The translations under genes and the position numbers were made by a program. Positions 1-64,000 of a stretch of 64,000 nucleotides of DNA are shown here, piece after piece (within the stretch, counting starts at the first letter, position 1; every line of letters starts with the position of its first letter). Where the stretch lies: contig NZ_CP121650.1 of assembly GCF_029714405.1 (NCBI RefSeq), positions 992,001 to 1,056,000 of the forward strand, given 5' to 3'. This DNA comes from Bradyrhizobium sp. CB82. Lineage in GTDB: Bacteria; Pseudomonadota; Alphaproteobacteria; Rhizobiales; Xanthobacteraceae. The notes under the pieces were generated by a model. It saw nothing but the letters and a program-made list of their open reading frames with translations, did not search any database and was not told the DNA's origin.

Positions 1-1153
1 CGGTCTGTGTCGCCAGGCGCGAGCTCTCGTTGATGTGCAGTTCGTAGAATCGCCTTCTGACATGGGCAAAGCACGCCGCCAGTGTCACGCCCTCGTTGGC
101 GCCCGCCGACCTCGCGAGCCGATTATAGGCCGCATAGCCGTCAACCTGCAGGATGCCGGCAAAACCCGCCAGATGCCGCTCGACGCATTCGCCGCTGCGA
201 CTGTCCTCAAAGCGATACGCGACCATCGGTGGACCGATGCCGCCAAATGGCCGATCGTCGCGCGCATAGGCCCACAGCCAGGCCTTTTGCGTCTTGCCGG
301 ATCCGGGAGCGAGCGTCGGCAGGGTCGTCTCATCGGCGAAGACCCGTTCACCCTGCTTGATCTTCTCGAGCATGTAGTCGGCCAGTGGCTGCAATTCGAA
401 GCCGACCTTGCCCATCCATTGCGCCATCAGCGAACGGTCGAGATCGACGCCGTCGCGCGCATAGATCGCTTCCTGCCGGTACAGCGGCAGCCCGTCGGCA
501 TATTTGGCAACTGCGATCTGGGCGAGAAGCGCCTCGGTCGGAAGGCCGCTCTCGATCAGATGCGGCGGCGCTGGCGTCTGAACCACGCCATCGCGGGTGC
601 GATAAGCGTATTTTGGGCGACGCGTCACAATCAGGCGGAACTTCGCCGGCGTCACATCGAGGCGCTTCGACACGTCCTCGCCGATCAGGACCTTCTCCAA
701 CCCTTCGCAATCAGGAGGCACCTCGGGTTCGATGACGATCTCCACCCGCTCCAGATGCGCACCAAACTCCTTGCGCGGCCGCGGCGCGCGTTTCGGCTTG
801 TCCGTGCCGCCTGCCTTGGCCAGTTCGGCTTCAATCGCCGCCACGCCGGTGGCGATCTCGTCAAATACGAATGCGATCTGCTCATCGCTCGGCGTGTCGC
901 CACGCAAGCGTTCCGAGCGCGTGCCGTAAAGCGTGCGCTCCAACATCTTCACGATCGCCGTCAGCTCCACGATCCGTGTGTCGGCGGCCTGGTTGACCGC
1001 GGCAAGATCGGCGTTGGCCGCTGTCAGTGTTGCAATCTCGGACGCGATGCGGCTGTTCTCGGCCTCGATCGCCTGCCGCTCCGCCGCCAAGGCGAGGATC
1101 AGCGCATGGGCATCGGCAAGGGTCGTCGGAAGCTCTGCAACAGGCGTCGCCAT
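1..1153 (-). CDS. tnpC: IS66 transposase TnpC, C-terminus cut by the window edge
   Basis: About 384 residues are visible, reading MATPVAELPTTLADAHALI onward. An N-terminal coiled-coil region rich in Ala, Glu and Ile is followed by an IS66-type central part: KRAPRPRKEFGAHLERVE, then EVPPDCEGLEKVLIGEDVS, then PLYRQEAIYARDGVDLDRS. Further on come the catalytic-domain pieces ADETTLPTLAPG and QVDGYAAYNRLA. The ATG at 1153 is the first in-frame start after the tnpB stop, 72 bases away. TnpC is the DDE-type transposase of the element. No stop or frameshift is visible before the edge. Confidence 0.88.
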   Translation of the reverse strand, partial: MATPVAELPTTLADAHALILALAAERQAIEAENSRIASEIATLTAANADLAAVNQAADTRIVELTAIVKMLERTLYGTRSERLRGDTPSDEQIAFVFDEIATGVAAIEAELAKAGGTDKPKRAPRPRKEFGAHLERVEIVIEPEVPPDCEGLEKVLIGEDVSKRLDVTPAKFRLIVTRRPKYAYRTRDGVVQTPAPPHLIESGLPTEALLAQIAVAKYADGLPLYRQEAIYARDGVDLDRSLMAQWMGKVGFELQPLADYMLEKIKQGERVFADETTLPTLAPGSGKTQKAWLWAYARDDRPFGGIGPPMVAYRFEDSRSGECVERHLAGFAGILQVDGYAAYNRLARSAGANEGVTLAACFAHVRRRFYELHINESSRLATQT

Positions 1154-1225
1154 CGCCGCCCATACAGCAGAATCGCCGCCGATCTTCCAAGCCTTTCAGC
1201 GCCCTGATTCAATTCGCCGCAGGTA

Positions 1226-1570
1226 TCAACCCACCGATTGCGGACGCTTCACAACCACCGGACGCACCTTCGTCCAGTCCAGCCCGTCAACCAGCGCCAG
1301 CAACTGCGCGTGATTGAGCTGGATCCGATGCGGGCCAATCCGTGGCCAACAAAACTTCGTTTTTTCGAGTCGCTTCGCGTAAAGGCAAATTCCGGATCCG
1401 TCCCACCAAACAATCTTGATTCTATCCGCTCTCCTGGCACGGAACACGTACAGCGAACCGTTATACGGATCGGAGCCGGCGTCGCGCACCAGGGCCGCAA
1501 GCCCGTCCGGGCCTTTTCTAAAATCGACCGGATGGCTGGCGACCAGCACCTTCACGCCAGCTGGAATCAT
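1226..1570 (-). CDS. tnpB: IS66 accessory protein TnpB
   Basis: This 114-residue protein begins MIPAGVKVLVASHPVDFRKG and contains GSLYVFRARRADRIKIVWWD and GICLYAKRLEKTKFCWP, the hallmarks of the IS66 Orf2 (TnpB) family. The reading frame stays open further upstream, but the ATG at 1570 overlaps the tnpA stop as ATGA, the usual translational coupling in IS66, so that start is chosen. TnpB is needed for IS66 transposition; its biochemical role is not established. The length is normal. Confidence 0.9.
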   Translation of the reverse strand: MIPAGVKVLVASHPVDFRKGPDGLAALVRDAGSDPYNGSLYVFRARRADRIKIVWWDGSGICLYAKRLEKTKFCWPRIGPHRIQLNHAQLLALVDGLDWTKVRPVVVKRPQSVG

Positions 1571-1959
1571 GCCTGACGAACCGCCCGGATCACCTTGACC
1601 AAGTGAGCGGCATCCACATCGCCCCTGACGCGGATGACGGCATCGCCCAAACTGATCTCCACCAGCGAAGTCGTAACCGTGCCGACCTCGACGAAGCCGA
1701 GTTGCTCGGCTGGCTCGCACGTTCTCACCGCCCCACTGCGGATCGCTTTGCGCCGCCACCCAAACAATTGCGAAGAGGCCATGCCGGCCCGCCGCGCAAT
1801 GGCCGACACATTCGCTCCCGGCTGTAGCGCTTCCTCAACCAGCCGCGCCTTGGCCTCGGCCGACCAGCCCCGGCGACCCCGAAGCGGCCGAGCCTCTAGC
1901 GCTTCGATCACCTGACAACTTCTGTCATCAGGCATAGGCCTACTTATAGAAATTTCCAT
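1567..1959 (-). CDS. tnpA: IS66 accessory protein TnpA
   Basis: This 130-residue protein has a helix-turn-helix of the IS3/IS911/IS66 OrfA type at roughly residues 32-70, including WSAEAKARLVEEALQPGANV and ARRAGMASSQLFGWRRK. The C-terminal half (VEISLGDAVIRVRGDVDAAH) is the IS66-specific tail. It is the first gene of the element and is coupled to tnpB by a 4-base overlap. It probably binds the ends of the element. An alternative start at Met9 is possible. Confidence 0.85.
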   Translation of the reverse strand: MEISISRPMPDDRSCQVIEALEARPLRGRRGWSAEAKARLVEEALQPGANVSAIARRAGMASSQLFGWRRKAIRSGAVRTCEPAEQLGFVEVGTVTTSLVEISLGDAVIRVRGDVDAAHLVKVIRAVRQA

Positions 1960-2211
1960 TACCGAATCTCCGGACTCCCATGCCGAAGACTCTCAGATCT
2001 CTCGCCAACCCGCTATGTGGGGTCTCCTTGGCGCTTACAGCCCAAATGCCAGCACGCTCGTTAGAAAACGATGCACGGCTCCCAATCGCGTAGTTCTCTG
2101 CTCTCTGCCCCAGAGGGGGCATCCAATTGTTTGCTGTTACGCAAACTGATTCCAAACAACTGCCGGCCAGTTCGCGGTTCTGACCGAATTTGCTTTCGCG
2201 ATTTCCCGAGC

Positions 2212-2913
2212 CTAGTGAACGATACTCGAGACTTGACTGATGGCGTTTAACGTCACGCCATAATTGGAACCTCCAACCGCCGTGCAACCTCCGTTAGTGT
2301 GCACCGCAATCACTCGGCCGTCCTGATTCATCACCCCAGAGCCCGAGGATCCGCCGAGAGTATCGATATCGCTATAAAAGATGCTGTTGCCCGAAAGCTG
2401 CCTTTCAGCGCGCGAAGCTACGCGTTTCGGTACTGCCTTCCGGGTGCTGGATAATCGTAAGCTCGGTTCGATCGCGATAGCGCGCTGATGGTCGCATCAA
2501 TGACGCCGATAGCATACCGCGCATTGGGCAGTTGGCCGTCGGCTCCCGGGCCGAGCTCGACGATCGCATAGTCCAAATTTCCAGTGCGGTGCTCGACCAA
2601 TCGCTCAATCGGATAAACATCGAGAGCTCTCAGCTGCCGCGTTGCCGTTGCGACGGCCGACGCATGGCGGTCCGATCGGCCTCCTTGAGTTGCTGCTGCA
2701 GGACCTGAAAGTTTCTTAACAATGGTTTCCTTGGTCTTGTGGAGTTTTGGAAGGGTCGAACCGCAATTGATGGTCCGGGTTGGCGTTATCAACGGGCGCC
2801 GGCGGCGGAGGGAGGGCGCTTGGCTTCTTGAGAGCGCTTTGGGCTACGGCCATGCTGCCGCCGAACCAGACGGCGATCGCAAGTGCGACGAAGCCAATGC
2901 GAGGGTTTCGCAC
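2212..2913 (-). pseudogene. Decayed exported trypsin-like serine protease
   Basis: A leftward reading begins at 2913 with a clear signal peptide (MRNPRIGFVALAIAVWFGGS, then MAVAQS) and a Pro-rich linker, but hits a stop near 2716. Protease-like sequence then continues in other frames: YPIERLVEHRTGNLDYAIVE around 2560-2620, LTIIQHPEGS around 2430, and GNSIFYSDIDTLGGSSGSGV followed by MNQDGRVIAVHTNGGC around 2290-2390. The last block contains the Gly-x-Ser-Gly segment of chymotrypsin-fold proteases, and DYAIVE fits the catalytic Asp region. All three frames are needed, so at least three shifts are present. It is probably a dead relative of the two intact serine proteases at 11.6-14.7 kb. Confidence 0.7.
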
Positions 2914-3224
2914 GATCAGATTCCTCTTTTACACGACTAACGACCGGTGTCCGGCCGGGCGTACGTCGTCTGATAATGAGCAGCGGGACAAACGCTCATC
3001 TCAACCCGCGCTTGAAACGGTGGCGCTTCCAATGCAACTCCGTTGAATAGATCGATCGTAGGATCGTTAGCCGAGTCGACCGAGCATCCGGCGAGCCGAC
3101 GTCGCGATTGAAGGCGACCGGCAGCGGTCGCGCCGAAACTCGCCTGTGATCTTTTTTGCACTCTTTGGTCAGTGCTGCCCATCTTGCTCGCAATCACCGA
3201 TCAGGCGCTGAATGCCTTAAAATC
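2914..3224. other. Intergenic stretch with no convincing gene
   Basis: This lies between the protease pseudogene and the metalloprotease gene. Short leftward readings of 65-86 codons are present, but they lack a recognisable domain, a signal peptide or a good ribosome binding site. I see no terminator or repeat. Confidence 0.4.
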
Positions 3225-4238
3225 TCACTGCCTCGGAGCGGGCGGCGATACCGGTTGACTCGATGGATCAGGGGCGCGCTTTGCAAGCTCGTTTTGGATC
3301 GACAATGCTTCTTTCAGGCTTTTGTTGAGGTCGAGATTCAGCACAATGGGTAGTGTTGCTTTCTGCAGCTGTAACGCAGATGCTGCAGTTGCCTTCGGGT
3401 AGGTCTTCTCAATTCCCTGAAGATCCAATGAAGATAGCGTGTCATTCTCATGGAAGTAGCAGTTACTGGCCGTCCCATTCTTAAGAAATGCTGGATTGCT
3501 CGCGTAAACCATAATCGAGTTGGGGTCTACATTAGACCAATCGTAAGCGGACCGGTCAGATATAAGTTGTCGAACGTTGTTGTCGACCATCTGCTTATCC
3601 CAACCATAGCTGTTTTTATAATACGCATACAGCTTCGACCAGTCGTACTCATCATCACAGCCTCCGGCAGGGCTTTGATGTTCATGGTGTAGACCAAGCG
3701 CATGCCCCCATTCGTGAAGGATAACTCCACTCATCCTAGGTTCGGACGGCGGATTGCTATCAAAGCCTTCAAAGTTCATAGATACGAGATTCTTGGAAAC
3801 CAGCTCATCCCGGATGCTGTCGTGGCCGATGTAAGACCAGTAGCCTGGCTCCGCGAAGCCGATCCTCACTTCGCTCCGATCCCTATCCTTACAGTTTAGG
3901 TCGGGCGAAGCGGGTAGCAGCCTCAGGTTCGTGTGGTCTATCCATGTCCCAGCCACGCTCAGAATTTTCTGACGTAGGGTGTCAGATCCTCCGATAAAAC
4001 AAACATGCAGCGTCTGAGTTTGAGCCCATTTATTCGGTAGCACCACAACATACTCGGTCATTCTGTCAGGTGGTGCGCCAGCGGTCGGTGTTGGGACGCG
4101 ATCCACCGGCATAAAATCCAAGCGCTCGGAATTCCATTTTGCTGACGCCGAACCCGATTGGGTGTCCACGTCATGGGCAAATGCTGCGCCGCCGCAGGAT
4201 AAAGCGAAACACCATAGGATCAACTTTGATGTGCTCAT
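3225..4238 (-). CDS. Exported zinc metalloprotease (metzincin-type)
   Basis: This 337-residue protein has a signal peptide (MSTSKLILWCFALSCGGAAFA). The zinc site HEWGHALGLHHEH at about residues 175-187 fits HExxHxxGxxH: three His ligands and the catalytic Glu. SIMVY at about 241-245 is a plausible Met-turn, so the fold is metzincin, closest in layout to astacin-like enzymes. The C-terminus ends in a Pro-rich tail. The start at 4238 is chosen over an upstream in-frame ATG because GGGAGG lies just before it and the signal peptide then begins at once. It is probably a secreted or periplasmic peptidase. It sits among other exported proteases flanked by insertion sequences. Confidence 0.85.
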   Translation of the reverse strand: MSTSKLILWCFALSCGGAAFAHDVDTQSGSASAKWNSERLDFMPVDRVPTPTAGAPPDRMTEYVVVLPNKWAQTQTLHVCFIGGSDTLRQKILSVAGTWIDHTNLRLLPASPDLNCKDRDRSEVRIGFAEPGYWSYIGHDSIRDELVSKNLVSMNFEGFDSNPPSEPRMSGVILHEWGHALGLHHEHQSPAGGCDDEYDWSKLYAYYKNSYGWDKQMVDNNVRQLISDRSAYDWSNVDPNSIMVYASNPAFLKNGTASNCYFHENDTLSSLDLQGIEKTYPKATAASALQLQKATLPIVLNLDLNKSLKEALSIQNELAKRAPDPSSQPVSPPAPRQ

Positions 4239-4548
4239 GCTCGCCTCCCGACCGGAGTGGTAAGGCCTCAAATCTGTTGAGCAAGCATGGCTTGCCCTAA
4301 ATAGTCATTTTGCGGCAATCGACACTGGCTTCGTGCTCCCCGAGCGGAAGGCACCAAACTGCCACGTCATACGTGTGTTAGCATCTCTCAACTGTTGCTA
4401 GAAATCAATAGGCTTCGCGGCTAATCTGGTGGGGGCGTGGAGGTGGATGCCTGCCACATCCGATGGCGCACTTGAACTGCTGCAGCGCGGTGAAGGTTGC
4501 GTCAGATGCCTTCCTAGCGGCAGGTGATTGCATCAGGGTGAGGGACAG
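4239..4548. other. Divergent intergenic region
   Basis: This separates the leftward metalloprotease from the rightward lipoprotein gene and should hold both promoters. No clear -35/-10 pair, operator palindrome or RNA element stands out. Local composition is less GC-rich than the chromosome to the right. Confidence 0.35.
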
Positions 4549-5556
4549 ATGACCGTTAGACAGGGCGTGCGTGCCGCCCCTCAAATTCGTTCTGCTGTTG
4601 TAGTGGTGGCTCTCAGCAGTTTGAGCATGGGGTGCGCAATTCATCCTCTACAACAGGATGCGACTGGGGTCCCGACCGTTGCAATCGTGGATCATATTCG
4701 TTGCGAGACGCGTTTGGCCATCCAGGATAAGGCCATAGATCTCTTACGGGGATATGGCACTCCACAAGCCATTGCGTTGGCAGCGCGCTTCGCATCGACA
4801 CGAGGAGAGCCGTGGCGAGTCGACCCGAATATAGATCTTCCAGATTCAAAAGAGCGTGCTTTCTATGCTCGGTACATTGGCACCGGAATCGCCTATGATT
4901 TTACGTTCGATGTTACCGAAGATAACAAGGTGGGGATCGTCGCAGATCCTGTGCGGTTAATTACAAATGGCACCGTCGGGATCGGCTTAAATGGAAGCAG
5001 TGAGTTGAATCGCAACAACTCCCGACATTTCATAATGAGCGATACATTCAATAATCTTCTCCAGAATCCGAAGCTTCACTGCGCGGATACGCCACCGAAT
5101 TTTGTCTATCCCATCGCCGGCTCTGTTGGCATGGCGGAGTTGATCAATACGTTTGTGGACCTAAACGAAGACAAGCCTTTGGCCGTTGACAGTTCAAGCT
5201 CCCGTGTCTTCGCAGATACCCTGACCTTTACAACTACCTTGACTGGCTCCGCATCTCCTCATGTGGAGATCGCACCCATAGGGTCCAACGTCGGACTTGC
5301 ATCACCTTCGAACTTCGGAGCGTCCGGTCAGAGGCTCGACAAGCACATGATGATCATTGGTTTAGCAATGGAGAAGAAAGCCACAGGAAAGGCGGAAGTC
5401 GTTGCGGCTCCTGCGTTTCTAGGTTTACCGCGTGCGCGTTCCGCGTTGCAAAAGACCTCAGTGTCGAGCGGAGCAGAGCAGCGCGCGCTGGACGCAGTCA
5501 CTCAGCAGCGGTTGGATACGTTTCTTGACAGATTCGGAACAGTATTGTTGCGCTGA
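4549..5556 (+). CDS. Exported lipoprotein of unknown function
   Basis: This 335-residue protein begins MTVRQGVRAAPQIRS, followed by a hydrophobic stretch and the lipobox-like LSMGC, so it is probably cleaved and lipidated at Cys about residue 29. The mature part has no domain I recognise. It contains a Gly/Asn-rich segment (NGTVGIGLNGSSELNRNN) and alternating polar/apolar stretches such as FADTLTFTTTLTGS, which could be beta-rich. The start at 4549 has GAGGGA just upstream; a TTG seven codons earlier is less likely. It neighbours a metalloprotease on the opposite strand. Function unknown. Confidence 0.7.
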   Translation: MTVRQGVRAAPQIRSAVVVVALSSLSMGCAIHPLQQDATGVPTVAIVDHIRCETRLAIQDKAIDLLRGYGTPQAIALAARFASTRGEPWRVDPNIDLPDSKERAFYARYIGTGIAYDFTFDVTEDNKVGIVADPVRLITNGTVGIGLNGSSELNRNNSRHFIMSDTFNNLLQNPKLHCADTPPNFVYPIAGSVGMAELINTFVDLNEDKPLAVDSSSSRVFADTLTFTTTLTGSASPHVEIAPIGSNVGLASPSNFGASGQRLDKHMMIIGLAMEKKATGKAEVVAAPAFLGLPRARSALQKTSVSSGAEQRALDAVTQQRLDTFLDRFGTVLLR

Positions 5557-5662
5557 CGATGGATCCGTTTTAGGTCCGAGACCGTCTTCGGTCGATCAGT
5601 TTGATTGCAGTTTCCGCTCTCGATTTCGTGGTGCTCGTGCACTTTCACTGGAGTTGCCGCCG

Positions 5663-6502
5663 TTAGACCGGACACTCGGCTGGTTTGAGAGATGCAATGT
5701 ACTCCCGCGGTGAGCGGTAGCCCAGCCGGGAATGCGGGTGTTCTGAGTTGTAATCCTCCATCCAGTGGTCGATCCGCAGCAGCGCGGTGCGCGCGTCGGG
5801 GATCGGGTTGACGCGAACATAGTCGCGCTTGAAGGTCTTCACGAACGCCTCGGCCATGCCGTTGCTCTCGGGGCTTTCGACCGGCGTGAAGCAAGGCTCG
5901 AGGTTCAAGGCCGCGGCAATCTCAAGGGTGCGATAGGCGGCGAAGATCGAGCCATTGTCGCTCAGCCATTGCACCTTGCGTGGAGCGCGCATGTCACCGA
6001 ACCGCCGTTCGACACAGTGGACCATCATGTCCCGGATCATCTCGCCGGAGATCCCGGCCGTTGTCGCCACCCAGCTGATGACCTCGCGGTCATGGCTGTC
6101 CAGGGCAAAGGCAACCCGCACGATCTCGCCATTCCAGCAGGTGAACTCCAGCGCGTCCGAACACCAACGCACGTTGGAGTGGCTTGTCATGATCGTTCCA
6201 TCATGGGCCCGCGGGATGCGGCGCCCTGTATGCCGGGCCAGCAACAAGCCGCCCTTCTTCATCAGCCGGTAGACGCGCTTGGCGTTGACGGGATCGTGGC
6301 CGGCGGATCGCCGCGCGCGCTTGAGGAGCGCGGCGATCCGCCGGTAGCCATAGCTCGGGCGGGCGTCCACCAGGCGCCGGATATCAGACGTGAGCTCCAC
6401 ATCCCCGGCGCGGATCTGGGGCCCGCGCTTCGGACGCTTGCCATCAACTCGCTCAACCAGGTTGGAGCGGGCCACCCCGAGGGTCTCTGCGATCCGTTTC
6501 AC
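5663..6502 (-). CDS. IS3-family transposase OrfB (DDE integrase domain)
   Basis: This 279-residue protein has an N-terminal HTH_21-like region (RRLVDARPSYGYRRIAALLK) and an rve integrase core. The catalytic triad is visible as Asp in CSDALEF, Asp in WLSDNGSIF and Glu in NGMAEAFVKTFKRDY. The C-terminal HPHSRLGYRSPREY motif is typical of IS3. It overlaps OrfA by four bases, so the active transposase is probably an OrfAB frameshift fusion, as known for the family. The stop codon lies inside the terminal repeat. It looks intact. Confidence 0.88.
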   Translation of the reverse strand: MKRIAETLGVARSNLVERVDGKRPKRGPQIRAGDVELTSDIRRLVDARPSYGYRRIAALLKRARRSAGHDPVNAKRVYRLMKKGGLLLARHTGRRIPRAHDGTIMTSHSNVRWCSDALEFTCWNGEIVRVAFALDSHDREVISWVATTAGISGEMIRDMMVHCVERRFGDMRAPRKVQWLSDNGSIFAAYRTLEIAAALNLEPCFTPVESPESNGMAEAFVKTFKRDYVRVNPIPDARTALLRIDHWMEDYNSEHPHSRLGYRSPREYIASLKPAECPV

Positions 6503-6960
6503 GGGGTATCCTCCGGCGCTTGCGATCGCGACAGCAAGGTCGGTTTTTTTACCCGTGCAAGATCAAGAGCCTCCTTGAGGATCTCGACCTCCATGGTCTT
6601 GCGGCCCAGCAGGCGTTCGAGGTCTCTAACCCGTTCCTCCAACCGCCGGACCTCGGATGCGGCGAACACATCCTCATCTGCCCGAACCGCTTCCTTGCCC
6701 CCTTCGCTCATCAGCCGTCTCCATCGGAAGACCAGGCTCGGGGAGAGCCCATGGCGACGGGCAACATAGCTGATCGACATGCCCGGTTGCAGCGTCTCAT
6801 TGACGACCAAGAGCTTCTGCTCCGTCGTAAACCGTCGCCGGCGGGCAACGCCGGTGATGACTTCCACCTTCGAAAACGTCTCGGACATAGGCGTATGGCT
6901 AGGACTATGCCTAGCTCCTCCGGCTAACGCCGGTGTCCGGTCAAAACAGGGAGCAGTTCA
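5664..6960 (-). mobile_element. IS3-family insertion sequence (two overlapping ORFs)
   Basis: OrfA and OrfB of the IS3 type run leftward. Short inverted repeats flank them: GACCGGACAC at about 5666 and its complement GTGTCCGGTC at 6933-6942. The right end probably extends to 6960, because the same sequence out to GAGCAGTTCA recurs at 10025-10085 and its complement starts TGAAC, a usual IS3-family terminus. No target duplication is evident, so the left boundary is uncertain. Confidence 0.75.
6499..6888 (-). CDS. IS3-family transposase OrfA (helix-turn-helix)
   Basis: This 129-residue protein has an HTH at roughly residues 18-60 (RRRFTTEQKLLVVNETLQPG and VARRHGLSPSLVFRWRR). A leucine-zipper-like helix follows (EVRRLEERVRDLERLLG and MEVEILKEAL), typical of IS2-like members of IS3. 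OrfA binds the element ends and supplies the N-terminus of the OrfAB fusion. It precedes and overlaps OrfB. Confidence 0.87.
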   Translation of the reverse strand: MSETFSKVEVITGVARRRRFTTEQKLLVVNETLQPGMSISYVARRHGLSPSLVFRWRRLMSEGGKEAVRADEDVFAASEVRRLEERVRDLERLLGRKTMEVEILKEALDLARVKKPTLLSRSQAPEDTP

Positions 6961-6961
6961 C
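6901..6961. repeat. IS3 right end, copy 1 of a 61-bp direct repeat
   Basis: The 61 bases starting AGGACTATGCC and ending GAGCAGTTCAC recur at 10025-10085 with one mismatch. Here they form the right end of the IS3-family element, outside orfA. Confidence 0.85.
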
Positions 6962-7034
6962 CGTCAAACTCGGGAAAATCTGCGCGCGGAATCAGAGCGA
7001 CACGAATGGGCCTCTATTCGAAAGAACTCAAAGC

Positions 7035-7043
7035 ATGCTCTCG
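7035..7043 (+). repeat. Target-site duplication, left copy
   Basis: ATGCTCTCG directly precedes the IS256-family left end and recurs perfectly at 8439-8447 directly after the right end. Nine bases is within the 8-9 bp normal for IS256. Confidence 0.85.
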
Positions 7044-8438
7044 GAGCTATGCAGGAAAGTGGGTGATGACGGGTTGAGGTAGGCGGCGTATCGAGGCGGG
7101 TGTCGAGCCTGCCAGAACCTCTCAAGGAAAGAGCGATACGCCATGAACGAGACTATCAACATCCTGCCCTTCCGTCAGCCGTCTGCGGTTGACGATCCAC
7201 TGACAGAAATTCTGCGGAACGGAGCCCGTGAGCTGCTCGCCCGGGCCGTCGAGATCGAGCTGCAGGCATTTCTGGCGACGACGGCGGAGCTGAAGCTGCC
7301 GGACGGCCGTGCCAGGGTGGTGCGGCACGGCTTTGGCCCTGCGCGTAAGATTGCCACGGGGATCGGCGCGATCGAGATCGCCGGCCCAAGGTCAGAGACC
7401 GCGGTGCGACCGGAACTGATCGGATCCGCTTCACCTCGGCGATCCTGCCGCTGTGGGCGCGGCGGACAAAGAGCCTGGATGCCCTGCTGCCGATCCTCTA
7501 TCTGCGCGGCATCTCGACCGGCGATTTCCAGGAAGCGCTCTCGGCGCTGCTCGGCAAGGATGCGCCGAATCTGTCGCCATCGGTGATCTCAGGCCTGAAG
7601 GCGCAATGGCAGGGCGAGTACGAGCGCTGGCAGAAGCGCGATCTGTCGGCGGGCGCTATGTCTACGTCTGGGCCGACGGCGTCTTCCTGCAGGCCCGGAT
7701 GGAGGACCACAGCGAATGTATGCTGGTTTTGATCGGCGCGACGCCCGAGGGCAAGAAGGAGCTGATCGGCTTCCAGGTCGGCGTGCGCGAGAGCGCCCAG
7801 AGCTGGCGCGAGCTTCTAATCGACATCCGCCGGCGCGGACTGCAGGTCGCGCCTGAACTGGCGGTCGGCGATGGCGCACTCGGCTTCTGGAAGGCGATAG
7901 ACGAAGTCTTTCCCGGCACCCGGCGGCAGCGCTGCTGGCAGCACAAGACCGTCAACGTGCTCAACAAGGTTCCGAGCTCCGTGCAGAGTGGCATGAAGAG
8001 AGCCCTGCAGGATATCTCGATGGCGCCGAGCCGGGCCACCGCGAAGCTTGCACTCGAAACCTTCGCCGAGAAATACGGTGCCAAATACGCGCGCGCCGTT
8101 GACTGCCTGGTCAAGGATCGCGAGGATCTGCTGGCATTCTATGACTTTCCTGCCGAGCACTGGGTCCACTTGCGAACCACGAATCCGATCGAGAGCGTGT
8201 TCGCCACGGTGCGACACAGGACAGTTCGGACCAAGGGATCGTTGTCGCCACAGACGGCCAGGCTGATGGTGTTCAAGCTGATCGATGCAGCCTCGAAAAC
8301 CTGGCGTCGATTGAAGGGCACAAATCAGTTGCCGAAGCTCATCGCCGGTGTCAGATTCGCCGACGGCATCGAGGTCATTCCGACCGAGCACAGCCACGCC
8401 GCCTGATCGGCTCCGTCACCCAGATTTAGGCATAGCTC
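7044..8438 (+). mobile_element. IS256-family insertion sequence with 9-bp target duplication
   Basis: The element is 1395 bp. Its ends are imperfect inverted repeats: GAGCTATGC, eight variable bases, then GGGTGA at 7044, mirrored from 8438 inward. ATGCTCTCG flanks both sides. It carries one transposase reading broken by two frameshifts. The intact duplication suggests it inserted once and has not been rearranged at its edges since. Confidence 0.87.
7143..8406 (+). pseudogene. IS256/Mutator-type transposase with two frameshifts
   Basis: The start MNETINILPFRQPSAVDD leads into a typical N-terminus (EILRNGARELLARAVEIELQ). Near 7389 the family sequence moves to the next frame (RIRFTSAILPLWARRTKSLD, then LYLRGISTGDFQEALSALLG). 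Near 7650 it moves again (RYVYVWADGVFLQARMED). Both shifts are equivalent to loss of one base. The catalytic residues are present: Asp in WADGV, Asp in VGDGALGFW and Glu in NPIESVF. The gene would encode about 420 residues if repaired. As read here it cannot make a full transposase, unless the two shifts are sequencing errors. Confidence 0.82.
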
Positions 8439-8447
8439 ATGCTCTCG
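8439..8447 (+). repeat. Target-site duplication, right copy
   Basis: ATGCTCTCG directly follows the IS256-family right end and is identical to 7035-7043. Confidence 0.85.
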
Positions 8448-8570
8448 GCTTCAAGGAGCGCGCACTTGCAACGTAACCACTATTTCGCATGTGATAGATT
8501 TCATTGTTTTTGTTGAGTCAAACCTTGTGCGGGAATACATTGTCAGTCGATCTCAGCTTGGCGCGGTGAG

Positions 8571-9332
8571 ATGATGGGTAGGTTCAGCGAACTTAGTCTT
8601 GCTTTGGTTGGGCTGCTTGCGCTCGCCCACGCGGCACAGGCAGCCGTGCTTCCAGATCCGCTGCCCTGCGGCCCCTGCTTCATCGGAAGCCTTCTGCTGC
8701 TTCCAAATGGGTCGGATCCCACAGGAAAGACGAAGGTTCTCGGCGAGGACATCTATTTCGTCGATCCTGACAAATTTGTCTGGAAGGCGGGAAAGGGAGA
8801 TGTGACCGACGGCGCCAGTATCCCGGATCTTTTCCAACCGATCGTCGGTGGACCGTTCGAAGTCGACTACCTTCCAGCCGCCGTCATTCATGACCACTAC
8901 ACGGATCGCAACCATCGTGTTCGAACCTGGCGCGATACCGCGCGCGTCTTTTATCAAGCCATGCTTGTGAACGGTGTCAACATCGTCAAAGCGAAGACTA
9001 TGTACTTTGCCGTCTACGCATTTGGCCCTCATTGGGGATTTCTTGCGCAAGGAGTTCCGTGTGGACACAACTGCGTTTTTACCGTCCCCCTTCGAGTTAG
9101 CACCTCAGGGAAAGGTGATGTCATAGCGACTGGCGTCGAAGCGGCTCTTCCGGAGGGACGCGTGTATGCGGAGCAAGTATCAGATTTCTCTGCGAGTCAT
9201 AGCGATGAATTGAAGGATATCCAAAAGAAAATTGAACTAAGCGAACTCCGAGGCGCGCCTCTGTCTCTAAAGGACCTCGAGGTTATTGCGACGCTGAGCC
9301 ACGGCGACAATGTTTTCCTTGCAAGTGAGTGA
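8571..9332 (+). CDS. Exported DUF1353 family protein
   Basis: This 253-residue protein has an N-terminal signal peptide (MMGRFSELSLALVGLLALAH, then AAQAA). The central region resembles DUF1353: VTDGASIPDLFQPIVGGPFE, then YLPAAVIHDHYTD and WRDTARVFYQAML. DUF1353 is a small family seen in phages and bacteria, without a settled function. The conserved His-Asp-His (HDHY) could bind metal (inference). The C-terminal 70 residues are charged and helical. ATG codons at 8571 and 8574 are both possible starts. It lies alone between two mobile elements, in a region with weaker GC bias. Confidence 0.72.
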   Translation: MMGRFSELSLALVGLLALAHAAQAAVLPDPLPCGPCFIGSLLLLPNGSDPTGKTKVLGEDIYFVDPDKFVWKAGKGDVTDGASIPDLFQPIVGGPFEVDYLPAAVIHDHYTDRNHRVRTWRDTARVFYQAMLVNGVNIVKAKTMYFAVYAFGPHWGFLAQGVPCGHNCVFTVPLRVSTSGKGDVIATGVEAALPEGRVYAEQVSDFSASHSDELKDIQKKIELSELRGAPLSLKDLEVIATLSHGDNVFLASE

Positions 9333-9379
9333 ATCGTGAACGCATTGGTCCCAGAACGAGATCCTGACATAAACACTGT

Positions 9380-9577
9380 TCAATTTGATGCCGTGGTGCA
9401 TCCGGAGATTCGATAGCGCGGGATCGTCTCCACTGCCCTCTTCAACGCCTTTGGCCATTTGGAGCCGTACTTCTCAGAGACCGAACCACTGCCGTGCCCC
9501 TGGATGAAATCCGCGACTTGCGCGTGCATGCCGACGTCACGTGACTGGGGCCCCACGGCATCGGCCATGGTCGACAA
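9380..9577 (-). pseudogene. Tyrosine recombinase (phage integrase) C-terminal fragment
   Basis: The leftward reading DVGMHAQVADFIQGHGSGSVSE, split here only for description, is followed by KYGSKWPKALKRAVETIPRY. It resembles the C-terminal end of site-specific tyrosine recombinases, including the Gly-His pair of the catalytic box. Only this tail is present. Directly upstream, in the same frame, is IS1182-like sequence, so two unrelated remnants are joined. The assignment rests on a short motif. Confidence 0.5.
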
Positions 9578-9589
9578 CGTGATCGGCGC

Positions 9590-9983
9590 GCACAGTCGGA
9601 GAACTTGCAGAAACAGATCCGCAAGTGTGGAGAGATGACGCTTCCGAAAATCACTAATGGTAGGAAGTCCGGTCTGTTCATAGCGGTTAACGCCATGAAA
9701 TCCAGACGCTCCTCACAGCACCGGGAGATCCGTCGCGACGAATAAACGCCCTGTGTATAGGCATATAGGAGCAGAGCGACCATCATACCCGGGTGGTACG
9801 GTGGGTATCCACGATCGTCGTCGTAACTCGATAGGATGGGGTTAGGTCAAGTTCGTTCCGAACCAGATCGCGGACGAAATGAGCGATATGATCGGCCGGC
9901 ACAAACTCGCTTAGCGAGGGTGGGAGCAGCCAGTCTTGGTCAACATCCCAAGGGGAAATGTCTTCATTCAAAAATTGAATCAC
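9590..9983 (-). pseudogene. IS1182-family transposase N-terminal fragment
   Basis: The leftward reading from 9983 (WLLPPSLSEFVPADHIAHFV, RDLVRNELDLTP) matches the start of IS1182 transposases. It continues in other frames as DDDRGYPPYHPGMM, VALLLYAYTQGVYSSRRI, and TISDFRKRHLSTLADLF with LQVLRLC. At least two frameshifts are needed, and the catalytic domain is missing. Confidence 0.75.
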
Positions 9984-10024
9984 GATTAGATCGATACGGC
10001 AACAAAATACTCAGACGGGCTTCT

Positions 10025-10085
10025 AGGACTAGGCCTAGCTCCTCCGGCTAACGCCGGTGTCCGGTCAAAACAGGGAGCAGTTCAC
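10025..10085. repeat. Solo IS3 right end, copy 2 of the 61-bp repeat
   Basis: These 61 bases match 6901-6961 with a single mismatch but are not attached to that element's genes. They abut the left side of the next IS3-family element. This is a relic of a second copy, or material moved by recombination. Confidence 0.8.
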
Positions 10086-11070
10086 TGATGACCTTGCCCC
10101 ACGGACTTAATCCAGTTTGAAGTTCGTTCTGGCCCACAACAAGGACCAGAGCATGAAGCGCAGCCGCTTTTCGGACGAGCAGATCATCGGGATTTTGAAG
10201 GAGCATGAGGCCGGCGTTTCGGTCGCCGATCTGTGCCGCAAGCATGGCGTCAGCGATGCCAGCATCTACAAATGGAAGGCTAAGTTCGGTGGGCTGGAGG
10301 TTTCGGAGGCCAAGCGGCTGAGGACGCTGGAGGATGAGAACACGCGGCTGAAGCGGCTGCTGGCCGACGCCATGCTGGACAACGCGGCCTTGAAGGACCT
10401 CTTGGGAAAGAAATGGTGACGCCCGCAGCCAAGCGGAAAGCTGTCGCCCATCTACGAGGCGCCTTCGGAATGAGCGAACGGCGAGCGTGTAAAGCCATCG
10501 GCTGCTGCCGCATGACCGTGAGATACCAGACGGCCCGGGACGATGCCAGCCTTCGCCAGCGCATGAGGGCGATCGCCCAGGATCCCCGTCGCTTCGGCTG
10601 TCGGCGCCTGCATGTTCTGCTCAAGCGGGAAGGCTATCTGATCAACCACAAGAAGCTGTTCCGGCTCTACCGGGAAGAGAGGCTTGCGGTGCGCCGCCGT
10701 GGCGGCCGCAAGCGGGCGATCGGCACCCGGGCGCCGATGACGTTGCCGATGGCGCCCAACGACCGCTGGTCGCTCGACTTCGTGTCGGATCAGCTCACCG
10801 ATGGCCGCCGCTTCCGTATCCTCACCGTCGTCGATGATTGCACCCGCGAGTGCCTGGCGCTGGTAGCCGACACCTCGCTCTCCGGCACCCGCGTGGCGCG
10901 GGAGCTGGACCGGCTGATGGTGGAGCGCGGCAAGCCGAAGATGGTGGTCAGCGACAACGGCAGCGAGTTCACCGGCAACGCCATCCTGACATGGGCCGAT
11001 CAGAGCCGCGTCGCATGGCATTACATCGCGCCGGGCAAGCCCATGCAGAATGCCTTCATCGAGAGCTTCA
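10086..11070 (+). mobile_element. Truncated IS3-family element (IS407-like group)
   Basis: OrfA and the first three quarters of OrfB are present. The element is cut after the catalytic Glu of OrfB at about 11070. The left end is presumed next to the 61-bp relic, where sequence begins TGATGACC. No right terminal repeat was found. Confidence 0.7.
10153..10419 (+). CDS. IS3-family transposase OrfA (IS407-like)
   Basis: This 88-residue protein has an HTH (MKRSRFSDEQIIGILKEHEA, CRKHGVSDASIYKWKAKFGG) and a C-terminal coiled coil (LRTLEDENTRLKRLLADAML) ending in the GKKW typical of IS407/IS511 OrfA. It starts at the ATG at 10153; the frame is open 12 codons upstream, but homologous proteins start with MKRSRF. 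It overlaps OrfB by seven bases. It is intact, although its partner is truncated. Confidence 0.87.
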   Translation: MKRSRFSDEQIIGILKEHEAGVSVADLCRKHGVSDASIYKWKAKFGGLEVSEAKRLRTLEDENTRLKRLLADAMLDNAALKDLLGKKW

Positions 11071-11165
11071 TGTATAGACGGCCCCGCGGATGCAAGGGAT
11101 TTTTGCAGCATTTTGGATATCGGTCGGGTGCGTTCATGTATACGGCCTGTCATTGCGACCGATAG
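10413..11165 (+). pseudogene. Truncated IS3-family transposase OrfB
   Basis: It reads as a normal IS407-type OrfB up to about residue 219: RRFGCRRLHVLLKREGYLIN, then the integrase core with Asp in WSLDFVSD, Asp in MVVSDNGSEF and Glu in AFIESF. After Phe-Met at about 11070 the sequence changes to YRRPRGCKGFLQHFG, which is unrelated, and the usual C-terminal part (NGRLRDE and onward) is absent. The remaining 30 codons are read-through into foreign sequence. The transposase is almost certainly inactive. Confidence 0.83.
11067..11147 (+). repeat. Short direct repeats at an IS truncation point
   Basis: TTCATGTATAGACGGCC at 11067-11083 and TTCATGTATACGGCC at 11133-11147 differ by a 2-base insertion. 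The first copy straddles the point where OrfB stops matching its family. Confidence 0.6.
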
Positions 11166-11575
11166 CATGGCCGCTGGCCCTGATGGAGATCGCGGATCGA
11201 GGCCTCATCAACGGCCGGCTGCGGGCTAGTCCGACCAAAGGACCGATTGCGCCACGCACTACAACGCAGCCACAATATACATAGATTGAACTTCAAAACC
11301 ATCACGGCACTCAAAGAACAGCGGTGCCCAACGCTTCCTAGCACCTTCACGCGTACAGGCCGGCCCCGCTGGGCCATGCAGCTGAAAATTAGGAGCTGTT
11401 CGAAAGACTTTGTCGCAGAAAAAGCTTACTAGCCGCAGCGCGGCTCAGGGGAGCCGATCCCTGTCGCGCGTCTCAAGATCCGGCACCTCCTTACTTAGCC
11501 TATAATCGCGTCGTGCGAAGTGGCTGGCAAGCTCATGCTCTACAGTGTAAACAATGCGTAGATTGAGGCCGACGC
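11148..11575. other. Intergenic stretch without a recognised gene
   Basis: Only short readings are present (up to about 75 codons), none with a domain, signal peptide or ribosome binding site. It probably contains debris from the insertion-sequence traffic on its left. Confidence 0.45.
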
Positions 11576-12625
11576 TCAAAAACAATCTTTAGGCAGTTGA
11601 ACAGTTGAGATATGCCCGTTTAGCCAGCCCCGCCAACGATCAAAGAATGGACCGCTCGTTAGTCGTGTGGTGCCCACTATCCGTCGGCCATCGTCAGTAA
11701 GGTAGAGATAAACTTCCGACGCATTGTTAGACGAAAGCGAGTGCCATTCGTAGGATTTGATACGATAGCCATCCATGGCCGCGAATTCGAAATCAAAGCG
11801 TTTTGCTTCTGACGCGACGGTAGGATGGTCGTCCTTCTCAATCGACACGGGATAATCGTGGGATACCGGCATGCATGATAATGGAGCTTCGTTTCCAGAT
11901 GTGGTACGACAATAGTCTGTGCGCGCGTTGGCCGCGCTGAACAGGTCAGTGACGTGCTGGATTGGGACCGCGTAGCCCTTCGCTCTAGCCTCAGCCAAAT
12001 CACCGTAAATTATAGCCACGAGACGACCGGTTTCGTTGAAGACTGGACTCCCGCTATATCCCGGATCAATTGCATCGCCAACCTCCCAGAACCCGCGTGG
12101 GCCGAAACGTGTCCCAAGTGTGAGCTCGCGCGGCTGTAGGTTCTGACCGAGTGCGAAGCCAAGTGCCCAAAGCTTTGCTCCTGTGCCTATAGATGTGTCA
12201 CGGCAGACGCTAACAAAGTCATACGGACCCTTGTCCCGCGTGGCTTTTAGGAGGGCGGTATCTTGATCGCGATTAGCGTACACCAACTCAAACGATTGAA
12301 TGTCACCGACGGGATCTTTGCAGTCGTACGGAGAAGCGATGGCGCCTCGAATCGAAAGACTCTCGAGTTGGACCCCGTTCTTGTCTGTTAAGAGATGCCA
12401 GGACGTCAGCGCATAACCGTCGCTTGAAATCATAAAGCCACTGCCTGATTTACAATCCACGACTTCGTTCGGCGTTCGCCCCTTGACGACGAGGAAAACC
12501 ATGCTTTTGGCATAGATTTTACTGATGGCTTCGCCGGGAGACTCCGCAAGGGCGCTTGTCATCCCTCCGGCGACGAGCATCATGAAACTAGCCAGCACTG
12601 ATCGAACGACGACTGCGCATCCCAC
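11576..12625 (-). CDS. Exported trypsin-like serine protease
   Basis: This 349-residue protein starts at GTG 12625. That start lies 17 bases past the upstream gene's stop, is preceded by GAGGGA, and gives a clean signal peptide (VLASFMMLVAGG, MTSALA). The catalytic triad fits a DegP-like chymotrypsin fold: His about 77 in TSWHLL, Asp about 122 in DQDTALLK and Ser about 191 in PGYSGSPVF. GSGFMISSDGYALT before the His is typical of the fold. There is no PDZ domain; the last 130 residues form an unassigned C-terminal region with Cys pairs. It is probably periplasmic or secreted. It follows a metalloprotease gene, apparently as one operon. An ATG start 10 codons upstream would overlap that gene. 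Confidence 0.82.
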   Translation of the reverse strand: MGCAVVVRSVLASFMMLVAGGMTSALAESPGEAISKIYAKSMVFLVVKGRTPNEVVDCKSGSGFMISSDGYALTSWHLLTDKNGVQLESLSIRGAIASPYDCKDPVGDIQSFELVYANRDQDTALLKATRDKGPYDFVSVCRDTSIGTGAKLWALGFALGQNLQPRELTLGTRFGPRGFWEVGDAIDPGYSGSPVFNETGRLVAIIYGDLAEARAKGYAVPIQHVTDLFSAANARTDYCRTTSGNEAPLSCMPVSHDYPVSIEKDDHPTVASEAKRFDFEFAAMDGYRIKSYEWHSLSSNNASEVYLYLTDDGRRIVGTTRLTSGPFFDRWRGWLNGHISTVQLPKDCF

Positions 12626-12641
12626 GACTTCAACTCCCTCG

Positions 12642-13400
12642 CTAAGGCTTTCCATACAAAGATTGGACAGTAATGATGTCGCCCTCGCTGAGCGACGGAT
12701 CAATACTGCATTGACAATAGTTCATTTTCGACGTTGGATCCCAAGGCGTTAGGACTCGATCGCCTGGTTGCCCACCAGCCGGCTTGACACATTCCGCCGG
12801 GGTATCTGGCCTAGTATGTTCATGAGCCAAACCGATTGCATGGCCGAACTCGTGGACCGCTATGTTCCGAATCCAGACTGCGGGCGTACCTTCCTGGCAG
12901 CTAGGTAGCCAATTGCCGAAAGAAAAATTCAGAATCATGCCGTCGGGCTCCTTATCAATTTCTGTTCCAAGTCCTTTCGTGCGTGGCCCGTCGTCCTCGA
13001 TCCGTATGCGTATTCCGGGGCTCCCCGGCCCACACGTCCCCCAACCTCTGAACTGTAACTTTGAGTTGGCTTCCCAGGAGCCCTTGACGGCCGTCTTCAC
13101 CCAATCCATAGCCTCGGCGTAAACTTCGTGCGGGTTCTCCCAGCAGACGAAAATAACCTTAGGCTGCAACGGCGTGGGCCAGGACCAAACGGCCGTACTG
13201 AGGACATAGCCTCGTCCGACGCGGTGATAAGTAGTGCCGTTGAACTCAAAGCTGTCCGACATTGTCTGTGCCACCGCGGCACCCGACAGACAGATCGATA
13301 TAACGCACGCCAATCCCTTGAGCTGAGGCAGCCGATCTACTCTGCGTCCGCTACCGCGACTTGCTTTTGCAAAGCAACCTAATGCGGGCTCTCTCTCCAT
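12642..13400 (-). CDS. Exported zinc metalloprotease (metzincin-type)
   Basis: This 252-residue protein has a long basic n-region, then a hydrophobic core (LACVISICLSGAAVAQ). The zinc site is HEFGHAIGLAHEH at about residues 183-195, again HExxHxxGxxH, with KMNYC downstream as a likely Met-turn. Several Cys (CWEN, GTCGPG, PSCQEG, YCQC) suggest disulfides after export. GGAG sits at good spacing before the ATG at 13400. Its motif resembles that of the metalloprotease at 3.2-4.2 kb, but overall similarity looks low. It is the first gene of a leftward pair with a serine protease. Substrate unknown. Confidence 0.82.
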   Translation of the reverse strand: MEREPALGCFAKASRGSGRRVDRLPQLKGLACVISICLSGAAVAQTMSDSFEFNGTTYHRVGRGYVLSTAVWSWPTPLQPKVIFVCWENPHEVYAEAMDWVKTAVKGSWEANSKLQFRGWGTCGPGSPGIRIRIEDDGPRTKGLGTEIDKEPDGMILNFSFGNWLPSCQEGTPAVWIRNIAVHEFGHAIGLAHEHTRPDTPAECVKPAGGQPGDRVLTPWDPTSKMNYCQCSIDPSLSEGDIITVQSLYGKP

Positions 13401-13553
13401 TCTCCGGCTCCGTCAGCCGATCGCTCCCTTAGGGGGAGCAGCATTCAAATAGTCAGAATTGCCATAGATAGAAAAATGCGCCATACTAAACCATGGGTAG
13501 GGAAAACTGAAGTATGTGTTGAAAATGCACTAATATATTCGAGGAGGGATCGC
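13401..13553. promoter_or_regulatory. Divergent promoter region between protease operons
   Basis: These 153 bases separate the leftward metalloprotease/serine protease pair from the rightward serine protease. The part near 13470-13540 is AT-rich. No convincing -35/-10 pair or stress-type GGAAC/CGTT motif was found. Confidence 0.4.
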
Positions 13554-14726
13554 ATGACCAACAAAATACATTCATTAGGTGTGTTGGCTTGGGGGATTGC
13601 CGTCTCGCTTGCCTGTCCAGCAGGAGCCCAGCAGGCCGCCGTATCTCAGGAGCGCGATACGGCGGTCCTAACCACGTCGAGCGCTAGCGTAGACTTCAAA
13701 GCGGCGCGTCCGATGCCGTTGCCTGTCTTTCCTGGCTACACGGGTGTCAAAGCTCAGCAAGACGTCGCCAAGTCGTTTAACGTCCCGCCGGGTGTCCCGG
13801 CAGTGGGACCCGGATTTGAACCTGGCAACGTGGGCACCGGCCAAAAGGAGGAGATCAATCTTGGGACCGTCTCGAGTCCGACCGAGGATACGCCCAACAC
13901 AAACTTCGAGTTTGGAACCCGCAATTTGCCTTTTACTACGGCACGTGCGGATTTGAGTCCCACGGCTACGAACGAAGCTTATCCTTACCGGGCTTCCGGA
14001 AAACTCTTCTTTTTGGTTGGTGCCGATACGTATGTCTGCTCGGCGTCGCTCATCCAGAAAGGGCTTGTTGTCACAGCAGCGCACTGCGTGGCTGAATTTG
14101 GTAAAAAGACGTACTTTTCCGGTTGGCAGTTTGTACCGGGCTATCGAAACGGTGTCGCCCCGTTCGGAACGTGGACGATAGCGCAGGCGCGCGTGCTCGA
14201 TGCATACTATCAGGGGACTGATAAATGTGCCCAGCCCGGGGTTGTGTGCGAAGATGATGTTGCCGTGCTTGTGCTCAATTCTAAGAAGGCATCGGATGGC
14301 AAGCCATATTATGCCGGAATGAATACTGGCTGGTACAGTTTCGGCTGGGATCGAGCCGGGTTCACTGGTCAAGGCGTAACGCATCTGACCCAAATTGGGT
14401 ATCCCAATTGCCTCGATAGTGGGGGGTTCATGCAGCGCAATGATGCGCAGGGCGTTATATCGGCGGATTCCTCAAGCAATACTATTATAGGCTCGCTGAT
14501 GTGCGGTGGTTCGAGTGGCGGTCCAATGGTAGTGAACTTCGGCGTTAGACCCGCGTTAACTGGCACCGCGTCAGGAGCATCCGCTCAACCGAACATGGTA
14601 ATCGGCGTTAATAGTTGGGGTTCCACGAACGACGCAGTGAAGTATATGGGTGCAAGCCCATTCCGATCGTCGAATATCAAGGTTCTAGTTGATGGTGCCT
14701 GTAAAGCCTATCCTGATGCTTGTTGA
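13554..14726 (+). CDS. Exported trypsin-like serine protease with N-terminal prosegment
   Basis: This 390-residue protein starts at ATG 13554 behind a strong GAGGAGGG; an upstream in-frame ATG lacks such a site. The signal peptide ends near PAGAQQ. A prosegment-like region of about 110 residues follows, with VDFKAARPMPLP and Gly/Pro-rich linkers. The chymotrypsin-fold domain then shows His about 177 in TAAHC, Asp about 235 in DDVAVLVL and Ser about 321 in GGSSGGP. The AHC and GGSSGGP motifs are canonical. Zymogen activation is inferred from the layout. The next gene downstream carries a related prosegment without the protease domain. Confidence 0.87.
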   Translation: MTNKIHSLGVLAWGIAVSLACPAGAQQAAVSQERDTAVLTTSSASVDFKAARPMPLPVFPGYTGVKAQQDVAKSFNVPPGVPAVGPGFEPGNVGTGQKEEINLGTVSSPTEDTPNTNFEFGTRNLPFTTARADLSPTATNEAYPYRASGKLFFLVGADTYVCSASLIQKGLVVTAAHCVAEFGKKTYFSGWQFVPGYRNGVAPFGTWTIAQARVLDAYYQGTDKCAQPGVVCEDDVAVLVLNSKKASDGKPYYAGMNTGWYSFGWDRAGFTGQGVTHLTQIGYPNCLDSGGFMQRNDAQGVISADSSSNTIIGSLMCGGSSGGPMVVNFGVRPALTGTASGASAQPNMVIGVNSWGSTNDAVKYMGASPFRSSNIKVLVDGACKAYPDAC

Positions 14727-14757
14727 AGGGAGCTGGCATGCGCCGCTAAAGGGTAGG

Positions 14758-15114
14758 GTGACGCGCCGACTGAACAGCGCAGTTCTAAGCCATGTCTGGC
14801 TCGCTTTCCTAATGCTTGGGACCATCGGGTCGGCGGGGCCGTGGCTCGACGTAGTCGCTGTGAGAGTTCAGGCAGCCGCTTCAGAGTCTGTTTCTGTCGT
14901 TGGTGGAGAGCCCAAAGGCGGCCATCGGGTCGATTTTGGGAAGGCGCGTCCCATGCCGCTCCCGTCTGCAGGTTCCGATGGAGGAACCGGGCTGAAGGAG
15001 CCTTCGGGGACTGTAGAGGAGACTCCCGGAGCGCACAGCTCTGGCCCCGCAGGCACAGGAGATGGCAAATCTCATCCAAGGAGAATCGCGCCGCCTGAGG
15101 ATCCCTCACGGTAG
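14758..15114 (+). CDS. Small exported protein resembling the neighbouring protease prosegment
   Basis: This protein of about 118 residues starts at GTG 14758, preceded by AAAGGG; an upstream start at 14689 would overlap the protease gene. A hydrophobic segment (VWLAFLMLGTIGSAG) gives a signal peptide or anchor. The rest shares a pattern with the upstream protease's N-terminal region: VDFGKARPMPLP against VDFKAARPMPLP, then GTGLKE and GTVEETPG against GTGQKE and GTVSSPTEDTP. It ends before any catalytic domain, in a Gly/Pro/Ser tail. It could be a duplicated, truncated prosegment, a free-standing inhibitor or chaperone, or a remnant. The reading is intact. Confidence 0.62.
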   Translation: MTRRLNSAVLSHVWLAFLMLGTIGSAGPWLDVVAVRVQAAASESVSVVGGEPKGGHRVDFGKARPMPLPSAGSDGGTGLKEPSGTVEETPGAHSSGPAGTGDGKSHPRRIAPPEDPSR

Positions 15115-15417
15115 CGGGTGCGATCGACGTCACGCCGGCTAACTCTGGACAAAGGGCCCGGACTGATCAGGGAGTAGCGAACACTCCTACCTTTTTTTGT
15201 CATTTCGGATTGTCGCGTGCCGAGGTAATGCAAACGACCCAGCGAGTCGATAAAGGGCTCGCTCGCGTTCAGGCTTTGAGACAAATCGAATAACTTCGCT
15301 CATATTCGTAAGCGTCGTTTCGCTCCCACCTTCTCTTGGCGTTTGTGATGGGTGAGGTTCGCGATCTCTTTGAAGGGATCGGCTTGTCTCTATGCTTACC
15401 ATAAGCTTAAGTCAAAC
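15115..15417. other. Intergenic stretch with no gene seen
   Basis: Only short readings without recognisable features are present between the small exported protein and the IS66 fragment. No terminator hairpin with a T-run is visible. Confidence 0.45.
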
Positions 15418-15753
15418 GTGGCGACGAGCGGCTGGAAGTTCACGGGGACGGGACGAGGTCGTTGGTTTTCCAAGGATGACAAGGCCCTGATTGTCGAGGA
15501 GACGCTGGCACCAGGCGCGGTCGTTTCCGACGTTGCCCGACGACACGGGCGAACACCCCAACAAGCGTTCACCTGGCGGCTGGCGCGCTTGCTGCCGGCT
15601 GACGAACCGCAATTTGTACCCGCGGTGGTGGCCACACCTACGGCTAGGTCCGGAGCGCAAGGCGCAACCCAGATGCTCCGCATCAAGTTCAATACTAAGA
15701 TGGAGAAACAGAGGCTGCTCCCGAAGGAGCCCACCACATTCGTACAGCACTGA
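15418..15753 (+). pseudogene. IS66 tnpA fragment
   Basis: The reading WFSKDDKALIVEETLAPGAV followed by VSDVARRHGRTPQQAFTW matches the helix-turn-helix of IS66 TnpA proteins. After ADEPQFVPAVV the sequence no longer resembles the family, and no tnpB or tnpC follows. It differs from the tnpA at 1.6-2.0 kb, so it comes from another IS66 member. Confidence 0.65.
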
Positions 15754-15866
15754 ACCAAAATCAACGACGAGCGGCAGACCGTAGCCAAGCAGCAGGCGAT
15801 CTTAGCTGTTGTCTGACTGTGCGTTTTGCTTGATGGCGGTCGTGCCACCTTCTGGTTCGGGCGCCT

Positions 15867-16110
15867 ATGACAAGATTCATTGCTTATTTCCGCGTGTCTA
15901 CAGAACGCCAGGGTAAATCTGGACTCGTTTTGGCTGCTCAGCGCCGCAAAATCACTGACTCCGTAGCTGCGCCGGAGCGCTCATCGCTGAATTCTGTGAC
16001 CTTCAATCTGGGCGAGACGATTCCCGCATTGAGTTGCAGCGGGCAATGCAGCTGGCTAAGCGCTAGAACGCCAAGCTCGTTATCGCACGGCTCGATCGCT
16101 TCTACTAGTC
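15867..16110 (+). pseudogene. Serine recombinase (resolvase) N-terminal fragment
   Basis: MTRFIAYFRVSTERQGKSGL is the start of a serine recombinase, with the catalytic Ser in RVSTERQ. The family sequence continues in another frame (GALIAEFCDLQSGRDDSRIE, then LQRAMQLAKR), meets a TAG, and picks up again as AKLVIARLDRF. Frameshift plus stop make it non-functional. The large C-terminal domain is missing. Confidence 0.7.
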
Positions 16111-16610
16111 GACGCCGAAGGCGCGCGCTCGGCGATGCACGCGCTGTGCAACCACGGCGATTTCGCTCGGGCCTGGCGGCGGGATCCGTTCGCGGACGGG
16201 ACCTCGCGACGAACCGACGTCGGTTCAAGGGTTGGGATCACAAGCTCCGAGGACGACAGCTCTCATTGCGTTCCTTCCATCTGCCGTGATCCGATGGGAT
16301 TCCCGGCTTCACTGTACCGCGAGCGTACCCCCGCAGTTCACCATCAGGACTTCCGGCCGGTTCGCCCAAATATGCAATGGTGGGGCGGATGGTAGGGCGG
16401 CTTCCCAAGCGGAGCAGATTTTCGCAGACAAAAGTAAGGCGCGACTGGCATCACCACAGTCGCGCCCTACGTCGCCGGTTTATGGGGCAGGGGGGAATAA
16501 CCGGCTGCCGAGATGACTCGTGGGCGCGAAAGTCGTTCCAGCATGGCGAAAATTTTTTTGAACCGCCGCTGCGTATTTCTTTACACACGCTTAAGTGATC
16601 GTCGCTGCGC
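16111..16610. other. Gene-free stretch at the island/chromosome transition
   Basis: No convincing coding reading. It contains one strong hairpin (16438-16466). Base composition and codon signal change to the chromosomal type after this point. Confidence 0.5.
16438..16466. terminator. Perfect 10-bp stem hairpin, possible terminator
   Basis: GGCGCGACTG, a 9-base loop, then CAGTCGCGCC. Read leftward it is followed by TTACTTTTG, a weak T-rich tract. There is no clear leftward gene for it to terminate, so its role is uncertain. Confidence 0.4.
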
Positions 16611-16636
16611 AGAACCTCAGATATTCCGGCAGCGTT
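16611..16636 (+). promoter_or_regulatory. EcfG-like promoter (one mismatch) before the exported protein gene
   Basis: AGAAC, 17 bases, CGTT. The EcfG/general-stress consensus in alphaproteobacteria is GGAAC-N16/17-CGTT, so the -35 has one mismatch. It lies 37 bases before the start codon of the next gene. Confidence 0.5.
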
Positions 16637-16672
16637 GTTCCATGGATCGCCATGGGGCGAGGGACAACAACC

Positions 16673-17065
16673 ATGTCACAGATCAGCAGAGCGTTTTTGG
16701 GCGCAGTCGCCATCTCGTTGACACTCGGTGCCGTACAGCTGGCGTCGGGTCACGATCTCGCCGATCGCTGGCAGGCCGTCGTTGATAAGCCGAGCCACAA
16801 CATCAATCGCATTGACAAGGCGGACCGCATCGCCGCTCCTCGGCCCGCAGCCGTTGCGACGCGTACCGTGTCGATGCGTCTCAACGATCTCGTCGATACG
16901 TCAGTGTTGCTGCGTGTTCCCGCGACGATCGAGACCGGCAATGCCAAGCCGCCCGTCTTGCTGCTGCAAAGGCAGGGGCGCAAGCCCGCGGTCGCCTGCG
17001 AGCCTGTCGTCAGTTCGCTGACCGAAATCGCAAAGCTGCTGCAGCCCGGCCGCTGCGTGACCTGA
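16673..17065 (+). CDS. Small exported protein of unknown function
   Basis: This 130-residue protein starts at ATG 16673, behind GAGGGA. The signal peptide runs MSQISRAFLGAVAISLTLGA to about residue 26. The mature part is basic, with two Cys (ACEP and GRCVT) that could form a disulfide, and no domain I recognise. It probably resides in the periplasm. An EcfG-like promoter just upstream and stress-type neighbours suggest induction by general stress (inference). Confidence 0.72.
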   Translation: MSQISRAFLGAVAISLTLGAVQLASGHDLADRWQAVVDKPSHNINRIDKADRIAAPRPAAVATRTVSMRLNDLVDTSVLLRVPATIETGNAKPPVLLLQRQGRKPAVACEPVVSSLTEIAKLLQPGRCVT

Positions 17066-17087
17066 TTGGTTTGAATTCGATTGTCTT

Positions 17088-17540
17088 CTATTCGGCCGCT
17101 TCGGGCGAGACGTCCTCTTCGGGTGTTCCGGCTCGGCTTGCCATAATCCCGAGTGCCACGCCTCCGATCGCAAGGATGGGAAGCAGCCGCTTGACGCCAA
17201 TGGCGCGGACGACCTGCAAGCCGGTCGCGATCAGCATGGGATCGGCAAGCATGCTTTGCGTTGCGGATCGTGCGGCTCTTTCCGCCGCCAGCCGCTTCTC
17301 GGTCTTTCGCTTGTAGGCGAGATAGCTTCCCGCCGCAGCGAGCGTGAGCAGGAAGAACACGCCGGCGCCGGCGAGGCATGCCTGCACCGGACCATAGTTT
17401 TGCAGCACCAGGATGAAGACTGCGGCGCAGAGAAATGCCGTGGTGATGAAGAGCGCAAGCGCTGCGGCTGCCGCCAGCGACGTCAGGCGCACGGTCGTCC
17501 CGGTCGAGGCGCTGATGCCGTCGATTATCCGCTGAAACAT
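17088..17540 (-). CDS. Membrane protein with three predicted helices, unknown function
   Basis: This 150-residue protein has two adjacent hydrophobic helices at about residues 20-45 (SLAAAAALALFITTAFLCAA) and 52-75 (ACLAGAGVFFLLTLAAAG). A charged cytoplasmic-type stretch (YKRKTEKRLAAERAA) and a third helix near 117-133 (RLLPILAIGGVALGIMA) follow. The layout resembles holin-III/YqjE-like proteins that sit beside DUF883 genes, as this one does. It is 129 bases downstream of the DUF883 gene on the same strand and could share its stress promoter. Confidence 0.65.
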   Translation of the reverse strand: MFQRIIDGISASTGTTVRLTSLAAAAALALFITTAFLCAAVFILVLQNYGPVQACLAGAGVFFLLTLAAAGSYLAYKRKTEKRLAAERAARSATQSMLADPMLIATGLQVVRAIGVKRLLPILAIGGVALGIMASRAGTPEEDVSPEAAE

Positions 17541-17669
17541 CGCCCTCGCTCCTCAATCCCCCCGGCCGGCGTCCAAAGAGCGATGAGATCAGGATGCATC
17601 GTCATCGCGCTTCAGGTCGTTGTTTGCGCATCATCCGGACATCCGCTTCACACTTTTCCGGATCATGCT

Positions 17670-18041
17670 TCAGCGGCGCCAGGCAATGCCGATCAGGAAG
17701 CCGATGCCGAGCGCCAGGCCCACGGTCGCGAGCGGACGCTGCGTGATGGCATCCTCGAGCGTTTCCTCGAGCGAGGCCGCTGCGTCCTGCGCCGCATCGA
17801 TCATCGCGCTGCCGCGATCGGAGGCGTCATCCATCGCCGAATCCATCTGTTGGCGCGCCTGCCTGTAGCCGCGCCGGGCTTGCTTGCCCGCGGAGTTGGC
17901 AAAGGTGTTGAGGGCATCGGTGATCTGCTCGGTGAGGGCGGCGATATCGCTTTTCACGGCTAGGACATCCTTTTCGAGGCGCTCTCGGGTAGCCTTGTCG
18001 GTCCAGTCTCTCGTCCCGGTTTCGCCATTGGTCGCTGACAT
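17670..18041 (-). CDS. DUF883 (ElaB/YqjD-like) membrane-anchored protein
   Basis: This 123-residue protein has a long amphipathic, Ala/Glu/Lys-rich helix (LEKDVLAVKSDIAALTEQIT and onward). A C-terminal membrane segment with the family GxxxG pattern follows (RPLATVGLALGIGFLIGIAW) and ends in RR. E. coli ElaB and YqjD are tail-anchored, stress-induced and ribosome-associated; the role here is inferred from that family. Start chosen at 18041, behind GGAG. A perfect EcfG-type promoter lies 38 bases upstream. Confidence 0.83.
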   Translation of the reverse strand: MSATNGETGTRDWTDKATRERLEKDVLAVKSDIAALTEQITDALNTFANSAGKQARRGYRQARQQMDSAMDDASDRGSAMIDAAQDAAASLEETLEDAITQRPLATVGLALGIGFLIGIAWRR

Positions 18042-18078
18042 CGAAAGCTCCGGATCTTTGTCGGTGAGACAGCCAAAA

Positions 18079-18103
18079 AACGTCCCGCCGGGACGGAAGT
18101 TCC
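18079..18103 (-). promoter_or_regulatory. EcfG-type general stress promoter for the DUF883 gene
   Basis: On the reverse strand: GGAAC, 16 bases, CGTT, a perfect match to the EcfG consensus. It lies 38 bases before the start codon. Confidence 0.8.
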
Positions 18104-18118
18104 ACCCCCGGAAACAGC

Positions 18119-19237
18119 TCAGTCGGCAGGCAGTTGAGGCGCATCGGCGGGAGCCAGATGCTCCTTCAGGATCAGCGCGACGATCAGAAGCGGCGACGAC
18201 AGGAATGCGCCCATCGGGCCCCACAGCCAGGTCCAAAAGGCGAGCGCGAGAAAGACCGCCAGGGCATTCAGTGCCAGCCGCCGGCCGATGATGGTGGGCG
18301 TGACGAAATGTCCCTCCAGGAAAGTTAGGCCGCCAAAGGCGAGCGCCGCCATCAATCCGCTGCCGATGGTCGGAAAGGCGATGAGGCCGACCACGACCAG
18401 CACGACGAACATCGCGATTGGTCCGATGATCGGGATGAAGTTCAGCGTCGCCGCCAGCGCACCGAGCCCGGCCGGATTGGGCATGCCAGTCAGCGCACAG
18501 ACGATGCCGGTGGTGATGCCGACGCCGATATTAATGACCGTCACCGTCAAGAGATAGTTGCCGAGATGGACCTCGATCTCGTTGAGGATCCGCAGCGTGC
18601 GCAGCCGCGCGTCGCGATCGCTGAAGGTCATAATCAGGGCGCGTCTCAAGTCGCGCCAGCTCGCGATGAACAGGATCAGGGTCGCGAAGAACAGCAGGAA
18701 TTCGGTGAAGGTCGGCGACAGGAATTCCAGGGTCGGCTGCACCCATTCGAATTTCGGCATCTGGAGGGTGGGCAGGCCTCCCGAACCGCCGACCATGGCC
18801 TGCAGTTCCTGCCACAGCGCAAGCGGCCGGTCGAACAAATGCAGCTTGTCCTTGAGCAGCGCGCCGAGTTCGGGCAGGCGCGTGCTCCATTCCATGACCG
18901 GCGAAGCGATCAGGGCGACGACAAAGGTGACCATCGCCGTGACCGTGACCACGATTAGCACGGCAGCCAGCGCGCGGGGCACCCGTTGCCGTTCCAGAGA
19001 TGTTGCCGCTGGCGACAGCATGGTGCCCGTGACGAAGGCCATCACCACGGGAAGGAAGAACGGCTTGCCGACATAGAGCACGGCCACGACCGCGATCAGG
19101 AGCAGGCCTGCGAGTGCGAAGGCGACGAACTCCGTGCGCCGGATCACCGGCGGCAGGTCGCTCTTGCTGTCGGGAAGCGGCGCGCCTTCGCTGTCGTTGG
19201 CAATCAGACGTTCGCTGGGAAGGACGCGCACCACCAT
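18119..19237 (-). CDS. AI-2E family transporter (PerM/YdiK-like membrane protein)
   Basis: This 372-residue protein has seven to eight hydrophobic segments in the AI-2E/UPF0118 pattern. Two helices lie near the N-terminus (VAFALAGLLLIAVVAVLYVG, FLPVVMAFVTGTM). A large loop follows, then the conserved C-terminal block PAGLGALAATLNFIPIIGP, EGHFVTPTIIGRRLALN and LWGPMGAFLSSPLL. Some family members move autoinducer-2 and others act as Na+/H+ antiporters; the substrate here is unknown. A perfect EcfG-type promoter about 47 bases upstream suggests stress induction. Confidence 0.87.
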   Translation of the reverse strand: MVVRVLPSERLIANDSEGAPLPDSKSDLPPVIRRTEFVAFALAGLLLIAVVAVLYVGKPFFLPVVMAFVTGTMLSPAATSLERQRVPRALAAVLIVVTVTAMVTFVVALIASPVMEWSTRLPELGALLKDKLHLFDRPLALWQELQAMVGGSGGLPTLQMPKFEWVQPTLEFLSPTFTEFLLFFATLILFIASWRDLRRALIMTFSDRDARLRTLRILNEIEVHLGNYLLTVTVINIGVGITTGIVCALTGMPNPAGLGALAATLNFIPIIGPIAMFVVLVVVGLIAFPTIGSGLMAALAFGGLTFLEGHFVTPTIIGRRLALNALAVFLALAFWTWLWGPMGAFLSSPLLIVALILKEHLAPADAPQLPAD

Positions 19238-19283
19238 TCTCCCGCACGAAGGCTCACGCTCCGCACGCCCAAGATTGTCCGAA

Positions 19284-19308
19284 AACGTGTCGCGGACCCG
19301 AAGGTTCC
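19284..19308 (-). promoter_or_regulatory. EcfG-type general stress promoter for the AI-2E family gene
   Basis: On the reverse strand: GGAAC, 16 bases, CGTT, matching the consensus exactly. It is 47 bases before the start codon and divergent from another such promoter at 19368. Confidence 0.8.
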
Positions 19309-19367
19309 GTCGCGGACTCGTGAAGACGCCTTGCCTTGACTGTGATCCGCCGGCGCCGCGTGCGCGC

Positions 19368-19393
19368 GGAACTTGAGTCGTCGCAAACGCGTT
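19368..19393 (+). promoter_or_regulatory. EcfG-type general stress promoter for the L,D-transpeptidase operon
   Basis: GGAAC, 17 bases, CGTT, exact. The expected transcript start near 19400 would exclude the most upstream in-frame start codons of the next gene. Confidence 0.8.
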
Positions 19394-19443
19394 TGTTCGG
19401 GCAACGCATCACCATGATGCACTTCTCGTCAACGGGGCAGCAC

Positions 19444-20247
19444 ATGACACAGTTATCTGCATCCCACCGCCGGCTTTCGCCGCGCGCGGTCGCCGCATTT
19501 GCCTTTGCGACAGCATTGCTGACGGTGCCACTCGGCGCCGCGAGCGCGCAGTCGCTTCTGTTCGCGCCGATGCAGCCGCAGGCCTTTCCGCGAGATTATG
19601 CGCAAGGCTACGTGACCGAGCAGCCGCAGGCCTCGGACGATCCGGTAGCCGCGGATGATTCAGTCCTGCCCGAGCGGCTGCGCCGGCAGATCGTCAGCTT
19701 CGACGGCGGCCAGCCGGCCGGGACGATCGTGATCGATACGGGCCATACCGTGCTCTACTACGTGCTCGGCCAGGGCCGCGCGATCCGCTATGGCGTCGGT
19801 GTCGGGCGCGACGGCTTCACCTGGTCGGGCGTGCAGTCGATCAGCCGCAAGGCGGAATGGCCGGACTGGCATCCGCCGACGGAGATGATCGCGCGCCAGC
19901 CCTATCTGCCGCGTTTCGTCGCCGGCGGCCCCGGCAATCCGCTCGGCGCGCGTGCGATGTATCTGGGCGCGAGCGAATATCGCATCCACGGCACCAATGA
20001 TCCCACCACGATCGGAAAATTCGTCTCCTCCGGCTGCATCCGCATGACCAACGAGGACGTCGTCGATCTCTTCAACCGGGTCAACATCGGCACCAGGGTC
20101 GTGGTGCTCCCGAAGAACGCGCCGTTGCTGGCGCGAGGCGGCGATGGCCTGCATAAGCCCGCGCGCGGTGTCACGACGACGCCGACATCGGGACGCCAGG
20201 CGCTCAATCTTTCGCCCGTCTCCCTGAACAGTTCGGCGCCGAGGTAA
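19444..20247 (+). CDS. L,D-transpeptidase (YkuD domain), exported
   Basis: This protein of about 267 residues has a signal peptide (LSPRAVAAFAFATALLTVPL, GAASAQ). The YkuD domain spans about residues 70-225, with the catalytic motif HGTNDPTTIGKFVSSGCIRM, where His and Cys are the active residues. These enzymes form 3-3 cross-links in peptidoglycan or attach outer-membrane proteins to it in the periplasm. The start at 19444 gives a compact signal peptide; ATG 19414 is an alternative. It is followed after one base by a DUF2865 gene, so the two are co-transcribed, probably from the EcfG-type promoter at 19368. Confidence 0.88.
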   Translation: MTQLSASHRRLSPRAVAAFAFATALLTVPLGAASAQSLLFAPMQPQAFPRDYAQGYVTEQPQASDDPVAADDSVLPERLRRQIVSFDGGQPAGTIVIDTGHTVLYYVLGQGRAIRYGVGVGRDGFTWSGVQSISRKAEWPDWHPPTEMIARQPYLPRFVAGGPGNPLGARAMYLGASEYRIHGTNDPTTIGKFVSSGCIRMTNEDVVDLFNRVNIGTRVVVLPKNAPLLARGGDGLHKPARGVTTTPTSGRQALNLSPVSLNSSAPR

Positions 20248-20248
20248 C

Positions 20249-20896
20249 ATGATCAGGCGTTCGACAGTCAAGGTGACAGGCGGAGCGGCGGTCTTGCTGT
20301 TTGCTTCGCTCAGCCTGGCGCTGACGTCGTCGGCGCGCGCGGAGGATTTCCTCTCGGCGCTGTTCGGCGCGTTCGGTGCCCGGCCGCCGCCACAGATCAG
20401 GATGCCGTTCCCCACCGACGACATGCCGCGCTACGAGGCGCCGCGCGGGCGTTTCTATGGCGGCGGGCAGGCCTGGTGCGTGCGCACCTGCGACGGACGC
20501 CACTTTCCGGCGCAAGGCACCGATGGTGAGAGCAAGGCGCAGAGCTGCAACAGCTTCTGCCCGGCGGCCGAAACCACGCTGGTCTATGGCAGCGACATCG
20601 ACGACGCGGTCACGGAGACCGGTCAGGACTATTCCGAACTGCCGAACGCCTACCGCTACCGCAACGAGCTCGTCGCGGGCTGCACCTGCAATGGCAAGGA
20701 CCCCGTCGGTCTCGCAACGGTCAAGGTCACGGACGATCCGACCTTGCGCAAAGGTGACATCGTCGCGAGCCCCCGCGGATTGGTGGTTGCAAATCGCAAC
20801 GCCAACGACCGGCATGGCGTCGCCATGAACTTCTCGCCGCTGCCGGAGTCCATGCGGGCAAAATTCCGCCACCTGCCGGTCGTGGCGCGGGAGTAA
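20249..20896 (+). CDS. Exported DUF2865 domain protein
   Basis: This 215-residue protein has a signal peptide (MIRRSTVKVTGGAAVLLFAS to SSARAED). The Cys-rich DUF2865 region is visible as AWCVRTCDGRHFPAQGTDG, QSCNSFCPA, TLVYGSDIDDAV and VAGCTCNGKDPVGL. Six Cys suggest disulfides in the periplasm. The family is mostly from Rhizobiales and has no assigned function. It sits one base after the L,D-transpeptidase stop, so a cell-wall role is plausible. Confidence 0.82.
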   Translation: MIRRSTVKVTGGAAVLLFASLSLALTSSARAEDFLSALFGAFGARPPPQIRMPFPTDDMPRYEAPRGRFYGGGQAWCVRTCDGRHFPAQGTDGESKAQSCNSFCPAAETTLVYGSDIDDAVTETGQDYSELPNAYRYRNELVAGCTCNGKDPVGLATVKVTDDPTLRKGDIVASPRGLVVANRNANDRHGVAMNFSPLPESMRAKFRHLPVVARE

Positions 20897-21046
20897 GCGC
20901 TGGTATCGGCTTGTCCTCTTGGTCTCGTTCCCTCGAAGTGCCGGGCAATCACAGATGAACGACAGAGCCTGGTGCTCAAGCCGCCACAGCATCCCCGTGC
21001 CCCTGGAAATGCGCATTCATGAGGGGTTGTAATGGGTTGCCTGAAT

Positions 21047-21072
21047 GGAACCGAGGCGAGGGGCGCGGCGTT
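21047..21072 (+). promoter_or_regulatory. EcfG-type general stress promoter for the small membrane protein
   Basis: GGAAC, 17 bases, CGTT, exact, 34 bases before the start codon at 21106. Confidence 0.8.
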
Positions 21073-21105
21073 GGAAGTCTGGTAGCAAACAGGGGGGCCC
21101 TTCCG

Positions 21106-21261
21106 ATGCTCGTCGGCGTACTCGTCACCTTTCTCGTCGTCATCCTCGTTCTTTATCTCATCAACATGCTGCCGATGGACGGCCGCGCCAAGCAGATCGC
21201 GCGTGTCATCGTCATCATCATCGGCATCGTCTCGCTGCTGAAATATCTGGCGGTGTTCTAG
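21106..21261 (+). CDS. Small membrane protein (Thivi_2564-like)
   Basis: This 51-residue protein has two transmembrane helices (VGVLVTFLVVILVLYLINML and IARVIVIIIGIVSLLKYLAV) around the conserved INMLPMDGRAK turn seen in Thivi_2564-type small membrane proteins. The start at 21106 is taken because AGGGGGG precedes it and the EcfG-type promoter lies just upstream; the frame remains open further back. Its function is unknown. A stress-induced membrane role is inferred. Confidence 0.78.
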   Translation: MLVGVLVTFLVVILVLYLINMLPMDGRAKQIARVIVIIIGIVSLLKYLAVF

Positions 21262-21273
21262 TGGGCTACGGGC

Positions 21274-21302
21274 CAAACAAAAGCCCCGGCGTGGGCCGGG
21301 GC
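21274..21302 (-). terminator. Rho-independent terminator after the CsbD gene
   Basis: Read leftward: GCCCCGGC, CCAC, GCCGGGGC, then TTTTGTTTG. The 8-bp GC stem lies 20 bases after the csbD-like stop. It also sits just past the rightward membrane-protein gene, so it may work in both directions. Confidence 0.75.
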
Positions 21303-21321
21303 CGTTCGTCTTGCGCAGAAT

Positions 21322-21522
21322 TCAGTGCAACGACTTGAGCCAATCGTCGACGTCCTTCCGAATCTGGTCCTTGGCGAGGCCGTAGCGCTGCTGTAGCCGG
21401 CCTTCGAGCTGTTCGCGACGACCCTCGATCACGTTGAGGTCGTCGTCAGTGAGCTTGCCCCATTTCTCCTTGGCGGAGCCCTTGAACTGCTTCCAATTTC
21501 CCTCGACGCGATTCCAGTCCAT
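21322..21522 (-). CDS. CsbD family stress protein
   Basis: This 66-residue protein reads MDWNRVEGNWKQFKGSAKEK, then WGKLTDDDLNVIEGRREQLE, the complete CsbD pattern. CsbD proteins are small, hydrophilic and general-stress induced (SigB in Bacillus); their molecular role is unknown. The ATG at 21522 is favoured over one two codons upstream because GGGAG is six bases before it. A perfect EcfG-type promoter is directly upstream and a terminator follows. Confidence 0.9.
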   Translation of the reverse strand: MDWNRVEGNWKQFKGSAKEKWGKLTDDDLNVIEGRREQLEGRLQQRYGLAKDQIRKDVDDWLKSLH

Positions 21523-21550
21523 GGCCATCTCCCGTTGGTTGATGGCCGAC

Positions 21551-21575
21551 AACGCGAGCGGCGCGCAGCCGTTCC
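21551..21575 (-). promoter_or_regulatory. EcfG-type general stress promoter for the CsbD gene
   Basis: On the reverse strand: GGAAC, 16 bases, CGTT, exact, 29 bases before the start codon. Confidence 0.8.
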
Positions 21576-21616
21576 GCTGCGCGCCGCGACGTTTCGCCCG
21601 ATCGGCCGGCCGCCTC

Positions 21617-23782
21617 TCAGCCCAGCGCCTTCGCCTCGCGGCGGCGCGCGGTGAGGATGTACTCGGTGTAGCCGTTCGGCTGCGCGCGGCCCTTGAAGAC
21701 GAGGTCGCAGGCGGCCTTGAAGGCGACGCCATCGAACGAAGGTGCCATCGGCTTGTAGAGCGCATCGCCTGCGTTCTGCTTGTCGACGACCACGGCCATG
21801 CGCTTGAGCGACTCCATCACCTGGGCCTCGGTGATGACACCCTGGTGCAGCCAGTTGGCGAGGTGCTGGCTCGAGATGCGCAAGGTTGCGCGGTCTTCCA
21901 TCAACCCGACGTCGTGAATGTCGGGCACCTTGGAGCAGCCGACGCCCTGGTCGATCCAGCGCACCACGTAACCGAGAATGCCCTGGCAGTTGTTGTCGAT
22001 CTCCTGCTTGACGTCATCAGGCGCCCAGTTCGACTTCGACACGGGAATGGTCAGGATGTCGGACAGCTTTGCGCGCGGGCCGCCCTTGGTGAGCTCCTGC
22101 TGGCGTGCGATGACGTTGACCTGGTGGTAGTGCAGCGCGTGCAGCGTCGCCGCGGTCGGCGACGGCACCCACGCGGTGGTGGCGCCGGCCTGAGGATGCG
22201 CGAGCTTTTGTTGCAACATGTCCGCCATCTTGTCGGGCGCCGCCCACATGCCCTTGCCGATCTGGGCGTGGCCGGGCAGCCCGTCGATCAGGCCCATGTC
22301 GACGTTCCAGTCCTCATAGGCCTTGATCCAGGCTTGCGCCTTCATCTCGTTCTTGCGGATCATGGGACCTGCTTCCATCGAGGTGTGGATCTCGTCGCCG
22401 GTGCGGTCGAGGAAGCCGGTGTTGATGAAGACGATGCGCTTGGAGGCCTGCTGAATGCAGGCTTTGAGGTTGACGGTGGTGCGCCGCTCCTCGTCCATGA
22501 TGCCGACCTTGAGCGTGTTCTCCGGCAGCGACAGCATCTGCTCGACGCGGCCGAAGATCTCGCAAGTCAGCGCGACCTCGTCGGGGCCGTGCATCTTCGG
22601 CTTGACGATGTAGACCGAGCCGGTGCGGCTGTTCTTGCTCTTGGAAAGGCCCTTGAGGTCGTGGATCGCAAGCAGGCCGGTGACCGCCGCATCGAGCAGG
22701 CCTTCCGGAATCTCCTCGCCCGTCTCGTCGAGCACGGCGTCGGTGAACATGTGGTGACCGCAATTGCGGATCAGCAGCAGGCTGCGGCCGTGCAGCTTCA
22801 CTTCGCCCTTGCTGTCCGGCGTCTTGTAGCTGCGGTCGGTGTTGAGCGCGCGGGTCATCGTCTTGCCGCCCTTCTCGAAATCCGCCGACAACGTGCCGTT
22901 CATCAGCCCGAGCGTATTGCGGTAGACCAGCACCTTGTCCTCGGCGTCAACCGCGGCGACGGAGTCCTCCATGTCGAGAATGGTGGAGACGGCGGCCTCC
23001 ATGATGATGTCGGCGACGCCGGCCGGATCGTCCTTGCCGATCGTGTTTCCGCGATCGATCTTCACCTCGACGTGCAGGCCGTTGTTGACCAGCAGCACCG
23101 CAGACGGCGCCGACGCATCGCCCTGGAAGCCCGCGAACTGCGCGGCGTTCTTCAGCGCGGTGGCGTTGCCGCTCTTCAGCTTCACCGCGAGCTGGCCAGC
23201 GACCACGCTATAGGCGGTGACGTCGGTGTGGCTGCCGGTCGCGAGCGGCACGGCGGCATCGAGGAAGGCTTTTGCTTTCGCAATGACCTTGTCGCCGCGC
23301 GCCTTGCTGTAGCCCTTGGCGGTGTCGGCCGCGTCATGCGGGATCGCGTCGGTGCCATAGAACGCGTCATAGAGCGAGCCCCAGCGTGCATTGGCCGCGT
23401 TCAGCGCGTAGCGCGCATTGGTGAGGGGCACGACGAGCTGCGGCCCGCAGATCTTGCCGATCTCCTCGTCGACATCAGCGGTCTCGACCTTCTGCGTCGC
23501 AGGCTCGGGCAGCAGATAGCCGATCTCCTTCAGAAAGGCGGTATAGGCATTGATGTCGAACGGCTTGCCTTTATTCGCGCGATGCCAGTCGTCGATCTTG
23601 GCCTGAAGTGTGTCGCGAACCGCAAGCAGTGCGCGGTTCTTCGGACCCAGCTCCTTCACGATCGCGGCAAGCCCGGCCCAGAACGTATCAGGCGCGATCC
23701 CGGTCTTCGGGGCCGCTTCCTTCGCGATGAAGTCGAAGAGAACAGGGGCGATCTTCAAACCATGGGCGTCGTGGCGTTTCAT
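21617..23782 (-). CDS. glcB: Malate synthase G
   Basis: This 721-residue protein matches the usual length of isoform G. It condenses glyoxylate with acetyl-CoA to malate in the glyoxylate cycle. Typical segments are [76 protein letters not shown] and [20 protein letters not shown]. The start is set at [13 protein letters not shown] (23782); the frame is open 22 codons further upstream without family similarity. It appears monocistronic. Isocitrate lyase is not in the window. Confidence 0.95.
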
Positions 23783-24104
23783 GAGGGGCTTTCTTGTTGG
23801 AAATGGCGTTTTTTGGCTGGTTTCGGATCCGAAAGCAGCAAAATGCATCCGCCAAGGGCGGGTTTCGGGCCCCTATTAGCCTCAAAACCGGGGCCGTGAG
23901 AAGGCCCTAGAGCCGTCGTTATCCAGGCGCGCCTCTAGCCTTTTTGTCGAAGGATTGGGGGCAGCCGCATTCCCACCGCTGTCATTCCCCGCGAAAGGGG
24001 GGAATCCAGGGCGCCGCGGCCTATCAGTATCCCATCACGATCTCTGGAATGCCGGATGGCCCGGTCAAGCCGGGCGACGACGGTTGGAGAGATACGTTAC
24101 GGTC
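23783..24104. other. Intergenic region with one palindromic repeat
   Basis: Convergent or tail-to-head spacing between cysN/C and glcB on the same strand. It contains repeat type A at 23981-24082 and no gene. Confidence 0.6.
23981..24082. repeat. Palindromic intergenic repeat, type A, copy 1
   Basis: Begins GTCATTCCCCGCGAAAGGGG and ends GCCGGGCGACGAC, with CCGCGGCCTATC in the middle. Related copies lie at 38353 and 42700. The two ends are mutually complementary in outline (GTCAT/ATGAC type). Confidence 0.75.
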
Positions 24105-26042
24105 TCAAATATTCGCAGCGAGGTCGACGGCCTCGTCGAACAGCACACCGCTTGCCTTCAGCATCTGTTCGATTGCGTCCGTCGCATCCGCGACCGAACG
24201 CGTCGAGGTGTCGATCGTCAGCTCGGCGCCCTGCGGCGGCTGGTAGTCGTTGCCGATTCCGGTGAAGGATTGAAGCGCACCGGAGCGGGCCTTGGCGTAG
24301 TGGCCCTTGGGGTCGCGGCTCTCGCAGACTTCGGCGGGCGTTGCGACGTAGATCTCGCGGAACGTCGTGTCGGCGATGCGGCGTGCCGTGGCGCGGTCCT
24401 CGCGCGCGGGCGAGACGGCAGCGACGATCGCGATGTGACCGTTGCGCGCCAGATGCGTCGCGACCTCGGCGAGGCGGCGGATGTTCTCGCTTCGATCAGC
24501 GGCGGAGAAACCGAGATCGCTGTTCAGCCCCGCACGCAGCGTGTCGCCGTCGAGCAGGATCGGCGAGCCGCCAATGGTGAAGAGCCGCCGCTCCAGCGCC
24601 TTCGCCAGCGTCGACTTGCCGGAGGCGGGAAGGCCGGTGAGCCAGACCACGGCACCGTTGTGCTGGTAGCGCGCGGAGCGCTCGTCGGGCCGGAGTGCGG
24701 ACTCCACCGGCACGATGTCGACGGGCACGGCGCGCTGACCGGCATCGACCGACAGCACGAGGCCGCCGCCGGCGATGCGCCCGGAGATCTCGATCACGAG
24801 GCGTCCAGTGCGCGGGTTCTCGGTATAAGGATCGGTGGCAATCGGATTCGAAAGAGAAACGTCGATCTCGCCGACATGGTTGCGGCCGATCGCCTTGTTC
24901 TCGCTGCTTTCAAGCTCGCCCGGGTCGACCGCCTTCTCGATGGCAACGACCGTAGCGCGGCTTTCCTTCGGCCCGCAGCGCACCAGGAGCTGATCGCCCT
25001 TGGCGAGCGGCTTGTCGTGCAGCCAGAAGATGCGCGCGCGCAGCCGCCGCGTCTCGCGCGGAGCAGTGCCCGCATGCGCGATGATGTCGCCGCGCTCGAC
25101 GAACAATTCGCGGTCGAGCGTGATGCCGACCGAGCGGCCCGCACCCTGCCGGCTCGCGACCGGCGTCACCGGCCAGCTCTCGACCGTCTTGATCTTGGCG
25201 ATCTTGCCGGCGGGCATGATCACGATCTCTTCGCCGGCTTTGAGGCTGCCGGATTCGATGCGGCCCGCCACGATGCGGCGGTCGTCAAACTTGTAGATCG
25301 CCTGCACCGGCAGGCGCAGCGCGAGCGCCTCCAGCGGCCGCGCCGGCTCGAGCCGGTCGAGCGCCTCGACCACGGTCGGGCCCTTGTACCAGCCGATGCG
25401 GTCGGTTCGCTCGGCGACGCCGTCGCCGTCGCGTGCCGAAATCGGGATCACCGCCGTCGGCGTGACGCCCAGGCTCTTCAGATGCGCCGAAATCTCGTCG
25501 CTGATCTCCTTGAAGCGATCGGCGCTGAAATCGACGCGGTCCATCTTGTTGACGACGATCGCGACCTGCTTCACGCCGAGCAGATGCAGGAGATAGCCGT
25601 GTCGGCGGGTCTGGTCGCGCACACCTTCAAGCGCGTCGATGATCAACACCGCGCCGTCGGCTTGCGAAGCGCCGGTGATCATGTTGCGCAAGAATTCCGC
25701 GTGGCCGGGCGCGTCGATCAAAACGATGTCGCGCGAATTGGTGCGGAAGCGGATCTGCGTGGTGTCGATGGTGATGCCCTGGTCGCGCTCGGTCTGGAGC
25801 GCGTCAAGCAGGAACGACCATTCAAAGGGCATGCCGCGCCGTGCGCTGACCGCCTTGAGCATCTCGAGCTTTCCCTCGGGCAGGCTGCCGGTCTCATGCA
25901 GGAGGCGGCCGACCAGCGTCGACTTGCCGTGGTCGACATGGCCGACGATGACGATGCGGACCTGGGGTCGTGTCGTGCCATTTGGCATCGACGTGGTGCC
26001 GTTCAGAGTTGCCCGCGTAGCAGAGGTGACGATCATGTTCAT
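24105..26042 (-). CDS. cysN: Bifunctional sulfate adenylyltransferase subunit 1 / APS kinase (CysN-CysC fusion)
   Basis: This 645-residue protein has an N-terminal EF-Tu-like GTPase with [26 protein letters not shown] and VNKMDR. The C-terminal APS kinase domain from about residue 445 has the second P-loop [14 protein letters not shown] and the [13 protein letters not shown] motif. With CysD it makes APS from sulfate and ATP, driven by GTP; the CysC part phosphorylates APS to PAPS. Such fusions are also known as NodQ. The start [15 protein letters not shown] at 26042 lies 22 bases after cysD. Since the reductase here looks APS-type, PAPS may serve sulfation (inference). Confidence 0.93.
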
Positions 26043-26064
26043 AGCCGCGTTGCGTCCTTGGAAA

Positions 26065-26961
26065 TCAGAGATAGCCGGCGACGCGCAGACGCTCGAACGC
26101 GTCCTCGGTCTCGTGGTCGAGTGCGCGGCCGGCACGCTCCGGCACCTTGGTCCGCTCGAGCTCAATCAGGATCTCGTCGATGGTCGACGCAGTCGAATTC
26201 ACCGGGTTGGTGATGTCCTGGTCGCCCAGCGAGCGATAGCGCTTGCCGTTCTGCGACAGATAAAGCGGGATGATCGGGATGTTCTCGCGCTTGGTGTAGG
26301 CCCAGATGTCGGCCTCCGTCCAATGCAGGATCGGGTGGATGCGCAAATGCGCGCCCTGCGGCGGCGAGGCGTTGAAGTGATCCCAAAACTCCGGCGGCTG
26401 GTCGCGCACGTCCCAGTTGCCTTCGAGCCCGCGCGGCGAGAATACGCGCTCCTTGGCGCGGGTCGCCTCCTCGTCACGGCGAATGCCGGCGATCAGGCCG
26501 TCGAAGCCAAATTTGGCGAGCGCCATCTTCAGGCCTTCGGTCTTGCGTGCGGCCGAGCGTGCCGCCGGCGGCAGCGTCGGATCAACGGCATCAATGGGCG
26601 GGCAGGGTTCAACGCGCAGGTCGAGCTCCCATTCCTTTCCATAGTGATCGCGGAAGCGATACATCTCCGGAAATTTCTTGCCGGTATCGACATGCAGGGC
26701 GGGGAACGGCATCCGGCCGAAGAAGGCTTTGCGCGCCAGCCAGATCATGACGTTGGAGTCTTTGCCGAGCGACCACAGCAGGGCAATTTTTTTCAACCGC
26801 GCGAAGGCCTCGCGGAAGATGTAGATGCTCTGCGCTTCCAACTGGTCGAGATGATCCATGCTGGGGGCGAGACCAGCAGAAAATTCTTGCGCGCCCATGT
26901 GCCCGATGAGGCCCGGGCTGCTCACTCCGACAGCTGCGGAATCGTCCTTGAGAAGATGCAT
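26065..26961 (-). CDS. cysD: Sulfate adenylyltransferase subunit 2
   Basis: This 298-residue protein, counted from the ATG at 26961, has the PP-loop [17 protein letters not shown], equivalent to SIGKDS in E. coli CysD. It also has [34 protein letters not shown], and [20 protein letters not shown] with [18 protein letters not shown]. It catalyses the ATP sulfurylase reaction with CysN. A GTG three codons upstream (26970) is an alternative start. It is the promoter-proximal gene of the cysD-cysN/C operon and divergent from cysG. Confidence 0.93.
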
Positions 26962-27008
26962 CTCTGCCACTTTGCGTTTGGAGCCGAAAATTCTATAGTT
27001 GCGATGCG

Positions 27009-27033
27009 AAAGAGAAGAAAAAATTTTCTCTTT
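27009..27033. promoter_or_regulatory. Candidate operator palindrome in the divergent cysD/cysG promoter
   Basis: AAAGAGAA, nine A/T-rich bases, TTCTCTTT: a perfect 8-bp inverted repeat between the two sulfur operons. Its position, 48 bases from the cysD start and 71 from cysG, suits a shared regulator. Which regulator binds is not known from the sequence. Confidence 0.5.
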
Positions 27034-27103
27034 GCGCGCTCGAAACGAGACATATATAGAAAATAATTCCAGTCAACCCCGTAATTGGGGAAGCGAGTAC
27101 CGT

Positions 27104-28531
27104 ATGCGCTTCTTGCCGGTGTTCCTCGACATCAAGACCGGTCCGGTGGTTCTCATCGGCGCGGGCGAGCTGCTGCGCGCCAAATTGCGCGTGCTCGCCG
27201 CCGCCGGTGCGCGCATCCGCGTGCATGCGACGGACGGCAATCACGACCTCAGCGGGCTCAGCGCTGACGATGCGGGGCGCATCACCTTCGTCGACGGTGA
27301 TCCGCTGGCCGCGGATCTGACCGGTGTCATCGCCATAGTATGCGCAGGCGCAGGTGATCTTGGTGTGGCGATGTCGGCGCGCGCGCGATCGCTCGGGCTG
27401 CCCGTCAACGTCATGGACGATCTCGAGCATTCGAGCTTCATCTTCCCGGCGATCGTCGACCGCGGCGACGTCGTGGTTGCCGTCGGTACCGGCGGCGCCT
27501 CGCCGGTCGTGGCGCGGCGCGTGCGCGAGAAGATCGAGGCGCTGCTGCCGGCGAGGATCGGCGATCTTGCCGAATTCATCGGCGGCTTCCGCAAATCCAT
27601 TCATGCTGCGATTTCCGAGTTTCCGCTGCGTCGCCGCTTCTGGGAACGCGTGATCGACGGTCCGATCGGCGCGCTGGTGCTCGCCGGCCGAAGGGCCGAA
27701 GCGGAAGCCGCGCTCAAGGCTATCGATGATCCCTCCGCGTTCGCGCTGGCCGACAAGCCCGCAGGGCAGGTTGCGCTGGTCGGTGCTGGCCCCGGCGATC
27801 CCGATCTCCTCACCATCAAGGCGCTGCGTGCGCTCCAGGACGCCGACGTCGTCTTCTATGACGAGCTGGTGTCGCCCGAAATTCTCGACCGTATCCGTCG
27901 CGATACGGCGCGTATTCCGGTGGGCCGCCGCGTCGGCAGGCCCGGCATCGGCCAGGACGCCATTAACAGCCTGATGATCGAAGCCGCGCAGTCCGGCCAG
28001 CGTGTGGTGCGTCTGAAGGGCGGCGATCCCTTCGTGTTCGGCCGCGGCGGTGAGGAAGTCGAAGCGTTGCGCGCGGCCGGCATCGCCTATTCGATCGTGC
28101 CCGGCATCACCGCCGGCCTCGGCGCCGCCGCGGATTTCGAGGTACCGCTCACCTATCGTCACGAGGCGCTGCGCATTACCTTCCTCACCGCGCACAAGGC
28201 GCGCGATGCCGAGACCGTCGACTGGTCGACGCTGACCGACACCAGGATGACTGTCGTCGTCTATATGGGCATGACCGCCGCGCCCGCGGTGCGCGAGGGG
28301 GTTCTCGCCGCCGGCCGCTCGCCGGAGACGCCGGTCGGCGTGTTCGCCCGTGTCACGCGCCCCGATGCGCAAGGCGCGATCGGCACGCTCGCCGAGCTGC
28401 CCGAGCTCGTCAAACGTCTCGACGGCGGTCCCGCTATTCTGATCATCGGCGATGTGGTGCGGCATGCCGGCTCATTTCGCCATCAATCCACCAGGCAAAT
28501 CATCTCTGAGCTATTGGAAGCTGCCCAATGA
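27104..28531 (+). CDS. cysG: Siroheme synthase (multifunctional CysG)
   Basis: This 475-residue protein has an N-terminal NAD-binding domain (VVLIGAGELLRAKLRVLAAA) for precorrin-2 dehydrogenase and ferrochelatase. The C-terminal uroporphyrinogen-III methyltransferase domain from about residue 220 has VALVGAGPGDPDLLTIKALR, VVRLKGGDPFVFGRGGEEV and VPGITAGLGAAA. It makes siroheme for the sulfite reductase encoded two genes downstream. The ATG at 27104 begins the conserved MRFLPVFLDIK. It overlaps the next gene by ATGA and heads the operon. Confidence 0.94.
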   Translation: MRFLPVFLDIKTGPVVLIGAGELLRAKLRVLAAAGARIRVHATDGNHDLSGLSADDAGRITFVDGDPLAADLTGVIAIVCAGAGDLGVAMSARARSLGLPVNVMDDLEHSSFIFPAIVDRGDVVVAVGTGGASPVVARRVREKIEALLPARIGDLAEFIGGFRKSIHAAISEFPLRRRFWERVIDGPIGALVLAGRRAEAEAALKAIDDPSAFALADKPAGQVALVGAGPGDPDLLTIKALRALQDADVVFYDELVSPEILDRIRRDTARIPVGRRVGRPGIGQDAINSLMIEAAQSGQRVVRLKGGDPFVFGRGGEEVEALRAAGIAYSIVPGITAGLGAAADFEVPLTYRHEALRITFLTAHKARDAETVDWSTLTDTRMTVVVYMGMTAAPAVREGVLAAGRSPETPVGVFARVTRPDAQGAIGTLAELPELVKRLDGGPAILIIGDVVRHAGSFRHQSTRQIISELLEAAQ

Positions 28532-28845
28532 CCTCTCCGCTTGAACAAAAGAAAATCAAGATCGCCGGCCCCTCGATCGTGACCGCCAACCGCACCTGGG
28601 ATGGCATCGTGGTCTATCGTACCGCGGCCAAGGGCTGGTCCGCGGACTTGTCGGAGGCCGCGATCGTGCGCAACTCCGATGAGGCCAAGGCGTTGCTTGC
28701 AGAGTCGGTGGCCGATGACGTCGGCGCTGTCGGCGCCTATATCGCGCCCGTGCATGTCGGCGAGGATGGCAGGATCCTCCCCGGAAACCTGCGCGAGCAG
28801 ATCCGGCGCACCGGCGTGACCATCGGATCGCAGGCCCAGGTTTAA
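28528..28845 (+). CDS. DUF2849 protein, sulfite reductase-associated
   Basis: This 105-residue protein matches the DUF2849 pattern: PSIVTANRTWDGIVVYRTAA, NSDEAKALLAESVADD and VGAYIAPVHVGEDGRI. This family occurs almost only between cysG and cysI genes in alphaproteobacteria, so a supporting role in sulfite reduction is inferred. Its start overlaps the cysG stop by four bases and it ends 10 bases before the reductase gene. Confidence 0.85.
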   Translation: MTSPLEQKKIKIAGPSIVTANRTWDGIVVYRTAAKGWSADLSEAAIVRNSDEAKALLAESVADDVGAVGAYIAPVHVGEDGRILPGNLREQIRRTGVTIGSQAQV

Positions 28846-28855
28846 GGCACGCTCG

Positions 28856-30511
28856 ATGTACGCTTACGACGAAATCGACCGCACGCTGGTCAACGAGCGG
28901 GTCTCCGAATTTCGCGACCAGGTGAAGCGCCGCCTCTCGGGTGAGCTCACCGAGGACGAGTTCAAGATCCTGCGCCTGCAGAACGGCGTCTATCTTCAGC
29001 TCCACGCCTACATGTTCCGCGTCGCGATTCCTTACGGAACGCTGTCCGCGGGGCAGTTGCGCCGGCTTGCGCATATCGCGCGCCGCTATGACCGCGGCTA
29101 TGGCCACTTCACCACGCGGCAGAACATCCAGTTCAACTGGATCAAGCTCGCCGAGCTGCCGGATGCGCTCGCCGATCTCGCCGAAGTCGGTATCCATGCG
29201 ATGCAGACCTCCGGCAACAACATGCGCAACGTCACCTCCGACCAGTGGGCCGGCGTCGCCCCCGGTGAGATCGAGGATCCGCGCATCTGGTCGGAGCTGC
29301 TCCGCCAGCACACCACGCTGCATCCCGAGTTCTCGTTCCTGCCGCGCAAATTCAAGATCGCGATCACCGCGTCCGACCACGACCGCGCCGCGATCAAGAT
29401 CCACGACATCGGCCTGCGCCTCGTCAAGAACGAGAAGGGCGAGACCGGATTCGAGGTGCTGGTCGGCGGCGGGCTCGGCCGCACGCCGTTCATCGCCAAG
29501 ACAATCAAGCATTTCGTCCATGGCCGCGACATCCTGAGTTATGTCGAGGCGATCCTGCGCGTCTACAACCAGTACGGCCGGCGCGACAACATCTACAAGG
29601 CGCGCATCAAGATCCTCGTGCACGAGCTCGGCATCGAGAAGTTCTCGCGCGAGGTCGAGGATGAGTGGCAGCACATCCGCAACTCCGCGCTCCAGATCGA
29701 CGACAGCGTGATCGAGGACATCCGCTCGCGCTTCACCTATCCGGCTTACGAGAAGCTGCCGCATATGCCCGACGAGCTTCGTCAGGCCGCGGCCGATCCG
29801 GAGTTCGAGGCGTGGCGCAAGAACTCGGTATTCCCGCACAAGATCCAGGGCTACTCGATCGTCACGATCTCGCTGAAGCCCACGGGCGGGCCTCCGGGCG
29901 ATGCCACGGCCGCGCAGATGGACGCCCTCGCCGATCTTGCCGAGAAATATTCGTTCGGCGAGATCCGCGTCGGGCATGAGCAGAACCTGGCGCTGCCGCA
30001 TGTCGCCAAGCGCGATCTGCCGGCTCTGTGGAAGGCGCTCGACAAGCTCGGGCTCGCGACGCCCAACGTCAACCTGATCACCGACATCATCGCCTGCCCG
30101 GGCCTCGACTATTGCTCGCTGGCGAACGCGCGTTCGATTCCGATCGCGCAGGAGCTGACGCGGCGGTTCGCCAATCACGAGCTCGCCAATCTGATCGGCC
30201 GGCTGCACATCAACATCTCCGGCTGCATCAATGCCTGCGGCCATCATCATGTCGGTCATATCGGTATTCTCGGCGTCGAGAAGAACGGCGAGGAGGTTTA
30301 CCAGATCACCATCGGCGGCCGCGCCGACGAAAGTGCGGCGCTCGGGTCCCTGATCGGGCCCGGCGTCAAATTCGACGAGGTCGCCGACGTCGTCGAGGAC
30401 ATCGTCGAGGCTTATCTGGCGCTGCGCGAGCGGCCGGAAGAACTCTTTATCGATACGGTGAAGCGCCTCGGCGTCGAACCATTCAAGGAGCGGGTTTATG
30501 CCACTCGTTAA
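28856..30511 (+). CDS. cysI: Sulfite reductase, hemoprotein (nitrite/sulfite reductase family)
   Basis: This 551-residue protein has two ferredoxin-like repeats and siroheme-binding segments, with GHFTTRQNIQFNWIKLAELP and SGNNMRNVTSDQWAGV. The [4Fe-4S]-siroheme ligands appear as CPGLDYCSLANA and SGCINACGHHH (C-x5-C and C-x3-C). It reduces sulfite to sulfide with six electrons. A nitrite reductase role is unlikely given the cys context. Its end overlaps the DUF934 gene by 14 bases. No CysJ flavoprotein is nearby, so ferredoxin is the likely donor (inference). Confidence 0.92.
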   Translation: MYAYDEIDRTLVNERVSEFRDQVKRRLSGELTEDEFKILRLQNGVYLQLHAYMFRVAIPYGTLSAGQLRRLAHIARRYDRGYGHFTTRQNIQFNWIKLAELPDALADLAEVGIHAMQTSGNNMRNVTSDQWAGVAPGEIEDPRIWSELLRQHTTLHPEFSFLPRKFKIAITASDHDRAAIKIHDIGLRLVKNEKGETGFEVLVGGGLGRTPFIAKTIKHFVHGRDILSYVEAILRVYNQYGRRDNIYKARIKILVHELGIEKFSREVEDEWQHIRNSALQIDDSVIEDIRSRFTYPAYEKLPHMPDELRQAAADPEFEAWRKNSVFPHKIQGYSIVTISLKPTGGPPGDATAAQMDALADLAEKYSFGEIRVGHEQNLALPHVAKRDLPALWKALDKLGLATPNVNLITDIIACPGLDYCSLANARSIPIAQELTRRFANHELANLIGRLHINISGCINACGHHHVGHIGILGVEKNGEEVYQITIGGRADESAALGSLIGPGVKFDEVADVVEDIVEAYLALRERPEELFIDTVKRLGVEPFKERVYATR

Positions 30512-31013
30512 GGGCGGAAAGATCGTCGAGGATAGTTTCGTCAAGCTCGACGTCGATGCGCCGCTGCCCGCAGCCGGCGATATCCTGGTGCCTGGCGATC
30601 GCTTTCTGAAGGATGCGGACGCCCTGCTCGGGCGTCCCGGCAAGGTCGGCGTGATCTGGCCGAACAATCGCGACATCGACGCGCTGGTGCCGTATCTCGG
30701 CAAGCTTGCCGCGGTCGCGCTAGTGTTCCCGACCTTCCGTGACGGCCGCGCCTACAGCCAGTCGCGGCTGCTGCGCGAACGCTACGACTATCGGGGCGAG
30801 CTGCGCGCGACGGGCCAGGTGCTGCGCGACCAGTTCGTGTTCATGCTGCGCGCGGGCTTCGACAGCTTCGAGGTCAAGAAGCAGGCCGATGCGGAAGCCT
30901 TTACGCAGACCGTGAAGCGCTATTCGGTGTTCTACCAGCCGACCGGCGACGGCCGTGTCACGGCGCTGCATCGGCGCATGCAACTGCGCCATTCGGAAGG
31001 TGTCGGCACATGA
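30498..31013 (+). CDS. DUF934 protein, sulfite reductase-associated
   Basis: This 171-residue protein has the DUF934 core LAAVALVFPTFRDGRAYSQS and RLLRERYDYRGELRATGQVL, then QFVFMLRAGFDSFEV. The family is consistently encoded beside CysI-type reductases and is proposed as an accessory protein; no activity is proven. It overlaps cysI (14 bases) and cysH (ATGA). Confidence 0.88.
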   Translation: MPLVKGGKIVEDSFVKLDVDAPLPAAGDILVPGDRFLKDADALLGRPGKVGVIWPNNRDIDALVPYLGKLAAVALVFPTFRDGRAYSQSRLLRERYDYRGELRATGQVLRDQFVFMLRAGFDSFEVKKQADAEAFTQTVKRYSVFYQPTGDGRVTALHRRMQLRHSEGVGT

Positions 31014-31741
31014 ACGCGATTGCGCGCGAGGGTTCATTGTCAGCCGCGCAGGCGCTGCCGTCCGCCGACGCGCTCGATCGCGCATTGCGCGATGCCTCGC
31101 CCGGCGAGGTCGTTGCTGCGGCGTTGAAGGTTGTGGGGCGCGAAAAATTGGCGGTTGTGTCGTCATTCGGCACTGAGTCGGCCGCGCTGCTCAAGGTGGT
31201 GGCCGACGTCGATCCGGCGATCCCGGTGATCTTCCTCGATACCGGCTGGCTGTTCGAGGAGACGCTCGCCTACCGCGATACGCTGATCGCGACGCTCGGC
31301 TTGACGGACGTCCGCTCGATCAAGCCGCTGGAAGAGACGCTGACGCGCGAGGATCCCGATCGCGATCTGTGGTTCTCCGACCCCGATGCATGTTGCCGCA
31401 TCCGCAAGGTAGAGCCTCTGGCTCGCGCGCTAAAACCGTTCGCGGCCTGGATCAATGGCCGCAAGCGCTTCCAGGGCGGCGCGCGCGCCGCCATTCCGGT
31501 GGCGGAAGAGGACGGCGCGCGGCTGAAATTCAATCCGTTCGCGAACGTCTCGCGCGAAGACATCGAGGCGATCTACGCGCGCGCCAAATTGCCGCAGCAT
31601 CCGCTTGTCGCGTCGGGTTTCCTGTCGGTTGGATGTATGCCCTGCACCAGCAGGACCGCCGAAGGCGAGGACGCGCGGTCCGGCCGGTGGCGAGGTCGCG
31701 CCAAGACAGAATGCGGCATTCACACGATGAAGATTTCGTAG
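31010..31741 (+). CDS. cysH: Adenylylsulfate (APS) reductase, CysH family
   Basis: This 243-residue protein has the PP-loop-like SSFGTESAALLKVV and LDTGWLFEETLAYRD, with the catalytic C-terminal ECGIH. It carries a CC pair (DACCRIRKVEPL) and GCMPCTSR. These Cys ligate a [4Fe-4S] cluster in plant-type and many bacterial APS reductases and are absent from E. coli PAPS reductase. The preferred substrate is therefore inferred to be APS, giving sulfite and AMP with thioredoxin. It is the last gene of the tightly overlapping reduction operon. Confidence 0.92.
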   Translation: MNAIAREGSLSAAQALPSADALDRALRDASPGEVVAAALKVVGREKLAVVSSFGTESAALLKVVADVDPAIPVIFLDTGWLFEETLAYRDTLIATLGLTDVRSIKPLEETLTREDPDRDLWFSDPDACCRIRKVEPLARALKPFAAWINGRKRFQGGARAAIPVAEEDGARLKFNPFANVSREDIEAIYARAKLPQHPLVASGFLSVGCMPCTSRTAEGEDARSGRWRGRAKTECGIHTMKIS

Positions 31742-31865
31742 CACAGCTGCGCTACGTCGCCGCAAACAAGAAAATCCGGTTCCGTTGACTTGAGAGCGTT
31801 TCGACCCGAGTTATGCCCGCATGCCATCGGCGACACCGACGTCGTCGAGGTGAATGGAGATGGAC

Positions 31866-32855
31866 ATGATCCGCCGTATCGTTCCGCTCGTGGCAGGCCT
31901 CCTCTGGGCAAGCTCGGCTCTCGCCGCTGATATCAACCTCTTGAACGTATCGTACGATCCGACGCGCGAGCTCTATGTCGAATTCAACAAGGCGTTTGCG
32001 AACGCCTATCAGAAAGAGACCGGCAAGAGCGTCGAGATCAAGCAGTCGCATGGCGGCAGCGGATCGCAGGCGCGCGCGGTGATCGACGGATTGCAGGCCG
32101 ACGTTGTGACGCTCGCGCTTGCCTATGATATCGACGCGATTGCGGCAAAGGGTCTCACCGCGGCCGACTGGCAAAAGCGTCTGCCGCAGAATTCATCGCC
32201 CTACACCTCGACCATCGTGTTCCTGGTGCGCAAGGGCAATCCCAAGGGCATCAAGGACTGGGACGATCTGGTCAAGCCGGGCGTCGCCGTCATCACGCCA
32301 AACCCGAAGACCTCGGGCGGCGCGCGCTGGAACTATCTGGCAGCGTGGGGCTATGCGCAGAAGAAGTTCGGCTCGGTCGACAAGACCAAGCAATTCATCG
32401 CGAATCTCTATCAAAACGTGCCTGTCCTCGACACCGGCGCCCGCGGCTCGACCGTGACCTTCGTCGAGCGCGGCGTCGGTGACGTGCTGCTCGCCTGGGA
32501 GAACGAGGCGTTTCTCGCGCAGAAGGAGTTCGGCGCCGACAAGTTCGAGATCGTGGCGCCACCGCTCTCGATCCTCGCCGAGCCGCCTGTCACGATCGTC
32601 GACAAGGTTGCCGACAAGAAGGGCACGCGCAGCGTGGCCGATGCCTACCTGCAATATTGGTATACAAAGGAAGGTCAGGAAATCGCTGCACGCAATTTCT
32701 ATCGTCCGCGCGATCCGGATGTGGCGAAGAAATACGAGAATGCCTTCGCGAAGGTCGAGCTGTTCACGATCGACGACGTTTTCGGCGGCTGGACCAAGGC
32801 GCAGAAAGAACATTTTGCCGACGGCGGCGTCTTCGATCTGATCTACAAGAACTGA
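31866..32855 (+). CDS. sbp: Sulfate ABC transporter substrate-binding protein
   Basis: This protein of about 329 residues has a signal peptide ([20 protein letters not shown]) and the Sbp signature [37 protein letters not shown] and [20 protein letters not shown]. It captures sulfate (possibly thiosulfate) in the periplasm. The start at 31866 follows GGAG; ATG 31854 is four codons upstream. It lies 124 bases after cysH, a gap that could hold its own promoter, and precedes the permease genes. Confidence 0.92.
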
Positions 32856-32894
32856 TCGGGCGCGCTGTCGCGGGATGCTTTTGCAGGGGGCCTG

Positions 32895-33731
32895 GTGAGC
32901 GCAATCGCAACACGACGACGAACATTGCCGGGCTTCGGTCTCACGATGGGGCTGACGCTGTCCTGGCTGTCCATCATTATCCTGGTTCCGCTCGCAGGCC
33001 TCTTTCTGCGCACGCTCGAGCTCAGCCCCGAGCAGTTCTGGGCCATTCTCTCCAGCCGCCGGACGTTGAACGCGCTGCGCGTGTCCTTCGGGCTCGCTTT
33101 CGCGGCGGCCTGCGTCAATCTGGTGATGGGCAGCATCATTGTCTGGGCGCTGGTGCGCTACCGCTTCCCCGGTCGGCGGCTGTTCGACGCCATCGTCGAC
33201 GTGCCCTTTGCGTTGCCGACCGCAGTCGCCGGCGTTGCGCTGACCTCGCTGTTTGCCGAGAAGGGCTGGCTGGGTGCGCCGCTTGCAACCCTCGGCATCA
33301 AGGTGGCGTTCACGCCGCTCGGCATCTTCATCGCCATGATCTTCATCGGCATTCCCTTCGTGGTGCGTACCGTCCAGCCAGTGCTTCAGGACCTCGATCC
33401 TGAAATCGAGGAGGCCGCGGGTAGCTTGGGAGCCAGCCGCTGCCAGACCATCATCCGCGTGATCCTGCCCTCTCTGGGGCCCGCATTGCTGACGGGCCTG
33501 GCGCTCGCCTTCGCGCGCGCCGTCGGCGAATACGGCTCGGTGATTTTCATCGCCGGCAACCTGCCCAACGTCTCGGAGATCGCGCCGCTCCTGATCGTGA
33601 TCCGGCTCTCCGAGTTCCGCTATGCCGATGCGACCGCGATCGCGGTCGTGATGCTCGTCGTATCCTTCGTCATCATCTTCGCCGTCAACCGGCTGCAGCG
33701 TTGGGCGCAGAACCGGATTCCGGTGCATTGA
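32895..33731 (+). CDS. cysT: Sulfate ABC transporter permease CysT
   Basis: This 278-residue inner-membrane protein begins with GTG at 32895, preceded by AGGGGG. It has six hydrophobic segments, the CysT segment [20 protein letters not shown], and the EAA loop [20 protein letters not shown] that contacts the ATPase. It pairs with CysW to form the sulfate channel. It lies 39 bases after sbp. Confidence 0.92.
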
Positions 33732-33741
33732 GGCCCGAACA

Positions 33742-34653
33742 ATGACGATGCAGATCGCCGATTCAGTCTCGCTCGCCTCGCCCGACGCGAGGGCACGCCG
33801 GCATGCGGTCGCCGCCCGGGAAAACCTTCGTAGCGAGCCGAGGGCGGTACGGATCGCGATCATTTCCGTCGCGGTCCTCTTCCTCACGGTCTTCGTCGTG
33901 CTGCCGCTGGTCGTGGTGTTCGCGCAGGCCTTCTCCAAGGGCATCATGGCCTATCTCGCGGCGCTGTCGGAGCCGGAGGCCCTGGCCGCGATCCGGTTGA
34001 CGCTGCTGGTGGCGGCGATCTCGGTCGGCCTCAATCTCGTGTTCGGATTGGTTGCGGCCTGGGCGATCGCCAAGTTCGAGTTCAAGGGCAAGACCTTTCT
34101 GATCACGCTGATCGACCTGCCGTTCTCGGTCAGCCCCGTGATCTCGGGTCTCGTCTTCGTGCTGCTGTTCGGCGCGCAAGGCTATTTCGGCGGCTGGCTG
34201 CGTGACCACAACATCCAGGTCCTGTTCGCGGTGCCTGGGATAGCGCTTGCGACCACCTTCGTGACCTTCCCATTCGTGGCGCGCGCATTGATCCCGCTGA
34301 TGCAGGAGCAGGGTACGCAGGAGGAAGAGGCCGCGATCTCGCTCGGCGCCTCGGGCCTGCAAACGTTTTTCCGCGTGACCTTGCCCAATATCAAATGGGG
34401 CGTGCTCTATGGCGTGCTGCTCTGCAACGCGCGCGCGATGGGCGAGTTCGGCGCGGTCTCCGTCGTCTCCGGCCATATCCGCGGCGAGACCAACACCATG
34501 CCCCTGCTGGTCGAGATCCTCTACAACGAATACCAGTTCGTTGCTGCGTTTGCGATCGCCTCGCTGCTCGCGATGCTGGCGCTGATCACGCTGATCGCCA
34601 AAACCATTCTCGAACGTCATCTGGACGAAGGACGCGACTCCTGTGACCATTGA
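33742..34653 (+). CDS. cysW: Sulfate ABC transporter permease CysW
   Basis: This 303-residue protein has a 40-residue soluble N-terminus then six membrane helices. The EAA loop is [20 protein letters not shown], and [20 protein letters not shown], typical of CysW, follows. It overlaps cysA by 11 bases. ATG 33748 is an alternative start two codons in. Confidence 0.92.
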
Positions 34654-35680
34654 AGTCAAGAATCTCATCAAGAAGTTCGGGAGCTTTGCGGCGCTGGACG
34701 GCGTCGATCTCAAGGTCGATAATGGCGAGTTGCTGGCGCTGCTGGGGCCGTCCGGCTCCGGCAAGACGACCTTGCTTCGGATCATCGCCGGCCTGGATTG
34801 GCCAGATTCCGGTGAAGTCTCTTTCAACGGCGAGGACGCACTCGCGCAGGGCGCGCGCGAGCGTCATGTCGGCTTCGTGTTCCAGCACTACGCGCTGTTC
34901 CGCCACATGACGGTGTTCGAGAACGTGGCCTTCGGTTTGCGGGTGCAGCCGCGCGCGGTCCGGAAAGAGGAGGCCGCGATCCGCGCGCGCGTCAAAGAGC
35001 TGCTCGACCTCGTGCAACTCGACTGGCTCGCCGACCGCTATCCGGGCCAGCTCTCCGGCGGCCAGCGCCAGCGCATTGCACTGGCGCGGGCACTCGCGAT
35101 CGAGCCGCGTATCCTGCTGCTCGACGAGCCATTCGGTGCGCTGGATGCGAAGGTGCGCAAGGAACTGCGCAAATGGCTGCGCTCGCTGCACCACGAAATC
35201 AACGTCACCTCGATCTTCGTCACGCACGACCAGGAGGAGGCGCTCGAGGTCGCCAACCGGGTCGTGGTGATGGACAAGGGCAAGATCGAGCAGATCGGCT
35301 CGCCCGATGATGTCTATGAGAGCCCGGCGACCGCCTTCGTCCACGGCTTCATCGGCGAGTCCATCGAGCTGCCTGTTCAGGTCGCAGACGGTGTGGTTCG
35401 GCTCGGCGACCGACCACTCAGGCTCGCGGCCGAGGGAGTAGCGTCTGGCGCGTCAAAACTGTTCGTGCGGCGACATGATATGGTGGTCGGCCCGCCCGGC
35501 TCGGGCGCCTTCGACGGCGCCGTGCGGCATGTGCGGAATTTTGGTCCCGTTCAACGCGCCGAGGTCGCGCTGTTCGGCGGCGAGACCATCGAGATCGACG
35601 CCCCCCGCGACAAGGAACTGCGCGCCGGCGACACGGTCGGCCTCGCGCCCCGTCGCTACCGGATCTTTGCGGGCGCCTGA
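34643..35680 (+). CDS. cysA: Sulfate ABC transporter ATP-binding protein
   Basis: This 345-residue protein has Walker [17 protein letters not shown], signature [16 protein letters not shown], Walker [13 protein letters not shown] and the switch His in [14 protein letters not shown]-terminal TOBE-like domain starts near residue 240. It powers the CysT/CysW sulfate importer. It starts at GTG 34643 within cysW and closes the operon; no clear terminator follows. Confidence 0.93.
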
Positions 35681-35772
35681 GGCCGCCGCCTCAGGCTCAA
35701 ATTTTCCGTAAAATTCACCTTTCAGCCACGGTTGATATGCAACAACGGCCCGTCTTTTTGGGGGCCAGATTC

Positions 35773-36276
35773 ATGCGCGCTGCGGCCGCAATTCTCATCG
35801 CTTTGCTTCTCGCCGGCTGCGCGGGCAACGAAGCGCCGGTCGAACAGCCGTCGATGTATGCCGACATGGCCGTATCGGGCGCGCAGCTCGATGCGCAGGC
35901 CGCGGCCGTGATGATCTCGCAATACCGCCAGAACAACAGCCTCGGCACCGTCATCATCGATCCCGACCTGATGAGGCTGGCCGAATCCCAGTCCCAGGCA
36001 ATGGCGGCGGCCAACAAGATGGACCACGACGTCCGCGCGCCGCTCGCCAAGCGGCTCGCCGCCGGCGGCTATCCGGCGACCGTCGCGGTCGAGAACATTT
36101 CTGCGGGCTATCATACGCTGGCGGAAGCATTTTCCGGCTGGCGCGACTCGCCCCCGCACCGGGCCAACATGCTCAAGAGCGGTGTCACAAAATTGGGCAT
36201 AGCGGCGAGCTATGCTCCGAACACCAAATACAAGGTGTTCTGGACGATGATTCTGGCATCCAACGAGCCCCGATAA
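35773..36276 (+). CDS. CAP (SCP/PR-1-like) domain lipoprotein
   Basis: This 167-residue protein begins MRAAAAILIALLLAGC, a lipoprotein signal with the lipid-accepting Cys16. The CAP domain follows with LRMAESQ-like LMRLAESQSQAMAAANKMDH, VAVENISAGYHTLAEAFSGW and SPPHRANMLKSGVTKLGIAA. ATG 35773 is preferred over 35737 because GGGGG is at good spacing and the lipoprotein signal is then normal. Bacterial CAP proteins have no settled activity. It stands alone between cysA and a patatin gene. Confidence 0.83.
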   Translation: MRAAAAILIALLLAGCAGNEAPVEQPSMYADMAVSGAQLDAQAAAVMISQYRQNNSLGTVIIDPDLMRLAESQSQAMAAANKMDHDVRAPLAKRLAAGGYPATVAVENISAGYHTLAEAFSGWRDSPPHRANMLKSGVTKLGIAASYAPNTKYKVFWTMILASNEPR

Positions 36277-36355
36277 GCCAGTCTTGATCCCCAAAACATT
36301 GACGCCGCCGTGAAGTGGGGTCACGGTGGGACTTCCTCAGTTCATTGATCCCCTC

Positions 36356-37537
36356 ATGACCGATCATCAAGGCCCGGCATCGAACAGAATCCCCGCCAAT
36401 GCGCAGCGCGTCCTGGTGCTCCAGGGCGGTGGTGCGCTCGGCTCCTATCAGGCGGGCGCCTATCAGTCGCTGTGCCATTTCGGCTTCGAGCCGGAATGGG
36501 TCGCCGGCATCTCGATCGGCGCGGTCAACGCCGCCATCATTGCCGGCAATGAGGGCGAGACCCGCGTCAAGCGGCTGAAGGAATTTTGGGAGATGGTCTC
36601 GGCGCCGGTGCCGTGGAAGCCGATCGGCAAGAGCGATCACAGCCGCGAGCTGTTCAACTCCACCAGTGCCGCGCTGATCGCGACCTTCGGTGTGCCGGGT
36701 TTCTTCGTCCCGCGCGTCCCGCCCGCGCCACTCTGGCCGCCGGGGCATCCGGAAGCGGAGAGCTATTACGACACCGCGCCGCTCAAGAAGACGCTGGAGC
36801 GGCTGGTTGATTTCGACCGCATCAACGATCTGAAAACACGCTTGTCCATCGGCGCGGTCGGCGTCACGTCGGGCAATTTCAAATATTTCGACAATTACGA
36901 GTTCAAGAAGCTCGGCAAGAAGATTGGCCCCGAGCACATCATGGCGTCCGGCGCGCTGCCGCCGGGCTTTCCCTCCGTCATCATCGAGGGCGAGCATTAT
37001 TGGGACGGCGGCATCGCCTCCAACACGCCGCTCGATTACGTGCTCGATGCCGAGATCGAGCGCGACATGCTGATCTTCCAGGTCGACCTGTTCAGCGCGC
37101 GCGGCGACCTGCCGACCTCGCTGCTCGAAGCCGCTGAGCGTGAGAAGGACATCCGCTATTCGAGCCGGACGCGGATGAACACCGACAAGAACAAGCAGCT
37201 GCATAACGCCCGCAGGGCCGTGCGCGATCTGATCGGCAAATTGCCGGATTATCTGAAGAACGATCCCTCCGTTGAATTTCTCGCCAAGGCGGCGCGTGAA
37301 AGCACCGTGACCGTCGTGCACCTGATCTACCGCAGCAAGAACTACGAGTCCTCGTCCAAGGACTACGACTTCTCGCATGTCGCCATGGTCGAGCATTGGG
37401 AAGCAGGCGTGCGCGACGTGCACCTGTCGATGCGCCACAAGGATTGGCTCGAGCGGCCGCAGTCCGGCGAGACCATGGTGACCTACGATCTCACAGGGGA
37501 CGTGACCGCGCCCCCGGCCTCAACCAGGAGTGAATGA
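36356..37537 (+). CDS. Patatin-like phospholipase (with DUF3734-type C-terminus)
   Basis: This protein of about 393 residues has an oxyanion loop LQGGGALGSYQAGAYQ, the nucleophile elbow GISIG with Ser, and the Asp of the dyad in YWDGGIASNTPL. The C-terminal 170 residues (HNARRAVRDLIGKLPDYL and onward) match the DUF3734 extension seen in proteobacterial patatins. It likely hydrolyses acyl esters. A GTG at 36326 would extend it by ten residues. It is followed after one base by 3-hydroxybutyrate dehydrogenase; in related bacteria the pair is associated with polyhydroxybutyrate or lipid turnover. Confidence 0.88.
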   Translation: MTDHQGPASNRIPANAQRVLVLQGGGALGSYQAGAYQSLCHFGFEPEWVAGISIGAVNAAIIAGNEGETRVKRLKEFWEMVSAPVPWKPIGKSDHSRELFNSTSAALIATFGVPGFFVPRVPPAPLWPPGHPEAESYYDTAPLKKTLERLVDFDRINDLKTRLSIGAVGVTSGNFKYFDNYEFKKLGKKIGPEHIMASGALPPGFPSVIIEGEHYWDGGIASNTPLDYVLDAEIERDMLIFQVDLFSARGDLPTSLLEAAEREKDIRYSSRTRMNTDKNKQLHNARRAVRDLIGKLPDYLKNDPSVEFLAKAARESTVTVVHLIYRSKNYESSSKDYDFSHVAMVEHWEAGVRDVHLSMRHKDWLERPQSGETMVTYDLTGDVTAPPASTRSE

Positions 37538-37538
37538 T

Positions 37539-38327
37539 ATGGGTAGCTTGTCAGGCAAGAACGCCGTCGTGACCGGATCGACCAGCGGCATCGGGCTCGC
37601 TTATGCGCGTGCCTTTGCTGGCGCCGGCGCCAATGTTGTCATCAACGGCTTCGGCTCGCCCGAGGACATCGAGAAGGAGCGCGCCAAGATCGAGTCCGAC
37701 TTCAGGGTGAAAGCGCTCTATTCGCCCGCCGACATGGCCAAGCCCGCCGAAATCGCAGACATGGTCGCGCTCGGCGAGAAGACCTTCGGTTCGGTCGACG
37801 TCCTCGTCAACAATGCCGGCATCCAGTTCGTCTCGCCGATCGAGGAGTTTCCGATCGAGAAGTGGGACCAGATCATCGCGATCAACCTGTCCTCGGCTTT
37901 CCACGGCATCCGCGCCGCGGTGCCCGGCATGAAGAAGCGCGGCTGGGGCCGCATCATCAACACGGCCTCGGCGCATTCGCTGGTCGCTTCGCCCTTCAAG
38001 TCGGCCTACGTCTCGGCCAAGCACGGCATCGCCGGCCTTACCAAGACCGTGGCGCTCGAGGTTGCGACCCATAAGATCACCTGCAACTGCATCAGCCCCG
38101 GCTATGTCTGGACGCCGCTGGTCGAGAAGCAGATCCCGGACACGATGAAGGCCCGCAATCTGACGCGCGAGCAGGTCATCAATGACGTTCTGCTCGACGC
38201 GCAGCCGACCAAGGAGTTCGTCACCTCCGAGCAGGTGGCGGCGCTGGCGCTGTTCCTGTGCAGCGACGATGCTGCGCAGATCACCGGCACCAATCTCTCG
38301 ATCGACGGCGGCTGGACGGCAGAGTAG
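37539..38327 (+). CDS. bdhA: 3-hydroxybutyrate dehydrogenase (SDR family)
   Basis: This 262-residue SDR has TGSTSGIGLA for the cofactor, NNAG, and the catalytic Ser (in SAHSLV), Tyr and Lys of YVSAKHG. The segment FVSPIEEFPIEKWDQIIAIN and the C-terminal NLSIDGGWTAE are typical of D-3-hydroxybutyrate dehydrogenases, which make acetoacetate using NAD+. The ATG at 37539 has AGGAG eight bases before it. It is coupled to the patatin gene. Confidence 0.9.
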   Translation: MGSLSGKNAVVTGSTSGIGLAYARAFAGAGANVVINGFGSPEDIEKERAKIESDFRVKALYSPADMAKPAEIADMVALGEKTFGSVDVLVNNAGIQFVSPIEEFPIEKWDQIIAINLSSAFHGIRAAVPGMKKRGWGRIINTASAHSLVASPFKSAYVSAKHGIAGLTKTVALEVATHKITCNCISPGYVWTPLVEKQIPDTMKARNLTREQVINDVLLDAQPTKEFVTSEQVAALALFLCSDDAAQITGTNLSIDGGWTAE

Positions 38328-38352
38328 TGGTGGGCAATCTAATTGACTCTTT

Positions 38353-38454
38353 GTCATGCCCCGGCTTGACCGGGGCATCCCAGTATGCCGCGGCTTCTCC
38401 GTATCCTGCGCTGTCTCTGGTATTTGGATCGCCCGATCAAGTCGGGCGATGACA
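38353..38454. repeat. Palindromic intergenic repeat, type A, copy 2
   Basis: GTCATGCCCCGGCTTGACCG at the left and AAGTCGGGCGATGACAG at the right, with CCGCGGCTTCTC in the middle. It lies between convergent genes and could act as a terminator. Confidence 0.8.
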
Positions 38455-38483
38455 GTGAGAGTGGTGCGCCGTTCTCGCTTAGA

Positions 38484-39308
38484 CTAGTGAGTCCAGGCCA
38501 GCGCGGTGACGATCGCCGACGACAGGTTCAGCTCCGCAAACATGATCTTGCCGGCGACCACGAAGAGGACGCTGGCAAGCGTCAGGCGCAGCACCGTCTC
38601 CGGCACGCGCGTCGCACTGTAGCTGCCCAGGACGATGCCGGGCAGCGAGCCCATCAGCAGCACGCCCATCAGCGCCCAATCCACGTCGCCAAGCGCCCAG
38701 TGTCCCGTGCCGGCCACCAGCGTCAGCGGGACGGCGTGAGCGATGTCGGAGCCGATGATGGTCGCCATCGGCAGGCGCGGGTAGAGCAGGAGCAGCACGG
38801 TCACACCGACCGCGCCGGCGCCGACCGATGAAATCGAGACCAGCACGCCGAGCACGGCACCGGTGACCACGGTCGCGATTGCCGTGGTGCGGTCATCGAC
38901 GCCTTCGAGCGTTCTGCGATAGCGCTCAATGATTGCCTTTCGGAAGATCAGCGAGATTGCGGTGAGCAGCAGCGCGAAGCACAGCACCAGATTGACCAGG
39001 CCGCGCTCGGCATCGCTGTTGAGATCGAGCTTCCACAGCACAAGTAACGTCAGCGCGCTTGCGGGAATGCTGCCGCAGGCAAGACGCAGCACTGCCGGCC
39101 AATGCACGCTGCGCGACCAGCCATGCACCACGCTGCCGCCCGTCTTGGTGCCGGCGGCGTAGAGCAGGTCAGTCCCGACCGCGGTCGAGGGATGGACGCC
39201 GAACAACAGGATCAGCAGCGGGGTCATCAGCGAGCCGCCGCCAACGCCGGTCATCCCGACAAGCAGGCCGACGCCGAATCCCGATGCGACGTAGAGCGGA
39301 TCAATCAT
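38484..39308 (-). CDS. TauE/SafE family sulfite/organosulfonate exporter-like permease
   Basis: This 274-residue protein has about eight hydrophobic helices. The family motif VGLLVGMTGVGGGSLMTPLL occurs at the N-terminus and its repeat ISSVGAGAVGVTVLLLLYPR at mid-sequence. TauE/SafE members move sulfite, sulfoacetate or other small anions. Its place 3 kb from the sulfate locus is suggestive, but the substrate is unknown. It is a single gene. Confidence 0.87.
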   Translation of the reverse strand: MIDPLYVASGFGVGLLVGMTGVGGGSLMTPLLILLFGVHPSTAVGTDLLYAAGTKTGGSVVHGWSRSVHWPAVLRLACGSIPASALTLLVLWKLDLNSDAERGLVNLVLCFALLLTAISLIFRKAIIERYRRTLEGVDDRTTAIATVVTGAVLGVLVSISSVGAGAVGVTVLLLLYPRLPMATIIGSDIAHAVPLTLVAGTGHWALGDVDWALMGVLLMGSLPGIVLGSYSATRVPETVLRLTLASVLFVVAGKIMFAELNLSSAIVTALAWTH

Positions 39309-39540
39309 CTGTGCGGGAGTCTAGGTTCATCTCGTTGGTCACACAATACGAGGTAGAATAAACCTACTCCTGACGGCAATGGATCGCAGAAAAATAAGAA
39401 GGAATGATGCGTCGACTGGCGTCTGGTAGCCATTTTTACCCAAATATTCCCCTCCCGCGAAATGGCTATTTCGCAGCCGCGGGAGGGAAAACGCAAAGGA
39501 GCCGAAAAGGTTCCGGAGTGGCGCCGAATTTACCGACGGC
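39309..39540. other. Intergenic region, no feature seen
   Basis: About 230 bases between the permease start and the flippase stop. It is AT-richer near 39350-39450, which fits a leftward promoter for the permease. No specific motif identified. Confidence 0.35.
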
Positions 39541-40896
39541 CTATTGCCCGAACGCCAGCACGTGCAGGCCGAGCCGTTGTCGCACGATCCGGAACAACAG
39601 CACGGTCTCGAAGGTGAGCGAGATCGAGGTCGCTGCGGCCGCGCCGCGGCCGCCGAAATGCGGCACCAGCGCGATGCAGAGGATGACGTTCATCACGAAC
39701 GCCAGCGCGTAGGCGAGTGCGCAGATCTTCTGGTGACCAAGCATGTTGAGGAGCCGCTCGACCGGGCCGATCGCAGCGCGCACCACGAGCCCGACCGCGG
39801 CGATGAACATGATGTCGTAACCGATCACGAATTGCGGTCCGAACAGCCAGAGCAGCGGCTTGCCGAGTGCCAGCAGCACGGCGGTCGCCGCGAGCGAGGG
39901 CCAGAAGGTCCAGTTGATGGCATGCGCGACATAGGCCGACAGGCGGGTCTTGTCGCCGAGTGCGTTGTATTCGGCGAAGCGATGCGCCGCAGTTGCCGAC
40001 ATCGCGTAGTGAATGAAGGACACCAGCGCCAACGTCTTTATCACGGCGAAATAGACGCCGACCTCGTCGGAGGGACGGAATTGCTGGAGCACCAGCACGT
40101 CGGTGTAGGACAACAGCAGGTAAAAGCTCTCGACCAGTAGGATCGGCAGCGAGATCGCAAGCCAACCGCTGATGTCATAGGCCTTGGGACCGTTCTCGAC
40201 ATGGCCCGCAAGCTTGCGGTTGAGCATCACCATCTGGCCGGTCATCGCGATCCACACCGCGCCTGCGCTCGCCACCATCGCGGCAGTCGCGCCGAGATGG
40301 AAGCCGAGCAGCAAGGCTGAGGCGGTGATGCCGATGATCAGCGCCTGACGGATGATGAATTGCGGCATCAGGCCGAGCTGCATCCAGTCATGTACGCGGG
40401 CGATGCCGTCCTGGGTGTTGGCGACGACGAAGGCCGGCAGCGTCATGCAGCCGATATACAGCGGAAGATGCGCGGCCGGATCGATCCATGGCGACAGCAG
40501 GAGGACGAGCCCGGCCAGCGCCAGCGAGACCAGGGCCGAGACGACGAAGGTCAGCCAGCGGCTGCCGGAGAGAAAGCCACGCAGCAGCGCCTGCTCGCCG
40601 CTGGTGCGGTATTCCGGAATGATCTTCTGCGCGGAGGCCGAAATGCCGAAATCCATCATGCTGCCGAGCAGCAGCACCCAGGTCCAGACATAGACGTAGA
40701 CGCCGTAATCGGACGTGCCCATCCAGCGCGCCAGCAGGATCTGCGAGAGATAGGCAAGACCGGCGCTGATCACGCGGATGAGGAAGATAGTGCCCGCAAG
40801 CCGCCGCGTCAGCGACGCCTCGCTCGTGCCGCCGCCCGCGCCGGCCAGCCTGGCACACAGCCGCGCGATGAGGCCGGTTGCGGGTTGTGCGTCCAT
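39541..40896 (-). CDS. Polysaccharide flippase (MATE/Wzx-like, oligosaccharide exporter)
   Basis: This protein of about 451 residues has 12-14 hydrophobic segments. It starts with LAGTIFLIRVISAGLAYLSQ and LLARWMGTSDYGVYVYVWTW, the typical opening of lipopolysaccharide biosynthesis flippases. Other segments include YLLLSYTDVLVLQQFRPSDE and VGVYFAVIKTLALVSFIHYA. It probably moves lipid-linked glycans across the inner membrane. Met at 40896 is chosen because the upstream open frame lacks family character. No glycosyltransferases are adjacent, so the substrate is unknown. Confidence 0.84.
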   Translation of the reverse strand: MDAQPATGLIARLCARLAGAGGGTSEASLTRRLAGTIFLIRVISAGLAYLSQILLARWMGTSDYGVYVYVWTWVLLLGSMMDFGISASAQKIIPEYRTSGEQALLRGFLSGSRWLTFVVSALVSLALAGLVLLLSPWIDPAAHLPLYIGCMTLPAFVVANTQDGIARVHDWMQLGLMPQFIIRQALIIGITASALLLGFHLGATAAMVASAGAVWIAMTGQMVMLNRKLAGHVENGPKAYDISGWLAISLPILLVESFYLLLSYTDVLVLQQFRPSDEVGVYFAVIKTLALVSFIHYAMSATAAHRFAEYNALGDKTRLSAYVAHAINWTFWPSLAATAVLLALGKPLLWLFGPQFVIGYDIMFIAAVGLVVRAAIGPVERLLNMLGHQKICALAYALAFVMNVILCIALVPHFGGRGAAAATSISLTFETVLLFRIVRQRLGLHVLAFGQ

Positions 40897-40989
40897 CACG
40901 GCCACGTCAAAGATCCCCTGCCCCTCGCAAGATGCGGCAGGTTGGACGTAGCAACCATTCGTTAAGAAACGGTTGGGTGGCCCCTCATG

Positions 40990-41015
40990 GTCGTCCTGGC
41001 GAAAGCCAGGACGAC
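40990..41015. repeat. Perfect 11-bp stem hairpin repeat (type E)
   Basis: GTCGTCCTGGC, GAAA, GCCAGGACGAC. It lies four bases after the stop of the leftward DsbD-like gene and may end its transcript, although no T-run follows. Confidence 0.7.
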
Positions 41016-41018
41016 TGC

Positions 41019-41858
41019 TCAATCCAGATTGACATTGAACTCGTACGACTTCTCCGGCCCCACCAGCGTGAACTTCAACGCGGCGCCGTCGGGCTTGGCG
41101 CCGGGCGGCAGGCCGTCGAGATCGAAGGCGAAGCGCTTGACGCCTGCCGGGCCGTGCTCGACCGGCGAGGGGATCGGCAGCGCCCAGTCGGGCGTCGGCC
41201 CCTCCACGAACAGGTTGACGTCGCGCCCATCGGGCGTGGCCACGTCGACCAGCACCTTCGTGGCGTCCACGCGCGTGACGTCGCGGATGGTCAGCGGAGT
41301 GGGATCGCCGATATTGGCGGGCTTCGGCACGGTGTCGAGCGCCGCGAACAGCACGCCGTCCTCGGTCGAGGCGACGCTGTTGAAGCCGAGCTCGGCGCTG
41401 GCCTCAACGGGGATACAGAGCTTTTCGCAGACCGCGTAGTTGATCTCGGCGCGCAGGGTCACCGGCTTGTCCGGGGCTTTGGCGACGATGCGCAGCGGCA
41501 GCACGATCTGGTCGTGATAGCCGATCGAATGGCCGCCGGCGCCGTCGTCGAACTTCAGGGGCGCCGGCCACAGCACGGTCACAGCTTCGACATTTTCGGA
41601 CTTGGAGAAGTCGAACCGCGGCGGAACGCCGGAATCGCCGGGCGTGCGCCAATAGGTCTTCCAGCCGTGCTGAAGCTGGAATGCGATGCCGCCGAGCAGC
41701 ACGGGGCCGCTACGCGATCCCGCCAAAAGGCGCACGGCGGAATGGCCGTCGCGCTGCCAGGGCGAGGCGTCGTCGGCGCGGACGATCGAGGGCTGCGCCG
41801 ACACGAGCAAGGTTGCGGCGACGATGGTCGCAGCATGCTTGGGAACCATGGTGAGCAT
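41019..41858 (-). CDS. Exported protein with DsbD alpha-like domain
   Basis: This 279-residue protein has a signal peptide (AATIVAATLLVSAQPSIVRA). The domain resembles the N-terminal thiol-disulfide interchange domain of DsbD, including WKTYWRTPGDSGVPPRFDFS and NYAVCEKLCIPVEAS, whose C-x3-C pair would be the redox-active or structural Cys. No membrane or thioredoxin domain follows. It may accept electrons in the periplasm (inference). Alternative start at 41849. Confidence 0.8.
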   Translation of the reverse strand: MLTMVPKHAATIVAATLLVSAQPSIVRADDASPWQRDGHSAVRLLAGSRSGPVLLGGIAFQLQHGWKTYWRTPGDSGVPPRFDFSKSENVEAVTVLWPAPLKFDDGAGGHSIGYHDQIVLPLRIVAKAPDKPVTLRAEINYAVCEKLCIPVEASAELGFNSVASTEDGVLFAALDTVPKPANIGDPTPLTIRDVTRVDATKVLVDVATPDGRDVNLFVEGPTPDWALPIPSPVEHGPAGVKRFAFDLDGLPPGAKPDGAALKFTLVGPEKSYEFNVNLD

Positions 41859-42041
41859 AGCACGTCTTTACAGGGTCGATGCGGCGCAAACCATTGAATT
41901 GCTTGTGATGGATGCATCGGAATGAGGCTTGGGAATTTGGCTTGGGGAATTGGGCTTGGGGAATTCGGTCCACGCAAGCCTTGATTTGACAGCGGGCAAG
42001 CCCGACATCAGGATATGAACCAAGAGGGGAGTGCTTCACCC

Positions 42042-42686
42042 ATGGGTTCTGCAGGCAAGAGAACTGGCGACAGCACCCCGGCGGCCGGCCCCGCCGTCCC
42101 CAATTCGACGGGCTATCTCGACGGGCGGCTCCTGATCGCCATGCCGGTCATGGGCGACCCCCGCTTCGAGCGTTCGGTGATCTATCTCTGCGCCCATTCG
42201 GCCGAGGGCGCGATGGGCATCATCGTTAATCATCCCGCCGGCAGCATCGATTTTCCGGAGTTGCTGGAGCAACTCGGTATCATCAAGAAGGGTGCGCAGA
42301 TCAAGCTGCCGGAGAACGCCGAGAGCATGAAGGTACTGCGCGGCGGCCCGGTCGACACGGGACGCGGCTTCGTGCTGCATTCCAGCGACTTCTACATCGA
42401 GAACGCGACGCTGCGGATCGATGACGGCGTCTGTCTCACCGCGACCGTCGACATCCTGCGCGCGATCGCCAACGGCTCCGGCCCGAAGCATGCCATCCTC
42501 GCGCTCGGCTATGCCGGCTGGGCGCCGGGTCAGCTCGAGACCGAGATCCAGAGCAATGGCTGGCTGCATTGCGACGCCGATGTGGATCTGATCTTCGGCG
42601 ATGACGTCGAGGACAAGTACGCGCGTGCCTTGCGCAAGATCGGCATCGATCCCGGCATGCTCTCGAACGAGGCGGGGCACGCGTAG
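42042..42686 (+). CDS. YqgE/AlgH family protein (UPF0301)
   Basis: This protein of about 214 residues has the YqgE fold segments [53 protein letters not shown] and [16 protein letters not shown]. The family is conserved without a proven activity, though AlgH was once linked to alginate regulation. The start [10 protein letters not shown] at 42042 is preferred; ATG 42015 is nine codons upstream. Monocistronic, followed by a repeat. Confidence 0.9.
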
Positions 42687-42699
42687 CTGCACTCTTACT

Positions 42700-42800
42700 G
42701 TCATGCCCCGCGAAGGCGGGGCATCCAGTACGCCGCGGCTTATCGATTTTAGCACGACCGTCTCGGAGTACTGGATCGCCGGTCGAGCCGGGCGATGACG
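42700..42800. repeat. Palindromic intergenic repeat, type A, copy 3
   Basis: GTCATGCCCCGCGAAGGCGG at the left, CCGCGGCTTATC in the middle, GAGCCGGGCGATGACG at the right. It sits between convergent genes. Confidence 0.8.
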
Positions 42801-42816
42801 GCGTTCATCAAAAAAC

Positions 42817-43704
42817 CTACTCCGCCGCCTGCTGCTGCACCGTGGGCTCGGTGCCCGCCACAGTCGCGCGGCGCATGTCGCGCGGTTGCGACTGATCGTA
42901 GCGGCGAACGCGGTGCATGGTCTGGCGGTTGTCCCACATCACGAGATCATGCAGCGTCCATTTGTGCACGTAGACGAATTCGGCCTGTGTTGCGTGCTCG
43001 TTGAGATCGCGCAGCAGCAGCCGGCCCTCGGGCACGCTCATGCCGACGATCTTCCCGGCATGTGAGGACAGGTACAGCGACTTGCGGCGATGCACAGGGT
43101 GCGTGCGCACCAGGCGCTGCAACACCGGCTTGAACATCAGCTTTTCCTCGTCGCTATATTCCGTGAAGCCGAGCGAGCCGCGCGAATACATCAGCGAATG
43201 CTCGCAGATCAGATCCTCGATCTCCGTCTTGGTCTCGTCGTCGAGCGCGTCATAGGCCGCGCGCATGTCGGCGAATTCGGTGTTGCCGCCCTTAGGGTTC
43301 ACGACGCGCGCCGACAGCAGCGAAAATTTTGCGGGGATGGGGCGGAACGAGCTGTCGGAATGCCAGAGGCAATTGCCGAGATTGAACAGATGCGTGCGGC
43401 TGTCCTTGGCCAGCGGCTTACCGTCCTTGCCGAGATTGCTGACATCGTTCAGACCCGAACTGAGGCGGTAGTCCTTCTCCTTGGTAACTGTGCCGCCGCG
43501 CGCATCCTCGCGTTGGCCGAAATTCAGCGCGAAGGCCATCTGCTGCTCGTCGGTGATGTCCTGGTCGTGAAAAACCAGCACCGCGTATTGATCCATCGCA
43601 GCCTCGATCCGGCGCGCCTCATCCTTCGTGAGCGGCCGGCGCAGATCGAGGCCCGAAACCTCGCCGACAAAATGCTTCTGAAGCTGCCGGATGGCGATCG
43701 TCAT
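42817..43704 (-). CDS. TfdA-like alpha-ketoglutarate-dependent dioxygenase (TauD/TfdA family)
   Basis: This 295-residue protein aligns in pattern with 2,4-D dioxygenase TfdA throughout: YAVLVFHDQDITDEQQMAFA, LWHSDSSFRPIPAKFSLLSA, GGNTEFADMRAAYDAL, EHATQAEFVYVHKWTLHDLV and MWDNRQTMHRVRRYD. Iron ligands are His and Asp of WHSD and the distal His of TMHR; the Arg pair near the end would bind alpha-ketoglutarate. It fits the chromosomal TfdA-alpha type found in bradyrhizobia not exposed to herbicide, whose natural substrate is uncertain. An SDR gene lies upstream on the same strand. Confidence 0.87.
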   Translation of the reverse strand: MTIAIRQLQKHFVGEVSGLDLRRPLTKDEARRIEAAMDQYAVLVFHDQDITDEQQMAFALNFGQREDARGGTVTKEKDYRLSSGLNDVSNLGKDGKPLAKDSRTHLFNLGNCLWHSDSSFRPIPAKFSLLSARVVNPKGGNTEFADMRAAYDALDDETKTEIEDLICEHSLMYSRGSLGFTEYSDEEKLMFKPVLQRLVRTHPVHRRKSLYLSSHAGKIVGMSVPEGRLLLRDLNEHATQAEFVYVHKWTLHDLVMWDNRQTMHRVRRYDQSQPRDMRRATVAGTEPTVQQQAAE

Positions 43705-43812
43705 TGCGATTCTCCTGGCGTTCCCCCGGGGCCTTACCAGCGGTTTGCCCGCCCTGTTGGCGAAAAGGCTACCCGCGCGCCGGCCGATGTCAACGCTTCG
43801 CGCGCATGGCTC

Positions 43813-44592
43813 TCACGCGTTCCGCGCCATCAGGCCGCCGTCGACCGGGATCACCGCGCCGGTCAGGAACGATGCCGCCGGCAGGCACAGGCTCAGCGTC
43901 ATGTGCGCGACCTCCTCGGGGTCGCCATAGCGGCCAAGCGCAGTGCGGCGCTTGGCGTAGATCGTCTTGTGGTCTTCCGGGATCCGGTCGGTGATCGCGG
44001 TGCGGATCGGTCCCGGACAGATGCAGTTCACGGTGATGCCCTCGCGGCCAAGCTCGACGGCGAGCGAGCGCGTCAGGCTCGCAACGCCGCCCTTGGCAGC
44101 TGAATAGGGGCTGTGCAGCGCGGTGGCGCCGAGCGCCTCGGTAGACGCGATGTTGACGATGCGCGGGCTCTTCGATCTGCGCAGGTGCGGCAACGCCGCG
44201 CGGATGATGCGCGCATGCGCCGTCAGCATCACCGCGATGCCCTTGGTCCAGGCGTCTTCGTAACTTTCGTCGTCGATCGCGACGCGCACGGAAATGCCGG
44301 CATTGTTGACGATGATGTCGAGCCCGCCGAACTGCGCCGCGACGTCGCCCACCACGCGGTTGATCTCCTTGGCGTTGGCGACATCGAGTTTCCACGCCTC
44401 TGCAGAACCGCCGCTCGCCGCGATCTCTCTGGCGACGGCTTGCGCGCCTTCCGGGTCGTAGTCGGTCACAGCCACATTGGCACCCTCAGCGCCGAACACG
44501 CGTGCGGTCGCACGTCCCATACCGCTTGCTGCGCCCGTGATGAGAACTGTCGATCCTCTGACGGACCGGCTGAGCTGCTTGAGCTCGGGCAT
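43813..44592 (-). CDS. Short-chain dehydrogenase/reductase
   Basis: This 259-residue protein has the cofactor motif TGAASGMGRA, NNAG, and the catalytic Ser-Tyr-Lys in NIASTEALG and YSAAKGG. Asp in VTDYDPEG after the second strand suggests NAD(H) preference. ATG 44592 is chosen because GAGGAA lies seven bases before it. It is upstream of the TfdA-like gene on the same strand and divergent from a second SDR, suggesting a small catabolic unit. Substrate unknown. Confidence 0.85.
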   Translation of the reverse strand: MPELKQLSRSVRGSTVLITGAASGMGRATARVFGAEGANVAVTDYDPEGAQAVAREIAASGGSAEAWKLDVANAKEINRVVGDVAAQFGGLDIIVNNAGISVRVAIDDESYEDAWTKGIAVMLTAHARIIRAALPHLRRSKSPRIVNIASTEALGATALHSPYSAAKGGVASLTRSLAVELGREGITVNCICPGPIRTAITDRIPEDHKTIYAKRRTALGRYGDPEEVAHMTLSLCLPAASFLTGAVIPVDGGLMARNA

Positions 44593-44691
44593 GCTGCTTC
44601 CTCGCGCCTGCTCGTTCATTGTTGTGCGATTGACAAGGCTGGCATCGATCCGCACACCCGTCAAACCAAGCAAAAGCAAAGGGAGGCCGCG

Positions 44692-45426
44692 ATGAACGAG
44701 CTCGATTTCTCAAGCAAGCAGGTACTGGTCGTCGGTGGTTCCAGCGGTATCGGCAACGGCATCGCACAGGCCTTTCGTGCCAAGGGCGCGCAGGTCGCGG
44801 TCTGCGGGACCCGCGCACATGCGAAGGATTACGCGCCGGAAGAAGGCTCGGATCTCACCGGTCTTGTTTACGCCCAACTCGATGTCAGCGATGCCAGGGC
44901 GATCGAAGCGTTCAAGCCGTCGTTTGAACGTCTCGACGTGCTGGTGCTGGCACAGGGCGCAGTGATCTATCGCCGCGGCGAATTCGAGATGGCGGGCTTC
45001 CGTAGGGTACTCGAAGTCAATCTCATGAGCCTGATGGCCTGTGCCACGCGCTTTCAGCCCGCGCTGCGGGATTCGGGGGGATCACTGATCATCATCTCGT
45101 CGACTGCGGCCTATCACTCCACCATGGGCAATCCAGCCTACAATGCCTCGAAGACCGGCGCCGTCGGATTGACGCGGACGCTCGGCGAGGCCTGGGCCGA
45201 GCACGGCATCCGCGTCAACGGCATCGCGCCGGGGCTCGTCGATACCAAGATGACCAAAGTCACGACCTCCAATCCCCAGCGGCTCGAGGGCGCACTGTCA
45301 CGGATTCCGCTGCGGCGATTGGGTACGCCGGCTGATATGGCCGGCGCAGCCTTGTTCCTGGCCTCGCCGCTATCGTCCTACATCATCGGCCAGACCATCG
45401 TCGTCGACGGCGGGCTCATTCTCTAA
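44692..45426 (+). CDS. Short-chain dehydrogenase/reductase
   Basis: This 244-residue protein has VGGSSGIGNGIAQAF, a CGTRAH after the second strand (pointing to NADP(H)), LAQGA in place of the usual NNAG, and the catalytic SSTAAYHS and YNASKTG. The NNAG change is notable but is seen in some SDRs. GGGAGG gives a strong start at 44692. It is divergent from the other SDR gene with a 99-base shared promoter region. Confidence 0.84.
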   Translation: MNELDFSSKQVLVVGGSSGIGNGIAQAFRAKGAQVAVCGTRAHAKDYAPEEGSDLTGLVYAQLDVSDARAIEAFKPSFERLDVLVLAQGAVIYRRGEFEMAGFRRVLEVNLMSLMACATRFQPALRDSGGSLIIISSTAAYHSTMGNPAYNASKTGAVGLTRTLGEAWAEHGIRVNGIAPGLVDTKMTKVTTSNPQRLEGALSRIPLRRLGTPADMAGAALFLASPLSSYIIGQTIVVDGGLIL

Positions 45427-45436
45427 GCGGCCATGC

Positions 45437-45461
45437 GGAACTGCGCCGCGGCTGATCGGTT
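45437..45461 (+). promoter_or_regulatory. EcfG-like promoter (one mismatch) for the second CsbD gene
   Basis: GGAAC, 16 bases, GGTT, one base off the CGTT -10, 30 bases before the start codon of a CsbD-like gene. Confidence 0.5.
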
Positions 45462-45490
45462 ACTTGGGCTGACCCCCGAGGAGGACCAAC

Positions 45491-45865
45491 ATGGACAACG
45501 ATCGGATTGCCGGATCAGCCAAGGAGTTTGCCGGACGCGTCGAAGGTGCGGTCGGTGAGATGACGGGAGACGCGAGGACGCAGGCCTCGGCCAAGGCGCG
45601 CGAAGCGGCCGGCACCGTGCAGAACCTGTACGGCCAGGCGAAGGATGCCGCGCGTGATGCCACGGATACCGCGGCCGGTTACGCGAAGGACGCCTATGAA
45701 GCCGGCCAGGATACATTCCGCGACGGGACGCAGGCCCTGGCAAAGAGAGTGCAGGACAATCCGCTCGGCGCGCTGCTGGTCGCCGGCGGCATCGGCTTTG
45801 CGCTCGCGCTGTTGATGTCGCGGCCAGCCCGCCGCCCGCCGCCGCGCTGGCGCTACTACGGCTAG
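45491..45865 (+). CDS. CsbD-like protein with C-terminal membrane anchor
   Basis: This 124-residue protein starts with a CsbD-like repeat (MDNDRIAGSAKEFAGRVEGA). An Ala/Lys/Asp-rich helix and a DUF883-like C-terminus follow, with a transmembrane segment (PLGALLVAGGIGFALALLMS) and an Arg/Pro tail. It appears to be a fusion of the two stress-protein themes found as separate genes at 17.7 and 21.3 kb. GAGGAGG precedes the start, and an EcfG-like promoter lies upstream. Confidence 0.83.
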   Translation: MDNDRIAGSAKEFAGRVEGAVGEMTGDARTQASAKAREAAGTVQNLYGQAKDAARDATDTAAGYAKDAYEAGQDTFRDGTQALAKRVQDNPLGALLVAGGIGFALALLMSRPARRPPPRWRYYG

Positions 45866-45876
45866 CCTACACGAGA

Positions 45877-47583
45877 CTATCGCGGCGGATTGAATTCCGC
45901 CGATCGCCCAACGTTGGCCGGTGGACGCGGTATCGCCGGATTCATGTTGGGATTGCGCGGCGGCTGCGGCGCCAGTTGACGGGGCGGCGATGGCGAGCCG
46001 AAGCCGAAGAAATCGCGTAGCGACGGCGTTGTCTGCGCCGGTTGCTGCACCTGCGGCTTCCTCGGCGCGAGCTTTGGCGGCGCCACCGCGGCGGCAGCAT
46101 TCGGCGCAGTCCCCGCATTTGGATTGGCGGCCCCGCCCTCAGGCGTCGTCGTCGCGACCGGCGTATCACCCTTGGCCTGCTCGCGACCGACCTCGCGCCG
46201 TGGCCAGGCATAGTCATCGGCGCGGCCTGCCGGCGGCGTCAACGGCTCGCCCTTCACCAGCGTCTTGGCCGCGAGTGCATCGACTGCGGCCGGACGCGAT
46301 CCCGGTCCGCCCAGCAACTGGTCGGTCGCGATCGAGGCCGCAACCAGCGGCACGATTGGCCCCGCAAGCGGCCGCGGCGCGGGCTTGCCGGGCTCGGCGC
46401 TGGTATCGGGCGTTGCCGGCTCGCTCGGCAATGCGATCGGGCCTGAGCGCCCCGCCAGCAGACGCGTAATCTCGCGCTCGACATAGTGTGCGAGCTTGCG
46501 TGCGCCGGCCTTGGTGAAATAGACGCCATCAGAGGTGCGGAGCTGACGGATCTGGCCTTCGAAATCGGGGCCTTTCTGGAGGAAGCGGCCCGCTTCGTCG
46601 ACAAAGCCGTCCCAGACGTCGACATAGGTGATGCCGGCCTTGGCCGCGCCTTCGCGATAGAGCGAGTCCAGGAATAGCATGTCCGCGGTACCCTTCGGAC
46701 CGCGGATCGCGGGCAGGCCGACCCAGAGCACCGGCACGCCCTTGGCCTTGAGCACGCCGATCAGCTCCTCCATCTTCTTGCCATAGAGCTCGACCCAACG
46801 GTCGTCGCGGAATTCATAGACACCGTTCGGCGAGCGCGCGGTCTTTTCCGGTGCCGCGGTCTGTGGCGCATCGGCATTGTCGGCTTCGTCCTGCGGTAGG
46901 TCGGTGTCTGCCGGCTTGTCGTCGGGTTTGGCGGCGGCATCCGTGCCTGGCTTGGCGTCGGTCTTTGCATCGCCCGGCTTACCTTGCTTGGCGCGCGCGC
47001 CCTTGTCGTTCTTCTTGTCCGCAGGCTTGTCGGATTTGTCCGGCGCGGGCTCACGAATCGCCATGCGGTCGTTCAGGCCGAGCATCACGACGATGACGTC
47101 GGGCTTCTCGGTCTCGAGAATGCCCTTGGCCGCGGCGGCCCAGTCCGAGGGCTCACCTTTCGGCTGGTACTTGATGAGGCCGGAGGTGGTCTTGTGCTTG
47201 CGGATCACGCCCATGTCGGGCTGTTCGGTGTAGGCGTCCTCCAGACCATAGGCGAGCCAGTCGGCCATGGAGTCGCCGATCACGAGCACGTTCTTCTCAG
47301 CGATTGTATCGCGCTTGGCCGGCGCCGGTGCGCGCGAGAAATCCTGGCGCGGCGCCTGCTGCTGTTGCTGCTGCTGGAAGGGTGTGAAGAAGTCGCCGCC
47401 GAACCAGCCGCCGCCTCCGCTGCGCGGCGGCGCGGGCCGCGACGGTCCGCCGAAGCCGGGGAAGTTGAAGAACTGCGCCGATGCAGGGCCCGCAACCGAC
47501 ACCATGATCGCAAGCGCCGTCCCCAGCGCGATCAACGGGCCGGTCTCGGTCAGCGCCCTGAAAAATGATTTCGGCTTCGACAT
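45877..47583 (-). CDS. Exported SGNH-like DUF459 protein
   Basis: This 568-residue protein has a signal peptide (LIALGTALAIMVSVAGPASA), a Gly/Pro/Gln-rich linker, and an SGNH domain in two parts, with GDSMADWLAYGLEDAYTEQP and MLGLND. They are split by a Lys/Asp/Ala-rich insertion of about 70 residues at 180-250. The final block reads DGVYFTKAGARKLAHYV, where SGNH hydrolases normally have a catalytic DxxH, so the His is a Tyr here. The C-terminal 150 residues are Pro-rich and disordered. It could modify envelope polysaccharide or be a non-catalytic relative. Confidence 0.82.
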   Translation of the reverse strand: MSKPKSFFRALTETGPLIALGTALAIMVSVAGPASAQFFNFPGFGGPSRPAPPRSGGGGWFGGDFFTPFQQQQQQQAPRQDFSRAPAPAKRDTIAEKNVLVIGDSMADWLAYGLEDAYTEQPDMGVIRKHKTTSGLIKYQPKGEPSDWAAAAKGILETEKPDVIVVMLGLNDRMAIREPAPDKSDKPADKKNDKGARAKQGKPGDAKTDAKPGTDAAAKPDDKPADTDLPQDEADNADAPQTAAPEKTARSPNGVYEFRDDRWVELYGKKMEELIGVLKAKGVPVLWVGLPAIRGPKGTADMLFLDSLYREGAAKAGITYVDVWDGFVDEAGRFLQKGPDFEGQIRQLRTSDGVYFTKAGARKLAHYVEREITRLLAGRSGPIALPSEPATPDTSAEPGKPAPRPLAGPIVPLVAASIATDQLLGGPGSRPAAVDALAAKTLVKGEPLTPPAGRADDYAWPRREVGREQAKGDTPVATTTPEGGAANPNAGTAPNAAAAVAPPKLAPRKPQVQQPAQTTPSLRDFFGFGSPSPPRQLAPQPPRNPNMNPAIPRPPANVGRSAEFNPPR

Positions 47584-47737
47584 GCTACAGGCGCGCCAGG
47601 GTTTTCGAATTGGTCCGATATAATAACGGAATCGGGCCGCAAACGGGCAGATTTGATTGCACCATACACTGGGGAACCGCCGCCGCCGTCAAGGGCGGAG
47701 GCCGGATTTCGTGCTCACGGTTACTTTCGGGACGGAT

Positions 47738-49111
47738 TTACCGCCGGCGCAGCCGTTCCAGCATGTCGGAGGAGGCAAATCCGTCCGCCGGAGCCCCGAT
47801 CGAGGCCTGGAAGTTGCGCAAGGCGTCGCGGGTCTGGCCGCCAAACTGGCCGTCGGACGTGCTTTTGTAGAAGCCGCGTTGGGCCAGGAGCTGCTGCAAT
47901 TCCAGCCGCTCGGCCCGGGACAGTTCCCGCTCCTGCCGCGGCCACGGCTGCACGAACGGCTGGCCGCCCCGCAAGCGATCAGCGAAATGGCCGATCGCGA
48001 GCGCATAGGCCTCGGCCGGATTGTATTTCATGATCACGCGGAAGTTCTGCAGCATCAGGAAGCCCGGTCCCGCGGCGCCGGCGGGCGTCAGCAGATAGGC
48101 TTTATCGGCCGGGTGCGGGAAGGGCTGGCCGGTGGCGCGGGTGATCCCAAGCTTTTCCCACTGCGCGATCGTCATCGCCTTGGCGCGGTCCGCCAGCATG
48201 AAGTCGAAGCCCTGGGGCACCACGACCTCATAGCCCCAGCTCGCGCCGCTCTGCCAGCCGTCCTTCTTCAGATTGTTGGCGGTGGAGGCGATCAGATCGG
48301 CCGGGTCGTCGACGACGTCGCGCCTTCCGTCACCATCGGCATCCACCGCAAAGCGTTTGAACGCGGTCGGCATGAATTGCGTCGGGCCGAACGCGCCGGC
48401 CCAGGAGCCGCGCATCTGTTCGGGCCGCAGATCGCCGCGGTTGAGGATCTCCAGCGCGGAGAGGAATTCATCCTTGAAATAGGCTTGGCGGCGGCCGATG
48501 CAGGCCAACGTCGCGGTGGATTGCAGCACACTGCGGTCGCCGATCTGGGTCGAGTAGTTGGATTCGATGCCCCAGATCGCCGCGATGATATAGCGATCGA
48601 CGCCGTAGGCTTTCTCGGTGGCGTCGAACTGCGCCTTGTACCTTGCAAGGATCTCCTTGCCCTTGGCGAGGCGGTTGTCGTTCACGAGAATGTCGAGATA
48701 ATCCCAGATCGACTTGGTGAACTCCGGCTGCGAGTCCAGGAGATCCATGATGCGCAACTCCGGCGTGAGCCCTGTGGTGAAGCGCTGAAAGTTCTCCTGC
48801 GTGACGTTGCGACGCGCGGCATCGGGCCACATCGATGCAATGCAATTGTCAAAATTGGCCGCGGCCCCCCGGATCGCGGCCGCGGTCATCAAGGGATGGC
48901 CGGACGCACCGTCCTCGCCGCTCCAGGGCTGGACGCCACCGGGACCGGGCGCCGGTTGCGCGGGCGACGGGCTTTGACCGGAAAAAATGCTGCCGAACAG
49001 GTCCGATAAGCCGTTTGATCCCTGCGCGCGCGCTTGAAGCGGGAACAGGAGGGTGACCGCAACCAGGGTTGCGCTGGTCATGCCTGCAAGTCCTGCCATC
49101 GATCGCGTCAT
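47738..49111 (-). CDS. Lytic murein transglycosylase (MltB-like) with peptidoglycan-binding domain
   Basis: This 457-residue protein has a signal peptide (SATLVAVTLLFPLQARAQ). The SLT_2/MltB catalytic domain spans about 85-375, with GVDRYIIAAIWGIESNYSTQ containing the catalytic Glu, GSWAGAFGPTQFMPTAFKR and VDADGDGRRDVVDDPADLIA. The C-terminal PG_binding_1 domain (QQLLAQRGFYKSTSDGQFGG) follows. It cleaves glycan strands to 1,6-anhydro ends in the periplasm. Confidence 0.9.
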   Translation of the reverse strand: MTRSMAGLAGMTSATLVAVTLLFPLQARAQGSNGLSDLFGSIFSGQSPSPAQPAPGPGGVQPWSGEDGASGHPLMTAAAIRGAAANFDNCIASMWPDAARRNVTQENFQRFTTGLTPELRIMDLLDSQPEFTKSIWDYLDILVNDNRLAKGKEILARYKAQFDATEKAYGVDRYIIAAIWGIESNYSTQIGDRSVLQSTATLACIGRRQAYFKDEFLSALEILNRGDLRPEQMRGSWAGAFGPTQFMPTAFKRFAVDADGDGRRDVVDDPADLIASTANNLKKDGWQSGASWGYEVVVPQGFDFMLADRAKAMTIAQWEKLGITRATGQPFPHPADKAYLLTPAGAAGPGFLMLQNFRVIMKYNPAEAYALAIGHFADRLRGGQPFVQPWPRQERELSRAERLELQQLLAQRGFYKSTSDGQFGGQTRDALRNFQASIGAPADGFASSDMLERLRRR

Positions 49112-49315
49112 GTCCCACCTATGCGGCCAAAATCCGGCTGCAGGAGGCCCTTGTTACGGTTGCCAATGTCTTAACAAAGGTGAAGTTTTGGTGGCGGCCT
49201 TTTCCTCAAATCTAGGAGGCAGGGGCCCAACATCCGCCTTTGTTACCGGCTGCAAACCGGCTAGCAAGATGTCATTGCTCCACGTCCGCACGTCCCAAGG
49301 TATTCGATCAATCCC

Positions 49316-50191
49316 ATGAAAATCCGCAAAGCCGTATTCCCCGTCGCCGGCCTCGGCACCCGCGTGCTGCCTGCCACCAAGGCGATGCCCAAGGAAATGC
49401 TCACCATCGTCGACAAGCCGCTGATCCAATACGTCTATGACGAGGCCAGGGAGGCCGGGATCGAGCATTTCGTCTTCGTCACCGGGCGCAACAAGGCCGT
49501 CATCGAGGACCATTTCGACCGCATGTTCGAGCTCGACTCTACGCTTGCCGCGCGCGGCAAGACGGCCGAGCAGGAGGTTCTGGCGCAGAACCAGCCGGAG
49601 GCCGGCGCGGTCAGCTTCACCCGCCAGCAGGCGCCGCTTGGTCTCGGACACGCGGTCTGGTGCGCGCGCGACATCGTCGGCAACGAGCCGTTTGCGGTCG
49701 TGCTGCCCGACGAACTCGTGCTCAACACGCCGGGTTGCCTGAAGCAGATGATCGAGGCCGCAAGCCAGCTTGGCGAGAAGTCCAACGTGCTTGCGGTCGA
49801 GGCCGTGCCGGACCATCTCACGCATCAATACGGTATCTGCGGCGTGGGAAAACGCGCCGGCAAGATCTTCGAGGTCGACGGCATGGTGGAGAAGCCGCCG
49901 AAGGGCACCGCGCCCTCCAACCTGTCGATCACCGGCCGCTACATTCTCCAGCCCGAGATCTTCAAGATCCTGGAGACCCAGGAACGCGGCGCCGGTGGCG
50001 AGATCCAGCTCACCGATGCCATGATTGGGCTTGCCAAGTCGCAGAAGTTCTACGGCGTCGAGTTCGAAGGCGAGCGCCATGATTGCGGCTCCAAGGCCGG
50101 CTTCCTGCGCGCCAACATCGCCTACGGCCTGAAGCGCCCCGAGCTGCGCGACGGCCTGCTCGCGGAGATGAAGAAGTATCTGGGCGGATAG
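49316..50191 (+). CDS. galU: UTP-glucose-1-phosphate uridylyltransferase
   Basis: This 291-residue protein has the nucleotidyltransferase start AVFPVAGLGTRVLPATKAMP and KEMLTIVDKPLIQYVYDEA, then ETEKP-like MVEKPPKGTAPSNLSITGRY and GGEIQLTDAM. It makes UDP-glucose for exopolysaccharide, cyclic glucan and LPS synthesis. It is divergent from the lytic transglycosylase, with 204 bases between them, and followed by a palindromic repeat. Confidence 0.95.
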   Translation: MKIRKAVFPVAGLGTRVLPATKAMPKEMLTIVDKPLIQYVYDEAREAGIEHFVFVTGRNKAVIEDHFDRMFELDSTLAARGKTAEQEVLAQNQPEAGAVSFTRQQAPLGLGHAVWCARDIVGNEPFAVVLPDELVLNTPGCLKQMIEAASQLGEKSNVLAVEAVPDHLTHQYGICGVGKRAGKIFEVDGMVEKPPKGTAPSNLSITGRYILQPEIFKILETQERGAGGEIQLTDAMIGLAKSQKFYGVEFEGERHDCGSKAGFLRANIAYGLKRPELRDGLLAEMKKYLGG

Positions 50192-50207
50192 CGCGCTATC
50201 TCTCCAT

Positions 50208-50292
50208 GTCATTGCGAGGAGCGAAGCGACGAAGCAATACAGAATCCCGCCCCGGTGACAACCTGGATTGCTTCGCTTCGCTCGCAATGACG
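50208..50292. repeat. Palindromic intergenic repeat, type B, copy 1
   Basis: GTCATTGCGAGGAGCGAAGC at the left and GCTTCGCTCGCAATGACGG at the right form a long imperfect hairpin. A second copy is at 60009. It lies between convergent genes. Confidence 0.8.
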
Positions 50293-50306
50293 GCGGTGTG
50301 GCGGCC

Positions 50307-51806
50307 TCACGCCACCAGCGACAGTTTCGGAAGGTTCGCGACCACGGACTGGTTACGACCGCCGGCCTTGGCGGCGTAGAGCGCCTTGTCTGCGGCGGTC
50401 ACCAGGATGGACCAGTCGACTCCCGCCGTAGGGACGAGACTCGCGATGCCGCACGACACCGTCGTGCTCGCCTGGTCGTCGGACCAGCCCTGCACCTTGC
50501 AGCGGATCGTCTCGGCGATCCTGAACGCGTCGGCTTCCGAGGTGCCTGGCAGCAGCACGGCAAATTCCTCGCCACCATAGCGCGCGGCGCAATCGCCGGC
50601 GCGACGCACGGAATCGGAGATGCAGATGGCGATGCCGACCAGCACCTGGTCGCCGGCCTGGTGGCCGAACGTGTCGTTGTAGGCCTTGAAATGATCGGCA
50701 TCGATCATCAGCAGCGCGACCGGCGTCTTCTGCCGCATCGCGCGCCGCCATTCGACGTCGATGACGGAATCGAACTTGCGGCGGTTACGCAGGCCTGTGA
50801 GCGCGTCGGTGGTCGCCATCTCCTCGAGCTTGTCCTCGGCCTTGGCCCGCCGGCCGATTTCGCGCGCCAACACGGCAGTCGAGCCGAGCAAGAACAATGC
50901 GAGCACCAGCACCACGGCGCCGATGCGCAGGGCTTCCTTCTGCCAGAGCTCGAACACGGCACTGAGCGGCTTGCCCGCGACGACGTACAGGGGGGTGGTG
51001 ATACTGCTGCTGCGGACATAAAGGCGCGGCGTCGCGTCCACCGGACCCTGTCCCGCGTAGGAGCGGGCTTCCTTGAGAATCTCCGGCTTCCGGTTCCGCG
51101 GGTCGCCCAGATTCCTGCCGATCACGTCGAGATCGAACGGCCGACGCATCATGATAGTGCGGTCGCGCCTCAGCACGGTGATGGTGTCCTCGGGGTCGAG
51201 GCTCAGCCGCTCGAACAGCTCGTGGAAATAGCTGAAGCGGATCGAGCCGGCGACGACGCCCATGAAGCCGCCGTCCTGATCGCTGACGCGCCGGCTCAGC
51301 ACGATGGCATAGGCGCCACGAAACAGCATCGGGCGGCTGATGAACAGCCCCGCATTGGGGTCGTCGCGATGAACCCTGAAATACTCCTCGTCGGCGCGGT
51401 TCTCCGGGACCGGGTCGAGCGTGGATGCGTCGATGGTCAGCTCGCCGTCGGCGTCGAACACCTGAATGGCGCCAAAATGCTTGGCGGTCGTCGCGTGGTC
51501 GAACAGGATCAATTGCCGGATCGGTTTGCTGACCGTCGCGATCTCGGGCAGCAGCATGTTGCTGGCCACCGCCTTCAGCGACAGGTCGTAGATCTCGATG
51601 TTGCGGCTGATGTCGGCCTCGATGGTCGTGGCCAGGTTTTCCAGGGTCTGGCGGGCGAGCGCCTCCTCGCCGCGGCGCATGTCCAGCATCACGTTGACGC
51701 AAATGGCGGAAAAGCCGATCACCGTCACGACCGACGAGAGGATCAGCAGCTTCGCCGAGATCCGCCACGGCCACCGCGCCGTGCCTTCGCGCCATCCAGA
51801 CAGCAT
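50307..51806 (-). CDS. Membrane diguanylate cyclase with periplasmic sensor region
   Basis: This 499-residue protein has a first helix (ISAKLLILSSVVTVIGFSAI), a periplasmic dCACHE-like region of about 250 residues, and a second helix (IGAVVLVLALFLLGSTAVLA). A HAMP-less linker and a GGDEF domain follow, with the active-site motif RYGGEEFAVLLPG. RAGD five residues before it is an intact inhibitory site, so c-di-GMP product feedback is expected. It should synthesise c-di-GMP in response to an extracellular ligand, as yet unknown. Confidence 0.9.
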   Translation of the reverse strand: MLSGWREGTARWPWRISAKLLILSSVVTVIGFSAICVNVMLDMRRGEEALARQTLENLATTIEADISRNIEIYDLSLKAVASNMLLPEIATVSKPIRQLILFDHATTAKHFGAIQVFDADGELTIDASTLDPVPENRADEEYFRVHRDDPNAGLFISRPMLFRGAYAIVLSRRVSDQDGGFMGVVAGSIRFSYFHELFERLSLDPEDTITVLRRDRTIMMRRPFDLDVIGRNLGDPRNRKPEILKEARSYAGQGPVDATPRLYVRSSSITTPLYVVAGKPLSAVFELWQKEALRIGAVVLVLALFLLGSTAVLAREIGRRAKAEDKLEEMATTDALTGLRNRRKFDSVIDVEWRRAMRQKTPVALLMIDADHFKAYNDTFGHQAGDQVLVGIAICISDSVRRAGDCAARYGGEEFAVLLPGTSEADAFRIAETIRCKVQGWSDDQASTTVSCGIASLVPTAGVDWSILVTAADKALYAAKAGGRNQSVVANLPKLSLVA

Positions 51807-51943
51807 CGCTTGCTCCCGACACTAGTGGATGCACCTGAAATCTTGAGTAGTCTTTAAGCTGGGACGCCGGCGCGGCAATCAGTTAAGAAACGGTTTCCGG
51901 GACTAGCGTTTTTCGGCAGGGTTAACCGGATCAACGGTCGAGG

Positions 51944-52216
51944 ATGGCGGTGAACGATTACGACGCGCTGCGTGATTACCTGATGCGGCAGAAGCAGATC
52001 GAGTTCGTGCTGAGCTTTGATCAGATCGAGGAGATCATCGGCGCCGCCCTGCCGCGCGCAGCGCAGCGCGCCTCATGGTGGGACAGCCTGCGTAGCCCCG
52101 ACATCCAGATGCCGCAGCGCGAAGCCTGCCTCGCCGCCGGCTTCACGGCGACGCGGATGCCGGACGGCAAGAGCGTGCGGTTCCGGCGGATGCCAAGCGA
52201 GCGGCGACGAAACTAG
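51944..52216 (+). CDS. Small DUF7662-like protein
   Basis: This 90-residue soluble protein reads YDALRDYLMRQKQIEFVLSF, then DQIEEIIGAALPRAAQ, WWDSLRSPD and ACLAAGFTATRM. This is the pattern of the widespread small DUF7662 family, often near restriction or regulatory genes, with no known activity. Its TAG stop overlaps the stop of the facing c-di-GMP gene through the shared CTAG. Confidence 0.72.
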   Translation: MAVNDYDALRDYLMRQKQIEFVLSFDQIEEIIGAALPRAAQRASWWDSLRSPDIQMPQREACLAAGFTATRMPDGKSVRFRRMPSERRRN

Positions 52217-55089
52217 CTCGCCGCTTCCAGGCGCACCTCGGTGAGCAGCCGCATCGCGGCGTCGGCGTCCATCGGCTCGCCGAAGGCGAAGCCCTGGGCG
52301 TATTCGCACCCCAACTGGTAAAGCTCGACCGCGTCGGAGTCGGTCTCGGCACCTTCGGCCACCACGTCCATGCCGAGATCATGCGCGAGCGCGATGATCG
52401 ATTTCAGGATCACGGGGCGGGTGCCGCGGCTCGTGGTGCGCACGAAGGACTGATCGATCTTGATGGTGTCGAACGGGAAGCGCTGGAGATAGGCGAGCGA
52501 GGAATGGCCGGTGCCGAAATCGTCGAGCGACAGCCCGGTGCCGAGCTCGCGGATCCGCGTCAGCATTTGCGCGGCGTGCTCCGGATTCTCCATCACCAGC
52601 GATTCCGTCAATTCCAGCTTCAGCGTGCCGCGGGCGACCGAAGAGCGCGACAGCACGGTGCGGATATCGTGGATGAGGTCGTGGCGGAGCAATTGCCGCG
52701 AGGAGACGTTGACGGATGCGAAGATCGGCTCGCGCGAGCGCATCGCGCGCTGCCAGACCGAAAGCTGTTTTGCGGTCTGGTCGAGCACGAACATGCCGAG
52801 ATCGACGATCAGGCCGGTCTCTTCCGCAATCGTGATGAATTCCGACGGCGACATCCGCCCGAGCTTGGGATGATCCCAGCGCGACAGCGCCTCGAAGCCG
52901 GCGATCGAACGGTCTTCCAGCCGCACGATCGGCTGGTAGAGGATGGTGATCTCCTGCCGCTCGATGGCGCGGCGGAGCTCGCTCTCAAGTGTCAGGCGGT
53001 CGGTTTTTCGCGCGCGCATGACGGGCTTATAGACATCAATGCGGTCGCCGCCGATGCGCTTGGAATGATACATCGCAAGCTCGGCGTCCTTGATGATCTC
53101 GTCCGTCAGTTGGACTTGCGGATCGGAAAGCGCGAGGCCAATCGAGGCGGTGAGGAAAATCTCGCGGTCGTTGAAGGCGATCGGCGCGCGGATGGTCTTG
53201 CGGATGGTCTCGGCGAAGGCGGTGATGCGGGCCGGGTCCTGCTCCGACAGCAGGATCAGGCCGAACTGGTCACCGGCGAGCCGCGCCAGCGTATCTTGCG
53301 GTTTCAGGATGCGGGTGAGGCGGCGGGCGAGCGTGAGCAGGATGGAATCGCCGACCGCGATGCCGACGGAATCGTTGACCTGCTTGAAGCGGTCGAGATC
53401 GATCACCATCAGCGTCGGCCGCAGCGTCGGCACGGTCTTGGCGAGATTCGCGACGGCACCGAGGCGGTCCATGAACAGCTTGCGGTTGGGCAGGCCGGTC
53501 AGATTGTCATGCACGGAATCATGCAGCAGGCGCTCTTCGGCATTGCGCAGCTCGGTGACGTCGGTGAGCGTGCCGACGACGCGCGAGACCTCGCCGTCGG
53601 AACCGACCACGGGCCGTGCCTTCAGCGCGAACCACATGAAATGGCCGTCTGGGGTGCGCAGGCGGAAGTCCTGCACGAGGCGGCCGCGGCGCTGGTCGAG
53701 CACGCTGTCCAGCGCGGCACGGAAGCGATCCTGGTCGAGCGGATGCAGCACCTCCAGCCAGGTCGCCGCCGGTCCTTCCAGCGTGCCGCGTTTCAGCCCT
53801 AACAGCGCTTCGGTCTCCGGGCTGGTGAACACCTTGTCGGCGGAAACGTCCCAGTCCCAGATCAGATCGCCGGAGCCGGCCAACGCGAGCGCCCGCCGCT
53901 CGATGTCGGACACGACCCCGGTGGTGGCGCCGCCGCCGGCGAAGGCGTGCTGCATGACCGTGAATCCGATCAGCATCACGATCAGCACGAGACCACCGAG
54001 CAGCGCGGGTCCGACGATGTCGTTGGTCACGGAGCCCGCGATCGTCATGCCGGCCGCGACCACCCAGATCACGAGCAGGAACCAGGTCGGGATCAGCAAC
54101 ACGGCGCGGTCGAAGCCGTGGGTCGAGAGATAGACGATCAACGCAAAGCCGGCGAAGGCGATCAGCACCAGCGACATGCGCGCGATGCCGGAGGCGACGG
54201 CCGGATCGAACAGCGCGAGCGCAACGAGCGAGCCCAGGAAGGCAAGCCAACCCACCGTGATGTGCGAATAGCGCACGTGCCAGCGGCTGAGGTTGAGATA
54301 GGCGAACAGGAACACCAGCAGCGTCGCGGCCAGGATCGCTTCGCCCGCCGCGCGCCAGATGCGCTCGGCGTTGTTCGACATGTCGAGCACCTTGCCCCAG
54401 AAGCCGAAATCGACGCCGATATAGACCAGCACCGCCCAGGCAAGCGCTGCGGCCGCCGGGAACATGATACTGCCCTTCACCACGAACAAAATGGTGAGCA
54501 CGAGCGCAAGCAGGCCCGAGATTCCGATCACGATACCCTGGTAGAGCGTGAACGAGTTGACCTTGTCCTTGTAGGCCTCCGGCTCCCACAGATAGAGCTG
54601 CGGCAGCTTGTCGGTGCGCAGCTCCGCGACGAAGGTGACGACGGAGCCGGGGTCGAGCGTGATGCGGAACACGTCCGCGGTCGCGCTCTCCTGGCGCTCG
54701 GGCCGGTCGCCGACCGACGGCGTGATGGTCGCGATGCGCGACAGCCCGAGGTCGGGCCACAACAGGCCGGACGAGACGATACGGTAATGCGGCGCGACGA
54801 TCAGGCGGTCGAGCTGGTCGTCGGTGTTGTTGGCGAGCGCGAACACCACCCAGTTCTGGCCACCCTCACGTGCACGCACCTCGATGCGGCGAACGATGCC
54901 GTCGGTGCCGGGCGCGGTGGACACCTGGATGCGGTCAGCGTCGCTGCGCTGGTGCTCAAGGACTGCGGTGAGGTCGATCGCGGGCGCGTCGCTGCGGACG
55001 CTGACGGCGTCAAGCGCGCGTGCAGGCGACGCGGCGACAAGAATCATGAGGCCCAGCGCTATGGGCGCGAGGCACCTGATCAGACGCAA
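52213..55089 (-). CDS. GGDEF-EAL cyclic-di-GMP enzyme with 7TM sensor and PAS domain
   Basis: This 958-residue protein has a signal sequence and a periplasmic DISM-like domain (to about residue 180), then seven hydrophobic helices (7TMR-DISM, about 185-375). A PAS domain (IWDWDVSADKVFTSPETEAL) is followed by GGDEF and EAL. The GGDEF site is degenerate (LARLAGDQFGLIL), so cyclase activity is unlikely. The EAL part keeps EALSRW, DDFGTGHSSLAYLQRFPFDT, KIDQSF and AEGAET, so phosphodiesterase activity is likely. It is divergent from the DGC only through the small gene between them. Confidence 0.9.
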   Translation of the reverse strand: MRLIRCLAPIALGLMILVAASPARALDAVSVRSDAPAIDLTAVLEHQRSDADRIQVSTAPGTDGIVRRIEVRAREGGQNWVVFALANNTDDQLDRLIVAPHYRIVSSGLLWPDLGLSRIATITPSVGDRPERQESATADVFRITLDPGSVVTFVAELRTDKLPQLYLWEPEAYKDKVNSFTLYQGIVIGISGLLALVLTILFVVKGSIMFPAAAALAWAVLVYIGVDFGFWGKVLDMSNNAERIWRAAGEAILAATLLVFLFAYLNLSRWHVRYSHITVGWLAFLGSLVALALFDPAVASGIARMSLVLIAFAGFALIVYLSTHGFDRAVLLIPTWFLLVIWVVAAGMTIAGSVTNDIVGPALLGGLVLIVMLIGFTVMQHAFAGGGATTGVVSDIERRALALAGSGDLIWDWDVSADKVFTSPETEALLGLKRGTLEGPAATWLEVLHPLDQDRFRAALDSVLDQRRGRLVQDFRLRTPDGHFMWFALKARPVVGSDGEVSRVVGTLTDVTELRNAEERLLHDSVHDNLTGLPNRKLFMDRLGAVANLAKTVPTLRPTLMVIDLDRFKQVNDSVGIAVGDSILLTLARRLTRILKPQDTLARLAGDQFGLILLSEQDPARITAFAETIRKTIRAPIAFNDREIFLTASIGLALSDPQVQLTDEIIKDAELAMYHSKRIGGDRIDVYKPVMRARKTDRLTLESELRRAIERQEITILYQPIVRLEDRSIAGFEALSRWDHPKLGRMSPSEFITIAEETGLIVDLGMFVLDQTAKQLSVWQRAMRSREPIFASVNVSSRQLLRHDLIHDIRTVLSRSSVARGTLKLELTESLVMENPEHAAQMLTRIRELGTGLSLDDFGTGHSSLAYLQRFPFDTIKIDQSFVRTTSRGTRPVILKSIIALAHDLGMDVVAEGAETDSDAVELYQLGCEYAQGFAFGEPMDADAAMRLLTEVRLEAAS

Positions 55090-55230
55090 GGTCAGTTCTC
55101 CGCGTTCGACGCAAACTCTTCAGTGTTAAGCGCATTTCCGAACGGAACGAGATGGTTCGGCGCGTCGCGATAGATGCCACGAAAGCGAGGAAAATCAAAG
55201 GGTTTCCGCCTCGCTTGCGGAGCTTGCGCG

Positions 55231-56229
55231 CTAGACCTCCAACACAATTTTGCCAATATGTGCGGAGGTTTCCATCCGCCGGTGCGCCTCCGCCGCGTTT
55301 TCCAGCGGGAAAGTGCTGTCCATCAGCGGTTTGATGCGACCTTCGCGCAAGAGCGGCATCACCTTGGCCTCGATCGCGGCCACCATCGCCGCCTTGTCCG
55401 CATTACTACGGGGGCGCAGCGTCGAGCCCGTATGGGTGAGGCGCTTCACCATCACCTTGGCGATGTTGACGTTGACTTTGGGGCCGTTGAGCGTTGCGAT
55501 CTGCACGATGCGGCCGTCGACCGCGGCGGCATCATAGTTGCGGTCGACATAGTCGCCGGCGACCATGTCGAGGATCAGGTTGGCGCCGGCATTGCCGGTC
55601 TCCGCCTTGACCACGGCGACGAAGTCTTCGGTCTTGTAGTTGATCGCGCGGTCGGCCCCTAATTTGAGGCAGGCATCGATCTTGTCCTGCGAGCCGACGG
55701 TGACAATCACCTTGGCGCCGAACGCTTTTGCAAGCTGGATCGCCATGGTGCCGATGCCGGAGGAGCCGCCATGGATCAGCAGCGTCTCGCCGGCTTTCAG
55801 GCCGCCGCGCTCGAACACATTGTGCCAGACCGTCATCAGGGTTTCTGGCAGGGCGCCTGCTTCCTTGATCGACAGCGCCGGCGGCACGCTCATCGCCTGC
55901 GCATCCTGCGCGATACAATATTGCGCGTAGCCGCCGCCGGCCACGAGCGACATCACCTTGTCGCCGATCTTGTGCCGCTTGGCGTTGCTGCCGACTGCGA
56001 CCACTTCGCCCGCGACCTCAAGTCCCGGCAGGTCGCTGGCGCCGGGCGGCGGCGGATAAGAGCCCGAGCGCTGCGCCACGTCGGGCCGGTTCACGCCGGC
56101 GGCCATGACCTTGATCAGGATCTCGTCGGGCCCTACTTGCGGCAGCGCGCGTTGCTCCGGCACCAGCACCTCGGGACCGCCGGGCTTGGAGATGGCGACC
56201 ACGGTCATTTGCGCAGGTAGCTTTTCCAT
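55231..56229 (-). CDS. NAD(P)H-quinone oxidoreductase (zinc-independent MDR, PIG3-like)
   Basis: This 332-residue protein has the quinone-reductase N-terminus (KPGGPEVLVPEQRALPQVGP), VNRPDVAQRSGSYPPPPGAS and PGLEVAGEVVAVG. The Rossmann motif is LLIHGGSSGIGTMAIQLAKA. No zinc-binding Cys cluster is present. It reduces quinones or other electrophiles with NADPH. ATG 56208 (MTVVAISK) is an alternative start. Divergent from the DUF1192 gene. Confidence 0.9.
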   Translation of the reverse strand: MEKLPAQMTVVAISKPGGPEVLVPEQRALPQVGPDEILIKVMAAGVNRPDVAQRSGSYPPPPGASDLPGLEVAGEVVAVGSNAKRHKIGDKVMSLVAGGGYAQYCIAQDAQAMSVPPALSIKEAGALPETLMTVWHNVFERGGLKAGETLLIHGGSSGIGTMAIQLAKAFGAKVIVTVGSQDKIDACLKLGADRAINYKTEDFVAVVKAETGNAGANLILDMVAGDYVDRNYDAAAVDGRIVQIATLNGPKVNVNIAKVMVKRLTHTGSTLRPRSNADKAAMVAAIEAKVMPLLREGRIKPLMDSTFPLENAAEAHRRMETSAHIGKIVLEV

Positions 56230-56331
56230 GATTTGTCCTTGGCCTTGAGGGTGCAGGATGAACGAGGCAATTGATTAGCCAGCAGGGCAACCGCTGGCAA
56301 CCGCTTCAGCTTCGGTTGTGATGGAGGAGCG

Positions 56332-56526
56332 ATGATGGCGATGGACGATGATGACCGGCCGCGCAAGAAGGTCACCCACGAGATCGGACAGGACCTCTCA
56401 CTGTTATCGGTCGAGGAATTGACCGAACGCATCGCACTGCTGAAGTCCGAGATCGCAAGGCTCGACGAAGCGGCAACCAAGAAGCGCGCCTCGCGCGACG
56501 CCGCGAACAGCATTTTCAAGTCGTAG
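56332..56526 (+). CDS. DUF1192 family small protein
   Basis: This 64-residue protein reads LSLLSVEELTERIALLKSEI, then ARLDEAATKKRASRDAAN, the DUF1192 pattern of alphaproteobacteria: an acidic start followed by one amphipathic helix. GGAGGAG is just before the ATG. It commonly lies beside rcdA in Rhizobiales, as here. Function unknown. Confidence 0.86.
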   Translation: MMAMDDDDRPRKKVTHEIGQDLSLLSVEELTERIALLKSEIARLDEAATKKRASRDAANSIFKS

Positions 56527-56534
56527 CGCTCTCC

Positions 56535-56661
56535 TGCCCGGACGCGGGTAGCGCGTGCAACGCTGCGCCGGGACCCATGCTCATCCAGATACGAGCGTTC
56601 GCAGACGTCGCCACGGCTCAACAGTGCGGCACTTCGCACCGCACTGCTGATCCGTGGCACG
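56535..56661. repeat. Palindromic intergenic repeat, type C, diverged copy
   Basis: Starts TGCCCGGACGCGGGTAGCGC and contains CAGTGCGGCACTTCGCACCGCACTG-type pairing near 56620-56650. It is related in outline to the clearer copy at 61615. Confidence 0.55.
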
Positions 56662-56689
56662 ATAGTTCCCGCTCGGCCAATGGCCGACA

Positions 56690-56853
56690 TGGCTAACGAA
56701 CTCTCAAAAAAATCGTTCGTTTACGGTCGATTAAGCTTTCGGGTTTATGACTGGAACCGTCCTCGTTTGGACACCGAGTGGCTCCTGTCCACTCTGTTTG
56801 ACGCCTCCCTGTTATCAACTTTCAAAGCCGCCGGTCTCCGGCGGCTCTTTTTT
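56690..56853 (+). ncRNA. Candidate small RNA or leader ending in a strong terminator
   Basis: There is no gene between the DUF1192 stop and rcdA, yet a textbook terminator closes this stretch at 56827. The region contains a CCTCCC (anti-Shine-Dalgarno type) motif at about 56803, in a context usual for alphaproteobacterial sRNAs. Alternatively it is just the 3' end of the DUF1192 transcript. No promoter could be fixed. Confidence 0.3.
56827..56853 (+). terminator. Rho-independent terminator
   Basis: GCCGCCGG, TCT, CCGGCGGC, then TCTTTTTTT: an 8-bp GC stem with a seven-T run. It lies 160 bases before rcdA and 300 bases after the DUF1192 gene. Confidence 0.88.
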
Positions 56854-57016
56854 TGCGCTTGTTCTGCAATTGCGTGTCCCGCCTTGGTGCAATGAGGCGC
56901 GGAAACCATAAACGCGGTTGCTGCTGGACTCTGCGCCGCCCTCGCGCAATGATTTGTTCATCATAATCCGGCGACCCAAGCCGGATGGTAAACAGTTGCG
57001 TAAGGGGGCGTTAACC

Positions 57017-57526
57017 ATGGAACGTTTGCAAGCCGACGGCGCTCTCGTTCAACTCAGCGAACGGTTCACCAATTCGGCGGCGTTCAGCGCCTTGTTCCGC
57101 GAGGGCATGGACCTGGTCGAGCAGACCGCCGCCTATCTGGACGGCGCCGGGCGTACCGAGGCCAAGGCGCTCGACCGCGCCGTCAGCCTGACCTACGCAA
57201 CCGAAAGCATGCGCCTCACCACCCGCCTGATGCAGCTCGCATCCTGGCTGCTGCTGCACCGCGCGGTGAAGGAAGGTGAGATGACGCTGGTCCAGGCCAA
57301 CCGCGAAAAGACCAAGGTCAAGCTGACCGCGGCCGATCCCGGCCCCGCCGACACGATCGAGAAGCTGCCGCAGCAATTACAGCACCTGATCGCCCGCTCG
57401 ATGAGCCTGCAAACGCGCGTGCGCCGCCTCGACACCAGCATCCACACCCCGCCTGCGGACCGCATGCCGATCGGCAATCCCCTGGTGCCCCAGCTCAACG
57501 CGCTCAAGGCCGCGTTCGAGGGGTAG
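57017..57526 (+). CDS. rcdA: DUF1465 / RcdA family cell-cycle regulator
   Basis: This 169-residue all-helical protein matches DUF1465: LSERFTNSAAFSALFREGMD, LVEQTAAYLDGAGRTEAKAL, TYATESMRLTTRLMQLASWL and LLHRAVKEGEM. The Caulobacter member RcdA is an adaptor that helps ClpXP degrade CtrA at the G1-S transition. The C-terminal disordered tail (PADRMPIGNPLVPQLNALKA) is short. ATG 57017 is preceded by a purine-rich AAGGGGG. Role here inferred from the family. Confidence 0.87.
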   Translation: MERLQADGALVQLSERFTNSAAFSALFREGMDLVEQTAAYLDGAGRTEAKALDRAVSLTYATESMRLTTRLMQLASWLLLHRAVKEGEMTLVQANREKTKVKLTAADPGPADTIEKLPQQLQHLIARSMSLQTRVRRLDTSIHTPPADRMPIGNPLVPQLNALKAAFEG

Positions 57527-57580
57527 ACGCTCGGGTGCTGTAGGGACGCCCATTGCGCAATGTGGAATGACGGCACAAAC

Positions 57581-57612
57581 AAAAACGCCCCTGGTGTCCC
57601 AGGGGCGTTTTT
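57581..57612. terminator. Bidirectional terminator between rcdA and rpmE
   Basis: AAAA, ACGCCCCTGG, TGTC, CCAGGGGCGT, TTTT: a 10-bp stem flanked by A and T runs, between two convergent genes. Confidence 0.9.
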
Positions 57613-57634
57613 CGCCGTGGCCTGATCGGCCGGA

Positions 57635-57862
57635 TCAATCCTTCTTGAGGAAGCCCGAGAACTTCTTCTGGAACCGGGAGACGCGGCCGCCACGGTCCAT
57701 GATCTGGGCAGAGCCGCCGGTCCAGGCCGGATGCGACTTCGGGTCGATGTCGAGCTGGAGCTTGTCGCCTTCCTTGCCCCAGGTGGAGCGGGTCTGGTAC
57801 TCCGTACCGTCGGTCATCACGACAGTAATCGTATGATAATTCGGGTGAATCTCGGCTTTCAT
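57635..57862 (-). CDS. rpmE: 50S ribosomal protein L31
   Basis: This 75-residue protein reads [29 protein letters not shown] and [20 protein letters not shown], the complete L31 pattern. It lacks the CxxC zinc motif of type L31(Zn) and belongs to the Cys-free alphaproteobacterial form. It is divergent from the ABC exporter and ends at a bidirectional terminator. Confidence 0.95.
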
Positions 57863-58061
57863 GGCAATTCCTCGGCGCCCCGGCGCCTCATTGAGTGGCT
57901 AGCGAATGACGGATTTGGGCGGCTCTATACCCCACGAACCCTCGCAAAACAAGCCATTGCGGGGACTAGCGAACCGGGCTTGCCCCTAAGGGACATCCCG
58001 GATTTGCCACTCCCCTTGCCCCGGCCTATTGGGAGCGGAGGAATCCAATGGGTCGGATCTC

Positions 58062-59912
58062 ATGAGCGCAGTGGAACGGCTTGATGACCGATACGTCGAT
58101 CAGCCCGAGATGAATGCCGCGGACACCCCATCGATCGAGGCCGAGCTGATCCAACAGCCGGCCAAAAGCCGGGCAAAGCTGCGGCCGCTGATGGCGCTCG
58201 CGCCCTATGTGAGCCGCTATCGCGGGCGTGCGGCGCTTGCCTTCGTCGCGCTGACGATTGCCGCGCTGACCACGCTCTTGGTTCCGGTCGCGGTGCGGCG
58301 GATGATCGATTTCGGCTTCACGCCGGAAGGCATCGCGCTGATCAACAGCTACTTTGCCGTGATGATTGCAGTCGTCGCGGTGCTCGCGCTGGCAAGCGCC
58401 GCGCGCTACTACCTCGTGATGACGATCGGCGAGCGCATCGTCGCCGATCTTCGCCGCGACGTGTTCGGCCATCTGCTGTCGCTCTCGCCGACCTTCTTCG
58501 ACAACGCGCGCAGCGGCGAGCTGGTCTCGCGGCTTACTGCCGACACCACCCAGATCAAATCCGCGGTCGGCGCCTCCGTGTCGATTGCGCTGCGCAACAT
58601 GATGATGTTCTTGGGCGCGGTCGCGATGATGGTGATCACGAGCCCGCGGCTCTCCGGTTTCGTGCTGCTCGCCATTCCCCTGATCGTGCTGCCGCTGGTC
58701 GCCTTCGGGCGCTGGGTGCGGCGGCTGTCGCGCAATGCGCAGGATACGCTTGCGGACGCCTCGGCCTACGCCTCCGAGCTGGTCGGCGCCATCCGTACCG
58801 TGCAGGCCTATACCAGCGAGCAGCTCGCCGGAAAGCGCTTCGGCGGCGAGGTCGAGCAGGCCTATGAGGCGGCGCGCACCTCGACACAGGCGCGCGCAGT
58901 GCTCACCGCCATCATCATCTTCATCGTGTTCACGAGCGTGGTCGCGATCCTCTGGATCGGCTCGCATGACGTCCTGATCGGCTCCATCTCGCCTGGTCGT
59001 CTCGGCCAGTTCGTGCTCTACACCGCGTTTGCGGCAGCAGGCCTCGGCCAGCTCAGCGAGGTCTGGGGCGAGGTCGCCGCAGCATCAGGTGCCGCCGAGC
59101 GCCTGTTCGAGATCCTGCACATGCAGCCGGAGATCACGGCACCTGCGATGCCGCGCGCGCTGCCATCGCCGGCGCGTGGCGAGGTCGGCTTTGACAAGGT
59201 GAGCTTCGCCTATCCGGCGCGGCCTGACGTCAAGGTGCTCGACAGTGTTTCGCTCAGCGTGCGCCCCGGCGAGAAGGTCGCGATCGTCGGTCCCTCCGGC
59301 GCTGGCAAGAGCACGCTGTTTCATCTGCTGCTGCGGTTCTACGATCCGCGTTCCGGCGCCATCGCGCTCGACGGCGTGCCGGTCAAATCGGCCGATCCGC
59401 GCGAGCTGCGCGCGCGCATCGCGCTGGTGCCGCAGGAATCGGTGGTGTTCGCCGCCACCGCCCGCGAGAACATCCGCTTCGGCCGGCCCGATGCGACCGA
59501 CGCCGAGGTCGAGCGCGCCGCCGAGCTTGCGCATGCCGCCGAGTTCATTCGCCGTCTGCCGGAGGGATTCGAGACCCCGCTCGGCGAGCGCGGCGTGACG
59601 CTGTCCGGCGGCCAGCGCCAGCGTATCGCGATCGCGCGCGCCATCCTGCGCGATGCACCGCTGCTGCTGCTTGATGAAGCAACGTCGTCGCTCGATGCCG
59701 AAAGCGAGACGCTGGTGCAGACCGCGCTGGAGGAGCTGATGAGCCATCGCACCACGATCGTGATCGCCCATCGCCTCGCAACAGTGCTGTCGTGCGACCG
59801 CATCCTGGTGATGGACCAGGGCCGGATCGTCGAGCAGGGCACGCATGCCGAGCTGGTCGCGGCAAACGGGCTTTATGCCAGGCTGGCAAGGCTGCAGTTC
59901 GAGGGGGCGTGA
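58062..59912 (+). CDS. ABC exporter, fused permease and ATPase
   Basis: This protein of about 616 residues has a six-helix ABC transmembrane domain (about 50-330). An ATPase domain follows with Walker [15 protein letters not shown], signature [19 protein letters not shown], Walker [13 protein letters not shown] and IAHRLATV. It is a homodimeric half-transporter of the MsbA/lipid or multidrug type; substrate unknown. ATG 58062 is taken as the start, with a TTG 11 codons upstream as alternative. The same gene pair with rpmE is common in Rhizobiales. Confidence 0.9.
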
Positions 59913-60008
59913 GGGTTTCCACCCGCCTCGAACCAAAATATCGAAAACAACCCCATGCAAAGGAGAACGGCTGTCGCCGGTGGCGAGGCGCAAGTGTTTG
60001 AAGTTGCT

Positions 60009-60096
60009 GTCATTGCGAGCGTAGCGAAGCAATCATCCAGGCTGTCTGTGCGGCGGTCGTCTGGATTGCTTCGTCGCTTCGCTCCTCGCAATGACG
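60009..60096. repeat. Palindromic intergenic repeat, type B, copy 2
   Basis: GTCATTGCGAGCGTAGCGAA at the left and GCTTCGCTCCTCGCAATGAC at the right pair over most of their length. It lies between convergent genes. Confidence 0.82.
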
Positions 60097-60119
60097 GAGT
60101 ATGGAGTGGACCGACGCGT

Positions 60120-60566
60120 CTAGGGCTTCCACGCCATTCGCAGCACCGGCCGGCCCGAGGTCGGGTTCACGTCGTCGCCGGCATGGGCAAAGCCGTTGCG
60201 CTCGTAGAAGCGGATGGCGCGGGCGTTGTCCTTGTTGACGAGCAGTGTCACGCCAGTGGGCGAGAGACGCTTGGCCTCATTGACCAGGAGGCGCGCGGCA
60301 TCAGAGCCCCATTGTCCGGGATCGACCACGAGCTGGTCGAGATAGCCTTCGCCGTCGATCGTGACGAAGCCGATCAGCGCGCCGTCAACCTGCTCGATGA
60401 CGACGATCGCCGCCTTTGGCACGAGATCCTTGCGCCAGCGCTCGCGCCACCACGCCAGCCGCGCCGCGAAGTCGATCTGCGGATAGGCCTGCTGCCAGGT
60501 GCGATGCCACAGCTCGATCGCCGCCGCTTCGTCCTCGGCGCGATAGGGGCGAAGGTGGAAGCTCAC
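60120..60566 (-). CDS. GNAT family N-acetyltransferase
   Basis: This 148-residue protein has the GNAT pattern: AAIELWHRTWQQAYPQ, GYLDQLVVDPGQWGSDAARL and LLVNKDNARAIRFYERNGFA. The acetyl-CoA pyrophosphate loop (QWGSDAARLL) replaces the usual Q/RxxGxG/A. It begins with GTG at 60566, whose G is the last base of the upstream stop, so it is translationally coupled to the OmpA-like gene. Substrate unknown. Confidence 0.84.
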   Translation of the reverse strand: MSFHLRPYRAEDEAAAIELWHRTWQQAYPQIDFAARLAWWRERWRKDLVPKAAIVVIEQVDGALIGFVTIDGEGYLDQLVVDPGQWGSDAARLLVNEAKRLSPTGVTLLVNKDNARAIRFYERNGFAHAGDDVNPTSGRPVLRMAWKP

Positions 60567-61594
60567 TATCGCTCCGTCAGCTTCAGCTCGATGCGGCGGT
60601 TGCGCTTGAACGCTTCTTCGGTGTTGCCGGTATCGAGCGGCTGGAATTCGGCGAAGCCGGCCGCGACCAGGCGCTCGGCGGGCACGCCGAGCGAGATCAG
60701 ATATTGCACCACCGAGATGGCGCGGGCCGAGGACAATTCCCAGTTGGACTTGAAATTGGCGCCGCTGACCGGCCGCACGTCGGTGTGGCCGTCGACGCGC
60801 AGCACCCAGGCGATCTCGTTCGGGATCTTGTTGTTGAGCTCGATCAGCGCGCTCGCGACCGTGTCGAGTTCGGCGCGGCCCTCTGGCAGCAGGGTCGCCT
60901 GGCCGGTGTCGAAGAACACCTCGGACTGGAACACGAAGCGGTCGCCGACGACGCGGATGTCGGGACGGTTGCCGAGGATGGCGCGCAGGCGGCCGAAGAA
61001 TTCCGAGCGGTAGCGCGACAATTCCTGCACGCGCTGGGCCAAAGCAACATTCAAGCGAGAACCCAGATCGGCAATCCGCGTCTGCGATTCCTTGTCGCGC
61101 TTCTCGGAGGCGTCGAGCGCTTCCTCGAGCGCCGCCAGCTGGCGCCGCAGAGCGCTGATCTGCTGGTTCAAGACCTCGATCTGGGCCAGCGCTCGCGCGG
61201 ACACCTGCTTCTCGGAGTCCAGCGCCTTGCTGAGCTCGGTCGTCTTGCCCTGGGCGTCGTTGCCGGCGTTCGCGAGCCCTTCATAGAGGCCCTTCAGGCG
61301 ATCGCGCTCGGTCTCGGCCGAGGCCAGCCCGGCCTTCAATTGCGAGACCTGGTCGTCAAGGTTGAGCTTGCCGAGCTTTTCCAGCGACAATAGCTCGTTG
61401 AGCTGCGCGATCTTGGCGTTGAGCTGCTCCAGCGCTTTGTCCTTGCCGGTGACCTCCTGCGACAGGAAGAACTGCACGACCAGGAACACCGAGAGCAGGA
61501 ACACGATCGACAGCACCAGCGTCGACAGCGCGTCGACGAATCCGGGCCAGTAGTTGAAGGGGCCTTCGCTACGGCGGGCGCGGGCAAGAGGCAT
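60566..61594 (-). CDS. MotB/OmpA-like peptidoglycan-binding membrane protein
   Basis: This 342-residue protein has one N-terminal membrane helix (VDALSTLVLSIVFLLSVFLV) that includes an Asp in the place of the proton-binding Asp of MotB. A coiled coil of about 140 residues (55-200) follows, then an OmpA-like domain (VFFDTGQATLLPEGRAELD, VDGHTDVRPVSGANFKSN, WELSSARA). Together with the MotA/ExbB-like gene upstream it should form a proton-driven stator-type complex anchored to the wall. It is not a flagellar MotB by context. Confidence 0.86.
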   Translation of the reverse strand: MPLARARRSEGPFNYWPGFVDALSTLVLSIVFLLSVFLVVQFFLSQEVTGKDKALEQLNAKIAQLNELLSLEKLGKLNLDDQVSQLKAGLASAETERDRLKGLYEGLANAGNDAQGKTTELSKALDSEKQVSARALAQIEVLNQQISALRRQLAALEEALDASEKRDKESQTRIADLGSRLNVALAQRVQELSRYRSEFFGRLRAILGNRPDIRVVGDRFVFQSEVFFDTGQATLLPEGRAELDTVASALIELNNKIPNEIAWVLRVDGHTDVRPVSGANFKSNWELSSARAISVVQYLISLGVPAERLVAAGFAEFQPLDTGNTEEAFKRNRRIELKLTER

Positions 61595-61614
61595 TTAAGT
61601 CTCCGTTTCTTTCG

Positions 61615-61733
61615 TGTCCCGGACGCGGTGCAGCGCCTTGGCGCTGCTCCGCAGAGCCGGGACCCAGAGTTATCCGTCGAATGGGCCCCGGCTCTGCAGT
61701 GCACCGCTTCGCGCTGCACCGCGTCCGGGGCAT
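61615..61733. repeat. Palindromic intergenic repeat, type C
   Basis: GTCCCGGACGCGGTGCAGCG at the left and GCTGCACCGCGTCCGGGGC at the right are complementary. It lies inside the operon between the ExbB-like and OmpA-like genes, so it would form a hairpin in the shared mRNA. Confidence 0.82.
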
Positions 61734-61739
61734 GAATCC

Positions 61740-62729
61740 TCAACTCTTCTCCGGCTGGCGCGCGAGGCGTTCGAGCAGGCGGCGGATCTCTCGGTTCTGC
61801 TCGCCCTGGCCGTCGGCCCATTCGCGGATCATCTGCTGCTCGGTGCGCATATGCGAGACCAGCGCCTGGATGGCCTCGGCAAGGCTCGCCATCGCCGCGG
61901 TCGTGCCGCGGCTGGCGCTGCCTTCCTCGAGCACCGAGCGCAGCCGCTCGACCGCAGCCTGGAGTTCGCCGGAGGCGACACCGCCGCCACCGGCGACCGC
62001 CGCCACCTCGCCGCTGCCATATTCGCGGACGGTGGTGGCCAGCCAGTCCTCGAGATCGGTGTAGAAACGATTTTGGGCCTGGCTCGATTGCAGGTCGAGG
62101 AAGCCGAGGATCAGCGAGCCGGCGAGGCCGAACAGGGAGCTCGAGAACGAGATGCCCATGCCGCCCAGCGGTGCGGCGAGGCCTTCCTTCAGGGTGTCGA
62201 ACAGAGCGCCGGCGTCGCCGCCGACCTTCAGGCCGCCAATGATCGCGCCAACCGAGCCGACCGTCTCGATCAGGCCCCAGAAGGTGCCAAGCAGCCCGAG
62301 GAAGACAAGCAGCCCCGTCAGATAGCGGGAGATATCCCGGGCTTCGTCGAGGCGGGTCGCGATCGAATCCAGCAGATGGCGCATGGTCTGCTGCGTGATC
62401 GTCATGCGTCCGGTCCGATCGCCGCCGAGGATCGCCGCCATCGGCGCCAGCAGACGCGGGTGGCCGCTCGGCACCAGCCCGGGATCGGCAATCCGGAAGC
62501 CGTTGACCCATCTCACTTCGGGGTAGAGCCGGATGACCTGCCGGAAGGAGAGGATGATGCCGATGAGAAGGACGGCCCCGATCAGCGCGTTGAGGCCCGG
62601 ATTGAAGAAAAAGGCATTCGTTATCTGCTTGTAGAGCACCACGGAGATCAGAGTGCAGAGCACCAGGAAGACCAGCATCCGCACGAGAAACACGCTGGGC
62701 GACGACAGTTTGTTGAGTTCGATTTCCAT
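61740..62729 (-). CDS. MotA/TolQ/ExbB-like proton channel protein
   Basis: This protein of about 329 residues has two N-terminal helices (FLVRMLVFLVLCTLISVVLY, LNALIGAVLLIGIILSFRQV). The conserved ExbB/MotA core follows, with ISRYLTGLLVFLGLLGTFWG, LIETVGSVGAIIGGL, and MGISFSSSLFGLAGSLILGF. The C-terminal helix contains HMRTEQQMIREWADG. It is the upstream partner of the OmpA-like protein. The start is uncertain: MEIELNK at 62729 is favoured, with ATGs at 62759 and 62771 possible. Energised process unknown. Confidence 0.85.
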   Translation of the reverse strand: MEIELNKLSSPSVFLVRMLVFLVLCTLISVVLYKQITNAFFFNPGLNALIGAVLLIGIILSFRQVIRLYPEVRWVNGFRIADPGLVPSGHPRLLAPMAAILGGDRTGRMTITQQTMRHLLDSIATRLDEARDISRYLTGLLVFLGLLGTFWGLIETVGSVGAIIGGLKVGGDAGALFDTLKEGLAAPLGGMGISFSSSLFGLAGSLILGFLDLQSSQAQNRFYTDLEDWLATTVREYGSGEVAAVAGGGGVASGELQAAVERLRSVLEEGSASRGTTAAMASLAEAIQALVSHMRTEQQMIREWADGQGEQNREIRRLLERLARQPEKS

Positions 62730-62938
62730 GTGAGGCGAGGTGCCTGACGGCGTGCGCATAGCCGATGTCATCCGTTACGAAAGCCTGAGCGGCCCGCACT
62801 ATGGCACAGCGCGAGCGCAAAAAAAGCTGGGAGGGGTCGATTTCGGGGCGGGGCAGGGAACTCAAAGCTGAACCCAGGCTTTGAAGCTTACGTATTTTGC
62901 AAAACTTCGGCGTTTCACAGGCTCAAGTCGGATTTTTC

Positions 62939-63236
62939 GACCTATCTCGGGGGCACTCGCCGTCATCGCGCTGTTGCTTGCGATTCCGATGGCGCTCGCC
63001 TGGGTAGTGCGCGAGCGGACCGGTAATTCCGGCTGGGTCGACGCCATCTGGACGTTTTCCGTCGGGCGGGTCGGCGCCGGCAGCGCGCTCTGGACGGTCC
63101 TCCGGCAATGCGCCCAACGCACGGCAATGGCTGGTCGCGGGCCTGGCGGCACTGTGGTCAGTCCCGGCTCGGCACGCATATCGCAATCCGCACCAAAGCC
63201 ACCTCCGACGATCCGCGCTATCCTTACTGTGTCACT
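62939..63236 (+). pseudogene. DUF1295 (steroid reductase-like) remnant
   Basis: Membrane-type sequence GALAVIALLLAIPMALAWVV followed by RTGNSGWVDAIWTFSVGRVG matches DUF1295 proteins. The match continues in a second frame (NAPNARQWLVAGLAALWSV) and a third (RLGTHIAIRTKATSDDPRY), then stops at a repeat. Two frameshifts and loss of the C-terminal half make it non-functional. Confidence 0.7.
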
Positions 63237-63339
63237 AACCCTCATGGTGAGGAGCGCGAAGCGCGTCTCGAACCATGAGGCCCCGCCTGTGGCCCCCATC
63301 CTTCGAGACGCTTGCTTCGCAAGCTGCTCAGGATGAGGA
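63237..63339. repeat. Palindromic intergenic repeat, type D
   Basis: CCCTCATGGTGAGGAGCGCG and later CAGGATGAGG bracket inner pairs such as GTCTCGAACCATGAGG and TTCGAGACGCTTGCTTCGC. It sits between the DUF1295 and methyltransferase remnants and may mark where sequence was lost. Confidence 0.7.
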
Positions 63340-63381
63340 GTGAGAGCGTTTATGACGCAGTAAAGCTATACCGCGCTTGCG

Positions 63382-63741
63382 AAGGAGTATTCCTCCTGCT
63401 TCTACAAGACGGCTGCGACCACGTTGCAGGAGGCGGAAGAGGAAGCCCTGCGCCAGACCGTCGCGCATGCTGACCTCGCAGATGGCCAGTCGATCCCCGA
63501 ACTCGGCTGCGGCGGGGGTTCGCTGTCGCTGTGGATGGCGCGGCAGTTCCCGCATGCCGAGGTGATGGCGGTGTCGAACTCGCATTCGCAGCGGGACCAT
63601 ATCGGGAAGCAGGCGCGGCTGCGCGGCCTAGGGAATCTTCGCGTCGTCACTACGGATATGAACGTGTTCGCGCCCGACCGCCGGTTCGACCGCATCGTCT
63701 CGGTGGAGATGTTCGAGCACACACGATGGCGCCCCCCGTAA
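63382..63741 (+). pseudogene. Cyclopropane-fatty-acid-synthase-like methyltransferase fragment
   Basis: The reading KEYSSCFYKTAATTLQEAEE leads into the SAM motif ELGCGGGSLSLWMARQFPHA, then GLGNLRVVTTDMNVFAPD and IVSVEMFEHTRW. This is the front half of a Cfa-like methyltransferase. The usual LELGCGWGS reads PELGCGGGS here, and the protein ends at a stop after about 120 residues. Both the N-terminus and the C-terminal half are missing. Confidence 0.72.
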
Positions 63742-63791
63742 ATTTCCCAACTGTCCGGCTCTTCACAGATCGGGTAAGCGCTCCGATTGCA

Positions 63792-63953
63792 ATGCGAGCC
63801 AACAGAAACTTTCAGCGAAACCCGCTGTGCGAGAAGTGCGAGCGCGAAATGACGCTCCTCGGAGAACTGCCCTCGATTTCAGATCGCAGGGCCGTGCAGG
63901 TCTACCGGTGCCTTCCCTGCCGGCGGATCAGCACGACACCGGTTCAGGACTAA
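63792..63953 (+). CDS. 53-residue zinc-ribbon-like protein
   Basis: MRANRNFQRNPLCEKCEREM begins the protein, which has CEKC and CLPC pairs about 29 residues apart, a likely zinc ribbon, with SDRRAVQVYRC between. It is a complete short gene starting at ATG 63792. Small proteins of this pattern recur in bradyrhizobial genomes (general knowledge). Function unknown; a nucleic-acid or protein-binding role is only a guess. Confidence 0.68.
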   Translation: MRANRNFQRNPLCEKCEREMTLLGELPSISDRRAVQVYRCLPCRRISTTPVQD

Positions 63954-64000
63954 AGGCGCGCGCGCTGCTTGCTCCAATTTGTGCGCCGCTTATCACGATG

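Follow-up and report, generated by a model that had tools for sequence, protein, structure and literature searches.

Gene content and promoter motifs of the block

The window, that is, the whole stretch of 64,000 nucleotides of Bradyrhizobium sp. CB82 that was analysed, carries a block of genes for an AI-2E family transporter, an L,D-transpeptidase, proteins of the DUF883, DUF2865 and CsbD families, and small membrane and secreted proteins. A sequence-only reading had reported five exact copies of the motif GGAAC-N16/17-CGTT here, plus a sixth at 16611 with a single mismatch. All five were recovered on the strands listed below, facing gene starts, and the sixth was seen as AGAAC-N17-CGTT. Promoters are putative.

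16375-16430, no strand: presumed ancestral junction, now broken; the continuing DNA (phyR side, according to loci L062, L080 and L037) lies at C1:8,510,136
16611-16636, plus: variant promoter of the secreted 130-aa protein, AGAAC-N17-CGTT, one mismatch
16673-17065, plus: hyp16673, 130 aa, signal-peptide-like N-terminus, two conserved cysteines
17088-17540, minus: 150-aa membrane protein, second gene, after DUF883; weak PF07332 (holin superfamily III) match
17670-18041, minus: DUF883 membrane-anchored stress protein, PF05957 28.6 bits (cut-off 25.4)
18079-18103, minus: EcfG-type promoter of the DUF883 gene and the gene after it, exact GGAAC-N16/17-CGTT
18119-19237, minus: AI-2E family transporter, PF01594 129 bits
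19284-19308, minus: EcfG-type promoter of the AI-2E gene, exact GGAAC-N16/17-CGTT
19368-19393, plus: EcfG-type promoter of the L,D-transpeptidase and DUF2865 genes, exact, divergent to the AI-2E promoter
19417-20247, plus: L,D-transpeptidase (YkuD), PF03734 86 bits, SGCIRM catalytic motif in the translation
20249-20896, plus: DUF2865 protein, PF11064 115.6 bits, 1-base gap after the transpeptidase gene
21047-21072, plus: EcfG-type promoter of the small membrane protein, exact GGAAC-N16/17-CGTT
21106-21261, plus: Thivi_2564 family membrane protein, 51 aa, NF041949 61 bits (cut-off 33)
21322-21522, minus: CsbD-like protein, PF05532 80 bits (cut-off 40)
21551-21575, minus: EcfG-type promoter of csbD, exact GGAAC-N16/17-CGTT

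The spacing of 29-76 bases to the start codon given before roughly fits when counted from the 5' end of the motif; from its 3' end, the likely start codon lies 23-46 nt away by coordinates. For the transpeptidase the distance is 23 nt to the ATG at 19417 or 50 nt to that at 19444, a translation start that, by eye, may suit a signal peptide better.

The gene content required some revision. The 'L,D-transpeptidase with DUF2865' comprises both families, as two adjacent genes rather than one, and the 'tiny membrane protein' is indeed a small membrane protein, one that belongs to a named family (Thivi_2564). The CsbD protein scored 95 bits against the PRK10428 model, below its cut-off of 113. The 150-aa membrane protein reached 15.7 bits against PF07332, below the Pfam cut-off of 28.4; the family was found in 7 of 13 of its orthologues at E<=0.05 (best 1.2e-4), a match that we take to be YqjE-like. 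Hyp16673 matched no Pfam or NCBIfam family, and its structure prediction, based on 16 sequences, was of low confidence (mean pLDDT 54.3, pTM 0.22). The single Rfam match in the window falls outside the block, as does a further exact motif copy at 39490 (minus), which lies 181 nt upstream of a gene for a TauE/SafE exporter.

Conservation of the promoter sites

Across the 10.14 Mb of the genome, the exact motif occurs 186 times (contig C1 has 178 of these; the 8 on C2 are scattered) against 232 for the reversed control, so that by itself it means little. In this genome-wide scan, suggested previously as a gauge of chance, the motif is not enriched, but the five sites in 3.5 kb form the densest cluster among the C1 copies. 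When sites were placed at random (n=20,000), the best 3.5-kb window reached five sites once. Shuffling the whole window gave a weaker result: six matches at spacings 15-18 were reached in 3 of 100 runs.

Conservation is stronger evidence than these density and shuffle statistics. We scanned the upstream regions of 80 Bradyrhizobium-type loci for exact GGAAC-N16/17-CGTT. The site was present before DUF883 in 79/79 loci and before csbD in 35/35 (a CsbD homologue was found in 35 of the 80), as well as in 68/75 loci for the Thivi_2564 gene, 70/80 for the L,D-transpeptidase (80/80 with at most one mismatch) and 59/80 for the AI-2E gene (76/80 with at most one mismatch). Spacings 16 and 17 dominate, any other occurring in at most two loci per gene. 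The control gene glcB had no exact site (0/74), nor did mechanically defined open reading frames of at least 150 aa outside the block (0/1375). Shuffled motifs in the same loci averaged 0.03-0.16, the highest single one reaching 16/79; 48 of the 361 exact sites in these loci do not precede block genes. Within Bradyrhizobium, the 16611 site departs from the consensus in a conserved way: the AGAAC form precedes 15 of 27 hyp16673 orthologues and exact GGAAC none (0/27).

A promoter of its own for every gene of the block was ruled out for the 150-aa membrane protein (0/78) and DUF2865 (0/69), whose genes are probably the second genes of operons.

Outside the genus, the exact site was found in other genera of the family before DUF883 (19/23), the transpeptidase (16/21), the small membrane protein (17/24) and CsbD (9/10), against 0/19 for glcB; orthologues of hyp16673 carried the exact motif in 7/23. 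A chance origin of the sites in GC-rich DNA, which the genome-wide count alone would have suggested and the window shuffles would allow, is virtually ruled out by their near-complete conservation, along with their orientation and spacing, their absence before other open reading frames and a density matched once in 20,000 placements.

For the AI-2E gene, the exact site was found at family level in just 4 of 40 loci at 250 nt, against 59 of 80 in the genus. Among distant homologues across the order, 35/60 carried it on the same strand and 4/60 on the opposite one (shuffled mean 0.11), while AI-2E paralogues had it in 1/20, or 1/17 when three partial matches, whose upstream region lies inside the gene, are left aside. 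Among 51 open reading frames behind other exact sites near AI-2E were 9 matches to PhyR, 6 to NepR, 4 to DUF883_C, 4 to DUF1328 and 2 to CsbD. The presence of the site in distant homologues and its rarity in paralogues suggest that this transporter is a recurrent EcfG target in the order, the low family-level count being kept in mind.

EcfG and other sigma factors

A complete phyR-nepR-ecfG locus, adjoined by an HWE histidine kinase gene, lies at C1:8.512 Mb, and the genome holds one NepR match and one full EcfG match. In the divergent region between phyR and nepR-ecfG, there are two one-mismatch copies of the motif, with CGTA and CATT as -10 elements; 33 of 200 shuffles also gave two, so the pair taken alone lacks significance. 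In other genera, the exact site precedes phyR in 2/19 cases and nepR in 4/19.

The promoters might be real and yet depend chiefly on a different ECF sigma factor, one that also recognises a GGAAC -35 element. Besides EcfG itself, the genome holds ten ECF-like matches to it, three of them 37-39% identical to it, whose specificity may overlap with that of EcfG, and some ECF factors share targets differing only in the -10 element, according to passages of PMC8103513. We regard this as very unlikely, given that published EcfG promoters show CGTT at spacing 16 (16/17), with GGAAC-N16-CGTT for R. etli EcfG1 in the available part of PMC3892343, that two described B. japonicum alternatives differ (GTAAC-N14-15 for EcfF, GCAGAC/TAACAAT for the ecfQ promoter), and that in many genomes the block adjoins ecfG itself. 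The attribution to EcfG made by the sequence-only reading is well supported, at sequence level, by the nearly spacing-specific conservation, the lack of the site before other open reading frames, the presence of phyR-nepR-ecfG and its proximity to the block in relatives.

Linkage of the block to the phyR-nepR-ecfG locus

The block lies beside the regulators in 13 of 80 transpeptidase-anchored Bradyrhizobium-type loci and, with PhyR as the anchor, in 13 of 40 further genomes of the genus, two sets that have some genomes in common. In other genera, block and regulators adjoin each other in 19 of 40 loci, and in 18 of 25 among the closest ones, although the DUF883 pair was not found in 8 of 18 closest linked loci of other genera. 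In the present genome, block and regulators are 7.5 Mb apart (1.7 Mb should the contig be circular), and their link could not be recognised from the window alone. At DNA level, a single junction, presumably ancestral, is split here, its halves lying at 1.008 and 8.510 Mb. Positions 16375-16400 resemble the 5' end of an integrase gene at C1:8,510,136, and traces of mobile elements are present at the split. A tRNA insertion site was not seen, as ARAGORN found no tRNA in the window or in the loci spanning the split junction (L062, L080, L037 and L222).

In the AI-2E protein tree, linked loci do not form one clade (nine changes, not to be taken as a count of events, since the 'not linked' label stems in part from short flanks). 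In the opposite scenario, the block would be a new regulon island put together secondarily in Bradyrhizobium, and its position near phyR in some genomes would be a derived state. In favour of this, only three of the loci from the B. japonicum side (L037, L062 and L080) have the regulators next to the block. Nevertheless, the closest orthologues include loci with the linked order from seven other genus labels within the family, further branches of the Bradyrhizobium tree show it as well, and AI-2E lies beside PhyR plus NepR or EcfG in 17/60 order-level loci, which makes a secondary assembly improbable.

Discussion

We conclude that the block is very probably the effector arm of the locus for the alphaproteobacterial general stress response, driven by EcfG and split from its regulators in this genome. 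Under stress, PhyR would sequester NepR, leaving EcfG free to direct RNA polymerase to the five exact promoters and probably also to the weaker AGAAC one. Five or six transcription units would then be switched on together, with likely roles in the cell envelope: DUF883 with the holin-III-like membrane protein, the AI-2E exporter, the L,D-transpeptidase with DUF2865, the Thivi_2564 membrane peptide, CsbD and the secreted protein. Ancestrally, the genes probably stood in the order ecfG-nepR-phyR-(secreted protein)-(membrane protein)-DUF883-AI-2E / transpeptidase-DUF2865-small membrane protein-csbD, and a chromosome break between regulators and effectors would have left the former at 8.51 Mb and the latter at 1.01 Mb. 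We propose that the promoters were kept after the split because EcfG acts in trans.

A broader reading, which we consider more likely than not, is that the general stress response of the family was once a single locus uniting the regulators with the AI-2E exporter, the DUF883 pair, transpeptidase-DUF2865, Thivi_2564 and CsbD. Within Bradyrhizobium, at least two cuts at different points would then have followed: one to the left of the secreted-protein gene, in the clade of the window, and one to its right elsewhere, the gene staying with phyR. A further cut would probably have occurred in another genus. The separated blocks would have kept their EcfG promoters, with AI-2E as a core effector across the order.

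In E. coli, yqjD-yqjE (DUF883, holin III) and yjbJ (CsbD) are stationary-phase genes of the RpoS type, and ElaB is reported to be under RpoS. The block resembles this set in that a gene for a membrane protein weakly similar to PF07332 comes after DUF883, and also in CsbD; the sigma factor differs. With the PhyR-NepR-EcfG systems of B. diazoefficiens, R. etli (RpoE4/EcfG1) and S. meliloti (RpoE2) it shares the promoter consensus, and the regulators are present in this genome too. Elsewhere csbD is a known target, and targets cluster with the regulators in relatives of this genome, whereas in the genome itself the five or six effector units are gathered in a single block far from them. The likeness to the Sphingopyxis granuli regulon, as far as the passages of PMC7083833 go, consists in csbD, directly EcfG-dependent there, and in GGAAC -35 boxes with a nearly invariant AAC.

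Thivi_2564 and transpeptidase-DUF2865 are not named as targets in the literature passages on EcfG regulons that were available, our literature search returned no paper joining EcfG with AI-2E, and in passages of PMC7083833 and PMC8103513 no effector block adjoining the regulators is described. The block genes may already figure in the 2009 B. japonicum regulon paper or in supplementary regulon tables. What is new here is the block as downstream arm of the phyR-nepR-ecfG master locus, from which it appears torn away in this genome.

Proteins of unknown role (DUF2865, Thivi_2564, the 130-aa secreted and the 150-aa membrane protein) would thereby gain a regulatory class, and one AI-2E transporter, of a family named for a quorum signal, would be marked as a recurrent general-stress gene. 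Comparing genomes with the linked arrangement to those without it offers natural pairs for asking why regulators and targets stay together; if separated blocks did keep their EcfG promoters, such lineages amount to a natural experiment on the importance of proximity to the regulators. According to passages of PMC8092242, more than 100 genes are under EcfG control in B. diazoefficiens, and EcfG-controlled functions beyond trehalose synthesis add to nodulation competitiveness in Bradyrhizobium. The block would be a compact candidate for such functions.

Motif sites in the window and in the genome

The five exact sites (GGAAC-N16/17-CGTT) that the sequence-only reading had placed among the envelope/stress genes were confirmed at their positions, and its sixth, one-mismatch site proved to be AGAAC-N17-CGTT:

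16611-16636 (+), one-mismatch site before the secreted-protein gene
16673-17065 (+), 130-aa secreted protein
17088-17540 (-), 150-aa membrane protein, second gene after DUF883
18079 (-), exact site
19284 (-), exact site
19368 (+), exact site
21047 (+), exact site
21551 (-), exact site

The chance rate of such a cluster had been left to a genome-wide scan. Across the 10.14-Mb genome (the window being C1:992001-1056000), the motif itself did not stand out, with 186 exact copies versus 232 of the reversed control, so that a lone match is uninformative. The clustering held: the block is the densest exact-motif cluster on contig C1, to which 178 of the genome's 186 copies belong, and only 1/20,000 random placements put five of them within 3.5 kb. 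A further exact motif lies at 39490-39514 (-), 181 nt before a TauE/SafE exporter gene.

Both promoters and sigma factor belong to a known type; PMC3892343 gives GGAAC-N16-CGTT as the R. etli EcfG1 motif. The genome has one full EcfG match, other ECF factors reaching at most 39% identity, and a single NepR match, which adjoins ecfG and is oriented divergently from phyR; an HWE kinase gene lies alongside. The phyR/nepR divergent region contains two one-mismatch sites, as did 33/200 shuffles.

Conservation of the sites in Bradyrhizobium and in the family

Block-gene homologues were located by tblastn in the best 80 of at least 567 transpeptidase relatives, mostly titled Bradyrhizobium and including the bacterial bins L090 and L109, and a site was counted when exact, on the right strand and within ~200 nt upstream; loci with no match, a match beginning after residue 25 or insufficient upstream DNA were excluded from each gene's count. 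The family set comprised 40 of 68 AI-2E matches outside Bradyrhizobium.

Loci with an exact site upstream (Bradyrhizobium set; other genera of the family)
DUF883: 79/79; 19/23
CsbD: 35/35; 9/10
51-aa membrane protein (Thivi_2564): 68/75; 17/24
L,D-transpeptidase: 70/80; 16/21
AI-2E: 59/80; 4/40 (within 250 nt)
DUF2865 (own site): 0/69; 1/24
17088-17540 gene (own site): 0/78; 0/18
nepR (family set): 4/19
phyR (family set): 2/19
Malate synthase (control): 0/74; 0/19

CsbD was detected in just 35/80 Bradyrhizobium loci and the secreted protein in 27/80, and AI-2E had a site with at most one mismatch in 76/80. Spacings of 16 and 17 predominate, those of 10-15 and 18-23 giving at most two loci for any gene. 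Shuffled motifs averaged 0.03-0.16 (single highest shuffle, 16/79), and the 1375 mechanically called ORFs of 150 aa or longer located elsewhere than in the block all lacked an exact site within 150 nt. Across the 80 loci, 48 of 361 exact sites were not before block genes.

In the AI-2E tree the nearest relatives of the window genome within the set are Bradyrhizobium. One record titled Frankia sp. RB7 (L033) is probably mislabelled, since its block has Bradyrhizobium-like identity and it groups inside Bradyrhizobium. The DUF2865-Thivi_2564 gap (20897-21105), ~0.2 kb here, spans 0.07-6.6 kb (median 2.4 kb) in 75 of the 80 relatives (L031-L110), and is a possible insertion hot spot. The DUF883 pair resembles E. 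coli yqjD-yqjE, the second protein's Pfam match being below cut-off.

Upstream of the secreted protein, AGAAC-N17-CGTT occurs in 15 of 27 genus loci, the remainder having CGAAC (2), GAAAC (1) or no site within one mismatch (9), and the exact motif precedes 7 of 23 orthologues in other genera of the family. We read the AGAAC site as a putative weakened EcfG promoter; in the Sphingopyxis -35 box, AAC is near-invariant (PMC7083833). A conserved word in the leader (16640-16672), GGGGCGAGG, lies no more than 60 nt from the start in 24/27 orthologous loci. The secreted protein's predicted structure had too low a confidence to be used.

Linkage to the regulators and a split junction

In the window genome, phyR, nepR and ecfG lie at C1:8.51 Mb. 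In 13 of the 80 transpeptidase loci, phyR stands left of the block, with nepR also in 10 of these and ecfG in 9. Three such loci (L062, L080, L037) carry contiguous DNA that matches, in pieces, the phyR side up to C1:8,510,136 and then, after a 17-48 bp gap, the window from 16423-16427; L108 has the same arrangement with a larger unmatched gap of ~650 bp. Because contiguous DNA of relatives joins both edges, the window genome must hold the two halves of one split ancestral junction, at 1.008 Mb and at 8.510 Mb.

The two edges have opposite relative orientation, as would be expected after an inversion. An integrase gene lies ~1 kb past the break on the regulator side, 26 bp of the window (16375-16400) are 92% identical to DNA at its 5' end, and an IS3-like transposase occurs further left in the window. 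We infer both insertion and inversion at this junction. The left flank (10413-16400) has content typical of foreign DNA: the IS3-like transposase, two trypsin-like protease genes, a weak astacin/matrixin match and, recognised by eye and lacking a Pfam match, a broken ORF that resembles a recombinase.

Of 60 genomes searched, 59 had a PhyR match, and 40 other Bradyrhizobium genomes among these were anchored on it; some of them apparently coincide with the transpeptidase loci. The order phyR, secreted protein, block occurs in 13/40; the secreted protein is present with no block within 9 kb in 20/40 (L289 and L292 being too near an edge to judge), neither is near phyR in 6/40, and one stretch is too short. 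On what is seemingly one chromosome of 8,416,216 bases, phyR and the secreted protein lie at 1.12 Mb (L255) and the block at 7.65 Mb (L071). In the window's clade the block kept the secreted-protein gene, and in genomes where the block is not nearby phyR kept it, which suggests at least two different breaks.

Within one Bradyrhizobium clade (L096, L097, L098, L100, L102, L106, L107) the locus is larger, since further exact sites left of the block precede small unknown proteins (46, 59, 64 and 80 aa); wherever phyR falls within range, these sites lie between it and the block.

In the family set, PhyR with EcfG or NepR shares the stretch in 19/40 loci under seven genus labels. The 25 closest loci (57-71% identity) account for 18 of the 19, and 8 of those 18 showed no DUF883 pair. 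In five genomes bearing one genus label, the block occurs with no regulators in the stretch examined, one (L297) ending at a contig edge.

AI-2E across the order

An AI-2E match was present in 167 of the 199 genomes searched, 160 of them outside the genus; for 60 of these 160 the best match was taken (28-38% identity). An exact site on the same strand, at most 350 nt before the homology start, was present in 35/60, against 4/60 on the opposite strand and a mean of 0.11 (maximum 3) for shuffled motifs. When the weaker AI-2E copies of 20 genomes, two of them Bradyrhizobium, were considered, 1/20 had a site, or 1/17 without partial matches. PhyR with NepR or EcfG lies within ~6 kb of AI-2E in 17/60 loci; one paralogue locus (L205) likewise adjoins phyR and ecfG but lacks an exact site. 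Of 70 ORFs behind other exact sites, 19 seemingly spurious ones were set aside; among the 51 scanned, Pfam returned PhyR 9, NepR 6, DUF1328 4, DUF883_C 4, PRC 3, CsbD 2 and ferritin 2, the recovery of the regulators themselves serving as a positive control.

The window also holds, at 56713-56854 (+), the alphaproteobacterial sRNA BjrC1505 (RF02356, 134.6 bits).

A predicted stress-envelope programme

In the open papers searched, we found described neither a locus of this make-up that has split repeatedly nor AI-2E as a recurrent EcfG target; some block genes may already be listed in the 2009 regulon paper or in supplementary regulon tables. According to PMC8103513, phosphorylated PhyR binds NepR and releases EcfG, and the regulator genes are themselves usually expressed from EcfG-dependent promoters; Sphingopyxis csbD is described as EcfG-dependent in PMC7083833. 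Stress would jointly induce the block's five or six units. The L,D-transpeptidase, in which an SGCIRM motif was recognised by eye, would introduce 3-3 cross-links, and AI-2E would export some compound.
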